Assembly (NCBI RefSeq): GCF_002374315.1
Contig: NZ_NWUX01000001.1
Location: 372,001 to 436,000 of the forward strand
Source: Vreelandella nigrificans
GTDB lineage: Bacteria; Pseudomonadota; Gammaproteobacteria; Pseudomonadales; Halomonadaceae
Direction of reading: 5' to 3'
Length of the DNA: 64,000 nucleotides
Part shown: positions 1-64,000 of the stretch, piece after piece
Layout: every line of letters starts with the position of its first letter
Position numbering within the stretch: the stretch's first letter is position 1
Made by a program: the position numbers and the translations under genes
Notes under the pieces: model-generated
What the model saw: only the letters and a program-made list of their open reading frames with translations
Databases searched by the model: none
Told to the model about the DNA's origin: nothing

Positions 1-1102
1 CTACCTTAGAGGTTAGCTTCGCTGCAAAGTAGTAGCGCAAATACTCTGGGTTTAGGTGCTCTGCGTATGTGGCGGCTTTAATAAAGGTGCCACGTGATTT
101 TGACATCTTGGCGCCATCAACGGTAAGAAAGCCATGGCAGTTAACCGCAGTCGGGGTGCGCAGCTCGGCGCCGTGGAGCATGGCAGGCCAGAACAGTGCA
201 TGGAAGTAGACAATATCTTTACCGATAAAGTGGTAAATTTCAGCATTTGATCCTTTTTGCCAAAAGCTATCAAAATCAATGCCTTCACGATCACAAAGAT
301 TTTTAAAACTTGCTAGGTAACCAATCGGCGCATCAAGCCAGACATAGAAGTACTTGCCGGGAGCGTCTGGAATTTCAAAGCCAAAATAGGGGGCGTCCCG
401 GGAAATATCCCACTCGTTAAACCCTGATTCGAACCACTCCATAAGCTTATTGCGGATTTGCGGCTGTACGTGACCGTCGTTAATCCACTGCTGAAGAAAC
501 TCTGCAAAGTCAGGCAGCTTGAAGAAGTAGTGGGTCGAACTGCGCATCTCAGGGGTTGCACCTGAGATAGCTGAAACTGGATTGATCAAATCCGCAGGGG
601 TATACGTAGCGCCACACTTTTCGCAGTTGTCACCATACTGATCGTCTGCGCCGCATTTAGGGCAGGTGCCTTTAATAAAACGGTCCGCGAGAAACAGCCC
701 TTTTTGAGGGTCAAACATCTGTTCGACATCACGGGTAGCGATATGGCCTTTATCGCGCAGGCGCTTGTAGATCAACTCGCTAAAATAGCGGTTTTCATCG
801 GAATGCGTGGAGTGGTAGTTATCAAACCCAACACCAAAGCGGGCAAAGTCTTCTTGATGATCTTGGGAAACACGTTCGATCAGTGCCTCTGGCGTGATGC
901 CTTCCTGCTCAGCACGCAGCATGATGGCGGTGCCATGAGCATCATCGGCACATACGTAGTAGCACTGCTGACCACGACTTTTTTGAAAACGCACCCAAAT
1001 GTCTGTCTGGATGTACTCAAGCAGGTGACCAAGGTGAATAGCGCCATTCGCGTAGGGGAGAGCGCTCGTCACCAAAATGTTGCGCGGGGCAGTGTTGGAC
1101 AT
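1..1102 (-). CDS. metG: Methionyl-tRNA synthetase, N-terminal part (runs off the window)
   Basis: Charges tRNA-Met with methionine in the cytosol. The first 367 codons are inside the window and the gene continues past base 1. Visible class I signatures are HLGH at residues 23-26, a zinc knuckle with CPKC at about 146-149 and CEKC at about 159-162, and KMSKS at about 332-336. The four-cysteine knuckle fits the long E. coli-type enzyme. An in-frame ATG six codons upstream (1120) is possible, but a GGAAG Shine-Dalgarno lies at the right distance only for the ATG at 1102. Confidence 0.96.
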
Positions 1103-1254
1103 GGTGAATGATACTTCCATTTGGGTAATAACAAATAAATACGGCGAAGGGTAAATGCGCTTCGCCGGTAACGTAAATTGGTGCGTTAAGGCTATCTTAT
1201 CTAAAGACCATTTTAATTAAAGACAAGTCCTGCTTGCAGACGGCCTAAAGCGTA

Positions 1255-1536
1255 CTAGTAAAGCGCTTGCTCCTCTTGTACGACTTCGCGCAGCACGTCT
1301 AGAAACAGTTTGTCAGCATCTGAGTGTTCTGCGGGGTCTTCAGGAATGTGCACGCTTGTGGTGTCGGATATTTCGTTGGCGATGCGTGCCATTGCCGCAG
1401 GGCTGTTGCCTTCGGTCAGTTGCTGGCGGGCGATAGACAGAGACTGTTCAAGAATTTTGGGGTCTTGTAGCAGCTTGCGTATAAAACCGCGTAGCTCATT
1501 AATAATACGTGTTTTTTGAATTTCTGTTGCGGACAT
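1255..1536 (-). CDS. Conserved-looking hypothetical protein, 93 aa
   Basis: I do not recognise the family. The frame is open further upstream, but an AAGGAG Shine-Dalgarno eight bases before the ATG at 1536 fixes the start. The product is predicted soluble, helical and acidic toward its C-terminus, with no cysteines, membrane segment or signal peptide. It lies between the PlsC-like acyltransferase (minus, upstream) and metG (minus, downstream), with 127 bp before the former ends and 152 bp after its own stop, so it may be transcribed alone. No function can be assigned from sequence. Confidence 0.75.
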   Translation of the reverse strand: MSATEIQKTRIINELRGFIRKLLQDPKILEQSLSIARQQLTEGNSPAAMARIANEISDTTSVHIPEDPAEHSDADKLFLDVLREVVQEEQALY

Positions 1537-1663
1537 TAGGACTCTCCTTAAGACCGCGCTTGGTGAAACTGCCAAGCGGAGCAATTATTGTTTTGACCAT
1601 AGCACTTTTTTGGCTGCCGGGCATGTTCTGCGCGGCAGGAGGTCGTTGGCTATTCAGTTGCTG

Positions 1664-2845
1664 TTAAAGGGTTAATCGCCCTGCTTTATGCTTGACCGGG
1701 TTGGCATACTGCTCAAGCCAATAAGGCCTGAGGTTTTCGGGCACCTTGGCTAGACGTTCGTTGAAGCGCTCTCTATCTTGCCGAGTGATGGCTTTGCGCG
1801 CTACCAACTCAGGGGCTTCGCCCAGTGCCTCAAGAGCTAAGTAGTGACTGGGGAATAAGCGGTAGCCGCCAATCACCTGCCGATCTATTTCTGCAGCAAC
1901 TTCCCCAGGAGTAGCCATGTCGGAACTCACTGGGCTGCCAAACTTAAGTTGCACGCGCCCTTTTGAGCCGGTAATGCCCGAGACAATTGAGCGTATATCT
2001 TCATACTCACTTTTTGAGTAGCTGCCGAGAGTCGCGATATCGTGCAGCTCTTGGGCTTTTTGCAGATCGCAGGGGTCGTACTCATAGCTGATAGAGACGG
2101 GTACCAGCTTCAGTTCTGCAATGGCTTCACCAAAGACTATATCGCGCTCTGCATTGCGCTTTGCCATGATCAGCATCTTGATGATGGCTGGGTCGGTATG
2201 GTCAATACCGTTTTTGGCGCGTCCTTCCCGCTGGGCCATCCATATAGAGTGATGGTCAGCGGTGATAGAGTGACGAATGTAAGCTGACAACTGCTGGTAA
2301 GCTGCCAGCATGGCGCGTTTGCCACGTGCGCTGCGCGGCACAATAAAGCTTTTATTAAGCCGCATAAGATCGGTAACGTAGGGCTTTTTCAGCAGGTTGT
2401 CGCCAATCGCGATGCGCACCGTATCTCGGCCTGCTTGGTACAGAGCGTAATTAACGAATGCAGGGTCCAGCGATATATCGCGGTGATTACCAATAAATAA
2501 GTAAGCACTGTGGTCATCAAGCTTATCGAGCCCAGCAACATCAAAAGCATCCGTGGTGGTGCGAATCATCCGCTCCATGTAGCTGGCAATGCGCATTTGA
2601 AAATCACGCACGGTAGTAACGCCTTTTACCTCACGGCGCACGGCGTAACCCGCTAGACCGCGTGCGATAGGTGGTGCCCATTTGGCTAGACGCGGTAGGC
2701 GAAATTGCGTCAGCGCATCTAGTAGTTCGCCATCATGGGAAAGACGCGCAAGAACGTCTTTTACCTCGTGATCCATATAGGGCCGAATGTCGGCCCAGGG
2801 GTCATTAGCGGGGTCAGCGTTGGGTGCGTTATTGTGTAGAGTCAT
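1664..2845 (-). CDS. PlsC-like 1-acylglycerol-3-phosphate acyltransferase family protein
   Basis: 393-aa protein with the glycerophosphate acyltransferase core in its middle: FIGNHRDISLD at about residues 116-126 and a downstream FIVPRSARGKR block that corresponds to the substrate-binding region. The family transfers acyl chains to lysophosphatidate-like acceptors at the inner membrane. The usual HX4D catalytic spacing reads HX5D here (H-RDISL-D), unless the Asp directly after HR is used. There is no clear transmembrane helix, unlike classical PlsC. Acyltransferase membership is seen in sequence; the acceptor is unknown. Confidence 0.78.
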   Translation of the reverse strand: MTLHNNAPNADPANDPWADIRPYMDHEVKDVLARLSHDGELLDALTQFRLPRLAKWAPPIARGLAGYAVRREVKGVTTVRDFQMRIASYMERMIRTTTDAFDVAGLDKLDDHSAYLFIGNHRDISLDPAFVNYALYQAGRDTVRIAIGDNLLKKPYVTDLMRLNKSFIVPRSARGKRAMLAAYQQLSAYIRHSITADHHSIWMAQREGRAKNGIDHTDPAIIKMLIMAKRNAERDIVFGEAIAELKLVPVSISYEYDPCDLQKAQELHDIATLGSYSKSEYEDIRSIVSGITGSKGRVQLKFGSPVSSDMATPGEVAAEIDRQVIGGYRLFPSHYLALEALGEAPELVARKAITRQDRERFNERLAKVPENLRPYWLEQYANPVKHKAGRLTL

Positions 2846-2904
2846 GCGATCCGTTGGGTGTTAAGCAGAAATAAGTCGATGTTCAGCAGCAGCGTAGGTA
2901 CCGG

Positions 2905-3843
2905 TTAGGCTTCTTGCTGCGCAGCAGGTTCCCGCTGTGCTTCACCGCCGAGCCACTCTAACAAGCGGGTAACGTCGTCAGATAGCGCCTGAGCCATTAA
3001 AATAAAGTCGGTTTCCAGGCGTGCCAGGGCGTCATCACCATCGTCGGCGTGGTCAGCCTCTTCAATGAGAGCGTCGCCAAAACGCAGTGACTTAAGGGCT
3101 AAATCATCGTGGAGTACAAAGCTTAATCGGCCTTCTAAGCTGATGGCGAGTTTACTTGCTTGGCGGCCGCTTTCGAGCAGTTGCTGAATTTCATCACTAT
3201 CTAAGTCCACTTGGCGCGCTTTCAAAACACCATCGTCGCCTTTGGCTTTTAGTTCGACCTGATCCCCCAGCTGTAAGTCGCTCGGGCGGCTGGCAGGGTC
3301 GCCAAGCCATGTGGTCATGGCGCGTATGGGAAGCATTTGTGATGAGATTGGTGTGGCTTTTAAACTGCCAAGGGTTTCACGTAGCAAGTCGAGAATATCT
3401 TCAGCACGAGTACGAGAACTTGCATTCACGCCAATCAAATGGCGGCGAGTGTCCCACCATAGGTCAATTTTCTGGCTGCGTACAAATGCACGCGGAAGCA
3501 GAGCTTCAGTTACCTGCTCTTTAAGCGCAGTTTTCTCTTTACGCGATACTTTACGACCTTCGCTGGCTTCAATGTCAGCGACTTTTTCATCGACCTCTTC
3601 CTTGACTACTGAGGCGGGCAGTAAGCGCTCCTGGCGCAGTGCTGAAATCAGCCGATGTCCCTGGATTTCGTGCAGCAATTGCCCACTGCCTAAACGGCCT
3701 GCAGGCGCGGTCCAACCAAGGCGCCGGGCATCGGCATTTCCAAGGGGCTTGGCTGCATGGGTATCTAGTGCGCTTGCTAACGCTGAACTGTCCAGCTCAG
3801 GGGCGCCATGAAGGCGATATAAATGCAGGTGCTTAAACCACAT
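2905..3843 (-). CDS. rdgC: Recombination-associated protein RdgC
   Basis: RdgC is a ring-shaped dimeric DNA-binding protein of the nucleoid that limits RecA-driven recombination. The start MWFKHLHLYRL, the RLGWTAPAGR block and the central EVDEKVADIE segment match the family, and the 312-aa length is normal (about 300). The start is the ATG at 3843, because the frame upstream of it does not look like RdgC. The C-terminus carries an acidic, Ala/Glu-rich tail after the conserved part. It is a single gene, divergent from the thioesterase gene that follows. Confidence 0.96.
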   Translation of the reverse strand: MWFKHLHLYRLHGAPELDSSALASALDTHAAKPLGNADARRLGWTAPAGRLGSGQLLHEIQGHRLISALRQERLLPASVVKEEVDEKVADIEASEGRKVSRKEKTALKEQVTEALLPRAFVRSQKIDLWWDTRRHLIGVNASSRTRAEDILDLLRETLGSLKATPISSQMLPIRAMTTWLGDPASRPSDLQLGDQVELKAKGDDGVLKARQVDLDSDEIQQLLESGRQASKLAISLEGRLSFVLHDDLALKSLRFGDALIEEADHADDGDDALARLETDFILMAQALSDDVTRLLEWLGGEAQREPAAQQEA

Positions 3844-4030
3844 GTCACCAATCCTATTCAAAAGGTGGCACATTATGGCGAAAGCAAACCCTTCCTGCCA
3901 GCATCTCTGGGAATGTCGTAGCATTGCAGTCGTTTTAAACTTGTGTTTGATTGAGGGGTGGTTTTATTGGCGCAAGTGTTAGTCGTTCGGCCATCGTGGT
4001 CGCTTAACGTATTATTGATTAGGAGTAGCT

Positions 4031-4486
4031 ATGTCTGTCTCAGTTGCACAGTCTGTCTCGGTGGCACAGGTGAGTATGCGAGTGCGTGGCTATCACTTAG
4101 ATGGCTACGGCCATGTTAACAATGCACGCTATCTGGAGTTTATGGAGGAGGGGCGTTGGGCCTTTTTTGATGAACATCCACGCCTGATTAAACAGCTGTA
4201 TCAGGCAGGGCAGGCATTCGTAGTCGTCAACTTAAATATTGATTACCGTGCGGCGGCTGTGGAAGGAGACGACCTGCGCGTATTAACTGGCATTATTGGG
4301 GTGAGTGAGCGCAGTGCGGTTTGCCATCATTGCATTATCCGTAAGGATGGTACTCTCGTCGCCCAGGCAGACCTCACCTTTGTGCTGCTAGATATGCAGT
4401 TAAATAAGGCAGCCCCCATCGAGGGAGAAGTGAGGGAGGCGCTTGTATCTCTTGTAGTTAACAAACAGGCATTTTCTGCTCAATAA
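4031..4486 (+). CDS. Acyl-CoA thioesterase, 4HBT hotdog family (YbgC/FadM type)
   Basis: 151-aa hotdog-fold protein. The block YHLDGYGHVNNARYLEFMEEGR (about residues 21-42) is the signature of 4-hydroxybenzoyl-CoA-type thioesterases, with Asp24 as the probable catalytic residue. Such enzymes hydrolyse acyl-CoA thioesters in the cytosol. The start has a TAGGAG Shine-Dalgarno eight bases upstream. The N-terminus carries an extra imperfect duplication of SVSVAQ that precedes the fold. It stands alone, 150 bp before gyrA. The exact substrate cannot be read from the sequence. Confidence 0.85.
   Translation: MSVSVAQSVSVAQVSMRVRGYHLDGYGHVNNARYLEFMEEGRWAFFDEHPRLIKQLYQAGQAFVVVNLNIDYRAAAVEGDDLRVLTGIIGVSERSAVCHHCIIRKDGTLVAQADLTFVLLDMQLNKAAPIEGEVREALVSLVVNKQAFSAQ
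4034..4069 (+). repeat. 18-bp in-frame tandem duplication in the thioesterase N-terminus
   Basis: Two copies of an 18-bp unit (4034-4051 and 4052-4069) match at 16 of 18 positions and encode SVSVAQ twice, immediately after the start codon. Both differences are synonymous. The second copy could be a recent slippage product that lengthened the N-terminus without touching the hotdog domain. Confidence 0.85.
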
Positions 4487-4636
4487 TCTAAGGCGGCACC
4501 CCTGACTGCCCTTGGTGCTTATGCAGTGGTATGATGTCCAAGTATCTGCGCGCCGCTCTGTTGTAAGATTAAGGGCGGTATTTTTAAGCGCTTTCAACTC
4601 TCGCAGTGCCAATGCAGTGCAAAGGATCTGACTTTC

Positions 4637-7342
4637 ATGGGTGACATCGCCAGAGAAATCTTGCCCGTCAATATTGAAGACGAGCTCAAACAGTCGTACC
4701 TCGACTATGCGATGAGTGTCATTATCGGTCGCGCACTCCCTGATGTGCGTGACGGTCTTAAACCGGTTCACCGGCGCGTGCTGTTTGCCATGCATGAACT
4801 GGGTAATGACTGGAATAAACCGTACAAGAAGTCGGCGCGTGTCGTCGGCGATGTCATCGGTAAATACCACCCGCACGGTGACAGTGCGGTTTATGACACT
4901 ATCGTCCGTATGGCCCAGCACTTCTCAATGCGCCATGTACTGGTTGATGGCCAAGGTAACTTTGGTTCCATCGATGGCGATAGTGCAGCCGCAATGCGTT
5001 ACACAGAGGTGCGCATGGCGCGCCTTGCTCACGAGCTTTTGGCGGATCTTGAAAAAGATACTGTCGACTGGGTAGACAATTACGACGGCACTGAACGTAT
5101 TCCTGAGGTCATGCCGACGAAAGTCCCCAACCTGTTGATTAACGGGTCATCGGGTATTGCGGTGGGCATGGCCACCAATATTCCACCGCACAACATGCGG
5201 GAGGTAATTGATGGGTGTCTGGCGTTAATCGACGATTATACGCTCACCGTTGATGACCTCATGCAGTACATTCCCGGGCCTGATTTCCCCACCGGCGGCA
5301 TTATTAATGGTCGTGCAGGTATTTTAGATGCTTACCGCACCGGGCGTGGGCGTATTTATGTGCGCGCCTGCCACACCATTGAACATGATGATAAGAGTGG
5401 TCGGGATCACATCATTATCTCTGAGCTGCCTTATCAAGTGAATAAAGCGCGGCTGATTGAAAAAATCGCTGAGCTGGTCAAAGAGAAGAAGATTGAAGGC
5501 ATCGCTGAGCTGCGTGATGAGTCTGATAAAGATGGCTTGCGTGTAGTGATCGAGGTCAAGCGCGGTGAGTCTGGCGAGGTGGTGGTTAATAACCTGTTTG
5601 CCCAAACACAGCTGCAAAATGTGTTTGGTATCAATATGGTTGCCTTGGAAAATGGCCAGCCGCGCACGCTCAATCTTAAAGAGATGCTCGAAGCCTTTAT
5701 TCGCCACCGTCGTGAAGTGGTTACCCGCCGCACGTTGTTTGAGCTGAGGAAAGCTCGCGAGCGTGGTCATTTGTTAGAAGGCTTGGCAGTTGCCATCTCT
5801 AACATCGATGAAGTCATTGAGTTAATCAAGGCCTCTCCTAATGCGGCAGAAGCCCGTGAGAAGTTGTTAGCGAAAATCTGGCAGCCAGGGCAGGTCACGG
5901 CAATGCTAGAGCGTGCTGGCGCGACTTCTTGCAAGCCTGAAGATCTCGATGAAGGTTTTGGCCTTAACCCGTCAGCAACGGAGTACCGTTTATCGCCAGC
6001 TCAGGCTCAGGCGATTCTGGAGCTTCGCCTGCATCGTTTAACCGGTCTTGAGACCGAAAAACTGCTGGATGAGTACCTTACGATTCTAGAGAAAATTGCT
6101 GAATTCACGGCAATTTTGGCTTCTCCTGAGCGTTTGATGGAAGTGATTCGTGAAGAGCTGCACGCTGTGCGTGAACAGTTTGGTGATGACCGTCGGACTG
6201 AAATTCAAGCCAGCCACTTGGATCTTTCCATTGAAGATCTGATTACCGAAGAAGATATGGTGGTGACTGTATCCCGCTCTGGCTACGCGAAGACTCAGCC
6301 GTTGTCAGACTATCAGGCCCAGCGCCGTGGTGGCCGTGGCAAGTCAGCCACTGCCATGAAAGACGAAGATGTCATTGAGCACCTGTTAGTGGCATCTACC
6401 CACGATACCGTGTTGCTATTCTCGAATCGTGGCAAGGTTTACTGGCTGAAGGTTTATGAAATGCCCAATGCGAGCCGTGGTTCGCGTGGTAAGCCTCTGG
6501 TGAATATGTTGCCGCTTGAAGAGGGTGAGTCAGTCAACGCCATTCTACCTGTGCGCGATTATGACCCAGAGCACTACATCTTCTTCGCCACGGCAAACGG
6601 CACTGTTAAGCGGACTAGCCTTGAGCAGTTTTCACGTCCGCGTAGTGTTGGCTTGATCGCCATTGACCTCGAGGAGAACGATCGCTTAGTAGGGGCTGCC
6701 ATTACCTCCGGCTCGGATCACGCTATGTTGCTCTCATCGAATGGCAAAGCGATCCGCTTTGAAGAGGGCAATGTACGGGCTATGGGGCGCACGGCACGTG
6801 GTGTTCGTGGTATGCGCTTGGCGGATAGCGCCGAAGTAATCAGCCTGATTATTCCTAAGAGCCAGCAGATTGACGCTGAAGCGGATACAGAGGCTGATGC
6901 CGATGTGCAGGCTGAAGTGCAAGAACAAACCCAGTCAGAAGGTCAGATCTATATCTTGACCGCCAGTGAGAATGGCTACGGCAAGCGTACTCGCTTGGAA
7001 GAGTTCCCGCTGCGTGGTCGTGGTGGTCAGGGTGTCATTGCCATGCAAACCAGCGAACGTAATGGTGCGTTGGTAGCTGCTATGCAGGTTTATGATAGCG
7101 ATGAAATGATGCTGATTACTGACCGTGGCACCTTGGTGCGTACCCGCGTAGAAGAAGTGTCCACCACGTCACGGAACACCCAGGGTGTGATGCTGATTCG
7201 TTTAGGCAAAGAAGAAAAACTCGTAAAAACCGTTCGCGTTGATGAGCCAGTAGAAAGCGACTTTGAGGCGCTTGAAGAGGGCGAGTCAAGTGAAGTTGAA
7301 AATGGCGCACAGGAACCGGGTAGCGATGACACGTCATTATAA
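4637..7342 (+). CDS. gyrA: DNA gyrase subunit A
   Basis: 901-aa catalytic subunit of DNA gyrase, which with GyrB introduces negative supercoils. The catalytic Tyr is Tyr122 in [11 protein letters not shown]. The quinolone-resistance region has Ser83 and Asp87, the residues found in susceptible strains. The C-terminal beta-pinwheel begins near residue 540, with the GyrA-box QRRGGRGK at about 556-563. An extra Glu/Ala/Asp/Gln-rich stretch of about 28 residues (nt 6859-6942) interrupts the pinwheel between blades. The 3' end overlaps serC by 17 bp, so the two are probably translationally coupled in a supraoperon. Confidence 0.98.
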
Positions 7343-8429
7343 CTTTTGTGCAGGGCCCGCGGCCCTGCCAGCTGCCGTGCTTGAGCGCGCGCGCAGTGAG
7401 CTGCTGGACTTTCACGGACGTGGTTTGTCCGTAATGGAGATGAGCCATCGTAGCGATGACTTCATTGCTATTGCTGAGCGCACTGAAGCCGACTTGCGGC
7501 AATTGCTGAGTATCCCCAGTAACTACAAGGTGTTGTTCCTCCAGGGTGGGGCCAGTATGCAATTCGCTATGCTGCCAATGAACCTGTTGGGTAAAGGGGG
7601 GAGTGCTAATTTTATCCAAACCGGTATTTGGGGTAAAAAAGCACTCGGTGAAGCTAAGCGGTTAGGCTATAGCTGCCATTTGGCGGGCTCCAGCGAAGCA
7701 AATGGTCACGTCGCGGTTCCTGAGCAGCATACGCTAGCGTTAAGCCGTGATGCGGCCTATCTGCACTATACGTCGAATGAGACCATTGGTGGTTTAGAGT
7801 TTAATTATACGCCGCAAGCTCAGTGTGCAGATGGCTCTGTGGTACCGCTGGTCTGCGATATGTCGTCGAATATTCTGTCTGGCCCGATTAATGTCGCTGA
7901 TTTTGGCGTTATCTATGCCGGTGCTCAAAAGAATATCGGCCCTGCAGGTTTAACACTGGTTATCGTACGTGACGATTTGCTTGGTAATGCGTTGCCTGGC
8001 ACACCCTCTCTGTTTGATTACCAGCTGCTTGCAGAAGCCGGTTCTATGGTGAACACGCCGCCTACCTATGCATGGTATTTGGCAGGGCTTGTCTTCCAAT
8101 GGCTAAAGGATGACATGGGTGGCCTTGACGCAATGGACGTCCTTAATCAGCGCAAAGCAGATAAGCTTTACGCAGCGATTGATGCCAGCGGCTTTTACAG
8201 CAATCCCATTGCGCCTCCTAACCGCTCACGTATGAATGTGCCTTTTGTGCTAGCAGATGCTGCATTAGATAAAGTGTTCTTAAATGAAGCTGATGAGGCA
8301 GGTCTGCTGAACTTGCAAGGTCATCGCAGCGTTGGTGGTATGCGTGCCAGCTTATATAACGCCGTGACTGAAGAAGCGGTCGATGCGTTAATCGCCTTTA
8401 TGGCGGATTTTGAACAACGAAGGGGCTAA
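7326..8429 (+). CDS. serC: Phosphoserine aminotransferase
   Basis: PLP enzyme (367 aa) converting 3-phosphohydroxypyruvate to phosphoserine; it also serves the pyridoxal phosphate pathway. Seen: [10 protein letters not shown] at the N-terminus, [17 protein letters not shown], and the PLP lysine in AQKNIGPAG. The ATG at 7326 lies inside the end of gyrA, and the next codons match the family N-terminus, so the longer open frame upstream is not used. Only 5 bp separate its stop from pheA. This order (serC before aromatic genes) is the classical gammaproteobacterial supraoperon. Confidence 0.97.
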
Positions 8430-8434
8430 CCATC

Positions 8435-9526
8435 ATGTCCGATACGCCGATTGTTTTGGACGAATTACGTCAACGTATCGACCAGCTAGATGGCGATATT
8501 CTGCGCTTGATTAGTGAGCGAGCGAGCTGTGCCCAGCAGGTCGCCCAGGTTAAGCTTGCCCACGACAAAGATGCGGTGTTTTACCGGCCCGAGCGCGAAG
8601 CGCAGGTGCTGCGCCGCATTATGGCGCTTAATTCAGGCCCGCTGGATGCAGAAGAAATGGCGCGGCTATTTCGTGAAATCATGTCGGCGTGTCTCGCCCT
8701 TGAGCAGCCTATTAAAGTTGCTTATCTCGGTCCTGAGGGCACTTTTACTCAGCAAGCGGCGCTTAAACACTTTGGCGAAAGTGCGATTAGCCTGCCGATG
8801 GCTGCCATTGATGAAGTGTTCCGTGAAGTTGAAGCTGGGGCCGTGAACTACGGTGTAGTCCCCGTTGAGAACTCGACGGAAGGTGTCGTTAACCATACCC
8901 TCGATACCTTCATGGATTCTTCAATCAAGATTTGTGGTGAAGTAGTACTGCGTATCCACCACCACTTGTTGATTAGCGAAACAACGCGCAAGGATAAAGT
9001 GTCGCGGATTTACTCTCACCCACAATCATTCGGTCAATGTCGTAAGTGGTTGGATGCGCATTATCCCCATGCCGAGCGGGTGCCGGTTTCGTCAAATGCG
9101 GAGGCCGCAAAGCTTATCAAAACGGAGTGGCACAGCGCCGCCATTGCCGGTGATATGGCCGCTAAGCTATATGGGCTTGAACGTATTGCCGACAAGATTG
9201 AAGACCGTCCAGATAACTCGACGCGTTTCTTGATCATAGGTAATCAAGATGTGCCTATGTCAGGTGAGGACAAAACCTCGATAGTGGTTGCTATGCGTAA
9301 CCAGCCAGGGGCGTTGCACGATCTGTTAGAGCCTTTCCATCGCCATAAAATCGATTTAACACGTATTGAGACACGCCCTTCGCGTACAGGTGCCTGGAAC
9401 TACGTGTTCTTTATCGACTTCAAAGGTCATCGTGACGAGCCTCAAGTGGCAGCGGTGCTGGAAGAGGTCAAACTGCGTGCCTCTGAGTTACGGGTGCTGG
9501 GCTCTTACCCCCAGGGCGTGCTGTGA
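8435..9526 (+). CDS. pheA: Bifunctional chorismate mutase/prephenate dehydratase (P-protein)
   Basis: 363-aa enzyme of phenylalanine synthesis in the cytosol. Residues about 8-85 form an AroQ chorismate mutase (LRQRIDQLDGDILRLISER). About 93-270 form the prephenate dehydratase with the VPVENSTEGVV motif. The C-terminal ACT domain (about 280-355) carries GALHDLLEPF and the ESRP-type element IETRPSR, which in this family binds phenylalanine for feedback inhibition. The start follows AAGGGG at a suitable distance. Its TGA overlaps the GTG start of the next gene by 4 bp. Confidence 0.97.
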   Translation: MSDTPIVLDELRQRIDQLDGDILRLISERASCAQQVAQVKLAHDKDAVFYRPEREAQVLRRIMALNSGPLDAEEMARLFREIMSACLALEQPIKVAYLGPEGTFTQQAALKHFGESAISLPMAAIDEVFREVEAGAVNYGVVPVENSTEGVVNHTLDTFMDSSIKICGEVVLRIHHHLLISETTRKDKVSRIYSHPQSFGQCRKWLDAHYPHAERVPVSSNAEAAKLIKTEWHSAAIAGDMAAKLYGLERIADKIEDRPDNSTRFLIIGNQDVPMSGEDKTSIVVAMRNQPGALHDLLEPFHRHKIDLTRIETRPSRTGAWNYVFFIDFKGHRDEPQVAAVLEEVKLRASELRVLGSYPQGVL

Positions 9527-11814
9527 CAAAACGGGTATCAAGTGGTAGCCCGCAGGTGGTGTGTCATGAGCCGCGATTGCTTATTGTAGGGCTTGGCCTG
9601 ATTGGTGGCTCCTTGGCTGCGGCGCTTCGTGTGTCGGGCTTTAAGGGGCAGATTACTGCCTGTGACCCAAACGCAAACGAAGTGGCCCTTGGCGTGGAAA
9701 TGGGGTTGATCAACGCTGGTGGCACACAGCTTTCTCAGTTACTTGATGGTGTTTCCATGGTAGTACTGGCAGTGCCAGTGCTCGCCATGGAGAGAGTCAT
9801 GCAGGAGTTGTCAGAAGGACTTTCTGCTGCGGCAACTAACGTCGTGATCACCGATGTTGGGAGTACTAAAGCGACCATTCGTGAGTGCGCGGAACGAGTA
9901 TTTGGCTGTGTTCCGCCTAATATAGTACTTGGCCATCCTATCGCTGGCTCTGAAAAAAGTGGCGTGGCGGCGGCTACCCCGGCGCTTTACGCTAACCATA
10001 AAGTCATTCTTACCCCTGAGCCCAACGTTAATGCCGAGGCGTTGGCGCGAGTAAAGGTGTTATGGCAGGCCTGCGGTGCTGAGGTGCTGCAGATGAGCGT
10101 TGAGCGACATGATCAGGTGTTGGCGCGTACCAGTCATCTGCCTCATTTGCTGGCCTTTTCCCTGGTCGATACGCTTGCTCGGCAGGATGAGCGGTTAGAT
10201 ATTTTTCGCTACGCAGCCGGTGGTTTTCGCGATTTTACCCGTATTGCCGGTAGTGATCCGGTGATGTGGCGGGACATATTTATTGCCAACCGCGATGCTG
10301 TTTTGTCCTCTTTGGATGATTTTGAGGCGGGCTTGGCACGGCTGCGGCAGGCTGTTGAGAGTGGTGATAGCGATGCTCTTATTGCCACTTTTGATCGTGC
10401 CAGCCATGCGCGGCACTATTTTGATACGTTACTGAACAAAACTAGTTATCAGGCGGAGTATCACATGCAACCACAGGGTAAAGTTACCTATCGGGTGAGT
10501 CCCGGTGGCCAGGCGCAAGGTCGCTTGCGCGTTCCGGGCGATAAATCCATGTCTCACCGTTCCATTATGCTGGGTGCTTTGGCAGAGGGTGTGACCGAGG
10601 TAAAAGGGTTTCTTGAAGGTGAAGATAGCCTGGCAACACTGCAAGCATTCCGCGAGATGGGAGTCGCTATTGAAGGTCCTCATCAAGGGCGAGTGACAAT
10701 CCATGGTGTGGGAATGCATGGGCTAAAAGCGCCAGCTGGTCCACTTTACGTGGGTAATTCCGGTACTGCTATGCGCTTGTTCGCGGGCTTGTTGGCAGGC
10801 CAAGCGTTTGATAGCGAGTTAACCGGCGATGAGTCTCTGACTAAGCGGCCTATGGGGCGTGTGGCTGACCCGCTGCGCTTGATGGGGGCTACCATCGAGA
10901 CTGCAGAGGGAGGGCGCCCGCCACTAAGCATCAAGGGCGGCGCACCACTAAAGGGTATTTTTTACGATATGCCGATGGCTAGTGCCCAGGTGAAATCTTG
11001 CCTGCTCCTGGCGGGCTTATACGCTGAAGGTGAGACTCGAGTGCGTGAGCCGGCGCCTACTCGTGATCATACCGAGCGTATGTTAAACGGCTTTGGTTAT
11101 GTAGTGTCCCGTGAAGGTGATACTTGCTGGTTGCAGGGGGGGGGGAAGCTCACGGCGGGTCCTATTGATGTGCCTTCGGATATCTCTTCCGCTACCTTCT
11201 TTTTGGTGGCAGCAGCTATTACCCCGGGGGCTGATATTACGTTAGAGCACGTAGGTATTAACCCCACCCGTATTGGCGTGATTAATATTCTTACGTTGAT
11301 GGGCGCAGATTTAGTATTAGAGGATGAGCGCGAAGTTGGCGGCGAGCCGGTGGCGGATATTCGCATTCGCTATGTGCCTCTGAAAGGCATTGATATTCCG
11401 GTTGATCAGGTGCCGTTAGCTATTGACGAGTTTCCGGCACTGTTTGTCGCCGCCGCTAATGCCCAAGGCACCACTCGACTGCGCGGGGCTGAAGAGCTGC
11501 GTGTTAAAGAGTCGGATCGCATTCAGGCAATGGCGGATGGCCTGGCGGTTTTGGGAGTGGAGCATACGGTTGTCGAAGATGGTATCGACATAGTCGGTAA
11601 CGGTAACGACCAAGTGGCCAGCTATGGTGGTGGTCGAATTGATAGTCTGGGGGATCACCGTATTGCCATGTCATTTGCCATCGCAGCGCTGAGGGCTAGT
11701 GACACGATTGTGATCGATGACTGTGCCAATGTAGCCACCTCATTCCCTGATTTTGTTGCGCTAGCTCAGCGTATCGGAATGAATGTTAGTGTGGAGAGTG
11801 CTAATGACGTTTGA
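9523..11814 (+). CDS. tyrA-aroA: Fused prephenate dehydrogenase / 3-phosphoshikimate 1-carboxyvinyltransferase (TyrA-AroA)
   Basis: 763-aa fusion. Residues 1 to about 310 are prephenate dehydrogenase: NAD-binding [24 protein letters not shown], and [11 protein letters not shown]. From about 315 (internal Met of MQPQGKV) the EPSP synthase follows: [19 protein letters not shown], and [10 protein letters not shown] near the C-terminus. It therefore supplies both the arogenic end step toward tyrosine and the sixth shikimate step. The GTG start overlaps the pheA stop (GTGA), and no stop separates the domains. The same fusion is known in Pseudomonas. It overlaps cmk by 11 bp. Confidence 0.97.
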
Positions 11815-12493
11815 CGTGCCATTGCTGACCATTGATGGCCCTGGTGGGGCGGGGAAAGGGACTATTAGCAGCTTAATCGCAGAGCGTTTGGGTTGGCATC
11901 TGCTAGATAGTGGTGCGCTCTACCGGCTTACCGCTCACGCTGCAGTAAAGCATGGTGTTGCCTTAGACAATGAAGTAGCACTAGCGGAATTGGCTGCACA
12001 GCTGGATGTGGCTTTCCCTGTTGAGGAGGGGCAGCCACGCACGCTATTGGAAGGCGAAGATGTTTCCCAGGCTATCCGTACGGAACAGGCTGGCGAACGG
12101 GCTTCTCAGGTGGCGGCGCTACCCAAGGTGCGCGAAGCGCTATTTCAGCGCCAGAGAGATTTCTGCAGGCTGCCTGGCTTAGTAGCCGACGGACGGGATA
12201 TGGGAACAGTAGTGTTCCCAGAGGCTCAGTTAAAGATTTTCCTGACAGCAAGTGCGGAAGAACGGGCCCATCGTCGGTATCAACAGTTGCAGGAAGCCGG
12301 GGTGGATGCTAGTCTTTCGAGTCTTTTGAAGGAGATTCAGGCGCGCGATGCACGCGATACGCAGCGCAGTGTGGCTCCACTCAAGCCGGCAGATGATGCC
12401 ATAACGCTTGATACCACATGCCTGAGCATACCGGAAGTGGTTGATCGACTGACCGATCTACTTGCCCAGCGTGGCATGGCTAGCGGCATTTGA
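11804..12493 (+). CDS. cmk: Cytidylate kinase
   Basis: 229-aa kinase that phosphorylates CMP and dCMP. Seen: P-loop [10 protein letters not shown] near residue 11, [21 protein letters not shown], and the lid region [10 protein letters not shown]. The ATG at 11804 sits inside the end of tyrA-aroA behind a GGAG Shine-Dalgarno, so the longer open frame upstream is not needed. It precedes rpsA by 183 bp, the usual cmk-rpsA pairing. Confidence 0.97.
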
Positions 12494-12676
12494 TTCTCCC
12501 TTGCGGCGTTTTTGGAATGGTGTCACGACGTGGCAGGGCGATATTCCATATCAGTGAGCCCGGTCAGGTCTAACCAGCGTTAACACCTCCAAAAGCTGAA
12601 TGACATTAGGCCCGCACTTGCTGGTGGTGCGGAGAAGGCATTTATGCCTCAACAACGTTGATCACGTAGGAAAACC
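12494..12676 (+). promoter_or_regulatory. rpsA leader with two hairpins
   Basis: This 183-bp gap precedes rpsA. It can form a hairpin at 12612-12632 (6-bp stem CCGCAC/GTGCGG, 9-base loop) and one at 12636-12649 (5-bp stem AGGCA/TGCCT, 4-base loop). The region near the start has only a weak AGGA before the ATG at 12677. In enterobacteria a structured rpsA leader with a weak Shine-Dalgarno lets S1 repress its own translation. The structure is seen here; the regulatory role is inferred. Confidence 0.5.
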
Positions 12677-14353
12677 ATGAGCGAAAGCTTTGCTGAACTG
12701 TTTGAACAGTCTCTTAACGACATCAATATGGAGCCAGGCGCGATTGTCGCGGCTCAGGTTGTCGACATTGATGGTGACTGGGTTACCGTCAACGCTGGTC
12801 TAAAATCTGAAGGTCAGATTCCAGCGTCACAATTCCGCGATGAACACGGTAATCTGAACATCGCAATCGGTGACGACGTTCATGTTGCACTTGAAGCCGT
12901 AGAAGATGGCTTTGGTGAAACACGTCTGTCCCGTGAAAAAGCCAAGCGTGCAGAAGCTTGGAAGATTCTGGAAGCAGCCTTCGAGAAAGACGAAATTATC
13001 AAGGGCGTGATCAACGGTAAAGTCAAAGGCGGCTTCACCGTCGAAGTTGATTCTATCCGTGCCTTCTTGCCTGGTTCTTTGGTTGACGTTCGTCCGGTTC
13101 GCGATACTGCGCACCTGGAGAACAAAGAGCTAGACTTCAAAGTCATCAAGCTTGACCCTAAGCGCAACAACGTCGTTGTATCACGTCGTGCCGTGCTTGA
13201 AGCAGAGAACAGTGCTGAGCGCGAAGCGCTACTGGCTACTCTGCAGGAAGGTCAGCAGATTAAAGGTATCGTTAAGAACCTGACTGACTACGGTGCCTTT
13301 GTTGATCTAGGTGGCGTTGACGGCCTGCTGCACATTACTGACATGGCTTGGAAGCGTATCAAGCATCCGTCTGAAATCGTTGCTGTTGGCGACGAAATCA
13401 ACGTGAAAGTGCTGAAGTTTGATCGTGAGCGCAATCGTGTTTCCTTGGGTCTTAAGCAACTGGGCGAAGATCCGTGGGTCAACATTAAAGAGCGTTACCC
13501 GGAAAACACCAAGGTTCACGCTGTTGTCACTAACCTGACCGATTACGGCTGCTTTGCTGAGCTGGAAGAGGGTGTTGAAGGTTTGGTTCACGTGTCTGAA
13601 ATGGACTGGACCAACAAAAACATCCATCCGTCTAAAGTTGTCCAAGTGGGCGACGATGTTGACGTTATGGTTCTGGACATCGACGAAGAGCGTCGTCGTA
13701 TCTCCCTGGGTATCAAGCAGTGCACTGCTAACCCGTGGGAAACCTTCAACACCGACTACAACAAGGGCGACCGCGTTTCTGGTACCATCAAGTCAATCAC
13801 TGACTTTGGTATCTTTATCGGCCTTGAGGGTGGTATCGATGGTCTAGTTCACCTGTCTGATATCTCTTGGACAGAAACTGGTGAAGAGGCAGTTCGCAAC
13901 TTCAAGAAAGGTGACGAAGCAGAAGCCGTTATTCTTTCTATCGATCCCGAGCGTGAGCGCATCTCTTTAGGTATTAAGCAAATGGACTCTGATCCCGTTG
14001 CTGAATACCTGTCTGTTAACGACAAAGGCAGTATCGTTACTGGCCGTGTTGTTGAAGTAGACGCTAAAGAAGCTCACATTGAGCTGGCAACTGACGTTAT
14101 TGCTGTTCTGAAGGCGTCTGAAATCAGTGCTGATCGTGTTGAAGATGCACGCAACGTGCTGAACGAAGGCGATAGTGTTGAAGCGCGCATTGTCAGCGTT
14201 GATCGCAAGAGCCGTCAGATCAGTCTGTCGGTAAAAGCGAAAGAGCAAGACGATACTCGTCAGAACCTGAAGAAACTGCGTGAGCAAGAGCCAGAAGCTG
14301 GTGGTCCGACCACTATCGGTGATTTGATCAAGCAGCAAATGGGTCAAGACTAA
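12677..14353 (+). CDS. rpsA: 30S ribosomal protein S1
   Basis: 558-aa ribosomal protein that binds mRNA upstream of the start codon and helps initiate translation on structured messages. Six S1 (OB-fold) repeats are visible; the third to fifth carry the repeated pattern [10 protein letters not shown] / [10 protein letters not shown] / [10 protein letters not shown] followed by GLVH and RRISLGIKQ. Length and repeat number match E. coli S1. It closes the gyrA-to-rpsA supraoperon and is followed by a strong terminator. Confidence 0.98.
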
Positions 14354-14372
14354 TTTACTAGTCTTTATCTAT

Positions 14373-14404
14373 AAAGCGCCGCCCTACAGGGCGGCGCTTT
14401 TTTT
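14373..14404 (+). terminator. Rho-independent terminator of rpsA
   Basis: A perfect 13-bp stem (14373-14385 with 14388-14400), a 3-base loop and a following T-run. It lies 20 bp after the rpsA stop. Confidence 0.95.
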
Positions 14405-14674
14405 ATGGTGTATGCTAGTGATCTGGGTTAATTCGTACTGCTCTATGTTGCTGTTTATTGGTTGCTAATTTAATAGCTAAACTCTTTAAGCGTTACGTAA
14501 GTGTGAGAAATTGATTAGTAATTATCACAAAATCAACTAGACTAGTTGTCAATTAGCTCTTTTAGAGCAATAATGTGCCCGCATCCTGAACTAGTAGGTA
14601 TTGAGCCTGCCCAACTGAATACCTCGCATCATTTAATTTATGCTACGTTAAATCTTAGCTACAAAGGAAACCCT
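14405..14674 (+). promoter_or_regulatory. AT-rich intergenic region and mvaT promoter
   Basis: No gene is supported in this stretch. It is visibly richer in A+T than its flanks, which fits binding by an H-NS-like protein. A good sigma-70 promoter reads TTGTCA at 14546-14551, a 17-bp spacer, then AATAAT at 14569-14574, about 100 bp before the mvaT start. Autoregulation by MvaT is inferred from family knowledge only. An ATG at 14546's frame gives a longer open frame, but MvaT similarity begins at 14675. Confidence 0.6.
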
Positions 14675-15046
14675 ATGTCACTTTTAAATGAATATATCCA
14701 GAAAGAGCAGCAGCTGAAACAACTGCAAGAAGAGCTGCAGCGCTTGGAAGGTGATCAGCGCTTAAAAAGCGAGCTAGAGTTTAAGGCTAAGCTTGAAGCA
14801 CTAATGAATGAGTTTGGTAAGCGCCCTGCTGATGTTATCGCTTTGTTAGACCCTTCATCAGACCAGCGCAGTGCAAAAGCGCCAGCAGCATCTACCCGCC
14901 GCAAGCGTCGTTTGAAAATTTACAAGAACCCGCATAATGGTGAGGTTATTGAGACCCGTGGTGGTAACCACAAAGGACTGCGTAGCTGGAAAAATGAGCA
15001 TGGAGACGAAGCTGTCGAGTCCTGGCTGGTTCGTATGGAAGACTAA
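14675..15046 (+). CDS. mvaT: MvaT-family histone-like nucleoid-structuring protein
   Basis: 123-aa H-NS-like protein that binds AT-rich DNA and silences genes. The start MSLLNEYIQKE, the coiled-coil oligomerisation segment (about 1-60) and the C-terminal YKNPHNGEVIETRGGNHKGL block (AT-pincer DNA-binding part) match Pseudomonas MvaT. The ATG at 14675 is preceded by AAAGGAAA. The linker (about 70-87) is basic. It sits directly after rpsA, where many gammaproteobacteria carry ihfB instead, so a nucleoid protein still follows S1 here. Confidence 0.94.
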   Translation: MSLLNEYIQKEQQLKQLQEELQRLEGDQRLKSELEFKAKLEALMNEFGKRPADVIALLDPSSDQRSAKAPAASTRRKRRLKIYKNPHNGEVIETRGGNHKGLRSWKNEHGDEAVESWLVRMED

Positions 15047-15053
15047 GTAATTT

Positions 15054-15091
15054 AAACCGGCATTTCTACCTAGAAGTGCCGGTTTTGTTTT
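15054..15091 (+). terminator. Terminator of mvaT
   Basis: A 9-bp stem (15054-15062 with 15077-15085), with an inner TTCT/AGAA pairing, followed by a T-rich stretch. It begins seven bases after the mvaT stop. Confidence 0.88.
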
Positions 15092-15126
15092 TGAGTATTG
15101 CTGGGACTTCCAGCGACTCACGATGT

Positions 15127-15960
15127 CTATGCTAGTAAGGGCATTTGCAGTTCTAGGCGGTCTGAGTGCCACAACACTCGAGGTGCTTCACCGCTTATAT
15201 GGAGCTGACATTGATGCTTGGTTAACTGTATTAGTGTCGCTGTCATCGCTTGCGATAATTCTGAAAAGTCGTCGAAGTACGTTTTACTGTAGTGGTGAGG
15301 CGGCATAGCCACGCGGCGGTATGCTACAGGTAAGGCTAGGTAATCAGCGCTAGTGTTACTCTTTAAATAGAGTCCGATATCGGTGCGTGTTTGGTTCGGT
15401 GTTGTCTCATTCCCAAGTGCTTTGACTTTCTCAGGCAGCAGGTCTGGCAGTGCAATTGCGGGAATAGAAGGCCCTGTAGTAGCCTGTAGGCACTCCAAGT
15501 GATTAGCATGATGTTTGATTAACCCTAGTCCATGAATTTGCTCTGGGGCCTTGTAGAGGCGCATCAGAACGGTTTGCTGTAGCGGGCTTCTCTCGATAGA
15601 AGTTTTAAAATGACGCTTAGGCGGTGGTAGATGGCGCATGTGCTTCAATGCATGCCGATAGCAGCGTGGTGATAGCTGATAGCGGCGATGAAAGGCCCGT
15701 GAGAAAGAAGAGTGATTAAGATAGCCGCAACGTAGCGCAATTTGCGCTATATTTTGTTCGGTGAGAGAGAGTAAGACAGCTGCGCGTTCAAGGCGTCTCC
15801 TCTCCCGGTATGCGCTTGGCGATACACCAAAGCAGTGGCGGAATTGACGCCGTATCTGAGATGACGAATACCCAAGATGGTTAGCAAGGCCTTCGATACC
15901 ATATGATTGATCGAGAGTGTCCTGCAGCCAGATCTCAGCTCGTGTCATTGCGGTGAACAT
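15127..15960 (-). CDS. AraC-family regulator with GyrI-like C-terminal domain
   Basis: 277 aa. An AraC/XylS double helix-turn-helix lies at the N-terminus (about residues 8-105), with IEGLANHLGYSSSQIRRQF in the first helix pair and IAQIALRCGYLNHSSFSRAF in the second. About 120-277 resembles the GyrI-like effector-binding domain, the arrangement of Rob. Such regulators sense small hydrophobic molecules or antibiotics and activate stress or efflux genes. The start is supported by a full AGGAGG (complement of 15968-15973). It converges on mvaT. Targets are unknown. Confidence 0.86.
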   Translation of the reverse strand: MFTAMTRAEIWLQDTLDQSYGIEGLANHLGYSSSQIRRQFRHCFGVSPSAYRERRRLERAAVLLSLTEQNIAQIALRCGYLNHSSFSRAFHRRYQLSPRCYRHALKHMRHLPPPKRHFKTSIERSPLQQTVLMRLYKAPEQIHGLGLIKHHANHLECLQATTGPSIPAIALPDLLPEKVKALGNETTPNQTRTDIGLYLKSNTSADYLALPVAYRRVAMPPHHYSKTYFDDFSELSQAMTATLIQLTKHQCQLHISGEAPRVLWHSDRLELQMPLLA

Positions 15961-16319
15961 TATCTGGCCTCCTGTGCTTGTGATATACAGACGATTGCTT
16001 GTTTTGCCTGTAGCACCTTCCCGGTGCAGTATTGGGTCAATGCGCTGATAGGTGACAAAGCGCTGTTTTTCTACCAGCTAAAGTGGCCATTCTGTGAGCG
16101 GCCTTAAGTTGATGCAAAACTGCAAGCGCTGCCTCTGGTGTTGAGCTATTGATACTCTTAACAGCTGTATTTACTAGATATTAACGCTGCAGCACTCTCT
16201 TTATGCTGCCAAGAGGAGGCAAAGGCAAGTTTGCTCTATTGGTTTACGCGTTTGTGCATAGTTTTTTGTGAAAAAGGCCTGTTTCAATAGGCGTAACGAC
16301 CATTTCATGTAAGGTGTAA
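15961..16319. other. Intergenic region between the AraC regulator and the 111-aa gene
   Basis: 359 bp shared by two divergent genes. I see the Shine-Dalgarno of the AraC gene at its left end and an AAGGTG before the upstream ORF at its right end. No open frame, RNA gene or repeat is convincing, and no promoter pair stands out. Confidence 0.5.
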
Positions 16320-16334
16320 ATGAAATATCAATGA
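16320..16334 (+). promoter_or_regulatory. Four-codon upstream ORF (MKYQ) overlapping the next start
   Basis: An 11-bp unit (ATGAAATATCA) is present twice in tandem at 16320-16330 and 16331-16341. The first ATG, four bases after the AAGGTG ribosome-binding site, opens a frame that stops after MKYQ. Its TGA (16332-16334) overlaps the second ATG (16331-16333) in an ATGA junction. Translation of the 111-aa gene could therefore depend on termination and reinitiation. The layout is seen; the coupling is inferred. Confidence 0.6.
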
Positions 16335-16666
16335 AATATCAAAAGGTTCAAAAACAGCTCGATGAGCGTGAAAAGCTGCGTAAATTCCGCGAGCTAGACG
16401 ATGCTTTTGCGCAAGCTTTGCGTCAGTTGGATGACCCTAATAACAGTATGGATATTCCTACAGGGAAGCCGGTGAGATCGCTGGCAGACCTTGAGGCTGA
16501 TGACCAGGCGGTGCTTGCTGAGGAAAACGATAGGGTGTTTAAAGAGCGCTTCAAAGCACTGATTGGTGAGTATGGTTTGTCTGATCGTGAGCTAAGCGAG
16601 TTGATACAGACGCTACTTACCTATGAGCGTTGGGAATTGCAGACGGTTCCTGTCATCAAAAGCTAG
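16331..16666 (+). CDS. Hypothetical acidic protein, 111 aa
   Basis: I do not recognise this protein. It is soluble, rich in Asp, Glu and Leu, and probably all-helical: a charged N-terminal helix (about 1-34), a proline/glycine linker (about 35-50), and a helical C-terminal half ending in LSELIQTLLTYERWEL. No cysteine, histidine or signal sequence is present. It lies alone, convergent with the tus-like gene. Its start codon is separated from its best ribosome-binding site by the 11-bp duplication described above. Confidence 0.7.
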   Translation: MKYQKVQKQLDEREKLRKFRELDDAFAQALRQLDDPNNSMDIPTGKPVRSLADLEADDQAVLAEENDRVFKERFKALIGEYGLSDRELSELIQTLLTYERWELQTVPVIKS

Positions 16667-16712
16667 GGCTTCTAGGCTCCACGGTTACTAGGTTCCAAGG
16701 TTAATCGATTTA

Positions 16713-17585
16713 TTATCGATAGCGGTAAATACGTAAGCTTGGTAGAAATGCTTCCTGCTCGAGTTTTTCATCGCGCCGTTTAGCCCTGGTTCGCTGGGTA
16801 GGTGGCTCAAGGGGCGGCATTTTTATGTGGGGCAGCTGAGGTTGCTTGCTAGGCACAATAAGTGGAAGGGCAACATTCATTGCGCGCCGGGTATGGCCAT
16901 CTTCTAAAGGTTCGCTGAAAAACAAGTTAGCCCGCATCAGTGGCGCTTGTGATTGCACCTGGGCTAGTGGCTCGGAGCTTGGAATGCCAGCTAGCTTGCG
17001 CAGTTGGATGCGAATGTGAGGCGCGTCAGTGTCCAGCTTTAAAAGCTTTTGTTCAGCCTCCTGAGTTGTTAATTTTTTTATCGAGCGGCCGCTGCTATAC
17101 CACGCAAATCTAACTCTGGATACTGGAGCTGGAGCAATAGGAATATGCCGCCAGCACTGTTTAAGATGCAGTCTAGCTAAACCACCCTGGCGTAACAGGT
17201 TGCCAATTTCAGGGTGGCGTTTAGGTAGGCGTAATTTAATGTCACTGACTGATGATGGGTGCGCCTGCTTAATATGCTGCAACAGCTCGCTGATCTGTGC
17301 TTTGACTACATTAATCGCTTCAAACTTGGCTATTAGCGGCGCATCAGCTGAGATAAGTGCAATATAGTTTTTTGTTTCTCGGCCATCTTGGCCCTGCTGA
17401 TGCCACATATCAAGTAATGCTTGTCGCAGCCAACAAGAGGCGTTTGGCGGTGTATGGAAGTGCCATGTAGGCGCCTGTTGCTGCTCATAATGAGTTGCTG
17501 CCTGATCGATAGCGGCTATCAAGTCGTCAAAACGAACATCAAGTTCATGAAGTAAATGATAAACAGGAAGGGCGCTATTGTTCAT
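16713..17585 (-). CDS. tus: Tus-like DNA replication terminus site-binding protein
   Basis: 290 aa. Several blocks align by eye with E. coli Tus in the same order: the pattern VSRVRFAWYSSGRSIKKL (compare TLRFGWANKHIIKNL), the segment LMRANLFFSEP..RRAMNVALPLIV (compare PIARVWYKG..HACPTPLIALI), and the C-terminal LPSLRIYRYR (compare IPRLHLYV). Tus binds Ter sites and stops replication forks from one side. It is the last gene of the minus-strand run, 16 bp after yacG. I found no convincing Ter site in the window. The family call is firm; fork-arrest activity is inferred. Confidence 0.85.
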   Translation of the reverse strand: MNNSALPVYHLLHELDVRFDDLIAAIDQAATHYEQQQAPTWHFHTPPNASCWLRQALLDMWHQQGQDGRETKNYIALISADAPLIAKFEAINVVKAQISELLQHIKQAHPSSVSDIKLRLPKRHPEIGNLLRQGGLARLHLKQCWRHIPIAPAPVSRVRFAWYSSGRSIKKLTTQEAEQKLLKLDTDAPHIRIQLRKLAGIPSSEPLAQVQSQAPLMRANLFFSEPLEDGHTRRAMNVALPLIVPSKQPQLPHIKMPPLEPPTQRTRAKRRDEKLEQEAFLPSLRIYRYR

Positions 17586-17601
17586 GGCTGCGGACTCTTA
17601 G

Positions 17602-17835
17602 CTAGGAAAGCGGGGCGTCTTTATCTGCTTGGGCGAGCAGCGTGTCTAGATCGGCTTCATCCATGGCAGATTCACCCGAAATACGGTGAGACTCTTCTGC
17701 CCATGCACCTAGATCAAGTAGCTGGCAACGTTTGCTACAAAAAGGGCGAAAGATGCTCTCAGGGCTCCAGGCAACGCGCTTGCTACATTGCGGGCAGGCT
17801 ACCTCTAGTGGTGCGTCGTTGGCGGGTGTTGGCAT
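17602..17835 (-). CDS. yacG: Zinc-binding DNA gyrase inhibitor YacG
   Basis: 77-aa zinc protein. The four zinc ligands are in CPQC (residues 14-17) and CSKRC (about 33-37), the hallmark of YacG. The family binds GyrB and inhibits gyrase; its C-terminal acidic tail is disordered. An AAGGAG Shine-Dalgarno fixes the start. It lies 15 bp after coaE and 16 bp before the Tus-like gene, so all three are probably co-transcribed. Confidence 0.95.
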
Positions 17836-17850
17836 AATGCTCTCCTTGAA

Positions 17851-18447
17851 TTATAGAAGGCCGGATTGGTAATGCTGATTCAGCTGCGTGACCTGGTGCA
17901 GCATCGAGGCGTGGTCCCCGCTGTTATCAATGATATCGTCGGCCTTTGCTAGGCGCTCTTCACGGGGTAGTTGGGCGGCGAGGATAGCATGCACCTGTGC
18001 CTTACTCACGCCATCTCGCTGAAGTGTTCGCTTAAGCTGAAGATCGACAGGCACATCGACGACGATAGTGCGGTTAACCAGTGCGTCTTGGCCTGACTCA
18101 AACAGCAGCGGTGAAACAAGCAATACATAGGGGGACTGGCGCTGTAAACGTTCAAGATGCAAAAGGATCCGCTCGCGAACTTGTGGATGGGTCACTGATT
18201 CCAGCCATTGGCGCTCTGTGGGGTCATCAAATACAATACTGCGTAGGGCCGCTCGGTTCAGCGTGCCGTCGGAATTGAGTGCTTTATTTCCGAAACGTTG
18301 AGCAATGGCTGTTAACGCTGGTTCGCCTGGGGCAACCACCTCTCTTGCTACATCGTCGGCATCTACCCATCCGATGCCCAGTGAGCCAAATGCTCGGGCC
18401 ACTGTCGATTTTCCAGAGCCAATGCCGCCCGTTAATCCAACGATCAT
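17851..18447 (-). CDS. coaE: Dephospho-CoA kinase
   Basis: 198-aa kinase for the last step of coenzyme A synthesis (dephospho-CoA plus ATP to CoA). The P-loop GGIGSGKSTVA is at about residues 7-17, WVDADDVAREV follows, and the lid part with QLPREERLAKADDIIDN is near the C-terminus. Length is typical. It follows pilD after 109 bp, the conserved pilBCD-coaE-yacG order of gammaproteobacteria. Confidence 0.97.
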   Translation of the reverse strand: MIVGLTGGIGSGKSTVARAFGSLGIGWVDADDVAREVVAPGEPALTAIAQRFGNKALNSDGTLNRAALRSIVFDDPTERQWLESVTHPQVRERILLHLERLQRQSPYVLLVSPLLFESGQDALVNRTIVVDVPVDLQLKRTLQRDGVSKAQVHAILAAQLPREERLAKADDIIDNSGDHASMLHQVTQLNQHYQSGLL

Positions 18448-18556
18448 GGTTACTCCCTGATGGTGGTGCTATTAATGATGCAATAGCCATTAAATAGCCG
18501 TGTAAAAGTTATCACTAACGTTACCGTTATTATACGTAGTGGCAAGGGTGTGAAGA

Positions 18557-19402
18557 TTAATAAAGCAACGATGTATAAAGTGCCATCAATTCATTGCCTG
18601 CCAGTAGGCAAGCCCAGCCTGCCAAAGCTAAGAAGGGACCAAATGGTAGCGGCTGACCGCGTAAATGCGGGGAGCATACTTGAGCTACTAGTCCAACAAT
18701 AGCGCCAATGCCTGCCGATAGCATCAGCAGCAATGGCAGCATGGGCCAGCCTACCCAGGCGCCCAAGGCGGCTAGCAGCTTGAAATCGCCAAACCCCATG
18801 CCTTCTTTACCGGTCACAAGCTTAAATAGCCAGTAGAAACTCCAGAGTACTAAGTAGCCTGCCATTGCACCGATAACGGCGCTTGGCAGCATAAGTGGGT
18901 GGAAGAGTAGCTGGTAGAGTAAGCCTGCCCAAAGAAGCGGCAGCGTTATAATATCTGGCAGCAGATATGTTCGAAAGTCGATTACTGCCAGGGCAAGAAG
19001 CGTTAAGCAGGCAGCATAGATAAATAATGCATTACCAGTGGCGCCATGAAGAGCTAGTACAGCAACCGCCAGAAGCCCGCCCATGAGCTCCACCAGTGGG
19101 TACTGCGCGCTAATGGATGTTTTGCAGTGAGCACACTTGCCGCGTCGTTTTACCCAACCCAATAAAGGAATATTATCGTGCCATACGATAGGGTGCTCAC
19201 ATCGCGGGCACATTGAGTTGGGGGTCGCTAGATTAAAGCGAGGTGTCACCTCAGCGGAAAGCTCAAGAGACGCGCGAGCTTCATTGCGCCAGCTACGCAT
19301 TAGCATCACGGGCACTCGAGTAATCACAACGTTTAAAAAACTACCAAAACATAGCCCAACCATTAGCGTGAACAGATACCAAAGCATTGATGGGGCGTCC
19401 AT
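18557..19402 (-). CDS. pilD: Prepilin leader peptidase/N-methyltransferase PilD
   Basis: 281-aa inner-membrane aspartic protease that cleaves type IV prepilin leaders and methylates the new N-terminus. Seen: GSFLNVVITR, the paired CPRC and CAHC motifs of the cytoplasmic zinc-binding loop, active-site Asp in VIDFRTYLLPD and in GFGDFKLLAALG, and about seven membrane helices. The longer open frame upstream is rejected because the ATG at 19402 has AGGAA at the right spacing and starts with the typical first helix. It serves the pilin gene at 22684. Confidence 0.96.
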   Translation of the reverse strand: MDAPSMLWYLFTLMVGLCFGSFLNVVITRVPVMLMRSWRNEARASLELSAEVTPRFNLATPNSMCPRCEHPIVWHDNIPLLGWVKRRGKCAHCKTSISAQYPLVELMGGLLAVAVLALHGATGNALFIYAACLTLLALAVIDFRTYLLPDIITLPLLWAGLLYQLLFHPLMLPSAVIGAMAGYLVLWSFYWLFKLVTGKEGMGFGDFKLLAALGAWVGWPMLPLLLMLSAGIGAIVGLVAQVCSPHLRGQPLPFGPFLALAGWACLLAGNELMALYTSLLY

Positions 19403-19457
19403 AAAATTCCTAATAATTAAACTGTTGAATAGTTGAGATAAAAGCGTGCCATAAACG

Positions 19458-20684
19458 TTATAGAGCGGTGCCAATCTCAAAGATAGGTAGATACATTGAT
19501 ACAACAATGCTACCCACTAGCATGCCCAGCACAACAATAATCACTGGCTCCATTAGTGAAGTAAGCGCATCAACTTTATTTTCGACTTCTTCCTCATAGT
19601 AATCGGCGACACGGTTAAGCATGACATCTAAAGAGCCGGCTTCTTCGCCGATGCTAACCATCTGCACTGCAAGAGCAGGAAAGCGGTTGGTCATGCGCAT
19701 GGCAAAATGGAGTTGCTGGCCTGACGTGACGTCCTGGTAGACTTCGTGAATTGCGTGGCTATAGACACGGTTATCCGCAGCGCCTGCAGCAGTTTCAAGC
19801 CCCTCCACCAGTGGTACGCCAGACGAAAACGTTGTTGCAAGGGTGCGGGTGAGCCGCGATACGGCTGACTTATGCATAATATCGCCTATCACCGGTAGGC
19901 GGAGTACCAAGCTATCTAGCTGATATGCAAGGCGGGAAGAGCGCTTTGCAACGATTTTAAGTAGTACTAGGTTACCTCCTAATAGGCTTAGGGCATAGAT
20001 CCAGTACTGCTGTGCTAATACAGAAAGATTGACCGTAAACTGTGTAAGCACTGGGAGCTCAGCGCCAAAGCCCTGAAACATGCTTTCGAACTCTGGCACC
20101 ACTTTGATAAGCAGTAGCATGGTCACTGCTACCCCAATTGTCATTACCGTGGTGGGATACCAGAGGGCTTTTTTGACACGGTTTTTAAGTGATTCCACTT
20201 TCTCTTTGTAGCTGGCAACTCGCTCGAGCATTTGGTCTAGAGCACCCGCTTGTTCGCCCGCATCGACCAAGTTCACAAACATTCGGTCAAACTGCTTGGG
20301 GTGCTTAGCCAAGGCACTTGAGAGGCTGTCGCCTGCGGAAACGTCTTCCATAACCTGCTGGGTAAGCGCTACCATGGCTGGCTTCTTTAGGCTTTCAGAG
20401 ACCGCCTGCAGTGCTTGCAGGATGGGAATGCCTGCGCGCACCATGGTGGCCATTTGCCGAGCAAAGATCATAATATCAACATTGGTTATTTTGCCGCGCC
20501 CACTGAAACTGCTGCGCCTTTGAATTTTCGTTGCAGTAATCCGCTGTTTCGCCAACTGCTCGATAATATCTTCTTTTGTGCGGCCAATAAGTTCGCCGCG
20601 CATGGGTCTGTCCTGAGGGGCTTTGCCAACCCACTTCCAGCGATGCAGAGGAGTTTTATTTACCTGACGTTTAGCCTTAGCCAT
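19458..20684 (-). CDS. pilC: Type IV pilus inner-membrane platform protein PilC
   Basis: 408-aa GspF/PilC protein. Two homologous GspF domains (about residues 75-200 and 280-400), each with a large membrane helix region; QMATMVRAGIPILQALQA and TFSSGVPLVEGLE are the repeated domain starts, and VGSIVVSMYLPIFEI is the final helix. It forms the membrane platform that couples PilB ATPase to pilus assembly. It starts 8 bp after pilB ends, so the two are translationally close. Confidence 0.96.
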   Translation of the reverse strand: MAKAKRQVNKTPLHRWKWVGKAPQDRPMRGELIGRTKEDIIEQLAKQRITATKIQRRSSFSGRGKITNVDIMIFARQMATMVRAGIPILQALQAVSESLKKPAMVALTQQVMEDVSAGDSLSSALAKHPKQFDRMFVNLVDAGEQAGALDQMLERVASYKEKVESLKNRVKKALWYPTTVMTIGVAVTMLLLIKVVPEFESMFQGFGAELPVLTQFTVNLSVLAQQYWIYALSLLGGNLVLLKIVAKRSSRLAYQLDSLVLRLPVIGDIMHKSAVSRLTRTLATTFSSGVPLVEGLETAAGAADNRVYSHAIHEVYQDVTSGQQLHFAMRMTNRFPALAVQMVSIGEEAGSLDVMLNRVADYYEEEVENKVDALTSLMEPVIIVVLGMLVGSIVVSMYLPIFEIGTAL

Positions 20685-20692
20685 ATCACCGC

Positions 20693-22450
20693 TTACTCCT
20701 TGCTGATTCGATTAACCTCTTCCAGACTGGTGCTGCCATCCAAAACACGGTTTAGGCAACTTTGGTGAAGGCTTGCATAGCCCTCCCTACGTGCTAGCTG
20801 GTCGATTTCAAGAGCGTTGCCATCACGCATGATGAGTTGGCGCATATCATCGGTAATGGGTAGCACTTCATATATGCCGATACGGCCTTTATAGCCTTGG
20901 GTGCAGTGCCGACATCCTTTGGCTTGGTAAATGGTGGCGCCGCGAATTTCTTGTTGGCTAAAACCAGCCTTGCGCAGAGCTTCAGTAGGAAGGTCGGCAG
21001 GTGCTTTACATTGATTGCAGAGCTTGCGGGCCAAACGTTGGGCAATGATTAGGCTAACCGAGCTTGCGATGTTATACGAGGCAACGCCCATATTTGCTAG
21101 GCGGGTAAGGGTTTCTGCTGCGGAGTTCGTGTGCACAGTTGAGAGCACTAAATGGCCGGTCTGCGCGGCCTTGACAGCTATTTCAGCGGTTTCCAGGTCG
21201 CGGATTTCCCCTACCATCACCACGTCTGGGTCTTGGCGTAAAAACGCCCGCAAGGCACTGGCAAAGTTTAAGCCAATCTTGGGTAGTACATTCACCTGGT
21301 TAATGCCGGTTACTTTTATCTCCACTGGATCTTCAGCAGTACAAATATTACGCTCGATTTTATTAAGGATGTTGATGCCGGTATATAGTGTAACTGTCTT
21401 ACCGCTCCCGGTAGGGCCGGTCACTAAGATCATACCTTGAGGCTTTGTAAGTGCACTTTCATAAGCGATCTGCTGGTCAGGGCTAAAGCCTAGCTGTTCA
21501 ATGCTCAACTGTGCTGAGCTAGGGTCTAAAATACGTAGTACGACCTTTTCGCCATATACGGTGGGCAATGAGTTAACCCGCAAGTCTATTGAGTGGGTAT
21601 GGGAAAGCTGCAGCTTTATTGCCCCATCCTGAGGTAGGCGGCGCTCTGAAATATCTAGTTTTGACATAATTTTAAGTCGTGCGGCAATACGGTGGCGTAA
21701 TGCAAAAGGCGGGCGGGCAACTTCTATAAGGATACCATCGATACGAAAACGTACTCGGTAGAGGTTTTCATAGGGTTCGAAGTGAATATCTGATGCACCG
21801 CGGTTAACTGCATCCACCAATATTTTATTAACGAGCTTAACGATCGGTGCGTCTTCGCTGTCATTGGCAGCGATGCCGGAGGCTGTTTCTTCACTCTCAG
21901 TATTTTGAGCGATATTGAGTGCATTAACCGCATCGATATCATTCTTAATATTATCCAGCATGCTACGCTTGTTCAGCGCTAAGTACTGAATTAATGTGCT
22001 TTTTAATTGGTTTGGTGGGGCTAGCACGCCATCTATACTTAATCCGGTGGAAAACTGTAGTTCATCAAGTTGAGTAAGAGTGGCCGGATAAGGAACTGCA
22101 ACGGTTAACTGATAGCCGTGGCGCATTAGGGGAAGAATACCCCACTTTTCAAGAATTCTGACCGGGTAATCCTTAGCGGGTGGTAAGGCGTTAAGACTTA
22201 TTGATTCTAAGTCAATTACCGGTAGCCCATATTCCCAGGCGGCTACCAAGGCGGCTGCGTCGGCATTTACCAGCCCGCTTTCTACCACGTGTTGTAATAG
22301 TGAGATACCTAGCTCAGCAGCAGTAGAGTTAGCATCTGCCGCTTGAGCATCGGTTAGTAAACCATGCTTAATCAGACGTTCGGTAACGCCTACTAGGCCA
22401 CCGTTTAAGGTCGTGTTGTTTAGCGTGGATTCATGGGTGGATTGATGCAT
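20693..22450 (-). CDS. pilB: Type IV pilus assembly ATPase PilB
   Basis: About 585 aa. An N-terminal MshE/GspE-N domain (about 20-160) precedes the GspE ATPase domain: Walker A GPTGSGKTVTLY, Walker B region DPDVVMVGEIRD, the His box GHLVLSTVHTN, and a zinc site built from CNQC and CRHC. It powers pilus extension at the cytoplasmic face. Two in-frame ATGs occur at 22456 and 22450; the AGAG element is well spaced only for 22450. It is divergent from the pilin gene. No pilT is in the window. Confidence 0.95.
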   Translation of the reverse strand: MHQSTHESTLNNTTLNGGLVGVTERLIKHGLLTDAQAADANSTAAELGISLLQHVVESGLVNADAAALVAAWEYGLPVIDLESISLNALPPAKDYPVRILEKWGILPLMRHGYQLTVAVPYPATLTQLDELQFSTGLSIDGVLAPPNQLKSTLIQYLALNKRSMLDNIKNDIDAVNALNIAQNTESEETASGIAANDSEDAPIVKLVNKILVDAVNRGASDIHFEPYENLYRVRFRIDGILIEVARPPFALRHRIAARLKIMSKLDISERRLPQDGAIKLQLSHTHSIDLRVNSLPTVYGEKVVLRILDPSSAQLSIEQLGFSPDQQIAYESALTKPQGMILVTGPTGSGKTVTLYTGINILNKIERNICTAEDPVEIKVTGINQVNVLPKIGLNFASALRAFLRQDPDVVMVGEIRDLETAEIAVKAAQTGHLVLSTVHTNSAAETLTRLANMGVASYNIASSVSLIIAQRLARKLCNQCKAPADLPTEALRKAGFSQQEIRGATIYQAKGCRHCTQGYKGRIGIYEVLPITDDMRQLIMRDGNALEIDQLARREGYASLHQSCLNRVLDGSTSLEEVNRISKE

Positions 22451-22683
22451 TGGCATCTCTAAAGTATAGAAAATATACTGCTCTTTTTACCATAGATACT
22501 TGCTTTGGGGTACTTGCGTGACTTGAGATTAGAAATCTTAATAGCCATCAATAAAAGTAAAAATTGTATGCCGTGCTTAGTTGCCAATCCTTAAGGGGTA
22601 AGTTACTGTGGAATTGTGCTTGGCTAAGTAGCATTAGCTGATTTTATTGCGTTAATGACGACTCATTACGGCAGGGACTCCTG

Positions 22684-23088
22684 ATGATGAAAGCAACCCA
22701 ATCTCACCACACTCGGCGTTTTAAGCAGCAGGGTTTTACTCTTATCGAGTTGCTAATTGTGGTGGCAATTGTTGGTATTTTGGCTGCGGTAGGTGTGCCG
22801 CAGTATGGAAATTATTTAAATCGCGCTGAGCAAAGCGCTTGTATTGGTGAGTTAAGCGCGTTTCGCTCTCTAGCTGTGACGGCTTCAGTTTCGAGTGATG
22901 ATATAGCCGATTTTGACTTCCAGTCATGTGATATTGGTACTGAAACAGAGATAGACGAGGTAGCAAGCCGGTTTGATGGCACTGCAGGTGAGAACCCTGA
23001 TGACATTGTAATTACTACTGTGAACCGTAACCAGGCTGTTACAGTGACAGGAGGAGGCAGAATTGGCGGCAGTGTAGATACTCCTTGA
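22684..23088 (+). CDS. pilA: Type IV pilin-like protein
   Basis: 134-aa prepilin. A basic 17-residue leader ends in KQQG, followed by [20 protein letters not shown], with the conserved Glu at mature position 5. PilD would cut after Gly17. The mature protein of 117 residues is shorter than most type IVa pilins, and its only two cysteines are Cys53 and Cys82 of the precursor, not a C-terminal D-loop pair. It is divergent from pilB and followed by a terminator. It could be the major pilin or a short variant. Confidence 0.88.
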
Positions 23089-23108
23089 GGTAACATATAA
23101 CCTGTTAG

Positions 23109-23140
23109 ATAGCTGCCTCATCGGTGGCTATTTTTGTTTT
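23109..23140 (+). terminator. Terminator of the pilin gene
   Basis: A 9-bp stem (23109-23117 with 23123-23131, including one G-T pair), 5-base loop, then a T-rich run. It starts 20 bp after the pilin stop. Confidence 0.85.
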
Positions 23141-23255
23141 ATTCTTGAGTTTGTTGTTAAGTGTTGTTATGCCTCGCCCGAATATTCTTGCTTTGTTCAC
23201 ACTGCCTGCTCATTTGCTCTCTACACTCTATGTTCCTGTCATCAAGGAGCGAGCT

Positions 23256-23723
23256 ATGAAACCAATTATCATTGGCACCAGTTTGTTGTTAAGTGCATTG
23301 CTTTGGCACTCTGCTGCTTTGGCGCAACCTGCTCATGCGCCGGCCCATGGAGCGCGGGATAATAGCTCTGAGCGCCACCGTGGTAGTGACCGTCAAGAGC
23401 GCCGCGACCATGAAAGCCGCCACCGGGATGAGCGCCGCTCAGACCGCTACGTTGATTTACCACGAATAAATGAGCGTGAATTGCTGCGCTTACTGCGCCA
23501 GTACGATGCCCCTCGTGCTGAATCACTGCCTCCAGGGATTCAGCGGAATTTAGAGCGTGGCAAACCGTTACCTCCAGGTATTGCCAAGCGCTTTGATGGC
23601 CAGCTAGCCTCGCAGCTTCCCCGTTACCCTGGTTATGAGTGGGAGCGAGTGGGGGCTGATGTGGTGTTGATTGAAGCCGCGACCAGGATAGTGGTGGACG
23701 TTCTGGTGGATGCATTGCGATAA
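23256..23723 (+). CDS. CigR/RcnB-like periplasmic protein
   Basis: 155 aa with a Sec signal peptide (about 1-23, cut after ALA). A low-complexity charged segment rich in Arg, His, Asp and Glu (about 30-65) follows. The C-terminal domain has LPPGIQRNLERGKPLPPGIAK, then YPGYEWERVGADVVLIEAATRIVVDVL, a pattern of RcnB-like proteins and the CigR anti-virulence family. The ATG at 23256 has AAGGAGC eight bases upstream. The role outside Salmonella is not established. The His/Asp-rich region could bind metal ions, which is inference. Confidence 0.75.
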   Translation: MKPIIIGTSLLLSALLWHSAALAQPAHAPAHGARDNSSERHRGSDRQERRDHESRHRDERRSDRYVDLPRINERELLRLLRQYDAPRAESLPPGIQRNLERGKPLPPGIAKRFDGQLASQLPRYPGYEWERVGADVVLIEAATRIVVDVLVDALR

Positions 23724-23765
23724 GCTGTTGGTGAGTGGGCGGGTCTGTCATGGCAATGCCATCGG

Positions 23766-23796
23766 TCCGCGTTTATGCTGCAAGGATAAACGCGGA
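23766..23796 (+). repeat. 10-bp perfect inverted repeat upstream of the phosphatase gene
   Basis: Arms TCCGCGTTTA (23766-23775) and TAAACGCGGA (23787-23796) around an 11-base spacer. It ends 17 bp before the start codon at 23814 and is not followed by T residues. It could be an operator or an mRNA hairpin near the ribosome-binding site. Confidence 0.7.
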
Positions 23797-23813
23797 TCAA
23801 TTGAGGAGCATTA

Positions 23814-24629
23814 ATGGCAGCTTATACCCTAGAGGCACGGCTTGCGCTGGCAATCACGATTGCTGAAGAGGCTGGGAGGATGATTTGCGAGGCCCGCCAG
23901 GAGCAGAGCTTCAGTCAGCGGCTTAAATCTGGCGTTGAGCTAGTCACTGATGTAGATGTCGCCGTTGATAAATTGATCAGTCAGCGTCTAGATGAGCACT
24001 TTCCCGGCGAGGCAAGGCTCAGTGAAGAACTAAGCCCAGAGCGCGCATTGCACATGCCTGCTGAGCAGCTATGGGTTATCGACCCCATCGATGGCACGGT
24101 TAATTTTGCCCAAGGCCTGCGCCATGTGGCAGTGTCTATCGGCTGGGTGGAGCAGGGGGTAGGTAAAATCGGTGTTGTACACGCGCCTTTTTTAGGAGAG
24201 ACCTTTAGTGCTGCACAGGGATTGGGCGCTTTTTGTAATCGGCGGGTGATTAAGCCCAGCGGTGCCGAGTCTCTGGAAAGTGCCTTAGTGGGCACCGGCT
24301 TCCCGTACCAAAAAGAAGCTCGTAAAGGGCTTTTGCCTCGCTTAGAGGCAGTATTAACTCACTGCCAAGACATTCGCCGTAATGGTGCCGCCGCGCTGGA
24401 TTTATGCGATGTGGCTTGCGGGAGACTGGATGCCTACTACGAAACGGTTTCACCATGGGATTTCGTGGCGGGGTGGGTAATTGCTCGTGAAGCGGGAGCA
24501 CAAGTAGGCCGTTTGGTAGATGTGCCTGAGGATATTTCCGAAGACCTCTATCCTGAACAGTTGCTGGTGACCACGCCCAAGATTTATGAGGCTATGGCTT
24601 CCCTGTTAAAAGAAGCCGACCGTGCGTGA
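23814..24629 (+). CDS. Inositol monophosphatase family protein
   Basis: 271-aa lithium-sensitive phosphatase fold. The metal site motifs are DVDVAVDKLI (about 44-53), WVIDPIDGTVNFAQ (about 86-99) and PWDFVAGWVIAREAG (about 213-227). Substrates in the family include inositol phosphates and PAP (CysQ); E. coli SuhB also affects rRNA transcription. The protein is distinct enough that I do not give a symbol. GAGGAG precedes the ATG. A tRNA gene follows on the same strand after 115 bp. Confidence 0.88.
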   Translation: MAAYTLEARLALAITIAEEAGRMICEARQEQSFSQRLKSGVELVTDVDVAVDKLISQRLDEHFPGEARLSEELSPERALHMPAEQLWVIDPIDGTVNFAQGLRHVAVSIGWVEQGVGKIGVVHAPFLGETFSAAQGLGAFCNRRVIKPSGAESLESALVGTGFPYQKEARKGLLPRLEAVLTHCQDIRRNGAAALDLCDVACGRLDAYYETVSPWDFVAGWVIAREAGAQVGRLVDVPEDISEDLYPEQLLVTTPKIYEAMASLLKEADRA

Positions 24630-24744
24630 CGGCAACCAATTGAAAAGAAAGCGCAAAAAGAGCTTTTCATTTGACGCATAAAGCGCTAGTATACGCACCG
24701 TCTTGAGGCAAACGTGAGCAATAAGCGTAAGCTAATAAAGACAT

Positions 24745-24821
24745 CGGAGTGTGGCGCAGCTTGGTAGCGCGTTGCAATGGGGTTGCAAAGGTCGCAGGTT
24801 CGAATCCTGTCACTCCGACCA
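24745..24821 (+). tRNA. tRNA-Pro (anticodon GGG)
   Basis: 77 nt with encoded CCA. Acceptor CGGAGTG pairs with CACTCCG, the anticodon stem TTGCA/TGCAA encloses loop ATGGGGT giving anticodon GGG, and the T-loop TTCGAAT is intact. Confidence 0.97.
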
Positions 24822-24839
24822 AGAATTTATAACGAAAAT

Positions 24840-24877
24840 CGCCGCTTACGGATCATGCCGAGCGGCGGCTTTTGTTT
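24840..24877 (+). terminator. Terminator of tRNA-Pro(GGG)
   Basis: Stem CGCCGCT (24840-24846) with AGCGGCG (24861-24867), followed by a T-rich stretch, 19 bp after the tRNA. Confidence 0.82.
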
Positions 24878-24950
24878 GTGTCGAAAAAATTTGAGAAAAC
24901 TCTACGTTTTTTTGTAGTGTAAATGCGCGCCAGTTTTGGCACAGCGCTAT

Positions 24951-24992
24951 AACAGTAGCCCTTCCCATAATTTCGGGGGAAGGGCTACTGTT
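24951..24992. repeat. 16-bp perfect inverted repeat over a stop codon
   Basis: Arms at 24951-24966 and 24977-24992 are exact reverse complements with a 10-base spacer. The right arm overlaps the TAA (24991-24993) of the minus-strand 137-aa gene. Neither side carries a T-tract, so it is not a textbook intrinsic terminator. It may still end transcription with Rho or protect the mRNA 3' end. Confidence 0.85.
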
Positions 24993-25404
24993 ATTCGTGC
25001 GGTCCGATCAGTGCTTGGTAGTCAGCTTTGGGCAGGTCTTGCAGGTTCATGTAGCAGACATGTACGGCCATTTCCGTCAGTTTGAACGTTGCCAGCTCGT
25101 CAATCAGAGAAAGGGCCAGGTCGTAGTTGGTGAGACTGGTGGCGATACCTGGTGTCCAGTGATGAGCCTTGATGGCTCTGGCAATGAGTACGTCTCGATC
25201 AGAGGTGAGTGAGAAGGCTGAGCTCTGGTAGACTTCGCGCCAGTGATCGCAATAGCAGGCGACAACGAACTCTCGGAAGGTGTTGGTCAGTATTTTATGA
25301 AGTGCTGATCGGTTCTCTATTCCTGATTCTGGCAGGTTGCTGTGCTCTCGCTGTATCTGCTCAAGATGATCCCAACGCTTATGATAGGCAGCCTTGTCCA
25401 ACAC
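24991..25404 (-). CDS. Hypothetical protein, about 137 aa
   Basis: I do not recognise the family. The product is soluble, helical, with three Cys and several His but no clear metal motif. The start is ambiguous: GTG at 25404 lies three bases after AAGGAG, and TTG at 25401 lies six bases after it, the better spacing. The final codon falls inside the 16-bp inverted repeat. It lies between a tRNA gene and a phage-like membrane protein, so acquisition by transfer is possible but unproven. Confidence 0.65.
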   Translation of the reverse strand: MLDKAAYHKRWDHLEQIQREHSNLPESGIENRSALHKILTNTFREFVVACYCDHWREVYQSSAFSLTSDRDVLIARAIKAHHWTPGIATSLTNYDLALSLIDELATFKLTEMAVHVCYMNLQDLPKADYQALIGPHE

Positions 25405-25634
25405 GTTCTCCTTATCCCTAGTTTAGAAGATAACAATATATCGGTGTTACCTAGCTTCGCTCAACTCCTCTTTGGCCTGAGGTGCGAGTTATCGCCGTGA
25501 ACGAAGAGTGCATTTCTCGTGATATCTAGACCCTACTGACGTATGGCTGAGAGCGAAGGTAGTGGCACTAACTTCTACTCCTAATGTTGTTCTATGCTGG
25601 AGATGCCAGTCGCTCAGGTATAGGTACAAGCATC

Positions 25635-25937
25635 CTATTTCTTACCGAGTGCATGAAGTATCGTAGCTGCCATGATACATGCGAGCGCGGGGAGGATGAC
25701 GTCCAGAGCAGAGTCGAGTGTCCAGCCGCGCCAGACTCCTTCAAACATGCCTACAGGTAGGGTTTCGCCCCATTCCCAACCCCGCTGGATCCCGAGTTTG
25801 TACTCATGCTGAGCAATCTCTCGGCCGAGAAGTAACGCAATCGCAATAGAGCCTGACACTTTAGCGGAGACAAAGGGTAGCAGCATTAACTGAATCATTA
25901 GTGCAACGAAGATATGCTCCAGGTGTGTGTAGTTCAT
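25635..25937 (-). CDS. Small membrane protein, phage-like
   Basis: 100 aa from the ATG at 25937, which has AGGAAA upstream; the open frame to 26051 lacks this. Two or three hydrophobic segments are seen (about 8-25, 27-38 and 80-96). The motif LLLGREIAQHEYKLG and the later W-rich stretch resemble small membrane proteins encoded by prophages, from memory of the pattern only. A role in lysis or DNA packaging cannot be claimed. No phage structural gene is adjacent. Confidence 0.6.
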   Translation of the reverse strand: MNYTHLEHIFVALMIQLMLLPFVSAKVSGSIAIALLLGREIAQHEYKLGIQRGWEWGETLPVGMFEGVWRGWTLDSALDVILPALACIMAATILHALGKK

Positions 25938-26097
25938 CGGTGATTTCCTAAAAGTGCTTCTGCCCATTAACAATATTTGTGCTGCCCATTTGTACGCTGA
26001 AGAGAAATCTAGGCTGCTGTTGCATAGCGCTGTCTGTATGCAACGTGCCAACTTATATGGCGGCGGTACGTGGTGTTAGGGCGACGAGCAAAGAATA

Positions 26098-26124
26098 GAA
26101 AAAGCCCTGCCGGTAGCAGGGCTT
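26098..26124 (-). terminator. Terminator of the 67-aa gene
   Basis: Stem AAGCCCTGC (26102-26110) with GCAGGGCTT (26116-26124), 5-base loop, and an A-run on the plus strand that gives a T-run on the minus strand, 15 bp after the minus-strand stop. Confidence 0.88.
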
Positions 26125-26139
26125 AAAGCATAGTGCTTT

Positions 26140-26343
26140 TTAGTTGGCCTGGGCTTTATGGTCTGCCAATGCGGCGGCTACAGCTTCTTCCCATTGTCCT
26201 TCGGTGATTCCCCAGTGCTCCATTTGAGCCTGGTCGGCTACTCCTTCGGAGACAGCGTCAAGTTCTTCAGGGGTGCTGCTTTCAAAGCAGTGCTTGGCAA
26301 AAGCTTTTGTTTGGCCGTCCTTGAGCTGATCAATCATTTGCAT
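26140..26343 (-). CDS. Hypothetical acidic protein, 67 aa
   Basis: I do not recognise it. It is soluble, acidic and helical (EGVADQAQMEHWGITEGQWEEA), without cysteine pairs or a signal peptide. An AGGAGA Shine-Dalgarno fixes the ATG at 26343, and a terminator follows its stop, so it looks like a complete single-gene transcription unit. Confidence 0.72.
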   Translation of the reverse strand: MQMIDQLKDGQTKAFAKHCFESSTPEELDAVSEGVADQAQMEHWGITEGQWEEAVAAALADHKAQAN

Positions 26344-26457
26344 ACTGGCTCTCCTTTTCCTTGATGAGTACGCTATACCGCTCGTGGTGTTGATTAGTGT
26401 AGTGGGTTAGTGGCAACTCTGCTTGTGCTGCTCATGGCTCGCTCTGGGGCTTCTATT

Positions 26458-27183
26458 TTATAATGTGGCATCAGCAATAATTTTTAACGCGATGCCCGCA
26501 AGCAATAGCATGATTAAATTATCGAACCAATGATGGGGTAAGCGCTTCCCCAGTTGGGAGCCTAAGGGCATCGCTACCAGTATTGTCAGTAGTGCTGCAA
26601 GGCTATAAAGGGTGCGCTCAAACGTTAAGATGCCCGTGCTTAGTAGGGCGGGGATTTGTACGCAGGTAATCGCTGCAAAGAAAACCGAAATAGAGCCGAT
26701 AAATACTTGGCGTTCCAGGCGCATTGCATTGAGAAACGTTACTGATGCCGGTGCCGACATACCCGCGGCGCCTTGTAGAATCCCTGCTAATAGCCCGACC
26801 GGCAGAACGATACGCTCGGCAAGAGAAAATGGCAGTACCATTTTACGCTTTGCTAGTTTAATAGCTAAATACATCACAATAGCAGCCGCGACCCCTAGGG
26901 AAAGAAGGGTCGGCGATAGCACGACTAATCCCCAGGTGCCAAGCACAATGCCCAGCCCTCCTGCGATAGAAAACGTAGCCAAAAATCTGAGCGGTAAAAG
27001 ATGGCGGCGGTACTGCCATACCTGCAGTACATTACTAAACAGATTCGGCGCCACTAACACGGCAATGGCCAGCTTAACGTCATAGAGCATCGTCAACACG
27101 GGAATAACGATAACAGGCACCCCAGAGCCAATGGCGCCCTTAATAACTCCTGCGACTAGCAGCGTGAGTAGAGCAATAATCAC
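26458..27183 (-). CDS. TauE/SafE-family (TSUP) membrane permease
   Basis: 241-aa integral membrane protein with about eight helices in two halves; the repeated motif GVIKGAIGSGVPVIVIP near residue 12 and GILQGAAGMSAPASVTF near residue 133 mark the two TSUP repeats. The family exports or imports sulfonates, sulfite or related anions; the substrate here is unknown. The start is a GTG at 27183 with AGGAAC upstream. It lies 100 bp after ppnN on the same strand and may be co-transcribed with it. Confidence 0.88.
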   Translation of the reverse strand: MIIALLTLLVAGVIKGAIGSGVPVIVIPVLTMLYDVKLAIAVLVAPNLFSNVLQVWQYRRHLLPLRFLATFSIAGGLGIVLGTWGLVVLSPTLLSLGVAAAIVMYLAIKLAKRKMVLPFSLAERIVLPVGLLAGILQGAAGMSAPASVTFLNAMRLERQVFIGSISVFFAAITCVQIPALLSTGILTFERTLYSLAALLTILVAMPLGSQLGKRLPHHWFDNLIMLLLAGIALKIIADATL

Positions 27184-27283
27184 GTTTGTGTTCCTGTGGT
27201 GGTAGGCTCAGCAAAGTTGGAGCCTACCGGTTTCAATACGCGAATGAAGACAGGTCGCTTAAGGTGTGTCTGTTGAGCTGGGG

Positions 27284-28666
27284 TTACTTAAGCACATAGC
27301 AAGGCGTGTAGGGCTGTCCATCTAGCTTCATACGACCTTGGGTCACAAACGAGCTTAACAGCTCATCTAAGCGCTGCATTAGTTCGGGCTCAGCGGTCAG
27401 TTCAAAGGGGCCGTGGGCCGCAATGGCGCGAATACCCTCCTCTTTAACGTTGCCTGCCACAATTCCTGAGAATGCCCGCCGTAAATTTGCAGCTAGTTCA
27501 TGGGTAGGTTGCTGGCGGTGTAAGGCGAGACCGCGCATCGCTTCGTGGGTAGGCTTAAAGGGTGCCTGAAACTCCCGGGCAATGGTCAAGCGCCAGTTGT
27601 AGTAAAACGCGTCCTGGTGCTTGCGTCTAAAGTCAGTTACTTCATCAATTCCGGCACGCATTTTTCGTGCAACCGCCGTGGGATCGCCAGTAATGATGGT
27701 GTAGTAGCGGCGAATATCTTCGCCCAGGGTGTAAACCAAAAATTCGTCTATTTTCTGAAAATAGGCTGCTGCATTGGCGGGGCCTGAGAATATAAGTGGG
27801 TAGGGGGTATCGTTGTTGCTGGGGTGAAGCAAAATGCCCAATAAATATAAAATCTCCTCTGCTGTGCCGACGCCGCCGGGGAAGACAATAATGCCGTGGC
27901 CAAGACGCACAAAGGCTTCCAGGCGTTTCTCGATATCCGGCATAACCACCAGTTCATTCACGATGGGATTGGGTGCTTCAGCGGCAATAATGCCAGGTTC
28001 TGAAATGCCCAGGTAGCGACCATCTTTGCGGCGTTGCTTAGCATGGGCAACGTTAGCGCCTTTCATCGGACCTTTCATAGCGCCAGGCCCGCACCCGGTG
28101 CAAACATCCAAGTCGCGTAGCCCTAGGTGGTAGCCAACGTCTTTGGTGTACTCGTACTCTTCCCGTGAGATGGAGTGTCCTCCCCAGCAAACTACTAGGC
28201 TAGGGTCGCGGCCAAGCTTTAAGGTGCCAGCTTTGCGCAGAATGTGGAACACAGCATTGGTGGTGCCTTCAGCTGTGTCCAAATCAAAGCGTTTATGGTG
28301 CTGGATTTCATTGTAGACATAGACAATATCGCGAAGCACAGATGATAAATGCTCACGGATACCGCGAATCATACGGCCATCGACAAACGCTTCTGCGGGT
28401 GCATTAGTCAGTTTGAGACGAATGCCGCGGTCTTGCTGCAACACCTCTATATCGAAGTCTTTGTAGGCCTCCAGTATGGCTATACTGTCATCGGTGGGGC
28501 TTCCACAGTTAAGTACCGCCAGAGCGCAGCGGCGCAATAGATCGTGTAAGCCACTTTTGGATGTGCTTTTAAGGCGGTTAACTTCATGCTGTGAGAGGAC
28601 TTCAAGGCTCCCCTCAGGTGAGATAATGCTTGAAATCGTTGCACGAGGCGCTGGCAGTTGTGTCAT
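27284..28666 (-). CDS. ppnN: Pyrimidine/purine nucleotide 5'-monophosphate nucleosidase
   Basis: 460-aa PpnN (YgdH) enzyme that cleaves nucleoside monophosphates to base and ribose 5-phosphate; in E. coli it binds (p)ppGpp. The LOG-type motif PGGVGTAEEILYLLG lies at about 265-279, with GCGPGAMKGPMKGAN before it (about 189-203). An N-terminal PpnN-specific domain and C-terminal domain are present, and the length matches E. coli (454 aa). Confidence 0.95.
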   Translation of the reverse strand: MTQLPAPRATISSIISPEGSLEVLSQHEVNRLKSTSKSGLHDLLRRCALAVLNCGSPTDDSIAILEAYKDFDIEVLQQDRGIRLKLTNAPAEAFVDGRMIRGIREHLSSVLRDIVYVYNEIQHHKRFDLDTAEGTTNAVFHILRKAGTLKLGRDPSLVVCWGGHSISREEYEYTKDVGYHLGLRDLDVCTGCGPGAMKGPMKGANVAHAKQRRKDGRYLGISEPGIIAAEAPNPIVNELVVMPDIEKRLEAFVRLGHGIIVFPGGVGTAEEILYLLGILLHPSNNDTPYPLIFSGPANAAAYFQKIDEFLVYTLGEDIRRYYTIITGDPTAVARKMRAGIDEVTDFRRKHQDAFYYNWRLTIAREFQAPFKPTHEAMRGLALHRQQPTHELAANLRRAFSGIVAGNVKEEGIRAIAAHGPFELTAEPELMQRLDELLSSFVTQGRMKLDGQPYTPCYVLK

Positions 28667-28825
28667 TAGTATGGCCTTCCCTGATAATAGTAATCACAAT
28701 TTTCATACTATCATGCTGTTACAGTCGGTTCAGCTGATGAATGGCGCGTCCAGCACGAGGTTGAGGTGTGCTACTCTATAGCCACGTTGAGAGTAGATGA
28801 TGGCTAAACTAAATGGCGTTTGATT

Positions 28826-29728
28826 ATGTTTAATGCCCTGTATTTTCGGACATTTATTACGTTAGTGGAAACCGGTAGTTTCACACGAACGGCACGCCGT
28901 TTAGAAATGACGCAGCCAGGTGTTAGCCAGCATATTCGTAAACTGGAAACCTATCTTGATAAAACGCTAATAGAGCGAAAAGGCCGAAGCTTTACGCTTA
29001 CTGAGTCAGGGCGACGCGCCTATGACTATGCACTAAAGTTGTTTGCTGAACATGAGCAGTTTCGCCACGGTTTAGATGATGATTCGCTAGATAGCGGCGA
29101 ATGCCGTATTGCATCACCTGGCAGCGTCGGGTTGATGTTTTATCCCTATATCCTTGGTCAGCAGCAGATGCACCCGAACCTGACCGTTAACTACAGTTTT
29201 GCGTTTAATCATGAAATTGTTAACGATCTGCTAGAAGGGCGCTATGACATTGGAATTGTCACTGAGCAGGTTAACCACCCAGATCTTACCTGTACCCTGT
29301 GGCATAAAGAGCCGCTCTGCTTAGTGGTTCCTGCTGATTTTGCTGGTAGTACACTCTCTGACCTAATGGGGATTGGCTTTCTCAATTACTACGACGGTGT
29401 TAATCACGCTAATGCGCTGCTAAAAGCTAATTACCCCGATGAGTTTCGCTCGATGACGCATTTTCGTTATCAAGGGTTTACCAATGAAGTTAGCATGGTG
29501 CTGGATGCAGTGGCGCGGGGATTGGGCTTTACTGTGGTGTCTCGTTTAGTACTGGAAACCTCCCCGTGGCAACGCCAGGTAAAAGCATTGGCGTTACCTC
29601 AAGCCATCAACGAAGAACTTTACCTGTTACGCCGCCGGGACTCGGTGTTGCCCAAGCGGTACGAAAAGCTACTTAGTGGGTTTCACCGCCAGCGGGAGCA
29701 AGAAAAAACGCCCCCAGCACCTGAATAA
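28826..29728 (+). CDS. LysR-family transcriptional regulator
   Basis: 300 aa. The N-terminal winged helix (about 3-62: FITLVETGSFTRTARRLEMTQPGVSQHIRKLE) is followed by a LysR substrate-binding domain. A TTG two codons upstream (28820) is possible, but ATG at 28826 gives the typical LysR distance to the helix. It is divergent from ppnN and convergent with gcvP. The sequence does not look like GcvA, so a link to glycine control is not supported. Targets and ligand are unknown. Confidence 0.87.
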   Translation: MFNALYFRTFITLVETGSFTRTARRLEMTQPGVSQHIRKLETYLDKTLIERKGRSFTLTESGRRAYDYALKLFAEHEQFRHGLDDDSLDSGECRIASPGSVGLMFYPYILGQQQMHPNLTVNYSFAFNHEIVNDLLEGRYDIGIVTEQVNHPDLTCTLWHKEPLCLVVPADFAGSTLSDLMGIGFLNYYDGVNHANALLKANYPDEFRSMTHFRYQGFTNEVSMVLDAVARGLGFTVVSRLVLETSPWQRQVKALALPQAINEELYLLRRRDSVLPKRYEKLLSGFHRQREQEKTPPAPE

Positions 29729-29790
29729 CAGGGCCGATGGGGCGTTAATTTACGCTAATGAAAACACGCTAATGAATAAGCGGGGCAGTG

Positions 29791-32685
29791 TTAACCGCGG
29801 TATTCATCAATGCTAGGGCATGAGCATATCAACTGACGGTCACCAAACACATTATCTACGCGGTTCACCGATGGCCAGTATTTAGCCATTGCGACTGCTT
29901 CTGTAGGGAATGCGCCTAATTTGCGCTCGTAAGGCCGCTGCCAATCGCTATCCATTACATCAGCCTGAGTATGAGGAGCGTTAACCAGCGGATTGTTATC
30001 CAGTGGCCATTCACCGCGTTCAACAGCGGCGATCTCCTCACGAATCGCTATCATCGCATCACAGAAGCGATCAATTTCGTACAGTGACTCAGATTCGGTA
30101 GGCTCAATCATCAGTGTTCCTGGTACAGGGAACGACATAGTGGGGGCGTGAAAACCGTAATCCATTAAACGCTTGGCGATGTCTTCTTCGCTAATGCCCG
30201 AGGTGCTCTTGAGCGGACGAATATCGATAATGCACTCGTGTGCCACGGTACCGTTCTGGCCACGATAGAGAATCGGGTATGCCGCTTCCAGCCGCTTAGC
30301 AATATAGTTAGCGTTTAGAATGGCAAGCTCAGTGGCTTCCCTGAGGCCACGAGCGCCCATCATCTTAATATAGGCCCAAGAGATCGGTAGTATCGAGGCA
30401 CTCCCAAATGCCGCTGCAGAAACCGCGCCGCTTTCTGGGTTTACGCCATTAATAGGTGTCATTACATGGTTGGGCACATAGGGTGCTAAGTGTGCTTTTA
30501 CACCAATAGGGCCCATGCCTGGGCCGCCGCCTCCATGGGGAATGCAGAACGTTTTGTGCAGATTGAGGTGCGATACATCGCCACCAAAATCGCCGGGCCG
30601 GGTAAGGCCTACCTGGGCGTTCATATTAGCACCGTCAACGTATACTTGGCCGCCGTGCTGGTGTACAACCTCACACACTTTACGCACGTGAGATTCAAAT
30701 ACCCCGTGGGTGGATGGATAAGTAATCATCACTGCTGAGAGGCGGTTGCTATACTGCTCTGCTTTGCTGGTTAGGTCTGTTAGATCAATGTTGCCGTTTT
30801 GATCGCACTCGACCACGACGACTTCCATGCTTAACATGGCCGCAGAGGCGGGATTAGTACCGTGGGCGGAGCTGGGAATCAAGCACACATCGCGATGGGC
30901 TTCACCCTGGGCGGCTTGGTAGCGGCGAATAGCTAGCAGGCCTGCATACTCACCCTGTGCGCCAGAGTTAGGCTGCATAGAGATATGGTCGTAACCGGTG
31001 ACTTCCACTAGGAATGCGGCAAGCTCATCAATCATCTGATGGTAGCCCGCCACTTGTTCGCGGGGAGCGAAGGGGTGTAAGTGCGCAAACGCAGGCCAGG
31101 ATATGGGAATCATCTCGCTGGTAGCGTTAAGCTTCATAGTGCATGAGCCTAGTGGAATCATCGCGTGAGCAAGCGATAGATCTTTATTCTCTAGGCGCTT
31201 TAAATAGCGCAGCATTTCGGTTTCGCTGCGATAACGCTTAAAAGTTGGATGCTCTAGGAAATTGTTTTCTCGTTGATACGCTGATGGGATGCCGCTGATA
31301 CGCTCGGAAAGTACTTTCTCATCTAGCACTGCAACGGAAAGCCCGTGCTCGTCGCCGAGCAGTACGTCAAATAGCGCTGCGACATCGTGAGCGGTGGTGG
31401 TCTCATCTAAACTAATGCCTACATCACCATTAGCGAAGTAGTGTAGGTTGATGTCGTGGGTCATGGCCCTGCCATGAATTTTGCCTGCATCTACCTGGGT
31501 CAAGCGCAGTGTATCGAACCAGCTAGTATGCGCGAGGTTAATACCAGCTTGTTTTAGACCTTCTGCGAGCAGAGTGGTTAAGCGGTGTACACGCCCGGCG
31601 ATTTTACGTAGCCCTTCGGCGCCATGATAGGTGGCATAGAAGCCGGCAATATTGGCCAGCAGCGCCTGGGCGGTACAAATGTTGGACGTCGCTTTTTCGC
31701 GGCGAATATGCTGCTCGCGGGTTTGCATTGCCATACGTAGAGCGGTGTTGCCCCGGCTATCTTTAGATACACCGATGATACGGCCAGGAATCGAGCGCTT
31801 AAGCTTATCTGAGGTAGCAAAGAAAGCGGCATGGGGGCCGCCAAAGCCCATGGGGACGCCAAAACGCTGCGAACTGCCTACAACAATATCTACACCCATC
31901 GCGCCCGGCTCTTTCAATAGCACAAGACTTAGCAGGTCGGTGGCGACACAGGTCATAATGCCGCGGGCTTGGGCAGCTTCCAGCATTGGCTTGAGGTCGC
32001 TGATTTCACCGCTAGCAGAGGGGTACTGCACCAGCGCTCCGAAAACATCGTGCTCTGCAAGCGAGGTGGCCGGGCCACTGATTAAATCAAAACCAAAGAA
32101 TTCTGCGCGTGTTTTAACGACATCTAGTGTTTGTGGGAATATGTCATCGGCGACAAAAAAGGTGTTGGACTTACTTTTTTTATTGCCGCGTTTACAGAGC
32201 GCCATTGCTTCGGCAGCAGCAGTGGCTTCGTCCAGTAGCGAAGCATTGGCAAGCTCCATGCCGGTTAAGTCCATAACGACTTGCTGGAAATTAAGTAGCC
32301 CTTCCAGTCGGCCTTGGGAAATTTCTGGCTGGTAAGGAGTGTAAGCCGTGTACCAACCTGGGTTTTCAAGCACGTTGCGCTGAATCACCGCAGGCATATG
32401 TGTACCGTAATAGCCTTGGCCAATATAGCTTTTTGCCACGCGATTTTGACGCGCTAGCTGGCTTAGATACTCTAGTGCTTCTGCTTCACTGCGTGGGTCA
32501 TCTAAGTCCAGTTCACGACCAAGGCGAATATCACTTGGCACGGTTTGCTCGATAAGGTCTTCCATGCGCTGCAGATTAAGCGCTTTTAACATGGTGGCGA
32601 CATCAGCGGGGCTGGGCCCGTTATGACGTTTGATAAAAGCATCGTGGTCGGCCAGTTCGGCCAAGCGGCGTGTTTCAAATGACAT
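29791..32685 (-). CDS. gcvP: Glycine dehydrogenase (decarboxylating), P-protein
   Basis: 964-aa fused P-protein of the glycine cleavage system: it decarboxylates glycine and passes the aminomethyl group to lipoyl-GcvH. The first half holds [16 protein letters not shown]; the second half holds the PLP lysine in [21 protein letters not shown]. Length equals typical fused GcvP. It follows gcvH on the same strand, but a terminator-like hairpin stands between them, which may lower gcvP expression relative to gcvH. Confidence 0.98.
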
Positions 32686-32727
32686 GGGAGAGTTCCGAGC
32701 GTTATGAGAAAACCGTGCAGGGGCATT

Positions 32728-32760
32728 AAAAAAGCGCCAGCCGTTAATGGCTGGCGCTTT
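32728..32760 (-). terminator. Hairpin between gcvH and gcvP, terminator-like on the minus strand
   Basis: Perfect 12-bp stem (32731-32742 with 32749-32760), 6-base loop, then a T-run on the minus strand (32733-32728). It lies just after the gcvH stop and may give partial termination before gcvP. Confidence 0.85.
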
Positions 32761-32767
32761 AGGCTAA

Positions 32768-33157
32768 TTAATCGTCTGAATTGAGTGTCGCTTGATAAGC
32801 ATCGGCGTCTAAAAGTCCGTCTAGAGCTTGATCAGCCAGGCGTACTTTCATCATCCAACCGCCTTCGTAGGGCGCTTCGTTAACGGTTTCAGGCGCATCT
32901 TCAAGAGCATCGTTAATTTCGATGACTTCGCCATTGACCGGTGAGTACAGGTCCGAGGCAGCCTTAACTGACTCAATAACGCCGAACTCTTTACCTTTGC
33001 TAAGTTCTTGCCCTACTTCTGGCAGTTCAACAAATACAACATCGCCCAGTGCTTCTTGTGCGTGATCAGTGATGCCAATAGTTACTGTTCCATCCTGGTG
33101 ATCAAGTACCCATTCGTGGCTTTTTGCGTAACGAAGGTTAGCAGGAAGATTGCTCAT
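32768..33157 (-). CDS. gcvH: Glycine cleavage system H protein
   Basis: 129-aa lipoyl carrier that shuttles the aminomethyl group among GcvP, GcvT and Lpd. The lipoylated lysine is Lys65 in IESVKAASDLYSPV. Start and length are as in E. coli (129 aa). It precedes gcvP on the minus strand and is divergent from the symporter and gcvT, which share the 407-bp upstream region. Confidence 0.98.
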   Translation of the reverse strand: MSNLPANLRYAKSHEWVLDHQDGTVTIGITDHAQEALGDVVFVELPEVGQELSKGKEFGVIESVKAASDLYSPVNGEVIEINDALEDAPETVNEAPYEGGWMMKVRLADQALDGLLDADAYQATLNSDD

Positions 33158-33564
33158 GATGATTCCCTATACAAAACGGTTGTTCGGACAAAAGCATACT
33201 AGCGCTTGTCCTTCGCCTTGGCGACTGTCGACCTAGCTAGCGCTGGGTGAATTATCTCTATGGTACCGTGTTTCTGATCGGAAACAAATTTCTTAAACGC
33301 CTCAAAATAATGAGGCGAAACGTCGTATTTCATGGCAGCTTGACGAGAACGATACTTCATAAAAGAGTTACTTTCTCTGCTCAAAGGCGACAACACCATA
33401 GATACTACCTAGGGAAATGGTGTAAAACATGCAAATCATGCGCCTTGCTTAGCATAAGCAGCGCTGTGCAAGCGCTTGGTCACCTAGACAAATAAATTGC
33501 GAGGGCAGTACGCCTATTTCGCACCCATAATAATTGAGCAAACACACAGGGTAAGGAGAAACGC
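33158..33564. promoter_or_regulatory. Divergent control region between gcvH and the symporter
   Basis: 407 bp that must hold the promoters of both halves of the gcv locus, apart from a possible small ORF on the minus strand. I looked for the conserved glycine riboswitch core on both strands and did not find it. An inverted GC-rich segment at about 33440-33480 (GCTTAGCATAAGC and neighbouring CGCTTG/CAAGCG pairs) could fold into RNA structure. No consensus promoter is clear. Confidence 0.4.
33199..33399 (-). CDS. Possible small protein, 66 aa, upstream of gcvH
   Basis: An open frame in the gcv control region, 41 bp upstream of gcvH on the same strand. AGGTAG lies eight bases before its ATG. 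The composition looks protein-like (mixed charged and aromatic residues, KYDVSPHYFEAFKKFV), with a basic C-terminus. I do not recognise it and it may be noncoding. If real it could be the first gene of the gcvH transcript. Confidence 0.35.
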   Translation of the reverse strand: MVLSPLSRESNSFMKYRSRQAAMKYDVSPHYFEAFKKFVSDQKHGTIEIIHPALARSTVAKAKDKR

Positions 33565-34980
33565 GTGGAAACATTAACTAGCCTCCTAGGGGCAATTAAC
33601 GGCGTAGTTTGGGGCCCGTTAATGCTCATTTTGCTGCTCGGCGTGGGTATCTATCTTCAAATTGGCTTGAAACTAATGCCGATTCGCAAGCTAGGCACGG
33701 GTTTCAAGCTAATGTGGCAAGGGCGTGATGCTAAGCCCAAAGCAGCCCCCGGCGAAAAAGCACCTGAAAAAGCCAGCGATAGCGGCGAAATTTCCCCTTT
33801 CAATGCATTGATGACAGCACTGTCTGCGACTATCGGGACCGGCAATATTGCTGGTGTTGCCACAGCAATTGCATTGGGTGGCCCCGGTGCAGTTTTTTGG
33901 ATGTGGATTACAGCCTTAGTAGGTATGGCTACCAAGTTTGCTGAAGCGGTATTGGCGGTGCGTTACCGTGAAACTGATAGCACCGGCTACCATGTTGGTG
34001 GGCCGATGTTCTATATCAAAAACGGCCTGGGTAAAAAGTGGCTTTGGCTGGGGGGGATGTTCTCATTTTTTGGTGCTATTGCAGCGTTTGGTATCGGTAA
34101 TACTGTGCAGTCTAACTCCGTAGCTGATGCCATGGATGCTACTTTCGGTGTGCCTCACTGGCTCACTGGGGTGATTATCATGGTGCTTGCTGGCGCGGTT
34201 ATTCTAGGTGGCATTAAGCGCATTGCTAAAGTTGCCGGTAAGCTAGTACCGATTATGGGGATTGCTTATGTGATTGCAGGCCTGCTGGTGTTGATGGTTA
34301 ATGCAAGCCAGATCGGTGAAGCGTTTGGACTGATTTTCTACTATGCCTTTAACCCTATTGCAGCAGCGGGTGGCTTTGCGGGTGCTGCAGTAATGGCAGC
34401 GATTCGCTTTGGTGTGGCACGGGGGATTTTCTCTAACGAAGCAGGCCTGGGTAGTGCGCCTATTGCCCACGCCGCGGCACGAACAAAAAACCCTGTTCGC
34501 CAAGGCTTAATTGCCATGTTGGGCACATTTATTGATACGATTATTGTTTGTACCATCACAGCTTTGGTAATTTTGACTTCAACCGTGTGGATTGACGGCG
34601 AAGCAGGGGCATCGCTAACCGCGCTTTCATTTGATGCAGCGTTGCCAGGTTTTGGTAATCAGATTGTTGCGGTTGCTCTGGCCGTTTTTGCATTTACTAC
34701 TATCCTTGGCTGGTCGTTCTACGGTGAAAAATGCTGCCAGTTCCTGTTTGGTACGCGTTCAATTATGCTGTATCGCATACTTTTCGTATTAGCGATTCCG
34801 CTGGGCGCTATTGCGCAACTGGGCTTTATCTGGCTCATGGCTGATACTTTCAACGCGATGATGGCTATTCCTAACTTAATTGCACTGGCCCTGTTGTCTC
34901 CGGTGGTATTTAAGCTCACCAAGGACTACTTCGCGGGCAAAGAAGTGCTGCCTGGTGAAGCCCTGGACCATGATAAATAG
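33565..34980 (+). CDS. Sodium:alanine/glycine symporter (AGCS family)
   Basis: 471-aa membrane protein with about ten helices. AGCS signatures are visible: NALMTALSATIGTGNIAGVATAI (about 79-101), FAEAVLAVRYRETD, and GIFSNEAGLGSAPIAHAAA (about 291-309). It imports alanine or glycine with sodium ions. The start is a GTG at 33565 with AAGGAG six bases upstream. A terminator follows, then gcvT, which suggests glycine as a substrate. That substrate is inferred from position. Confidence 0.93.
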   Translation: METLTSLLGAINGVVWGPLMLILLLGVGIYLQIGLKLMPIRKLGTGFKLMWQGRDAKPKAAPGEKAPEKASDSGEISPFNALMTALSATIGTGNIAGVATAIALGGPGAVFWMWITALVGMATKFAEAVLAVRYRETDSTGYHVGGPMFYIKNGLGKKWLWLGGMFSFFGAIAAFGIGNTVQSNSVADAMDATFGVPHWLTGVIIMVLAGAVILGGIKRIAKVAGKLVPIMGIAYVIAGLLVLMVNASQIGEAFGLIFYYAFNPIAAAGGFAGAAVMAAIRFGVARGIFSNEAGLGSAPIAHAAARTKNPVRQGLIAMLGTFIDTIIVCTITALVILTSTVWIDGEAGASLTALSFDAALPGFGNQIVAVALAVFAFTTILGWSFYGEKCCQFLFGTRSIMLYRILFVLAIPLGAIAQLGFIWLMADTFNAMMAIPNLIALALLSPVVFKLTKDYFAGKEVLPGEALDHDK

Positions 34981-35040
34981 GCTGAAGTAGGTCTTGCGGA
35001 TGTAACGAGTAGCTATGATGTGATTAATAGCTATAGAGCC

Positions 35041-35075
35041 GGGAAGCCAATGCATTGGCTTCCCGTTTCTTTTTT
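35041..35075 (+). terminator. Terminator between the symporter and gcvT
   Basis: A perfect 24-bp palindrome (35041-35064) followed by a T-rich run. It lies 60 bp after the symporter stop and 17 bp before gcvT, so gcvT expression depends on read-through or its own promoter. Confidence 0.9.
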
Positions 35076-35091
35076 CGACAAAGGAAACCTT

Positions 35092-36204
35092 ATGTCAAAC
35101 CTAAACCATACGCCGCTGCATGCATTGCACATCAGGCTCGGAGCCAAAATGGTGCCCTTTGCTGGCTATGACATGCCGGTACAGTATCCCATGGGTGTTA
35201 AGAAAGAGCATGAGCACACTCGTCAGCAGTGTGGCTTGTTTGATGTTTCTCATATGGGGCAGATACTGGTTACTGGCACTGATGCTGCTAGTGCGCTTGA
35301 GTCACTTATACCTGCTGACTTAGTTGGCCTTAAGCAAGGCGAGCAGCGCTATGGGCTTTTTACGAGCAATGATGGCGGTATTATCGACGATTTGATGGTG
35401 GTAAATGCAGGTGACCACTTTTATTTGGTTGTGAACGCGGCCTGTAAGGATCAGGATCTGGCTCATTTGCGTACAAATTTAGGGACTACCCATAAAATTG
35501 AGGTGCTAGACCGGGGATTACTGGCCCTACAAGGTCCCATGGCCCGTGATGTAATGCAGCGTCTGTGCCCAAAAGCTTGTGAGCTGACTTTCATGCAGCA
35601 TGGTCGCTTTACCATGGCTGGGCAGGAAGTATGGATCAGTCGTAGCGGTTATACCGGTGAAGATGGCTTTGAGATTTCCGTAGCCCGTGATTCTTGTGAA
35701 GCTCTGGCTGAACAGCTGCTTGCTGAACCTGAAGTTGAAGCAGTTGGTCTGGGAGCCCGTGACTCACTGCGTTTAGAAGCGGGACTGTGCCTTTATGGGC
35801 ATGATATGGATCTAGACACGACGCCGGTAGAGGCGGGGCTGATTTGGGCCATAGCAAAACCGAGAAGGCATGGTGGCGAGCGTTCTGCAGGCTTTCTTGG
35901 CGCTGACTTGATTCTGCACCAAGTAGATGCAAGAGATCACCAGCGTAAGCGGGTTGGTTTAGTGGCGGAAGGACGAGCGCCGGTACGAGAAGGCACTGTG
36001 TTGTTAGACAAAGCAGGTAGTGAGATTGGCAAAGTGACCTCGGGGGGCTTTGGGCCAAGTGTAGGCAAGCCCGTAGCACTAGGTTATATAAAGCGGGAGT
36101 GGGAGGCACCTGAGACAGTGGTATATGCATTGGTACGTGGTAAACAGCTACCAATGGTAGTTACGTCGACGCCATTCATTAAGCCAGGCTATTATCGAGG
36201 CTAA
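35092..36204 (+). CDS. gcvT: Glycine cleavage system aminomethyltransferase (T protein)
   Basis: 370-aa enzyme that releases ammonia and transfers the methylene group to tetrahydrofolate. Seen: FAGYDMPVQYPMGVKKEH at the N-terminus, FDVSHMGQI, SGYTGEDGFEI, and the C-terminal GCV_T_C domain with VTSGGFGPSVGKPVALGYI. ATG at 35092 has AAAGGAAA upstream; a longer frame runs into the terminator and is rejected. It is separated from gcvHP by the symporter gene and lies on the other strand. Confidence 0.97.
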   Translation: MSNLNHTPLHALHIRLGAKMVPFAGYDMPVQYPMGVKKEHEHTRQQCGLFDVSHMGQILVTGTDAASALESLIPADLVGLKQGEQRYGLFTSNDGGIIDDLMVVNAGDHFYLVVNAACKDQDLAHLRTNLGTTHKIEVLDRGLLALQGPMARDVMQRLCPKACELTFMQHGRFTMAGQEVWISRSGYTGEDGFEISVARDSCEALAEQLLAEPEVEAVGLGARDSLRLEAGLCLYGHDMDLDTTPVEAGLIWAIAKPRRHGGERSAGFLGADLILHQVDARDHQRKRVGLVAEGRAPVREGTVLLDKAGSEIGKVTSGGFGPSVGKPVALGYIKREWEAPETVVYALVRGKQLPMVVTSTPFIKPGYYRG

Positions 36205-36232
36205 AGAGAGAATTTAGCTGATCTTGTTATGC

Positions 36233-36261
36233 AAAAAGCCCCTGAACATAGGGGCTTTTTT
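36233..36261 (+). terminator. Terminator of gcvT (also usable from the opposite strand)
   Basis: Stem AAAAAGCCCCT (36233-36243), 6-base loop, AGGGGCTTTTTT (36250-36261). A-run on one side and T-run on the other make it bidirectional for the convergent lipoprotein gene ending at 36294. Confidence 0.93.
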
Positions 36262-36293
36262 GTGCCACTCAGTAAACAGTATGCCGAATGCCG

Positions 36294-37253
36294 TTAACGA
36301 AGCACCTGGCGCGGGTCGATTGGTTTGCCGCCCTGACGTAGGTCAAACAGCAAGTCATAGCGCTGCGTCGAGCTGCTTTGGCCAACGTTACACAGTGGCT
36401 CACCGGTGCTTACCTGCTGTCCAACACGGACTAAAATGCGTTCGCACATCGCATACACTGTTTGCAGGTTGTCTGCATGGTGGACAATCACGACTTCCCC
36501 TAGCTGGCGCATACTGTCGGCAAAGCGTACTTCGCCGGGTGCTACTGATTTGGCTTGGGCACCTGCTTGCGTTGCTAGCAGCATCGGCTGTAGCGTGCCA
36601 CGGCTATCTGCACCAAAGCGACGTACTATTCGGTAATCCTCTAAGGGCCAGGGCCAACGGCGTGCAGAGGCAGGTAAGCTGGCGCTTGGTGTCGGCGTGG
36701 GAGAAGCCGCCGGACGGCTGCCGCTGCTTGTGGTGGCTGCACTTGCACTACGTGTTGGGCCGCTGCTAAGAGGTACACTGACGATTTGACCAACCCTTAA
36801 TGCCGTTGGTGAGGTGCCTGGGTTGGCGCTTTGAATGCGTCCTGAGGTTGTGCCAAAGTGGCGTGCGATACTTGAATATGTATCACCCGCTCTGATCTGG
36901 TAGCGGTAAGGGCCACCTGAAGGAGCGCGCTCTTGCTGAGTGGGTATAAGTAATCGTTGCCCAGCATTTAAGCGTTGAGCATTAATATTTGGGTTAAAAC
37001 GCTCCAGACGCTCCAAAGGGACATTCGCACGGGCGGCAAGTTGCCCCAGTGTGTCGCCACGCTGTACTTCAATCCATTCACCGCTAATTTGACTAGCACT
37101 GCTGGTGGCCGGGGCAGGCTCCGTCGAGGTGCTGGAACTGGCGCAGCCCACCAGCCAACCGGTGAGTAAGCAAGCTACAGCCCAGTTGGCTAGTCGTGAT
37201 CGGTTTGATTGCCTAGCAAGGTGTCTTTTTCCTGCCAGAGTGAATTGATCCAT
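36294..37253 (-). CDS. LysM lipoprotein with degenerate LytM (M23) domain, NlpD/EnvC-like
   Basis: 319 aa. A lipobox LVGC (Cys37) follows a hydrophobic segment, so a lipoprotein is likely. Two LysM repeats (about 64-108 and 118-163) bind peptidoglycan; a Ser/Pro/Thr-rich linker follows. The C-terminal LytM domain (about 210-319) has lost the metalloprotease ligands: YAHL reads YAMC and the HLHFE motif reads YDLLFD. Such factors activate amidases in cell division rather than cut. It overlaps the upstream acyltransferase gene by 64 bp. Confidence 0.88.
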   Translation of the reverse strand: MDQFTLAGKRHLARQSNRSRLANWAVACLLTGWLVGCASSSTSTEPAPATSSASQISGEWIEVQRGDTLGQLAARANVPLERLERFNPNINAQRLNAGQRLLIPTQQERAPSGGPYRYQIRAGDTYSSIARHFGTTSGRIQSANPGTSPTALRVGQIVSVPLSSGPTRSASAATTSSGSRPAASPTPTPSASLPASARRWPWPLEDYRIVRRFGADSRGTLQPMLLATQAGAQAKSVAPGEVRFADSMRQLGEVVIVHHADNLQTVYAMCERILVRVGQQVSTGEPLCNVGQSSSTQRYDLLFDLRQGGKPIDPRQVLR

Positions 37254-38071
37254 GCGTGAAAGCGTTCCTTGTGCTGCGGTTCTTGGTGATAATTGGCATT
37301 GAACATCCATTCGGGGACTGCAACCTGCCTTGCCTCAAGGGTAATCGGGGCTTCTTTACCACATAGAAAGCCCCAAAAAGTTGGTGATGGATTTTCGTAA
37401 CTGATCGTCACATCTAGGATACCATCCAACTGGTCGCCTAGTAGACTAATCACCTGGGCAATGCCGCCCGCTTTTGGCCTTAGTAAGTGTCGGAAAGGGC
37501 TATTTTGCGCGTTACGTTTAGCAACGGTAAAGCGTGTTCCCTCGATAAAATTGAATATTGTAATGGGGGCGCGTCGCGCTTGCCGACAAATTCGTTCTGT
37601 AGATTCTCGGTCGATAGTGGCAAGTTTAGGGTTTTGAGCGATTTGCTCGCGGCTAAAGCGACGCATAAAAGGAAATTCTAGCGCCCAGAACGCCAGCCCT
37701 ACAATCGGAATCCAGATCAACTGGTGTTTTAAGAAAAAGCGCGGCATAGGAATGCGCCGATGCAGGGCCATAAAAAGAATAAAAATATCGGTCCAGCTCC
37801 GATGGTTTGAGATTACTAGCCACCACTGATTTGGACTAAGGGTCTCTGGTGTACGAATTGTCAGATTGGGCTTTAGCCAACGCCGCATCCACCAAAGGTT
37901 AAGACCAATCCAGTTCTGCGCTATCGCACATAGCCCGTCAAGCAACCGTTGTTTACGGTGACGGCCAGGCGTGACTATTTTAGCAAACGTTAATATGATG
38001 AGCGGTACACCCCAAAAAAGCGTACATATTGTCAGTAGAAAAACGCTGACGATTCCCTTAATAATAGGCAT
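37190..38071 (-). CDS. YihG-like acyltransferase
   Basis: 293-aa membrane acyltransferase. A hydrophobic N-terminus (about 8-32) anchors it, NHRSWTDIF holds a regular HX4D motif, and FNFIEGTRFT is the substrate-binding block. It resembles E. coli YihG, a lysophospholipid acyltransferase of the inner membrane. Its 3' end overlaps the start of the NlpD-like lipoprotein gene, so the two may be translationally coupled. Confidence 0.88.
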   Translation of the reverse strand: MPIIKGIVSVFLLTICTLFWGVPLIILTFAKIVTPGRHRKQRLLDGLCAIAQNWIGLNLWWMRRWLKPNLTIRTPETLSPNQWWLVISNHRSWTDIFILFMALHRRIPMPRFFLKHQLIWIPIVGLAFWALEFPFMRRFSREQIAQNPKLATIDRESTERICRQARRAPITIFNFIEGTRFTVAKRNAQNSPFRHLLRPKAGGIAQVISLLGDQLDGILDVTISYENPSPTFWGFLCGKEAPITLEARQVAVPEWMFNANYHQEPQHKERFHAWINSLWQEKDTLLGNQTDHD

Positions 38072-38211
38072 ACCACCATTCCTCGATACAAATTGCTTAT
38101 TCGATGTGCATGTAAAATGACACCTGTAAACTGAATGCTAAAGGATCAGGAGCATGCTGCCCAGTTTAACGGCTCTTTAATGTGCCTATGAAACGTGTAC
38201 GAATCAGTTTG

Positions 38212-39126
38212 TTAGGTTGGGGTGACGAATGATTGTGGGGCATGCAGCCTTGGTGCTTTAACGCTTTCAATAAGTACATCCCGTAGGGCATGCGCGGCAA
38301 CCGATAGCTCTTGCTGGGTGAGTATGCCCACCCGGCACACAATGTTTGGGTCCGTCAATGGAACGCAGTGGGCGCCTAACTCCTGCATCTGGCGAATGCA
38401 CATCGAGGGTACGGCACTAACACCCAAGCCAGCGGCTACCATACTACCTACCGTAGATAGCTGGTGACTTTCAAATGCGACGGGCACATCAATGTGTCGC
38501 TTGCCCAGTTCCTGCTCTAATAAACGCCGAACCATTGAAGGACGCTGAAGAGTAATAAAGTCGTGCTGCAACAGCGTGGCCCAAGAATGAGTAGTAACCT
38601 GTGCCGTGGCTGAAGGGGGAACCACCGCCACGAATTGGTCTTCAAATAGCGGTGTGAAGGATAAGCTGCCTGTTCCTTCCGGTGAAAACACAATGCCTAT
38701 CTCGACCTGTCGGGAGCGGACCATATCAGTGACTTCTTCATTAATCACATCATGAACAGTGACGTTGATTTTAGGGTATTGCTGGCGAAACTTGACCAGT
38801 GCACTGGGCAATAAATTGCAGGCAAAAGAAGGCATGGCGGCAACGCTCAGGCGGCCAAGCTGGAGTGTAAAGCGCTGACGCAGGCGCTCCTCGGTATTGT
38901 CCCATTGCGCTAGCAGGTGTTTTGCCAGGGGGAGCAGTGACTCACCTTCAGGAGTAAGACGGACACTGCGGGTGCTGCGTATTAGCAGTTTGCCGCCCAG
39001 TGAATCTTCAAGGCCCTTGATAGCGAGGCTCAATGCTGGCTGGGAAAGGTGTAAGCGTTCGCAGGCATGGGTAAAGCTCAGGGTTTGGGCTACTGTGAGG
39101 AAAGCCCGCAGCTGTTTAATCGTCAT
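38212..39126 (-). CDS. LysR-family regulator next to scoAB
   Basis: 304 aa with an N-terminal LysR helix-turn-helix (LRAFLTVAQTLSFTHACERLHLSQPALSLAIK, split here by function only) and a co-inducer domain. It is divergent from scoA with a 147-bp gap, the usual position of a LysR protein controlling its neighbour. Control of ketone-body CoA transfer is inferred from position. The inducer is unknown. Confidence 0.88.
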   Translation of the reverse strand: MTIKQLRAFLTVAQTLSFTHACERLHLSQPALSLAIKGLEDSLGGKLLIRSTRSVRLTPEGESLLPLAKHLLAQWDNTEERLRQRFTLQLGRLSVAAMPSFACNLLPSALVKFRQQYPKINVTVHDVINEEVTDMVRSRQVEIGIVFSPEGTGSLSFTPLFEDQFVAVVPPSATAQVTTHSWATLLQHDFITLQRPSMVRRLLEQELGKRHIDVPVAFESHQLSTVGSMVAAGLGVSAVPSMCIRQMQELGAHCVPLTDPNIVCRVGILTQQELSVAAHALRDVLIESVKAPRLHAPQSFVTPT

Positions 39127-39273
39127 ATTAGCCTATTTATTAATTTTTGAAATAAATTGATAAGAAAAACAAACTTAACAAATATATCATCTAGTACAAC
39201 ACTGGCACTATCGCGCAAGCAACATCGTCAAGATGTGTTCAACACACCACCGATAATAATGTGAGGCATAACA

Positions 39274-39972
39274 ATGGCAGGATTTGATAAGCGTGTGGCT
39301 TCCTATGAGGAAGCAATGGAAGGTATCAAAGATGGTATGACCATTATTGCGGGCGGTTTTGGTCTCTGTGGCATACCAGAAAACCTTATCGCAGAAATCA
39401 AACGCCGGGGCGCTAAAGATCTTACTGTCGTTTCTAACAACTGTGGTGTTGATGGTTTCGGGTTGGGGGTGCTGCTTGAGGACCGTCAGATCAGCAAAAT
39501 CATCGCCTCCTATGTAGGTGAAAATGCGCTGTTTGAGCAGCAAATGCTCAATGAAGAAATTGATGTTGTTTTGACTCCCCAAGGTACCCTGGCTGAGAAA
39601 ATGCGCGCAGGTGGCGCTGGTATCCCAGCTTTTTACACCGCTACCGGTTACGGCACACCAATTGGAGAAGGTAAAGAGGTGCGTGAATTCAATGGCCGCC
39701 ATTACATTCTTGAAGAGGCCATTACAGGGGACTTTGCAATTGTAAAAGGTTGGAAGGCGGACCGTTACGGCAATGTTATGTATCGTCATACGGCACAGAA
39801 CTTTAATCCGATGGCCGCGACTGCTGGCAAAATTACCGTGGTGGAAGTTGAAGAAATTGTAGAACCGGGCGAGCTTGAGCCAAGCCAGATCCATACTCCA
39901 GGCATTTACGTGGATCGTATTATTCAGGGCTCTTTTGAGAAGCGTATCGAGAAACGGACGGTACGCAGCTAA
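39274..39972 (+). CDS. scoA: Succinyl-CoA:3-ketoacid CoA-transferase subunit A
   Basis: 232-aa alpha subunit. Seen: [13 protein letters not shown] (about 28-40), VVSNNCG, and [13 protein letters not shown] typical of the family. With ScoB it activates acetoacetate using succinyl-CoA. It starts the pair, 69 bp before scoB. The downstream 3-hydroxybutyrate dehydrogenase fits a ketone-body or polyhydroxybutyrate breakdown pathway. Confidence 0.96.
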
Positions 39973-40041
39973 TCGCGGCGTGATTTTACGCTGTTGTCTC
40001 AACTCAGTTACTCACTGGTTATTTACTACGAGGTATACACC

Positions 40042-40704
40042 ATGGCTTTAACACGTGAACAGATGGCGCAGCGCGTCGCTCGTGAGCTTGAAGATGGCTT
40101 CTACGTTAATCTAGGCATTGGTATTCCTACCCTGGTTGCCAATTATGTGCCTGATGGCATAGACGTCATGCTGCAATCAGAAAATGGTTTGCTGGGCATG
40201 GGCCGCTTCCCTACGGAGGAAGAAGTCGACCCGGATATGATCAATGCTGGCAAGCAAACGGTAACGGCTCGGCCCGGTGCTGCAATTTTTTCCTCAGCGG
40301 AGTCTTTTGCCATGATCCGCGGCGGTCATGTGGATCTAACGGTGCTAGGGGCTTTTGAGGTCGATCAGGAGGGTAATATTGCCTCGTGGATGGTGCCTGG
40401 GAAATTGATCAAAGGCATGGGCGGCGCTATGGATTTAGTCGCAGGCGCCGAAAACATCATTTGTACAATGACCCACGCATCCAAGCATGGAGAGTCTAAA
40501 CTGCTAGAAAAGTGCACGCTTCCGTTGACTGGGGCAGGCTGCATCAATCGAGTACTAACGGATCTCGCTTATCTTGAAATTAAAGATGGAGCTTTCATCC
40601 TAAAAGAGCGAGCGCCAGGTGTCAGCGTTGAGGAAATTATTGAGAAAACCGCTGGCAAGCTTGTTGTACCCGACCACGTGCCTGAGATGACTTTTGACGT
40701 GTGA
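40042..40704 (+). CDS. scoB: Succinyl-CoA:3-ketoacid CoA-transferase subunit B
   Basis: 220-aa beta subunit. The catalytic glutamate is Glu47 in QSENGLLGMG, which forms the glutamyl-CoA intermediate. VNLGIGIPTLVANY precedes it. ATG at 40042 is chosen over the upstream frame because the family N-terminus MALTREQMAQRVA begins there and ACGAGG lies upstream. Convergent with the DUF1338-like gene. Confidence 0.96.
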   Translation: MALTREQMAQRVARELEDGFYVNLGIGIPTLVANYVPDGIDVMLQSENGLLGMGRFPTEEEVDPDMINAGKQTVTARPGAAIFSSAESFAMIRGGHVDLTVLGAFEVDQEGNIASWMVPGKLIKGMGGAMDLVAGAENIICTMTHASKHGESKLLEKCTLPLTGAGCINRVLTDLAYLEIKDGAFILKERAPGVSVEEIIEKTAGKLVVPDHVPEMTFDV

Positions 40705-40741
40705 CGCTGATTTGCACTTCTGATTTCCGCTATTTGGTCAA

Positions 40742-40777
40742 CAAGGCGCGGGCATTATTTGGGTTGCCCGCGCCTTG
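40742..40777. repeat. 13-bp perfect inverted repeat between convergent genes
   Basis: Arms CAAGGCGCGGGCA (40742-40754) and TGCCCGCGCCTTG (40765-40777) with a 10-base spacer, four bases before the stop of the minus-strand gene. No T-tract on either side. It probably ends transcription from scoB, but not in the textbook way. Confidence 0.8.
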
Positions 40778-40781
40778 CTAC

Positions 40782-41549
40782 TTACGCCATTTCGCAGCGC
40801 GTATGATAGGGCAGTAACATTTCAGCAATACGTTCGTGATCATCATCCAGGCGCTTTTGTGTCAATGCTAATCCTCCTAAGCAGAGCCTATGTTCGTCGC
40901 CATTGCTAAAAGCAATTTTTTGCGACATTGAAGGATAAAACCGATGGTGTAGCAATGATGAGACGGGGAAAACGCCGTTTTGCTGGCTCTCTATTGAAGG
41001 CATGCCAGAGGTGGTAAGTTGAGTGTCGAGTGTTTCAAGTGGGCTTCCTAAGGCTGCGCAGTCAAAGCCTGCATGGTGTAGGCGAGGGCCCATTACAGAT
41101 AACCATGCTGCAAGTGGATGAGCTGCTTGAAGCTGTTGGTACAGTGCCCAAGAAGGCATAGGCCAGGGTCGGCCACGACAAAGCAGATTATGCCCTTTGC
41201 AATCCTCTGGGTGGCTTTTGGAAACTAGTCCAGATAGCGCCTCCCTGGGAAGTTTTGAGAGTGTGCCCAGTTGCAGTTCTGCCAGCACCAGCCAGCTACC
41301 GTGATCACTTGGTGCGAGTAAGTAAATAAGCAATCCTTTATCCGCCATGGCGTAATGACCAGCAGACCGGTAACCCATGTGTGCGAGTTTGACCCCCAAT
41401 GCATTAGCTGAGAAAGGCCCATGGTTTAGTGTTACCAGTGTCAGGTACTCCGCTGGCGCATTCAACGGCCATAGCCTGAGTGCTCCCAAGTCGGGATGGG
41501 TATGCATGTAGTCAAGCCACAGCTGTTGTATAAACTCCTCACGCTGCAT
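40782..41549 (-). CDS. DUF1338-like protein
   Basis: 255 aa. The N-terminal third resembles DUF1338: TLNHGPFSANALGVKLAHMGY, then AGHYAMADKGLLIYLLAP, then LVLAELQLGTLSK. DUF1338 includes HglS/YdcJ, a non-haem iron 2-oxoadipate dioxygenase/decarboxylase with a His-His-Glu site. His43, a possible His65 and Glu91 could be ligands; the usual second histidine of the longer enzymes is not clear, and the protein is shorter. Function is unassigned. Confidence 0.55.
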   Translation of the reverse strand: MQREEFIQQLWLDYMHTHPDLGALRLWPLNAPAEYLTLVTLNHGPFSANALGVKLAHMGYRSAGHYAMADKGLLIYLLAPSDHGSWLVLAELQLGTLSKLPREALSGLVSKSHPEDCKGHNLLCRGRPWPMPSWALYQQLQAAHPLAAWLSVMGPRLHHAGFDCAALGSPLETLDTQLTTSGMPSIESQQNGVFPVSSLLHHRFYPSMSQKIAFSNGDEHRLCLGGLALTQKRLDDDHERIAEMLLPYHTRCEMA

Positions 41550-41715
41550 GGGGTGTCCTCGCCGCCAATAATTAGCCCGTAGCTTTTTAATTAGCTCGTG
41601 GCTTTTTTATAAACACTTAGTATAGGCAAGCAGAGGTGAGATGGATTCAACGGGAGTTAACGGCATTTTTAACGCCAATGCGAGGCGTTAAAGCCATAAG
41701 GTTTTATGGCAATAG

Positions 41716-41979
41716 CTAAGAGGCTAGCAGCTGTTTGCTGCGCACAAACTGGTCGAACTCGGTAAAGCCACCAATATGCTGCTGATCAACAAATATTTGT
41801 GGAACTGTGCGTATAGGCTTACCAGCTGTTTTAGCAATATCCTCTTTAGTAACGCCTTCTGAGGGCATGTCAACGTAGCGATAGCCTTCAATTTTTCCTG
41901 TATTTTCTAAATGCTCAGCTAATTGCTTGGCACGTACGCAAAAGGGGCAAGACATACGACCGAAAATAACCACAAACAT
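41716..41979 (-). CDS. grxA: Glutaredoxin 1 (GrxA type)
   Basis: 87-aa glutathione-dependent thiol reductase. The active site CPFC is at residues 11-14, with TVPQIFVDQQHIGGFTEF at about 61-78 matching the glutathione-binding part of E. coli GrxA. ATG at 41979 is preceded by AGGAGTG. The start three codons earlier lacks the spacing. It lies divergent from the HybE-like gene. Confidence 0.93.
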   Translation of the reverse strand: MFVVIFGRMSCPFCVRAKQLAEHLENTGKIEGYRYVDMPSEGVTKEDIAKTAGKPIRTVPQIFVDQQHIGGFTEFDQFVRSKQLLAS

Positions 41980-42119
41980 AGGTAGCACTCCTAAGGCTAA
42001 GGGTTTTCATAAAATAAATTGCTGCTATTGTCGCGTAGCGAAGCGTGTTTGGCCAATAGTGCTGGGCTACGCTCCTGATTGAGGCACATTATTGGCACCC
42101 ATCTTTCCAAGGAGAGCTG

Positions 42120-42545
42120 ATGCAAAGCTTAGCCCCCAGAGAGTATCAATACTTAACGGTATTGGCACAGGCGTATCGTGATACGCATTTACAGACTATG
42201 AAAACAGCCAGCCATTATAACCCCAGGCTTGGAGTAGATGCCCTTTGCTTTGAACATACAGACCTGTCAGTTAACTCTGCAGCACTCATGGTGGGCGCCT
42301 TAATCACACCCTGCGAATTATGGCTAGTAGCCGTGCCGGAACCGTCCCAGCTGAGCTCTTCGTTACCGGAGACGCTATTGCTTGACTTGCCTTCCGGACG
42401 ATACCCACTAACGTTAGAGCGGCTACCTAACGATTATGAAATTTATAAACGAGTCATACTGAATGATTTAAGCGATTTAGAAAGCATGCAGGAAGCAGCT
42501 AGGTTGGCGCAGCAAATGATGTCTCGCTTGATGGCAGAAGAGTAA
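42120..42545 (+). CDS. HybE-like protein (orphan)
   Basis: 141 aa. By eye it follows the whole HybE hydrogenase-chaperone fold: NPRLGVDALCFEH, then ALITPCELWLVAVPEP (compare CVITPWMLSAVIFPGP), LPSGRYPLTLERLPNDY (compare LPYGTMTFTVGELDGV), and a helical end. HybE acts on Tat-exported hydrogenase small subunits. No hydrogenase gene is in the window, so another client or role is likely. It starts near a weak GGAGAG. Divergent from grxA, followed by bdhA. Confidence 0.65.
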   Translation: MQSLAPREYQYLTVLAQAYRDTHLQTMKTASHYNPRLGVDALCFEHTDLSVNSAALMVGALITPCELWLVAVPEPSQLSSSLPETLLLDLPSGRYPLTLERLPNDYEIYKRVILNDLSDLESMQEAARLAQQMMSRLMAEE

Positions 42546-42631
42546 GGTGTTGCGAGCATGGTGATTAATGTATGTGGTGATATCTAAAAAACGACTATTT
42601 AAGACGTAAACTTGCACATAAGGACCTATGA

Positions 42632-43405
42632 ATGAGCTCCCAAATAGCTATAAACCCACGTGTTGTTGTAGTCACCGGTACCACCACTGGCATTGGTGCT
42701 GCCGTTGTTAAACACTTTTGCGAGCTTGGCCACCAGGTTCTCGCGGTAGACTTTAATCCCAAGGGGGAGCAGGTCGCCGATGAGGCTGGTGCAGCATTTT
42801 ACCAAGCTGATCTTACTGACCCCGAAGCATGCCGTGGTGCCATTGCGGATGCGGTACAGCGCTTTGGTGGAGTTGATATTTTGGTCAACAATGCTGGCAT
42901 TCAGCATGTTGCTTCGATTGAAACGTTTCCTGAAGAGAAATGGCGTCAAATTATTGACTTGATGCTAACGGCACCTTTCCTTCTCACTCAAGCGGCATGG
43001 CCTTTCATGCGTGAAAAAGGGTGGGGAAGAATTATTAATATTGCTTCGATTCATGCCCATGTTGCTTCGCCGGGTAAAGCGGCGTACGTGAGTGCCAAAC
43101 ACGGCATGATGGGATTGACTAAAACGGCTGCATTGGAAGGGGGCGAACAAGGAATAACCGCTAATGCTATTTGCCCGGCCTATGTGAAAACCCCGTTGGT
43201 GGACAACCAAATTGCCGATCAGGCCAAGCTGCATGGAATGGGCGAGCAAGAAGTAATTGAAAAGATCATGTTAAAAAATGCAGCTGTTAAGCGCCTAATT
43301 GAGCCTATAGAGGTAGCACAAATGGTGGCGTACTTAGCGTCAGATGCTGCGGGAGCGGTGACTGGCTCAAGTTGGAATATTGATCTCGGCTGGACAGCTC
43401 ACTAA
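42632..43405 (+). CDS. bdhA: 3-hydroxybutyrate dehydrogenase
   Basis: 257-aa short-chain dehydrogenase that oxidises 3-hydroxybutyrate to acetoacetate with NAD. Seen: TGTTTGIGAAVV (NAD loop), NNAGIQHVASIETFP, catalytic Ser/Tyr/Lys in IASIHAH and YVSAKHG. The segment after the NNAG motif is typical of BDH rather than other SDRs. Together with scoAB 2 kb away it makes a route from hydroxybutyrate to acetoacetyl-CoA. Confidence 0.93.
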   Translation: MSSQIAINPRVVVVTGTTTGIGAAVVKHFCELGHQVLAVDFNPKGEQVADEAGAAFYQADLTDPEACRGAIADAVQRFGGVDILVNNAGIQHVASIETFPEEKWRQIIDLMLTAPFLLTQAAWPFMREKGWGRIINIASIHAHVASPGKAAYVSAKHGMMGLTKTAALEGGEQGITANAICPAYVKTPLVDNQIADQAKLHGMGEQEVIEKIMLKNAAVKRLIEPIEVAQMVAYLASDAAGAVTGSSWNIDLGWTAH

Positions 43406-43503
43406 GGCTGCTACTGCCCCTGTTTATCTTATGGCGATGCTTGTCGTTAACGTTGATATACAGGGGCGGCTTGCTGATCATCCATTACTGGTATTAGACG
43501 CTA

Positions 43504-44037
43504 TTAGCGGCGTACAGGACGTTTCTGTAATTTGCGCTGCAGGGTGCGTCGGTGCATGCCTAGCGCTCGAGCGGTGGCCGAGATATTGCCATCATGCTCT
43601 TGTAGTACCTTTTGAATGTGCTCCCAGGTAATACGGTTGATCGAGGGGGGGTTATCGGCAAGCTCGATGTTAGGGTCGGCTTCCTGGTTCTCAAAGGCGT
43701 GAATAACATCGTCGGCATCGGCGGGCTTACATAAATAGTTCACTGCGCCTAATTTAATCGCTTCTACCGCAGTGGCGATACTTGAGTAGCCCGTGAGCAC
43801 GACAATGCGACAGTGGGGTACTGCACTTAGTAGCTCGGGTAGTAGCTTAAGTCCCGAGCTGTGCTCCAGTTTTAAGTCTAACGTTGCCATAGTTGGCACA
43901 AATTGTGCGGCTACCGCCAGAGCTTGATCGGCATCGTGGGCAACCATCACTTCGAAGCCGCGCCGGGTAAGCGCTCGGCTTAATACGTGACAAAACATTT
44001 CATCATCATCGATGATTAGAAGGCGTTGCTCTTGCAT
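43504..44037 (-). CDS. regA: RegA/PrrA/RoxR-family response regulator
   Basis: 177 aa. Receiver domain (about 5-120) with phosphoacceptor Asp54 in ATLDLKLE and the acidic pair IIDDDE near residue 10; a Fis-type helix-turn-helix at the C-terminus (ISATARALGMHRRTLQRKL). This is the global redox response regulator pattern. Its sensor RegB is encoded 42 bp upstream on the same strand. Confidence 0.92.
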   Translation of the reverse strand: MQEQRLLIIDDDEMFCHVLSRALTRRGFEVMVAHDADQALAVAAQFVPTMATLDLKLEHSSGLKLLPELLSAVPHCRIVVLTGYSSIATAVEAIKLGAVNYLCKPADADDVIHAFENQEADPNIELADNPPSINRITWEHIQKVLQEHDGNISATARALGMHRRTLQRKLQKRPVRR

Positions 44038-44079
44038 CTGAATGATGTCCTCGATGTTGCAGCGGCTGCCAAGCCGCTA

Positions 44080-45354
44080 TTACCTATCTGGGGCGAAGCA
44101 GCGTGGAAGCGTGACTTCCGTTAATGTGCCACCTTCAGGGTGATTGTACAGGCTAACACCACCGCCAAAGCGGTTAATCGTGGCGTGGGTTAAAAACAAG
44201 CCTATGCCCATGCCTTTGCTTTTCGTAGAAACAAAGGTATCACCAAGCTGGTCAGCGATAGACATGGCGATGCCAGGGCCATGGTCGCGTATATCAATAA
44301 TGACACTTTCATCTTGCCAGTCTAGTCGAATGGCTATTTGCTCTGGATTAGCGTCAGCAGCATTGTTCAGTAAGTTGGTGAGCGCTTGGTCAAGGGTTGC
44401 GTCTACTGCAAGCCATGGTCGGCCGCGTCGTTCGGCAACGTCAAAGTAGTGGCTAACGTCAGGCCGGATGACTAGCCAGCGCTGAACTACGCCTGCTAGC
44501 CACACTTCAGCGTCAAGTACTTCAGGTTCGGCCATACGTCGCCGGTCAGCATTAGTCACTAAATGTTGCAAGCGCGATTTACAAACATCGACTTGTTGGC
44601 GAAGCAACGTAATATCTTGATGAAGGGGAGAGTCATCTGTCGCTTCATCTTGCATCTCTTTAAGTAGCACCGCCATTGTTGAAAGAGGAGTGCCTAGCTC
44701 GTGAGCGGTGCCTGCGGCTTGAGTAGCTACGGCCAGTACCTGTTCGTTGCGCAGTGCGGCTTCTCGAGTGAGTGAGAGTGCTTTATCCCGATTGCGCAAC
44801 GCATGAGCCATTTTGTAAATGAAAAAAGTGACTAGTCCTGCGGACAAGCCGAAATTGAGCCACATGCCAAGCACGTGCAGGCTCAGAGGGCCATCGCTGT
44901 TAATGTGCCCTAACTGCGGAATAGGATGGTAGAAAAACATCAAAAAGGAGTAACCGGCCATGGAGCAGATAGCTACAATCCAAGCGTGACGCCATGGGAG
45001 AGTGGCAGCGGCGATGGTCACGGGCACTAAGTAGTAAGTAATAAAAGGGTTGGTAGAGCCACCGGAAAAATAAAACAGTAGTGTTAAGCCAGCAACATCA
45101 GCCAGCAAGTGCGAAAGGTACTCTAAATGACTAACTGCCCTTGGTCTCCCCAATCGCCACCAAGTGGCAATGTTGAGTATGCCCATCGCAATCACGACGC
45201 CAACGACAGCCGTAACGGGTAGGTTAAACGCCAAAAACTCTATGCCTACAATAATGGCTAGTAAAAAACCAGTCCATGTGATGCCACGGACAATAGTTAA
45301 TCTAACCAAGTTGCGATTTGGCGTTGATAGCGGAAGTGGTAGAGCAGTAGGCAT
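44080..45354 (-). CDS. regB: RegB/PrrB/RoxS-family redox sensor kinase
   Basis: 424 aa. Five or six membrane helices (about 20-180) include the quinone-binding signature GGSTNPFITYY. The H-box AHELGTPLSTM is the RegB type, with Cys in VDVCKSRLQ near the redox-active Cys of RegB. The ATPase part has NAADAN and GIGLFLTHATI. ATG at 45354 starts seven bases after the stop of the membrane gene upstream; a TTG start at 45396 is possible but would overlap it. Confidence 0.92.
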   Translation of the reverse strand: MPTALPLPLSTPNRNLVRLTIVRGITWTGFLLAIIVGIEFLAFNLPVTAVVGVVIAMGILNIATWWRLGRPRAVSHLEYLSHLLADVAGLTLLFYFSGGSTNPFITYYLVPVTIAAATLPWRHAWIVAICSMAGYSFLMFFYHPIPQLGHINSDGPLSLHVLGMWLNFGLSAGLVTFFIYKMAHALRNRDKALSLTREAALRNEQVLAVATQAAGTAHELGTPLSTMAVLLKEMQDEATDDSPLHQDITLLRQQVDVCKSRLQHLVTNADRRRMAEPEVLDAEVWLAGVVQRWLVIRPDVSHYFDVAERRGRPWLAVDATLDQALTNLLNNAADANPEQIAIRLDWQDESVIIDIRDHGPGIAMSIADQLGDTFVSTKSKGMGIGLFLTHATINRFGGGVSLYNHPEGGTLTEVTLPRCFAPDR

Positions 45355-45361
45355 AGCGAGC

Positions 45362-45778
45362 TTATTTACCTGATATTTTAACACTGTGAATGACAAACTT
45401 AATAAACAGTGTCATCACGTAAGTCAGCCAGCCTGCCGTTGCTAACAAGTTGAATAGCAGCATTTTAGGTGGCAGCCAGGCACTGCCCAACAATGCTTCA
45501 AGCATAATGTGGAAGAACATTGCTAGGAGTAGCGGTAGGGCAAGCGTGTGAATCCACATGTCGGTGCGCCGCTTGCGAATATGGTAGCGCCGCAGTAAAT
45601 GGCGCATCGGGCGATGCGCCCAGCTAAATAGCACCATCGCGCCGACCACAAACAGCATTGCCAGGGTAGGTTCGGTGCTGCCCTTATACATTGAAATAGA
45701 GATCGACCAGGCAAGCCCAAGCCACATTAAGCCTTCAATACTGGCGATAATGTCTGCATAGCGTCGCACATTTTGCAT
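45362..45778 (-). CDS. Small membrane protein cotranscribed with regB-regA
   Basis: 138 aa with about four membrane helices (roughly 10-30, 37-53, 80-100 and 112-130) and a basic loop RRYHIRKRRTD between. I do not recognise the family; it resembles other small CopD-like membrane proteins in shape only. ATG at 45778 is chosen; TTG at 45784 is the alternative. It directly precedes regB, where many bacteria have the copper/SCO gene senC. A partner in redox sensing is inferred. Confidence 0.75.
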   Translation of the reverse strand: MQNVRRYADIIASIEGLMWLGLAWSISISMYKGSTEPTLAMLFVVGAMVLFSWAHRPMRHLLRRYHIRKRRTDMWIHTLALPLLLAMFFHIMLEALLGSAWLPPKMLLFNLLATAGWLTYVMTLFIKFVIHSVKISGK

Positions 45779-45939
45779 AAACAACTACATCCTTGATCCT
45801 ACAAAGTGTCGCCATAATACGATACTTGGTCGTGGCTGTGGGGGAGAGTGGTAGATTTATATGCTGCTGTATTGGGTATACTGTGCGTTCTTACTTTTTT
45901 GTCCGATGTAACTAAAACCAGACCAGTACAGGATTTGCC

Positions 45940-46977
45940 GTGGACGCTATTACGATAACCCGCCCCGATGATTGGCACCTCCATTTGCGTGATGATAAAG
46001 CGCTTAACGCCGTGGTTGGGCATACTGCTGCGCAGATGGGACGGGCGATTATTATGCCAAACCTGAAACCGCCCATTACCACCACAGAGCAGGCGATTGC
46101 TTACCGCGAGCGAATTTTGGCCGCGCTGCCAAGCGGTAGTACGTTTGAGCCGTTAATGACGCTGTATTTAACAGATACCACTTCCCCTGAGGAAATTGTA
46201 AAAGCGGCAGAAAGCGGTATCGTAAAAGCCGTTAAGCTCTATCCAGCGGGTGCAACAACCAACTCGGCCTCTGGCGTCACCGATATCGCTCACTGTGATG
46301 GAGTCATTGCTACGATGGCCAAGGTGGGGATGCCGCTACTGGTACATGGTGAAGTCACGGACAGTGATATTGATATCTTTGATCGTGAAGCTGAATTTAT
46401 TGAGCGGGTGATGAAACCGCTGTTAGCAAGCCACCCCGATCTTAAAGTGGTGTTTGAGCATATTACGACACAGCAGGCAGCTGAGTTCGTTGCAGCGGCA
46501 TCGGATAACATTGCAGCAACCATAACGGCCCACCACTTGCTGTTTAATCGCAATAAAATGCTGGTGGGTGGTATCCGCCCTCATTACTACTGCTTGCCAA
46601 TTTTAAAACGTGAACAGCATCGTCAGGCCTTATTGAGAGCAGCCACTAGTGGCAGCCCAAAATTTTTCCTGGGTACGGATAGCGCGCCTCATGCGCAAGG
46701 TGATAAAGAGTCAAGCTGTGGTTGTGCAGGTGCGTATACAGCCCCTGTTGCGATTGAGCTATATGCAATGGCATTCGAAGAGATGCAGGCGCTGGATAAG
46801 CTTGAAGCGTTTGCCAGCTTAAATGGCCCGCGCTTCTACGGACTGTCGCCGAATACGGACTCCGTCACTCTGGAGCGTCGTGAATGGCGCCTGCCAGAGA
46901 GCTACCCTTACACTGAGGGGCAGGACATTATTCCGTTGCTGGCAGGTGAAATCTTGCCTTGGGCGCTTAAAGCCTAG
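45940..46977 (+). CDS. pyrC: Dihydroorotase (class II)
   Basis: 345-aa zinc enzyme closing carbamoyl aspartate to dihydroorotate in pyrimidine synthesis. Seen: [10 protein letters not shown] (zinc His pair), [12 protein letters not shown] (carboxylated Lys region), HGEVTD, FEHITT, and GTDSAPH. Start is a GTG at 45940; the frame matches E. coli PyrC, and the ATG alternatives lie too far in. It is monocistronic, with a terminator at 47036. Confidence 0.96.
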
Positions 46978-47035
46978 CGCTAAGCGATGCTGCCTACTGC
47001 TGGGTAAATGCTCAGGCTTACCATGCCGGTATGAG

Positions 47036-47065
47036 GTAAAACGGAGCCATCTGGCTCCGTTTTAC
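47036..47065. terminator. Bidirectional hairpin between pyrC and mtnN
   Basis: 14-bp perfect arms GTAAAACGGAGCCA (47036-47049) and TGGCTCCGTTTTAC (47052-47065), so an effective loop of four or more bases. The arm ends give A-rich and T-rich flanks, so it can stop transcription from both convergent genes. Confidence 0.85.
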
Positions 47066-47078
47066 GTTAGGGTGACAC

Positions 47079-47786
47079 TTATGCGTTGCCAAGGGCCATT
47101 AGCATCTGGTCAACCATGCGGGATGAGTGATCTGCCGCAATCTCTAAAAATTGCTCAAAAGAGAGGTGGTTGTCGCCACTGCCTGGAATATCAGAAAGAG
47201 CGCGGATAACGACAAAAGGGCACCCATAAAGGTGGCAAGTTTGCGCAATAGCGGCCGCTTCCATCTCTACTGCTAGCATTGCTGGAAAATTCTCACGAGT
47301 GGTGGCTACCCGCTCAGGGTCAGACATGAACGCATCCCCCGTAGCAATTAACCCTTCACGCACATTGACCTCGCCCAGTGCAGCTATAGCACTGCGAGCC
47401 ACCTCGCGTAGCTGCTTATCCGCTTGGTAAGCAGCCGGCATGCCTGGAACCTGGCCCAGCTCGTAGCCGAACACGACGGCATCTACATCGTGATGGCGAA
47501 CTTCATCGGATATGACTATGTCCCCGATGTTAAGGTCGCTGGCGAAGCCTCCGGCGGAACCGGTGTTGATGATGGCATCAGGTTGGTGGCGTTCTAGCAG
47601 TATTGCGGTACCTACCGCCGCGTTAACCTTCCCAATACCTGACTGCAAGACCACAACTTCTATGCCGTGGCGTGTGCCAGTATAAAAAACAAATCCGGCG
47701 TGCTCGTAGCGCTCGGCATGTTCTAGCTGGCCTGCAAGGATACGAACCTCTTGTGCCATGGCACCGATAATTCCAATCCGTCGCAC
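47079..47786 (-). CDS. mtnN: 5'-methylthioadenosine/S-adenosylhomocysteine nucleosidase
   Basis: 235-aa enzyme cleaving MTA and SAH to adenine and the ribosyl thioether, part of methionine salvage and the AI-2 route. Seen: GIIGAMAQEV at the N-terminus, NTGSAGG, and EMEAAAIAQ with the catalytic glutamate; SDIPG near the C-terminus. Length as in E. coli. It ends 57 bp before the folD start on the same strand. Confidence 0.96.
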   Translation of the reverse strand: MRRIGIIGAMAQEVRILAGQLEHAERYEHAGFVFYTGTRHGIEVVVLQSGIGKVNAAVGTAILLERHQPDAIINTGSAGGFASDLNIGDIVISDEVRHHDVDAVVFGYELGQVPGMPAAYQADKQLREVARSAIAALGEVNVREGLIATGDAFMSDPERVATTRENFPAMLAVEMEAAAIAQTCHLYGCPFVVIRALSDIPGSGDNHLSFEQFLEIAADHSSRMVDQMLMALGNA

Positions 47787-47843
47787 GATAAAGTACTCCT
47801 TTGTTACCCGCTCGCTTCCAGCGTTGAATGATAGGGGGGACCT

Positions 47844-48701
47844 TTAATCTTGGTCGTGGCGCTCGGCTGCTTCTAAGGTGTTTTCAAGCAGAGTAGCCAC
47901 TGTCATCGGGCCTACGCCACCAGGTACTGGCGTGATGAAGCTGGCACGCTCAGCTGCTGCTGCAAAATCGACGTCTCCCACTAGAGAGCCATCCGCCATG
48001 CGGTTGATGCCTACATCAATAACGACAGCACCCGGTTTGATCCAGTCGCCTTTGACGATGCCGGGTTTGCCTACTGCGACTACGACCAGGTCGGCGCGGC
48101 TTACGTGCTCCTGGAGGTTTTGAGTAAAGCGGTGGCAAACGGTCGTGGTGCAGCCTGCCAGCATTAGCTCCAGTGCCATGGGGCGTCCTACGATATTGGA
48201 AGCGCCCACGACAGTGGCATCGAGGCCTCGTACAGAAACTTCGCTTTGTGCCAGCATTGTCATAATGCCTTTTGGCGTACATGGGCGAAGTGAAGGCATG
48301 CGTTGCGCTAAACGGCCAATGTTATAGGGGTGAAAGCCATCTACATCTTTATCTGGACGGATGCGTTCAAGGATTGGCCTAGCGTCTAAGTGCTGTGGAA
48401 GAGGTAGCTGAAGCAATATACCATCTACGGCGGGGTCATCATTCAGTTGGTCTACCAGTGCTTCGAGCGACTGCTGGTCAATATCCGCAGGTAAGGCATG
48501 CTGAAAAGAAAGAATGCCAGCCTGTTCACAGGCGCGGTGCTTGTTATTGACATAGACATGAGAGGCGGGGTCTTCTCCAACCACTACAACGGCTAGTCCG
48601 GGGGCTCTAGCGCCAGCTTGCAGGCGTGCACTGACCTTTGCAGCAACAGCGTGACGGACATTAGCGGCGATGGCTTTGCCATCGATGAGTTGGGCGGTCA
48701 T
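47844..48701 (-). CDS. folD: Methylenetetrahydrofolate dehydrogenase/cyclohydrolase
   Basis: 285-aa bifunctional folate enzyme that interconverts methylene-, methenyl- and formyl-tetrahydrofolate. Seen: [13 protein letters not shown] with the catalytic Lys, [24 protein letters not shown] (NADP-binding), and [14 protein letters not shown]. It supports the one-carbon unit supply used with the glycine cleavage system at 30-36 kb. Confidence 0.97.
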
Positions 48702-48836
48702 GTAATGAGATCCCTATGAAGGTTGAAAAGCAAAGCAGACTGCTAGGCGCGTGTAGAGGCGCGCATTCTTAAAGGGCCAATTTTCGCACGCTAGGGCAGC
48801 AAGGCAAAGCATCTATCGAATCAATCACTTTAGGTG

Positions 48837-48866
48837 TTGACTTTAAAATCAGAAGTAGTAATATAT
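48837..48866 (+). promoter_or_regulatory. Promoter of the tRNA Pro-Arg-His operon
   Basis: TTGACT (48837-48842) and, after 17 to 18 bases, an AATATA/ATATAT element (48860-48866), followed by a GC-rich stretch before the first tRNA. The GC-rich start region is the discriminator type found at stringently controlled stable-RNA promoters. Confidence 0.65.
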
Positions 48867-48911
48867 GCCTCGCTTGAGACGGGATATGCAGCAGCGTCTA
48901 AGGTAAGAAAT

Positions 48912-48988
48912 CGGGATGTAGCGCAGTCTGGTAGCGCGCCTGCTTTGGGAGCAGGATGTCGGGGGTTCGAATCCCTCCATCCCGACCA
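48912..48988 (+). tRNA. tRNA-Pro (anticodon TGG)
   Basis: 77 nt with encoded CCA. Acceptor CGGGATG pairs with CATCCCG; anticodon stem CCTGC/GCAGG encloses TTTGGGA, anticodon TGG. First gene of the operon. Confidence 0.97.
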
Positions 48989-49080
48989 CATACCTAGCGC
49001 GGAAGGTGGTAGCTTGCTTTTCCAGGCTTTGGTTGTGGTCAAGTGCCCATCGGTATTCAGCTTTTCAGAATGCTTCATGT

Positions 49081-49157
49081 GCGCCCATAGCTCAACCGGA
49101 TAGAGCAACGGCCTTCTAAGCCGTAGGTTGCGGGTTCGAGTCCTGCTGGGCGTGCCA
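49081..49157 (+). tRNA. tRNA-Arg (anticodon TCT)
   Basis: 77 nt with encoded CCA. Acceptor GCGCCCA pairs with TGGGCGT (terminal G-U); anticodon loop CTTCTAA in the stem ACGGC/GCCGT gives anticodon TCT. Confidence 0.96.
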
Positions 49158-49248
49158 TTAATAGTCTTGGAAGAGCTATTCAAAGCCAAGTTTATTGTGG
49201 TGTTCTTTAGCAGTAATCAAGAAGTAAATATCTACGTACTTTATCAAT

Positions 49249-49324
49249 GGTGGGTGTAGCTCAGTGGTAGAGCCCCGGATTGTGGCTCCGGTGGTCGTGG
49301 GTTCGATCCCCATCATCCACCCCA
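49249..49324 (+). tRNA. tRNA-His (anticodon GTG), copy 1
   Basis: Acceptor GTGGGTG pairs with CATCCAC, G at -1 faces the C73 discriminator, encoded CCA, anticodon stem CCGGA/TCCGG encloses TTGTGGC, anticodon GTG. Confidence 0.96.
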
Positions 49325-49391
49325 TTGATAGTAAAGTGCTCATAGATAATAGCAGTTAGTATATCCGAAAGTTTTCCCAGTTTTAGGTTGT

Positions 49392-49467
49392 GGTGGGTGT
49401 AGCTCAGTGGTAGAGCCCCGGATTGTGGCTCCGGTGGTCGTGGGTTCGATCCCCATCATCCACCCCA
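49392..49467 (+). tRNA. tRNA-His (anticodon GTG), copy 2
   Basis: Identical to copy 1 in every base, with G-1 and encoded CCA. It starts 143 bp after copy 1, with an identical spacer. Confidence 0.96.
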
Positions 49468-49534
49468 TTGATAGTAAAGTGCTCATAGATAATAGCAGTT
49501 AGTATATCCGAAAGTTTTCCCAGTTTTAGGTTGT

Positions 49535-49610
49535 GGTGGGTGTAGCTCAGTGGTAGAGCCCCGGATTGTGGCTCCGGTGGTCGTGGGTTCGATCCCCATC
49601 ATCCACCCCA
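49535..49610 (+). tRNA. tRNA-His (anticodon GTG), copy 3
   Basis: Identical to copies 1 and 2. It starts 143 bp after copy 2. The sequence downstream of it differs from that after copies 1 and 2. Confidence 0.96.
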
Positions 49611-50045
49611 TTACCTAGCGTTCAGTTGTTAGTACGCTACCGCGCTTTACTTCTATATTATTTTCCCCAGATATCAGCTTTCTATTTTAACTAGCAATAA
49701 GCAATTAAGCCGCTTATGCTGGTTTTTTGCTGTTCTTGTAAAATATTTTTGTGCTTTTTTCTCTCCTTTCTTCTTTTCCTCCCACTCAACCCTGTGTCGC
49801 TTGATATGCCGCAAAGGGGTTCAGCTATCTGTTAAGCCGCAGAATGCAGCCATTTTTTCAGACACTATACTGGGAATAGTTGAGTTGTCCGTTTTTTAAT
49901 AGTTTGCGACAGATATTGCTGTTCTGGTTTTGTAAAATAGTTTTTTCAACTATGTGAAACTGGTTTGTTTAGTGATATTTTTCAATCAGTTAATTTGGTT
50001 TGCTGGTAGCAGCTATTTTTCTAACGTTCGAGGGAGTGCGGCAGA
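49611..50045. other. AT-rich intergenic region before the DadA-like gene
   Basis: 435 bp with no supported gene. It has long T-rich tracts and is lower in GC than its neighbours. It must include the end of the tRNA transcript and the promoter of the oxidoreductase gene. I see no clear terminator hairpin or consensus promoter, and no tRNA or repeat. Confidence 0.45.
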
Positions 50046-51287
50046 ATGGCGCGTCAAACGGTAGTGTTGGGAGCAGGTATGGTAGGTGTCAGCATTGCAT
50101 GGCATTTACAGCGTCGTGGTCATCAGGTGGCGTTAGTAGATCGCCGTGAGCCTGGTCGTGAAACTTCCTTCGGCAATGCGGGTATTATTCAGCGAGAAGC
50201 GGTAAAGCCTTATCCATTCCCGCGGGATATGAAAACCATTCTGAGTGTGCTGCCAAACAACCGAGTGGATATTCGCTACCGCCCTGCGGGTATGCTTAAT
50301 GCAGCATCACCTTTATTGAGTTATTGGCAGAACTCTTCTTCACGGCGATATGAAAAAATTATTCCTGAATACGCCTCACTTATTCAGCTCTGCCTTGAAG
50401 CCCATGAACCTATGATTGAAGCTGCTGGCGCTGATCATCTGGTACGCCGTGAAGGGTGGCTGGAAATTTATCGTACCCCAAGCAAGCTTGCCAAGCGTGT
50501 AGAGGAAGCCAAAGAGGCGCTTGAACTTTATGGTGTCCAGTTTGCGGTGCTGGATCGTGCGGCCCTTATAGAAAAAGAACCCGATTTAGGTAGTGATATT
50601 ATCGGTGCCATTCACTGGCTAGATCCATGGACGGTCGCTGATCCTGGTGGTCTTGTGGCTGCATATGCTGAATCTTTTTGTCAGCAAGGTGGGCGTGTTC
50701 TACAAGCTGATATCAAAGGTTTTCATCAGCACGGGGGGAGGTGGAAAGTTGAAACGGCAACTGAAACACTAGATGTGGATGAAGTTGTAGTGGCGCTTGG
50801 GCCTTGGGCAGGCGAGTGGATGAAGAAGTTGGGTTACCAGTTCCCGGCGTTTGTGAAGCGTGGCTATCATATGCATTACACGACTCAGCCTAATGCCAAA
50901 CTTCGCTATTGGCTGATGGATGCTGAGGTGGGCTATTTGTTGGCGCCCATGAATGCAGGTGTACGGCTTACTACGGGGGCAGAGCTTGATCGTCTTGAGT
51001 CACCAGCCCATGAGCAGCAACTGAGCGCAGCTGAAAAAGTGGCTCGCACGATTTTCCCTCTTGATAAGCGCCTCGATGCCTCAGCTTGGAAAGGTGCTCG
51101 TCCATGTTTGCCGGATATGAAGCCTGTGATAGGCCCTGCGCCGCGCCACTCTGGCTTGTGGTTGGCGTTTGGGCATGGGCACCAGGGTTTTACGCTTGGG
51201 CCGGCCACGGGGCGTTTGCTAGCCGATATGATGGAAGGCAAGCCAACGGCTATCAACATGTCGCCATTTCGTGCAGATCGTTTCTGA
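50046..51287 (+). CDS. DadA-like FAD-dependent D-amino acid dehydrogenase
   Basis: 413-aa DAO-family flavoprotein. FAD-binding GAGMVGVSIAWHL (about 8-20), SFGNAGIIQ, VVVALGPWAGEWMK, and the C-terminal GHGHQGFTLGPATGRLLADM. Membrane-linked D-amino acid dehydrogenases of this type pass electrons to the quinone pool; glycine or sarcosine oxidase activity is an alternative. ATG at 50046 follows CGAGGGAG. It is not in an obvious dadX operon. The substrate is unproven. Confidence 0.85.
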   Translation: MARQTVVLGAGMVGVSIAWHLQRRGHQVALVDRREPGRETSFGNAGIIQREAVKPYPFPRDMKTILSVLPNNRVDIRYRPAGMLNAASPLLSYWQNSSSRRYEKIIPEYASLIQLCLEAHEPMIEAAGADHLVRREGWLEIYRTPSKLAKRVEEAKEALELYGVQFAVLDRAALIEKEPDLGSDIIGAIHWLDPWTVADPGGLVAAYAESFCQQGGRVLQADIKGFHQHGGRWKVETATETLDVDEVVVALGPWAGEWMKKLGYQFPAFVKRGYHMHYTTQPNAKLRYWLMDAEVGYLLAPMNAGVRLTTGAELDRLESPAHEQQLSAAEKVARTIFPLDKRLDASAWKGARPCLPDMKPVIGPAPRHSGLWLAFGHGHQGFTLGPATGRLLADMMEGKPTAINMSPFRADRF

Positions 51288-51440
51288 TTTTCTTTGTGCT
51301 TTTATCGTGGTAGGCAACTACTGTCAGTGCTTACCATACTGTAAGGTCGGCTATCTAAACAAAAGTGGGCTAGGGGTTAGGTATAAAGGCACTGGGTTTG
51401 CTACGCTTGGGGCATATTTAATGGAACGTGAGGTGAAACG

Positions 51441-51650
51441 ATGGATGTTGCCGCAAGTAATGCAGTAAGCACCGCACTGTATATGAATCAAGCGCAAACA
51501 GCTGAGCAAGCTCAAATGCAGCTATTCAAACAGGCGCTTGAAGTACAAGCTCAGCAGGTTGCTGAGGTGCTTGCCTCAGCTGACACTGGCGCCCAGCCGG
51601 ATCTCGCGCAAGAAGGTAGTAAGGGTACCCAGGTAAACACGTACGCATAA
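51441..51650 (+). CDS. YjfB-family putative motility protein
   Basis: 69 aa, start ATG with GAGGTG upstream. The pattern MDVAASNAVSTALYMNQAQTA followed by helical QMQLFKQALEVQAQQVAEVLAS is that of the YjfB family of small motility-linked proteins. Biochemical function is not known. No flagellar gene is near. A terminator follows 20 bp after the stop. Confidence 0.72.
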   Translation: MDVAASNAVSTALYMNQAQTAEQAQMQLFKQALEVQAQQVAEVLASADTGAQPDLAQEGSKGTQVNTYA

Positions 51651-51670
51651 TTGTACCTAAGTGATTTAAG

Positions 51671-51694
51671 ACGCCGGTTATCCGGCGTTTTTTT
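51671..51694 (+). terminator. Terminator after the YjfB-family gene
   Basis: Stem ACGCCGG (51671-51677) with CCGGCGT (51682-51688), 4-base loop, T-run. Confidence 0.93.
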
Positions 51695-51837
51695 ATGTTT
51701 TCCTGTTGCCCTCAAATTATTGGAGTTACCGCATGGTATGCCGCCATAGCCTAGTTGCGTTACCATATGCTCACTTCGGCGCCGTTATTGAGAGCGCTTT
51801 CCCAGATTGAATATTGCACCATCTTCTAGAGAACCCA

Positions 51838-53427
51838 ATGTCTGACGCTAACATAGCGCGCGAAGCTGAGCTGCGCCGCACTTTCGCTATCATTTCGCAC
51901 CCTGATGCGGGTAAAACAACTATCACCGAGAAGCTGCTGCTGTTTGGGAATGCTATTCAGCTGGCAGGCTCGGTGAAGAGTAAGCGCAACGACCGGCATG
52001 CCACATCTGACTGGATGAAGATGGAGCAAGAGCGGGGAATCTCGGTAACTACCTCTGTCATGCAGTTCCCTTACGGTGGGCGCATTGTAAACCTGCTGGA
52101 TACACCAGGGCATGAGGACTTCTCAGAAGATACTTACCGTACGCTGACGGCGGTAGACTCGGCACTGATGGTGATTGATGGCGCAAAAGGGGTTGAGGAT
52201 CGCACGATTAAGCTGATGGAAGTTTGTCGTCTGCGTACAACGCCTATCTTGACGTTTATCAACAAAATGGACCGAGATATTCGTGACCCGATTGAAGTCA
52301 TGGATGAAGTCGAGACGGTGCTGAATATACAGTGCGCGCCAATGACTTGGCCGATCGGCATGGGGCGCCATTTTAAAGGGGTGTATCACCTCTATAATGA
52401 TGTTGTACACCTCTATACCCAGGGGCAGGGTAGCCGCATACCTGATGATAAGCGTATTGAAGGGCTGGATAACCCAGAAGTAGATGCTGTGCTGGGTGAA
52501 GAGCAAGCCGAAGAGCTTCGCATGGAGGTTGAGCTGGTACGTGGGGCGTCACATGAGTTTGATCTTGAAGCCTACCGACGTGGCGAATTATCGCCCGTGT
52601 ACTTTGGTACTGCTATGGGCAACTTTGGTGTGCGCGAAATGCTTGATGGCTTTGTTGAGCATGCCCCGGCCCCACAGCCCCGCGACACTGATACTCGTCA
52701 AGTAACTGCCCATGATGAGCGGTTCACCGGGTTTGTATTTAAAATTCAGGCCAACATGGACCCGAATCACCGAGACCGTATTGCCTTTTTACGGGTGTGT
52801 TCGGGTAAATATGAGAAAAACATGAAAATGCGCCATGTGCGTATCGGTAAAGACGTGAAAATAGCCGATGCGCTGACCTTTATGGCGTCGGACCGCTCAC
52901 AAGTAGAGGAAGCCTGGCCAGGCGATATTATTGGTCTGCATAACCATGGCACCATTCAAATTGGTGACACCTTTACGGTGGGTGAAGATATGCGCTTCAC
53001 TGGTATTCCTCACTTTGCACCTGAGCTATTCAAGCGTGTGCGTTTAAAAGATCCGCTGAAAATGAAGGCGCTGCAAAAGGGCCTTCAGCAGCTCTCTGAA
53101 GAGGGTGCTACCCAGGTATTTATGCCGGTCGACAACAACGATTTGATTCTGGGAGCTGTGGGTACGCTTCAGTTTGATGTAGTAGCCCATCGACTGAAAG
53201 AGGAGTACAAGGTTGACTGCTTGTATGAGGGCGTCAATGTGCAAACAGCGCGTTGGGTATATTGTGAAGATGCCAAGATGCTGGAAGAGTTTAAGCGTAA
53301 GGCCAGTACTAATTTGGCGATCGATGGTGGCGGCTACCTAACGTATATTGCACCAACCCGCGTTAACCTGCAGATGACTCAAGAGCGTTGGCCCGATATC
53401 CGCTTCCAGCCTACTCGCGAGCATTAA
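51838..53427 (+). CDS. prfC: Peptide chain release factor 3
   Basis: 529-aa GTPase that recycles RF1 and RF2 from the ribosome. G1 HPDAGKTT near residue 19, [14 protein letters not shown], and the RF3 C-terminal domain with [12 protein letters not shown]. The ATG at 51838 is preceded by AGAGAAC; an upstream ATG adds an unrelated N-terminus. The length equals E. coli RF3. It ends 11 bp before tatD. Confidence 0.97.
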
Positions 53428-53438
53428 GCAGGCTGCCT

Positions 53439-54200
53439 ATGTTGATTGATGCTCATTGCCACCTTGATGTTGCGGCATTTGATGCTGATCGCAGTGAGGT
53501 TATTCATGCTGCCAAGGCGGTGGGTGTTAATCATTTTGTGGTTGCGGCAACTACGCGGGCTCGCTGGCCAGGCTTGCTGGCGCTGGGGGAGCGTACGGAT
53601 GTAAGCCTGTGCATAGGCTTGCATCCCTATTTTATTGCCGAGCACCAGCAGCAGGATCTCGCTGCCTTGGAACAGCAATTAGCGGACAATAAGCGTTTCA
53701 TAGCGATAGGTGAATGCGGTATCGACGGGCGCTTCAAGGATACTCTAGATGAGCAGTGGCACTATTTTGAAGCCCAGCTGAAGTTGGCTAAACAGTATGA
53801 ACTGCCTATTGTCGTGCACTGCGTTAAAGCAAACGATACAGTGAGCAAGCGGCTACGCCAGCTGGCACTGCCTAGAGGGGGGTTAATTCATGCCTTCTCT
53901 GGATCTTACGCACAGGCTGACAAGTTTTTGCAGCTGGGTTATACGCTAGGCCTGGGGGGAAGCGTTACCTTTGAGCGTGCCCAGCGGCTGCGTGGCGTTG
54001 TTGCGCGATTACCCAACGACAGCTTTGTGTTGGAAACAGATAGTCCCGATATGCCCCTCTGTGGGTACCAGGGGCAGCGTAACGAGCCTTGTCGAGTAGC
54101 GGAAGTTTGCGAGGTCGTTGCCTCTTTGCGTAACCAAACTGTCGAAGAAGTAGCGGCATTGAGTAGTGCTAATGCCGCTCGACTGTTTAATCTGTTTTAG
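53439..54200 (+). CDS. TatD-family metal-dependent hydrolase
   Basis: 253-aa TIM-barrel DNase. Seen: DAHCHLD (metal His pair), GECGID with the metal Glu, VVHCVKAND, HAFSGSYAQA, and ETDSPDMP. The family cleaves DNA or D-aminoacyl tRNA-like bonds; the reaction here is unproven. The ATG at 53439 lies 11 bp after prfC; the longer frame overlapping prfC is not needed. Convergent with ygfZ. Confidence 0.88.
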   Translation: MLIDAHCHLDVAAFDADRSEVIHAAKAVGVNHFVVAATTRARWPGLLALGERTDVSLCIGLHPYFIAEHQQQDLAALEQQLADNKRFIAIGECGIDGRFKDTLDEQWHYFEAQLKLAKQYELPIVVHCVKANDTVSKRLRQLALPRGGLIHAFSGSYAQADKFLQLGYTLGLGGSVTFERAQRLRGVVARLPNDSFVLETDSPDMPLCGYQGQRNEPCRVAEVCEVVASLRNQTVEEVAALSSANAARLFNLF

Positions 54201-54214
54201 CAATAACCTGCCCG

Positions 54215-55177
54215 TTACGCGTTCAAGTTAACGGCCAACTGCTCGGGATCTAAGCGCTCAAGTGCGTAGGGTAGTGAGCAAAGAGTTGCGGGTTGATCAT
54301 GCCAAAAAGCTGCAGATACTCCTTCCACCACTTTAGTACTTACTACCGCAAGCAGCTCTACGTTCTGCTCTTCATTGAAAGCACAGCTTACTACTTCTCC
54401 TACCGACTTGCCGTCGGCATCTACTAAGGTGTCCCCTATGTCAGGTGGCGTGGCTGTGGTGACAAAAATACGTGCCAGACGCTTTTTTACCTGGCCACGG
54501 AAGTGAGCGCGAGCGACGACCTCCTGGCCGGTATAGCAGCCTTTCTTGAAGCTGATCCCGCCTAGCGCTTCCCAATTAAGCATTTGCGGTAAGAAGTGAT
54601 CCTGTTGTGCGATAGTGATCCATGCTATGCCGCTACGAATATCCTCCAGATGCCATGCATTGCGTGCCTGGTCATTATCGTCCAGTTCATCATAGGGTGA
54701 GCTATTGTCAACACTGAATAGCCAGCGCGCTTTGCCCGGTTGACGAAGTACGGTCACGCTGTGACTTTGGTACTGAGTGCTGGGATGCTCTGGTAGTATC
54801 ACGCCTGTTGTCTCAGCCAGTGATTGGGCCTCTGCGCTGGCGCCAATAAAGGTAAGTGACGACTGAACTACCAATTCTGTACGATAGAACGCAGCAAATT
54901 TCTTTAAGTGGTTGGCTAGCATATCTATCAGCGAAGCGCTCATTATTAAGCGAAAATGCTCTTCACCTAAGCGTAGCAATTGGGCGTTAGCTAATACTCT
55001 CCCTTTCGGGGTGCAAAAACAGGTTAGTGGTGCAAAATGTCCATTAGCTAAACTGACCTGGGTGCTGGTCTGGCCTTGCAGGAACTTCTCTGCGTCCGCA
55101 CCCATCACATCTAGCGCGCCAAGATGTGTAAGCCGTACGTTACGATTTAGTTGGGTCTGCAAAGTGGCGGCCGCCAT
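54215..55177 (-). CDS. ygfZ: tRNA-modifying/Fe-S repair protein YgfZ
   Basis: 320-aa folate-binding protein needed for some Fe-S enzymes and for tRNA thiolation. The family signature KGCYTGQEVVARAHFRGQVKKR is at about 211-230, and an N-terminal GcvT-like fold (LQGQTSTQV) precedes it. It converges on tatD, 14 bp apart. Confidence 0.93.
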   Translation of the reverse strand: MAAATLQTQLNRNVRLTHLGALDVMGADAEKFLQGQTSTQVSLANGHFAPLTCFCTPKGRVLANAQLLRLGEEHFRLIMSASLIDMLANHLKKFAAFYRTELVVQSSLTFIGASAEAQSLAETTGVILPEHPSTQYQSHSVTVLRQPGKARWLFSVDNSSPYDELDDNDQARNAWHLEDIRSGIAWITIAQQDHFLPQMLNWEALGGISFKKGCYTGQEVVARAHFRGQVKKRLARIFVTTATPPDIGDTLVDADGKSVGEVVSCAFNEEQNVELLAVVSTKVVEGVSAAFWHDQPATLCSLPYALERLDPEQLAVNLNA

Positions 55178-55480
55178 AAAAAAACTCCTGAGTGCAGGTG
55201 AATGCTACTATCTGGCCTTGGCTAGCTATGGCCGTGCCTTCTCGGCAATAGCTGAGTATAGAGTGCTAATATATGTAGAGCGTCGATGCTTTGACAAATG
55301 ACTGAGCTTTGACAAACAACTGAGTTTTGGCACACGTATTAGCTAGGTGAGGGCGCTGCACGCCAATTGCAAGGTAGTTAAGGCATGCTATCCTAGTTGT
55401 CCACCCTATTTTGGGTGTATTGGTATTGCATAGGATTGAGGTGGTTTCTGACCTGTTAACATCATCTAAAAGGGCTGCAG

Positions 55481-55678
55481 ATGGCTTTTCAAGCATTAAC
55501 ATTTCAAGGTGTGACTAACGCCGAGCAGGTAAATAAAATCACTACGGCATTAATGATGCTAGATGGTGTTGATAGTGTGGAAGTTGGGCGCTATGGCGCG
55601 GAGGTAGAAGGGCGTGCCAAACGTGAGGTTCTTATAAAAGCCGTTGAGAAGCTTAACCTAGGGGTAAAGGTAACATAA
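55481..55678 (+). CDS. HMA-fold protein without the metal CxxC motif
   Basis: 65 aa with the beta-alpha-beta-beta-alpha-beta order of heavy-metal-associated domains (ALTFQGVTNAEQVNKITTAL, then DGVDSVEVG). There is no cysteine, so copper or zinc binding by the classical site is not possible. ATG has AAGGGC upstream. Its stop overlaps the OsmC start by one base (TAATG), which ties the two genes together. A binding or partner role is inference. Confidence 0.7.
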   Translation: MAFQALTFQGVTNAEQVNKITTALMMLDGVDSVEVGRYGAEVEGRAKREVLIKAVEKLNLGVKVT

Positions 55679-56085
55679 TGCATAAGCCCATCACTATTAT
55701 CAGTCAGCGCAACCATGTTTTTCGTCAACGAGTTGAGATCGATGATTTAGACGCGCTGTATGCAGATGTGCCACCAATAGTGGGTGGCGAAGGCAGTGCA
55801 CCGGACCCACATGATTACTTCGATATCGCGTTGGGCACTTGTAAGGCGATTACTGTGCAGATGTACGCGCAACGTAAAGAGTGGCCTCTAGAGGGGGTTA
55901 CCGTAAAGGTTCAGCGTGATGATAGCCAGGAAAAAAAGGGCGTCTATAAGTTAACTGTTACGCTAATACTGCACGGTATTGACGATCCAGAGCAGCGTGC
56001 CAAGCTTGAAGCGATTAGCCACCGCTGCCCTATTCAGCGATTAATGACCCAGGCCACAGTGGAAATTGAGACGCACATCGAATAG
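55678..56085 (+). CDS. OsmC-family protein
   Basis: 135 aa of the OsmC/Ohr fold. The two reactive cysteines are in [15 protein letters not shown] (about residue 60) and SHRCPIQRL (about 121), which suggests a two-Cys peroxide reductase. The family detoxifies organic peroxides. It is coupled to the preceding HMA-fold gene and precedes uvrB by 43 bp, so they may share one transcript. Confidence 0.85.
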
Positions 56086-56128
56086 CGCTGCATACTGGGG
56101 TACTCCCACCCTAATAAAAGGAGAGAAG

Positions 56129-58153
56129 ATGAGCAAGGAGTTCAGGCTGCAGTCAAAATTTAAGCCTGCCGGTGACCAGCCAACGGCAATACGCAGCTTA
56201 ATCAGTGGGCTGGAGTCGGGGCTTGCCCATCAGACTCTGCTGGGGGTGACTGGCTCGGGCAAAACATTCACGGTGGCTAACGTAGTGCAGCAGCTACAGC
56301 GGCCGACTATCGTGATGGCGCCTAATAAGACTCTTGCTGCTCAGCTTTATGGAGAGTTTAAGTCATTTTTTCCAGACAATGCAGTTGAGTACTTTGTCTC
56401 TTACTATGACTACTATCAGCCGGAAGCATATGTGCCTTCCTCTGATACATTTATCGAGAAAGATGCATCGATTAACGACCATATCGAACAAATGCGACTT
56501 TCTGCCACTAAGGCACTGCTAGAGAGGCGAGATGCATTAATTGTTGTCTCAGTTTCGGCTATTTATGGCCTGGGTGACCCAGAGCAATATTTAAAAATGC
56601 GTCTGCATTTTAGTCGGGGTGAGCTGATTGATCAGCGCGCTTTTTTGCGCCGCCTAGCAGAGCTGCAATACACCCGCAATGATATGGACTTTCGGCGGGG
56701 CACCTATCGGGTACGTGGTGATGTTATTGATATTTTTCCCGCAGACTCTGACGAAGAGGCTGTACGCGTTGAACTATTCGATAATGAAATAGATTCGATT
56801 CGCCTATTTGACCCGCTCACCGGTGATGTACGTGGCCAGGTACCGCGCATGACTATCTATCCAAAATCCCACTATGTCACCCCGCGTGAGACGATTTTAG
56901 GTGCCATTGACGCCATCAAAGAGGAGCTTAAAGGGCGTTTGGAGTGGCTACGTAAACACGACCGCTTAGTAGAAGCTCAGCGCTTGGAGCAACGCACCCT
57001 ATACGATATTGAAATGATGCTAGAGCTGGGCTACTGCAACGGCATTGAAAACTACTCGCGTTACTTATCCGGCCGCGCACCAGGCGAGCCACCGCCGACT
57101 TTCTTCGATTATTTACCAGATGATGCGCTGCTCTTTATTGATGAGTCTCACGTCAGCGTTCCCCAAGTGGGGGGGATGTATAAAGGCGACCGCTCTCGTA
57201 AAGAGACGCTAGTCGAGTACGGATTCCGCCTCCCTTCGGCGCTGGATAACCGGCCAATGAAGTTTGAGGAGTGGGAAGCGATAAGCCCGCAGACAATTTT
57301 TGTCTCAGCTACGCCAGGGCCTTATGAGGCGGAGCACACGAGCCAGATTGTGGAGCAGGTGGTTAGACCGACAGGACTTTTAGATCCAGAAATAGAAGTA
57401 CGCCCAGCCAGCACGCAAGTAGATGATCTGCTTTCTGAAATTGGCTTGCGTACTGCTATGGGCGAGCGAGTGCTGGTGACTACGTTGACCAAACGTATGT
57501 CCGAAGATCTCACCGAATATCTTGATGAGCATGGTATCCGTGTGCGTTATTTGCATTCCGATATTGATACGGTGGAGCGTGTTGAGATTATTCGTGATTT
57601 GCGGCTTGGTAAATTCGATGTACTCGTAGGTATCAACCTGCTTCGCGAAGGATTGGATCTGCCTGAAGTGTCACTAGTGGCGATTCTTGATGCAGATAAA
57701 GAGGGTTTTTTGCGCTCAGAACGTTCTCTGATTCAAACGATTGGGCGTGCTGCCCGTAATGCTAACGGTAAAGCGATCTTATACGGTGACAGAGTTACCG
57801 ATTCAATGCGGAAAGCCATCGATGAGACCGAGCGTCGCCGTGCAAAACAGACTGCCCATAACGAAGAGCATGGTATTACGCCGACTACTGTGACGCGCTC
57901 AGTGGCAGATATTCTTGAGGCCTCGCAAGCACCGGGTAAGAAGAGTAGCCGTCGTCGTGGCAATGAGCGGAAAGTGGCGGAAAGTGCCGCTGAGTATGAT
58001 GTGGCTACCATGTCTTCAAAAGACTTATTAGGGGCGATTAGCAAGCTTGAAGATGCGATGTTTGAAGCTGCACAAAACCTTGAGTTTGAAGAAGCCGCCA
58101 GGCTACGTGATCAACTCCACCGGATGAAGGAGCAGCAGCTGGCGCTGGGGTAA
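56129..58153 (+). CDS. uvrB: Excinuclease ABC subunit B
   Basis: 674-aa nucleotide excision repair helicase. Walker [14 protein letters not shown], the beta-hairpin region [26 protein letters not shown], motif [11 protein letters not shown], and a C-terminal UVR motif that binds UvrC. ATG at 56129 has AGGAGA upstream; the frame before it overlaps the OsmC gene. I see no LexA-like CTGT-N8-ACAG box near its start. Confidence 0.98.
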
Positions 58154-58201
58154 TGAAGGTACGGACTCGCAAGCAAACTGGTTCTGAGCGCAGTTAGTCC
58201 A

Positions 58202-59203
58202 TCAGCGAGCTGGCAGAATCGCTAGAGTTTTGCCTGTGCGATCATGAATAGCATACGTATGATGTACTGTATTGGGTGGTGTTGACGACAGTGACCCATC
58301 CGGGATTTCAATTAGCCATGCTGCTGGGTATGTCTCGCGTAGCCTTCTTGGGTTCAGGCGGGCGGTTGAGCCAGCCGCGTGCTTGAGATCTCCGAGTTGG
58401 GTATCTCGGCTTAAAAGCGCGCCACCAATCTCGTGAAGTCTTCGCATGTTGTCCAGGGTTAGGTGTGCATCTGTCAGAGCTAATCCATCAACATTGATTT
58501 CAGCATTGCTTGGTACATAAACAGTCCAGCGATCTATATCGACAAAACCGTCGGTGTAGGATTTTCCCGTGCTGGCTCGGAGCACTGTACCTGCGGGTAA
58601 TATGATTTCGTCTACAGTAGTGTCCAGGGCAAGAGTGCAAGCGCTGAAAGTAGAAATTTCACCATCGGCGTTGAGGGTGAACTCAATCGGCTGGGTTGCG
58701 TCACAGTACCATCCGGCCTGAAGACTGATTCCTTGCCCAATCACGCGTAGGTTGGTCGGGGTGAAGCCGACTATCCTGCTATCATTTATTGCGCTACTTA
58801 TGTCGCGCTCGACTCGTAGGGCTTGTATCCCTGAGATAAGCACAGGTTCGGGAAAAGAGGCGGCCTTAAACGAATCTTTCAGATTGGCGAGAGCAAGCTG
58901 TAGCTGCGTGCCTGCGGGCATATCAATGTGCCCAAGTTGTTGCGGCGCACCCAGCGCTAAATGATAATTTGCGCTCGATACACGCAGCTCCTTTGTCAGT
59001 TGAAGATAGACGTCGGCTGTTTTGAATAATGTAAAAAAGGCTATGGCCGTGACCAGCAGGTAGACCAAACGCTTGTGGCGGTTATTCTCGCTTCTGCGAA
59101 GAAAAACCAATCTCAGCGTCCAAATCAACCAGATGAGTGTTGTGGAAAAAAGGGCGGCGACAGTTAGCAAAAAGCTGACTGATGGCAGGCCAATTGGAAT
59201 CAT
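58202..59203 (-). CDS. Hypothetical membrane-anchored protein, 333 aa
   Basis: I do not recognise it. Two N-terminal membrane helices (about 8-30 and 44-62) precede a large non-membrane part that is likely beta-rich, with repeated short turns such as GTQLQLALAN, GTVLRASTGKSY and NAEINVDGLAL. Two cysteines (in GWYCDA and FSACTL) might form a disulfide outside the cell. It is convergent with uvrB and divergent from fumA, so it has its own transcript. A cell-surface role is speculative. Confidence 0.7.
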   Translation of the reverse strand: MIPIGLPSVSFLLTVAALFSTTLIWLIWTLRLVFLRRSENNRHKRLVYLLVTAIAFFTLFKTADVYLQLTKELRVSSANYHLALGAPQQLGHIDMPAGTQLQLALANLKDSFKAASFPEPVLISGIQALRVERDISSAINDSRIVGFTPTNLRVIGQGISLQAGWYCDATQPIEFTLNADGEISTFSACTLALDTTVDEIILPAGTVLRASTGKSYTDGFVDIDRWTVYVPSNAEINVDGLALTDAHLTLDNMRRLHEIGGALLSRDTQLGDLKHAAGSTARLNPRRLRETYPAAWLIEIPDGSLSSTPPNTVHHTYAIHDRTGKTLAILPAR

Positions 59204-59480
59204 CAGAAATACCTTTTAGTCTGTTGTTTTCTGCTGGTAACGCTACAGTTTAGGCTATGTTTGTGATCAGGTAGAGCCATAATTTATACCGTTATCATGA
59301 AGGTTCTCCTAAGCTCAGACCAAAGCGCTAGAGTTTATCACTCACAACTGACGTAGAGCGGCTGCCGCTCAAGGGGCAATACGGTATACTTCCTCGACAC
59401 TTGGATGGTCACTTATTAGTCAAACGTATCATAAACGACTAAGGCCATAGAAAAGACGATAACCGAGGAGCTGTTTGACC

Positions 59481-60986
59481 ATGACCGTGATCCGCCAGGA
59501 CGACGTGATACAAAGCGTTGCCGATGCTCTGCAGTACATCTCTTACTATCATCCGAAAGACTTCATTGATGCCATGGCGGCCGCTTACGAGCGCGAGGAA
59601 AACCCTGCAGCCAAAGACGCCATTGCACAAATTCTGATTAACTCGCGTATGTGTGCCACTGGGCACCGGCCTATTTGTCAAGATACTGGTATTGTGACGG
59701 TGTTCGTTCATGTCGGTATGAATGTCACATGGGACGCTGAGCTGAGCCTCGATGACATGATTAACGAAGGCGTGCGTCGTGCATATCAGTTGCCGGATAA
59801 CGTACTGCGCGCTTCTGTGCTTGCTGATCCTGACGGTAAGCGAGCAAATACCAAAGACAACACGCCAGCGATTATTCACCACTCGATTGTGCCTGGCGAT
59901 AAGGTCGATATTCACGTGGCCGCCAAGGGCGGTGGCAGTGAGGCAAAATCTAAGTTTGCAATGCTGAATCCATCCGATAGCGTCGTGGACTGGGTGATGG
60001 AGCAGTTGCCTAAAATGGGCGCAGGCTGGTGTCCGCCCGGTATGCTGGGAATTGGTATCGGTGGTACCGCCGAAAAGGCGATGATGATTGCCAAAGAAGC
60101 ACTACTTGATCCTATTGATATTCAAGATTTGCAGGTGCGTGGTCCTAGTAACCGCGCTGAAGAGCTGCGCCTGGAACTGTTCGATAAAGTGAATAAAAGC
60201 GGTATCGGTGCTCAAGGCTTAGGTGGCTTAACCACGGTGCTGGATATTAAGGTGAAAGACTATCCAACCCATGCGGCCAATAAGCCTGTGGCGATTATTC
60301 CCAACTGCGCTGCCACGCGTCATGCGCATTTCACGCTTGATGGTAGCGGCCCAGTGGCACTTCCTGCTCCCAAACTTGAAGACTGGCCAGAGATTACCCG
60401 AGAGGCTGGGGACAACGTTAAACGCGTAAATTTGGATACTGTAACGCCAGAAGAGGTTCAGACTTGGCAGCCGGGCGACACCCTTCTGTTAAACGGCAAG
60501 TTATTAACCGGCCGGGATGCAGCGCACAAGCGCATGGTAGATATGATCGCCAAAGGCGAGCCACTGCCAGTCGATATGCGCGGTCGATTTATCTACTATG
60601 TAGGGCCTGTAGACCCTGTTGGTGATGAAGTTGTTGGCCCTGCTGGCCCAACGACCGCGACGCGAATGGACAAATTTACGCGTACAATGCTGGAAGAGAC
60701 TGGCTTGCTTGGGATGGTGGGTAAAGCTGAGCGCGGCCAGACAGCCATTGATGCAATTCGTGACAACCAAGCTGTTTATCTTATGGCTGTCGGTGGTTCG
60801 GCGTATCTAGTGGCGCAAGCAATCAAGAAGTCTCGAGTTGTTGGCTTTGAGGACTTGGGCATGGAGGCTATCTATGAGTTTGAAGTTGAAGATATGCCGG
60901 TAACCGTTGCGGTGGATAGTTTGGGGACGTCTGTCCATCAAACAGGTCCAGCCAAGTGGAAAGAGATTATTGCCCAGTCGGTATAA
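59481..60986 (+). CDS. fumA: Fumarate hydratase, class I (Fe-S)
   Basis: 501-aa oxygen-sensitive fumarase with a 4Fe-4S cluster. The cluster cysteines are in RPICQDTG, GWCPPGM and IPNCAATR; the first of the two halves is the alpha domain, the second the beta domain with GPAGPTTATRMD. Start at ATG 59481 is preferred over TTG at 59475. AGGAG lies 11 bases upstream. It reversibly hydrates fumarate in the TCA cycle. It is followed by a terminator. Confidence 0.95.
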   Translation: MTVIRQDDVIQSVADALQYISYYHPKDFIDAMAAAYEREENPAAKDAIAQILINSRMCATGHRPICQDTGIVTVFVHVGMNVTWDAELSLDDMINEGVRRAYQLPDNVLRASVLADPDGKRANTKDNTPAIIHHSIVPGDKVDIHVAAKGGGSEAKSKFAMLNPSDSVVDWVMEQLPKMGAGWCPPGMLGIGIGGTAEKAMMIAKEALLDPIDIQDLQVRGPSNRAEELRLELFDKVNKSGIGAQGLGGLTTVLDIKVKDYPTHAANKPVAIIPNCAATRHAHFTLDGSGPVALPAPKLEDWPEITREAGDNVKRVNLDTVTPEEVQTWQPGDTLLLNGKLLTGRDAAHKRMVDMIAKGEPLPVDMRGRFIYYVGPVDPVGDEVVGPAGPTTATRMDKFTRTMLEETGLLGMVGKAERGQTAIDAIRDNQAVYLMAVGGSAYLVAQAIKKSRVVGFEDLGMEAIYEFEVEDMPVTVAVDSLGTSVHQTGPAKWKEIIAQSV

Positions 60987-61022
60987 ACATGGGATTGCGA
61001 ATTAGGCAATAATAGATAAAGA

Positions 61023-61046
61023 AGCCCCGTCTCATACGGGGCTTTT
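61023..61046 (+). terminator. Terminator of the fumarase gene
   Basis: Stem AGCCCCGT (61023-61030) with ACGGGGCT (61036-61043), 5-base loop, short T-run, 36 bp after the stop. Confidence 0.88.
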
Positions 61047-61105
61047 GTGCATAGGCGGTAAACGAAACAAAGAAGGGATCCCTAGCGTATGGCGAGGAAT
61101 AGTCA

Positions 61106-62524
61106 ATGACCTCATGGTTATTAGGGACAGGCATAATGTTGATACATGTGCTCGGCATTGTGTCAGCAATAATGGCACTAATGTCCAGCCGTACTTCTCA
61201 AGGGGCGGTTGCATGGATCATTTCGTTGCTTACATTTCCTTATGTGGCTTTGCCAGCTTACTGGTTTTTCGGGCGTCCACGGTTTTACGGCTACGTGTCG
61301 GCACGGGGCGCCCGCGATAATGTATTGAGGCGTGTATTAGCGCGTTATCGTAATAATGTTAAGCCCCATGTTGCTCTGCCAAAAAATGCGGACATACAGG
61401 CAGTGGAACAGCTGGCAATGATGCCTTTAACCAAAGGTAATAGTGCAGAGCTTTTGATTGATGGAAAGGCTACTTTCGAAAGCCTCTTTGCCGGCATAGA
61501 TAATGCGCAACACTATTTACTGCTGCAGTTTTTTATCGTTCGTGATGATGAGTTGGGGCGGCGTTTGCAGCGCCATTTAATTCGAGCGGCGCAGCGGGGC
61601 GTGCGCGTTTACTTTCTTTATGATGAAGTGGGTAGCCGAAATCTCAGCCAGGGATATTTCAAGGACCTGACAAAAGAAGGCGTTGAAGCTAAAGCTTTTC
61701 GCTCTTCTCGTGGCTTTAAGCATCGTTTCCAACTGAATTTCCGTAACCATCGAAAAATCATGGTAACCGATGGCAAAAAGGGCTGGATTGGTGGTTTTAA
61801 CGTTGGAGTAGAGTACCTGGGGAAGGATCCTCGTCATGGTGCATGGCGTGATACCCACTTAGCTCTTCAAGGACCAAGTGTGTTAGGCCTGCAAGAGGCT
61901 TTTTGGGAAGATTGGCACTGGGCAACGAATGAGGTAATAACACTTAATTGGCATGCGGAAATACATCCCCAGGAAGATCATCAGGTAGTTATTGTTCCTT
62001 CGGGGCCTGCCGATAAGCAGGATACGGCCAGCCTGTTAATTCAGCAGTTAATTCATAGCGCTAATGAGAGGTTGTGGGTTACTAGCCCCTATTTTGTACC
62101 GGACCAAGGTGTGCAAGATGCGCTTCGCCTAGCAGCTATGCGCGGACTTGACGTGCGAGTAATGATCCCAGAGCGGCCAGATCACTTGCTGGTGTTTTTG
62201 TCCGCATTTTCATTTTTACCTGATATGTTGAGAGCAGGAGTAAAAATATACCGTTATCTTCCTGGTTTCCTACACCAAAAGGTCATTTTAATCGACAATG
62301 AGGCAGCAACCGTCGGTACAATAAACTTGGATAATCGCTCATTTCGACTTAATTTCGAAATAACTGCTTTCATTCCCAGTCCATCCTTTGCAGCTCAAGT
62401 GAGCGCTATGCTGGAAGAAGATTTTGCGCATTGCCGACGCGTTACGATGGATGAAATAAACCAACGACCTATGTGGAAAAAGGTCATATCACGGGCTGCT
62501 TACTTGACCGCACCAATCCAGTAA
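61106..62524 (+). CDS. cls: Cardiolipin synthase
   Basis: 472-aa phospholipase D-family enzyme joining two phosphatidylglycerols. Two N-terminal membrane helices (about 5-25 and 35-52) and two HKD motifs: HRKIMVTDGKKGWIGG (about 212-227) and HQKVILIDNEAATVGT (about 389-404). ATG at 61106 has AGGAATAG upstream. Cardiolipin changes with salt stress in halophiles, consistent with the organism type. Confidence 0.95.
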   Translation: MTSWLLGTGIMLIHVLGIVSAIMALMSSRTSQGAVAWIISLLTFPYVALPAYWFFGRPRFYGYVSARGARDNVLRRVLARYRNNVKPHVALPKNADIQAVEQLAMMPLTKGNSAELLIDGKATFESLFAGIDNAQHYLLLQFFIVRDDELGRRLQRHLIRAAQRGVRVYFLYDEVGSRNLSQGYFKDLTKEGVEAKAFRSSRGFKHRFQLNFRNHRKIMVTDGKKGWIGGFNVGVEYLGKDPRHGAWRDTHLALQGPSVLGLQEAFWEDWHWATNEVITLNWHAEIHPQEDHQVVIVPSGPADKQDTASLLIQQLIHSANERLWVTSPYFVPDQGVQDALRLAAMRGLDVRVMIPERPDHLLVFLSAFSFLPDMLRAGVKIYRYLPGFLHQKVILIDNEAATVGTINLDNRSFRLNFEITAFIPSPSFAAQVSAMLEEDFAHCRRVTMDEINQRPMWKKVISRAAYLTAPIQ

Positions 62525-62575
62525 TCAAAAAAGCACCGTAAACAGCTTAGAATGGTTGGGCACAAGGAGTTTTGG

Positions 62576-63493
62576 GTGAACTTAGAAACAAAATGGTTAG
62601 AAGACTTTGTCGCATTGGCTAATACACGTAGCTTTTCTGCATCAGCTAAGCAAAGGCACGTAACACAACCTGCATTTAGCCGCCGGATCAGAGCGCTGGA
62701 GCAGGCTATTGGTGTAACGCTGGTCGACCGAACAACCACACCCATTGGCCTAACCTCTGAAGGCCAGCTGTTTTTGATTACTGCTCGCAACTTGGTCGAA
62801 CAACTAAATGAGTCGCTAGGCCATCTACGCGGTTTGTCGATTGCTAACGAAGCATTGGATATTGTAGCTGCCCACTCGTTAGCGCTCAGTTTTTACCCAC
62901 CGTGGATATCACGGCTGCAAAAAGGGCTAGGGGAGCTGCCAACACGCTTAGTTGCCATGAATGTAGGAGAGGCTATTCATGTGTTGCGCGAGGGGAATTG
63001 TGATCTAATGCTGGCCTATTATGATCCCTTTGCAACTATGCAGTTGGATGCGGAAATTTTCCCTTCGTTTTCTATCGGTAAGGTGAAAATGTTGCCCGTG
63101 ACGTTGCCTGATGAGAATGGTAAGCCGCTTTTCTCTCTGCAGCGTGATAACTCTATTCCTTATTTAGCCTATACCCAGGGGGCTTTTTTAGGCCGTAGCG
63201 TGCGAATGCTACTTAAGAATGACCCGCTCCGCATGAAACTACGCACTGTCTATGAAACTGCTATGGCGGAAGGTTTGAAGGGGATGGTCCTGCAGGGGAT
63301 TGGTGTGGCTTGGATCCCTGATTTCTGTATCCGGGAAGAATTAAAAAGTGGTCGACTAGTACGAGCTGCTGACGAAAACTGGGATATTCCTCTTGAAATC
63401 CGTCTCTATCGATGCTCGCTCGTACACAAACCTGGTGTAGAACGACTGTGGCGGCAAATGATGAAACTGCCACGAGATTTCTTACAGGCTTAA
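62576..63493 (+). CDS. LysR-family transcriptional regulator
   Basis: 305 aa. Winged helix at about 5-65 (WLEDFVALANTRSFSASAKQ then VTQPAFSRRIRALE) and a LysR effector domain. The start is a GTG at 62576: AAGGAG lies exactly six bases before it, and the open frame starting at 62552 lacks this support. It follows cls after 51 bp on the same strand. Targets are unknown. Confidence 0.87.
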   Translation: MNLETKWLEDFVALANTRSFSASAKQRHVTQPAFSRRIRALEQAIGVTLVDRTTTPIGLTSEGQLFLITARNLVEQLNESLGHLRGLSIANEALDIVAAHSLALSFYPPWISRLQKGLGELPTRLVAMNVGEAIHVLREGNCDLMLAYYDPFATMQLDAEIFPSFSIGKVKMLPVTLPDENGKPLFSLQRDNSIPYLAYTQGAFLGRSVRMLLKNDPLRMKLRTVYETAMAEGLKGMVLQGIGVAWIPDFCIREELKSGRLVRAADENWDIPLEIRLYRCSLVHKPGVERLWRQMMKLPRDFLQA

Positions 63494-63510
63494 CACACAG
63501 CGCGATGATA

Positions 63511-64000
63511 CTAGAAGCCACTAAGATCAGCGGGTAAGCCTAAAAAGTTCTGGATAATAAAGAAATGGTCTTCAAATAAGCTCTCAGGCTCTAAATCGGC
63601 TAGTGCCACCCAGCGTGCATGGTCTCCTCCTTTAACCGGTTTAATACGAGGGAGTTGCTGGTCTGGGCGTAAAGCGAAATAAAACGCCTCAGCAAGCGTT
63701 CGCCCCCGCCAGCTGCGATGCGGCTCGTCGAACAAGCGCTGGCCACGTAGTGATCCTTTTAAAACAGGCTCCGGCACTTTCAACCGTAACCGTTCCCGCA
63801 ATTCTCTCAAACAGGCGTCCAGCAAACGCTCATGAGGGTTAATAAACCCTCCCGGTAGTGCAAATAAACCCTTACCGGGAGCGGCCGTCCGCCTTACCAA
63901 TAAAACGTGCCCGGATTGAACCACTACTGCACTAACAGTGACGAAAATAGGTGGGTAGGGCGCCTGGGCCCAAGCGTTGCGATATTGGTCTAAAAGTTGT
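63511..64000 (-). CDS. Bifunctional NMN adenylyltransferase/Nudix hydrolase, C-terminal part
   Basis: The frame runs off the right edge, so the N-terminal NadM part is missing here. The visible 163 codons begin in the linker (QYRNAWAQAPYPP) and cover the Nudix domain. The Nudix box is GX5E then RELRERLRL, in which the usual second Glu of the EE pair reads Arg and the usual Gly reads Arg. Family knowledge gives NAD synthesis plus ADP-ribose-type hydrolysis. The altered box may weaken catalysis. Confidence 0.88.
   Translation of the reverse strand, partial: QLLDQYRNAWAQAPYPPIFVTVSAVVVQSGHVLLVRRTAAPGKGLFALPGGFINPHERLLDACLRELRERLRLKVPEPVLKGSLRGQRLFDEPHRSWRGRTLAEAFYFALRPDQQLPRIKPVKGGDHARWVALADLEPESLFEDHFFIIQNFLGLPADLSGF

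Follow-up and report, generated by a model that had tools for sequence, protein, structure and literature searches.

The stretch of DNA analysed here, hereafter the window, comprises 64,000 nucleotides of Vreelandella (formerly Halomonas) nigrificans and derives from a draft genome of 4.93 Mb in 84 contigs. On its forward strand lies a cluster of tRNA genes that begins, according to the tRNA calls, with tRNA-Pro(UGG) (48912..48988) and tRNA-Arg(UCU) (49081..49157) and continues with three tRNA-His genes, called by ARAGORN as tRNA-His(gtg) at 49250-49324, 49393-49467, and 49536-49610. Inclusion of the encoded G-1 nucleotide shifts their starts to 49249, 49392, and 49535 and gives a gene length of 76 nt, with copy 1 at 49249..49324, copy 2 at 49392..49467, and copy 3 at 49535..49610. 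Each gene scores 65.4 bits against RF00005, which passes the cut-off, and has the features of a bacterial tRNA-His, namely the GUG anticodon, G-1 opposite C73, and an encoded CCA end; in the 76-nt form, the predicted fold has an acceptor stem of 8 pairs. A further tRNA-His match was not found elsewhere in the assembly. Upstream of the cluster, a promoter-like site (TTGACT-16-TAATAT, 48837..48864, forward strand) was picked up by a consensus scan with 9/12 matches, a scan that returned three such sites in the region against 1.8 expected. Downstream, folding of 49650-49780 (z -2.63) predicts a hairpin followed by a T run at 49689..49724 on the same strand, a terminator-like end to the cluster that the simple scan did not return. 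These two signals are weakly compatible with a single putative operon. The window also holds a lone tRNA-Pro(GGG) gene at 24745-24821.

The three tRNA-His genes were described in the first-pass annotation as identical and as lying in an exact 143-bp tandem with identical spacers, and the assembled sequence bears this out on every point. In addition to the ARAGORN calls, a self-match at a shift of 143 runs for 222 nt (49248-49469 against 49391-49612), and Tandem Repeats Finder reports a period of 143, 2.6 copies, 100% matches, and a score of 730, far beyond chance; together they delimit an exact array at 49248..49612 on the forward strand. Copies 2 and 3 have the same sequence as copy 1, spacer 1 (49325..49391) equals spacer 2 (49468..49534), both on the forward strand, and the first and last tRNA-His genes of the array have 79 nt in common. 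From this identity it had been concluded that the copies are either recent or homogenised by recombination. Identity is indeed compatible with both, and it is equally compatible with a third option, a product of assembly; general homogenisation, moreover, is not the rule in the genus.

To place the array in its lineage, tRNA-His loci were compared across the genus. A match was found in 79/82 Vreelandella genomes, the three without one (G051, G052, and G072) being 66-88% complete. A clean tandem pair of tRNA-His genes behind Pro(UGG)-Arg(UCU) is present in 73 of these 79 (72 of the 77 genomes in the main array reading, plus G054, which was read separately). The other six are G053 and G056, with one tRNA-His gene each, three genomes with a break or gap in the array, and the genome of the window with its three. 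The broken or gapped genomes had also yielded three matches and were rejected as triples, G016 and G078 for a contig break inside the array and G027 for an N run in the first gene. Among the other 78 genus genomes with a match, these three included, no tRNA-His triple, recent or old, was found, and all 27 of 27 genus assemblies with at most five contigs (a number that the genome tables give in rounded form) have two genes and no triple. Furthermore, tRNA-Leu is absent from the cluster at all 79 genus loci. The view that tRNA-His is usually a single-copy gene is therefore wrong for this lineage, and the lack of tRNA-Leu, correctly observed in the first pass, is the lineage norm; since both the tandem pair and the missing tRNA-Leu are found throughout, neither is an oddity of this strain.

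The two genes of such pairs are often, but not always, alike. They are identical at 45/73 two-gene loci and differ at 28/73, one of the latter only through truncation of the second gene at a contig end; this set of loci deviates slightly from the 73 clean-pair genomes in that it includes a locus of G016 (C24) and omits G054. At about 20 genus loci (e.g., L033, L039, and L042), the two tRNA-His genes are set apart by the same two changes, 17 of them by exactly these two and three with one further change or N added. Judged from these sequences, a subgroup of the genus maintains two distinct tRNA-His genes rather than identical ones.

Beyond the genus, all eight named Halomonadaceae loci (from Vreelandella, Billgrantia, Halomonas, Franzmannia, and Salinicola, two of them also in the genus survey) match the window in gene order, Pro-Arg-His-His, and in having folD as a neighbour, and they differ from it in carrying two tRNA-His genes where its assembly has three. 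The order Pro(UGG)-Arg(UCU)-His without tRNA-Leu thus identifies the window cluster as an ordinary Halomonadaceae tRNA cluster with the tandem tRNA-His pair typical of the family. Only the third copy is unusual, and that copy is unproven. The cluster takes the form Arg-His-Leu(UAG) or Arg-His-Leu-His, Pro being present or absent, in Pseudomonas, Marinobacter, Nitrincola, and further taxa, and two tRNA-His genes occur in 20/80 named loci of mixed genera. In the Pseudomonas form, argTCT-hisGTG-leuTAG-hisGTG, the Arg-His core is placed alike relative to folD, whereas tRNA-Leu(UAG) stands between the His genes; a passage of a study of P. fluorescens names this cluster for strain SBW25 (PMC7661048). 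Searches of the open-access literature listed no publication on how many tRNA-His genes Halomonas or Vreelandella carry.

In Marinobacterium rhizophilum DSM 18822 (L142), the order Arg-His-Leu-His-His-His includes three adjacent identical tRNA-His genes, like the window, but their spacers differ in length (start-to-start distances of 195 and 205) and in sequence, and there is no exact-unit repeat. Two genomes of another genus of the family, G238 (L213) and G243 (L214), have three genuine tRNA-His genes, behind each of which lies other DNA, with tRNA-Pro in the spacers read; in the alternating order His-Pro-His-Pro-His, a unit of two genes recurs while its spacers have diverged. Other candidates were rejected, G085 and G089 from other genera for contig breaks, and G138, G141, G188, G247, G252, and G274 for a short or weak third match. 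Across the class, a pattern of three close tRNA-His genes matched 1/369 genomes, that of the window itself, although the pattern spans only start-to-start distances of 115-145 with an exact anticodon arm and says little on other triples. The comparison with related genomes shows the third copy to be unusual and the pair to be normal.

Among 77 comparable genus loci, the closest relative over the stretch from Pro to His is G050, with 95.4% identity (gaps counted), followed by G056 with 86.4%. In G050, a single-contig assembly, this cluster holds two tRNA-His genes 143 bp apart, and adding one exact unit to the G050 array gives that of the window. Aligned locally, the two regions show 1972 identities and 108 mismatches, along with 152 gap positions that mostly belong to the extra unit. 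The window spacer aligned with that of G050 shows 64 identities, 2 mismatches, and 4 gap positions. Since the window spacers are alike but unlike that of G050, the third unit, if real, would be recent and would have been added after the split from G050. The draft of G056 (L086) has a single tRNA-His gene, through either real deletion or assembly collapse. An exactly copied unit that is absent from a close relative is what a recent tandem duplication leaves behind; an over-counted loop in the assembly would also give an exact extra unit missing from a close relative.

A second array of this assembly likewise has one unit more than its counterpart in G050. Three identical tRNA-Arg(ACG) genes follow tRNA-Ser(GCU) in an exact 160-bp tandem with identical spacers (G000 contig C22, 292995-293391, locus L259), whereas G050 has two such genes at 160 bp with a 79-nt repeat. 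A comparison with G050 covered seven unbroken arrays of tandem tRNA genes (His, Arg, Lys, Asn, Val-GAC, Asp, and Leu-CAG). The two with an underlying repeat of 79 nt, His and Arg, are each one unit longer in the assembly. No gain is seen in the other five (Lys, Asn, Val, Asp, and Leu), whose longest repeats measure 61-78 nt, and Asp has one gene fewer than G050. The chance that two extra units fall on precisely His and Arg among seven arrays is 1 in 21, calculated by hand. Among the genus matches listed, the only other exact tRNA-Arg triple is that of G002, an assembly whose contig ends overlap by 55-57 nt, compared with 80 nt for its Arg repeat. Two other arrays of the window's genome show irregularities of their own: the Glu-Gly array is interrupted by the ends of contigs C2 and C23 (L244 and L246), and contig C6 (L254) reads Val-Asp-Asp where G050 (L337) reads Val-Asp-Asp-Val-Asp, through either collapse or real loss.

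The ends of the contigs offer information on how the genome was put together. When contig ends overlap by a fixed length, this typically reflects a de Bruijn assembler and the k at which it was run. A total of 40 ends, from 20 of the 84 contigs, were compared, and 29 end pairs had at least 15 terminal nucleotides in common; the shared length was exactly 77 nt in 20 pairs, 78 nt in three, 79 nt in two, 124 nt in two, 191 nt in one, and 17 nt in one. These ends point to a short-read assembly run at k = 77, for which SPAdes is the usual program. In a further draft, G004, 11/20 contig starts are N throughout, and the rest have no common ends. The inferred k can be set against the array itself: a two-gene array with the flanks of the window would contain an exact direct repeat of 79 nt. 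As this exceeds 77, even two genes would form a loop in the assembly graph, and the number of turns through it must be estimated.

Assembly error, raised as a caveat in the first-pass annotation, proves to be the main issue, and we give about an even chance to the reading that the third tRNA-His unit is an assembly over-count and that the cell would have two genes. This cluster would be the standard Pro(UGG)-Arg(UCU)-His-His form, which, we infer, is probably transcribed from a single promoter upstream and then processed to the individual tRNAs. The exact 79-nt direct repeat of the two-gene array would have formed a loop in the graph at k = 77; the assembler would have walked that loop twice instead of once, adding a third, perfectly identical unit, and the cell would then hold two tRNA-His genes, like its relatives. 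Several observations support an over-count: the repeat of the smaller array is longer than the inferred k, G050 has two genes, the same surplus of one unit recurs in Arg, only the 79-nt arrays among the seven compared have a surplus unit, and the low-contig assemblies are free of triples. The tRNA-Arg triple of G002 points the same way, as it lies in an assembly whose end overlaps are shorter than the repeat. One cause for both His and Arg is also simpler than two rare, independent duplications. Against an over-count, 14 other draft tRNA-His arrays with exact repeats of at least 79 nt, including that of G002, were assembled as two genes. The reading is further weakened by the Val(GAC) and Asn arrays, whose 78-nt repeats also exceed 77 and yet are not expanded. 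In addition, a published benchmark reports for SPAdes 3.11, in the table rows considered, two motif copies or none for a true number of two to five (PMC6052550), that is, under-counting, although the assembler or version used here may differ.

The alternative that comes closest, to which we assign a probability somewhat short of even, is a real and very recent third copy, added as an exact 143-bp unit of gene plus spacer by unequal homologous recombination. The recombination would have followed mispairing of sister chromosomes at the 79-nt repeats of the identical genes, and the extra tRNA-His gene would probably be neutral or mildly useful and easily lost by the reverse event. The boundaries of the unit are as expected from recombination between two identical genes, copying after the split from G050 fits the mutually identical spacers, and the single tRNA-His gene of G056 would make the array labile in this clade if the assemblies are right. 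Exact-unit change in tRNA copy number also occurs in complete genomes of Escherichia coli. The tRNA-Arg(ACG) array there, serV-argVYZQ, resembles that of the window in consisting of tandem identical genes whose number varies by whole units, and differs in tRNA and in usually having four genes: tRNA-Arg(ACG) was found at 1-9 places per complete genome, with a median of 4 (5375/5426 genomes matched), and in a listing of 60 genomes at even steps, the number was four in 51, three in five, five in two, six in one, and two in one. E. coli FDAARGOS_1261, a complete genome, carries three identical tRNA-Arg(ACG) genes in an exact 139-bp tandem with identical spacers. The serV-arg array of E. coli IH5 (NZ_CP168949.1, L388), another record labelled complete, ends with a tRNA-Arg gene annotated at 74 nt and continues into a partial pdeC, an arrangement suggestive of a misjoin or rearrangement. 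What counts against a real duplication in the window's genome is that two rare, independent events would be needed, in His and in Arg, both free of mutations and in just the two 79-nt arrays, and that the triple is confined to one matched genus genome. On balance, we lean slightly and tentatively towards an over-count rather than a real and very recent duplication.

Other readings fare less well. A real gain of one exact unit in both the tRNA-His and the tRNA-Arg(ACG) arrays, in a recent burst of recombination and perhaps under selection for translation capacity, seems to us unlikely. Improbable by a further step is a third copy kept by selection for more tRNA-His, owing to histidine codon demand or fast growth; two tRNA species are both expanded in this assembly, and text of the SBW25 study describes laboratory selection for a rise in tRNA dosage by duplication (PMC7661048), but G050 has two of each. 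In SBW25, according to the same text, tRNA gene number rises by large tandem duplications of tens to hundreds of kilobases (PMC7661048), whereas in the window a single gene plus spacer is concerned. A passage of another study reports an excess of structural variants close to tRNA genes during antibiotic stress (PMC8811037). Least probable of all are three old copies held identical by gene conversion, for although genus pairs are often identical, relatives including G050 have two genes, not three, and more than a third of the two-gene loci are non-identical.

If the third copy is real, the array would be one more tandem tRNA array that changes its copy number by whole units, and of modest interest. 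If it is an artefact, it serves as a warning that short-read assemblies may give a tRNA gene number wrong by one wherever the exact repeat of an identical tandem pair is longer than the k-mer; work on codon bias and growth rate draws on such numbers.
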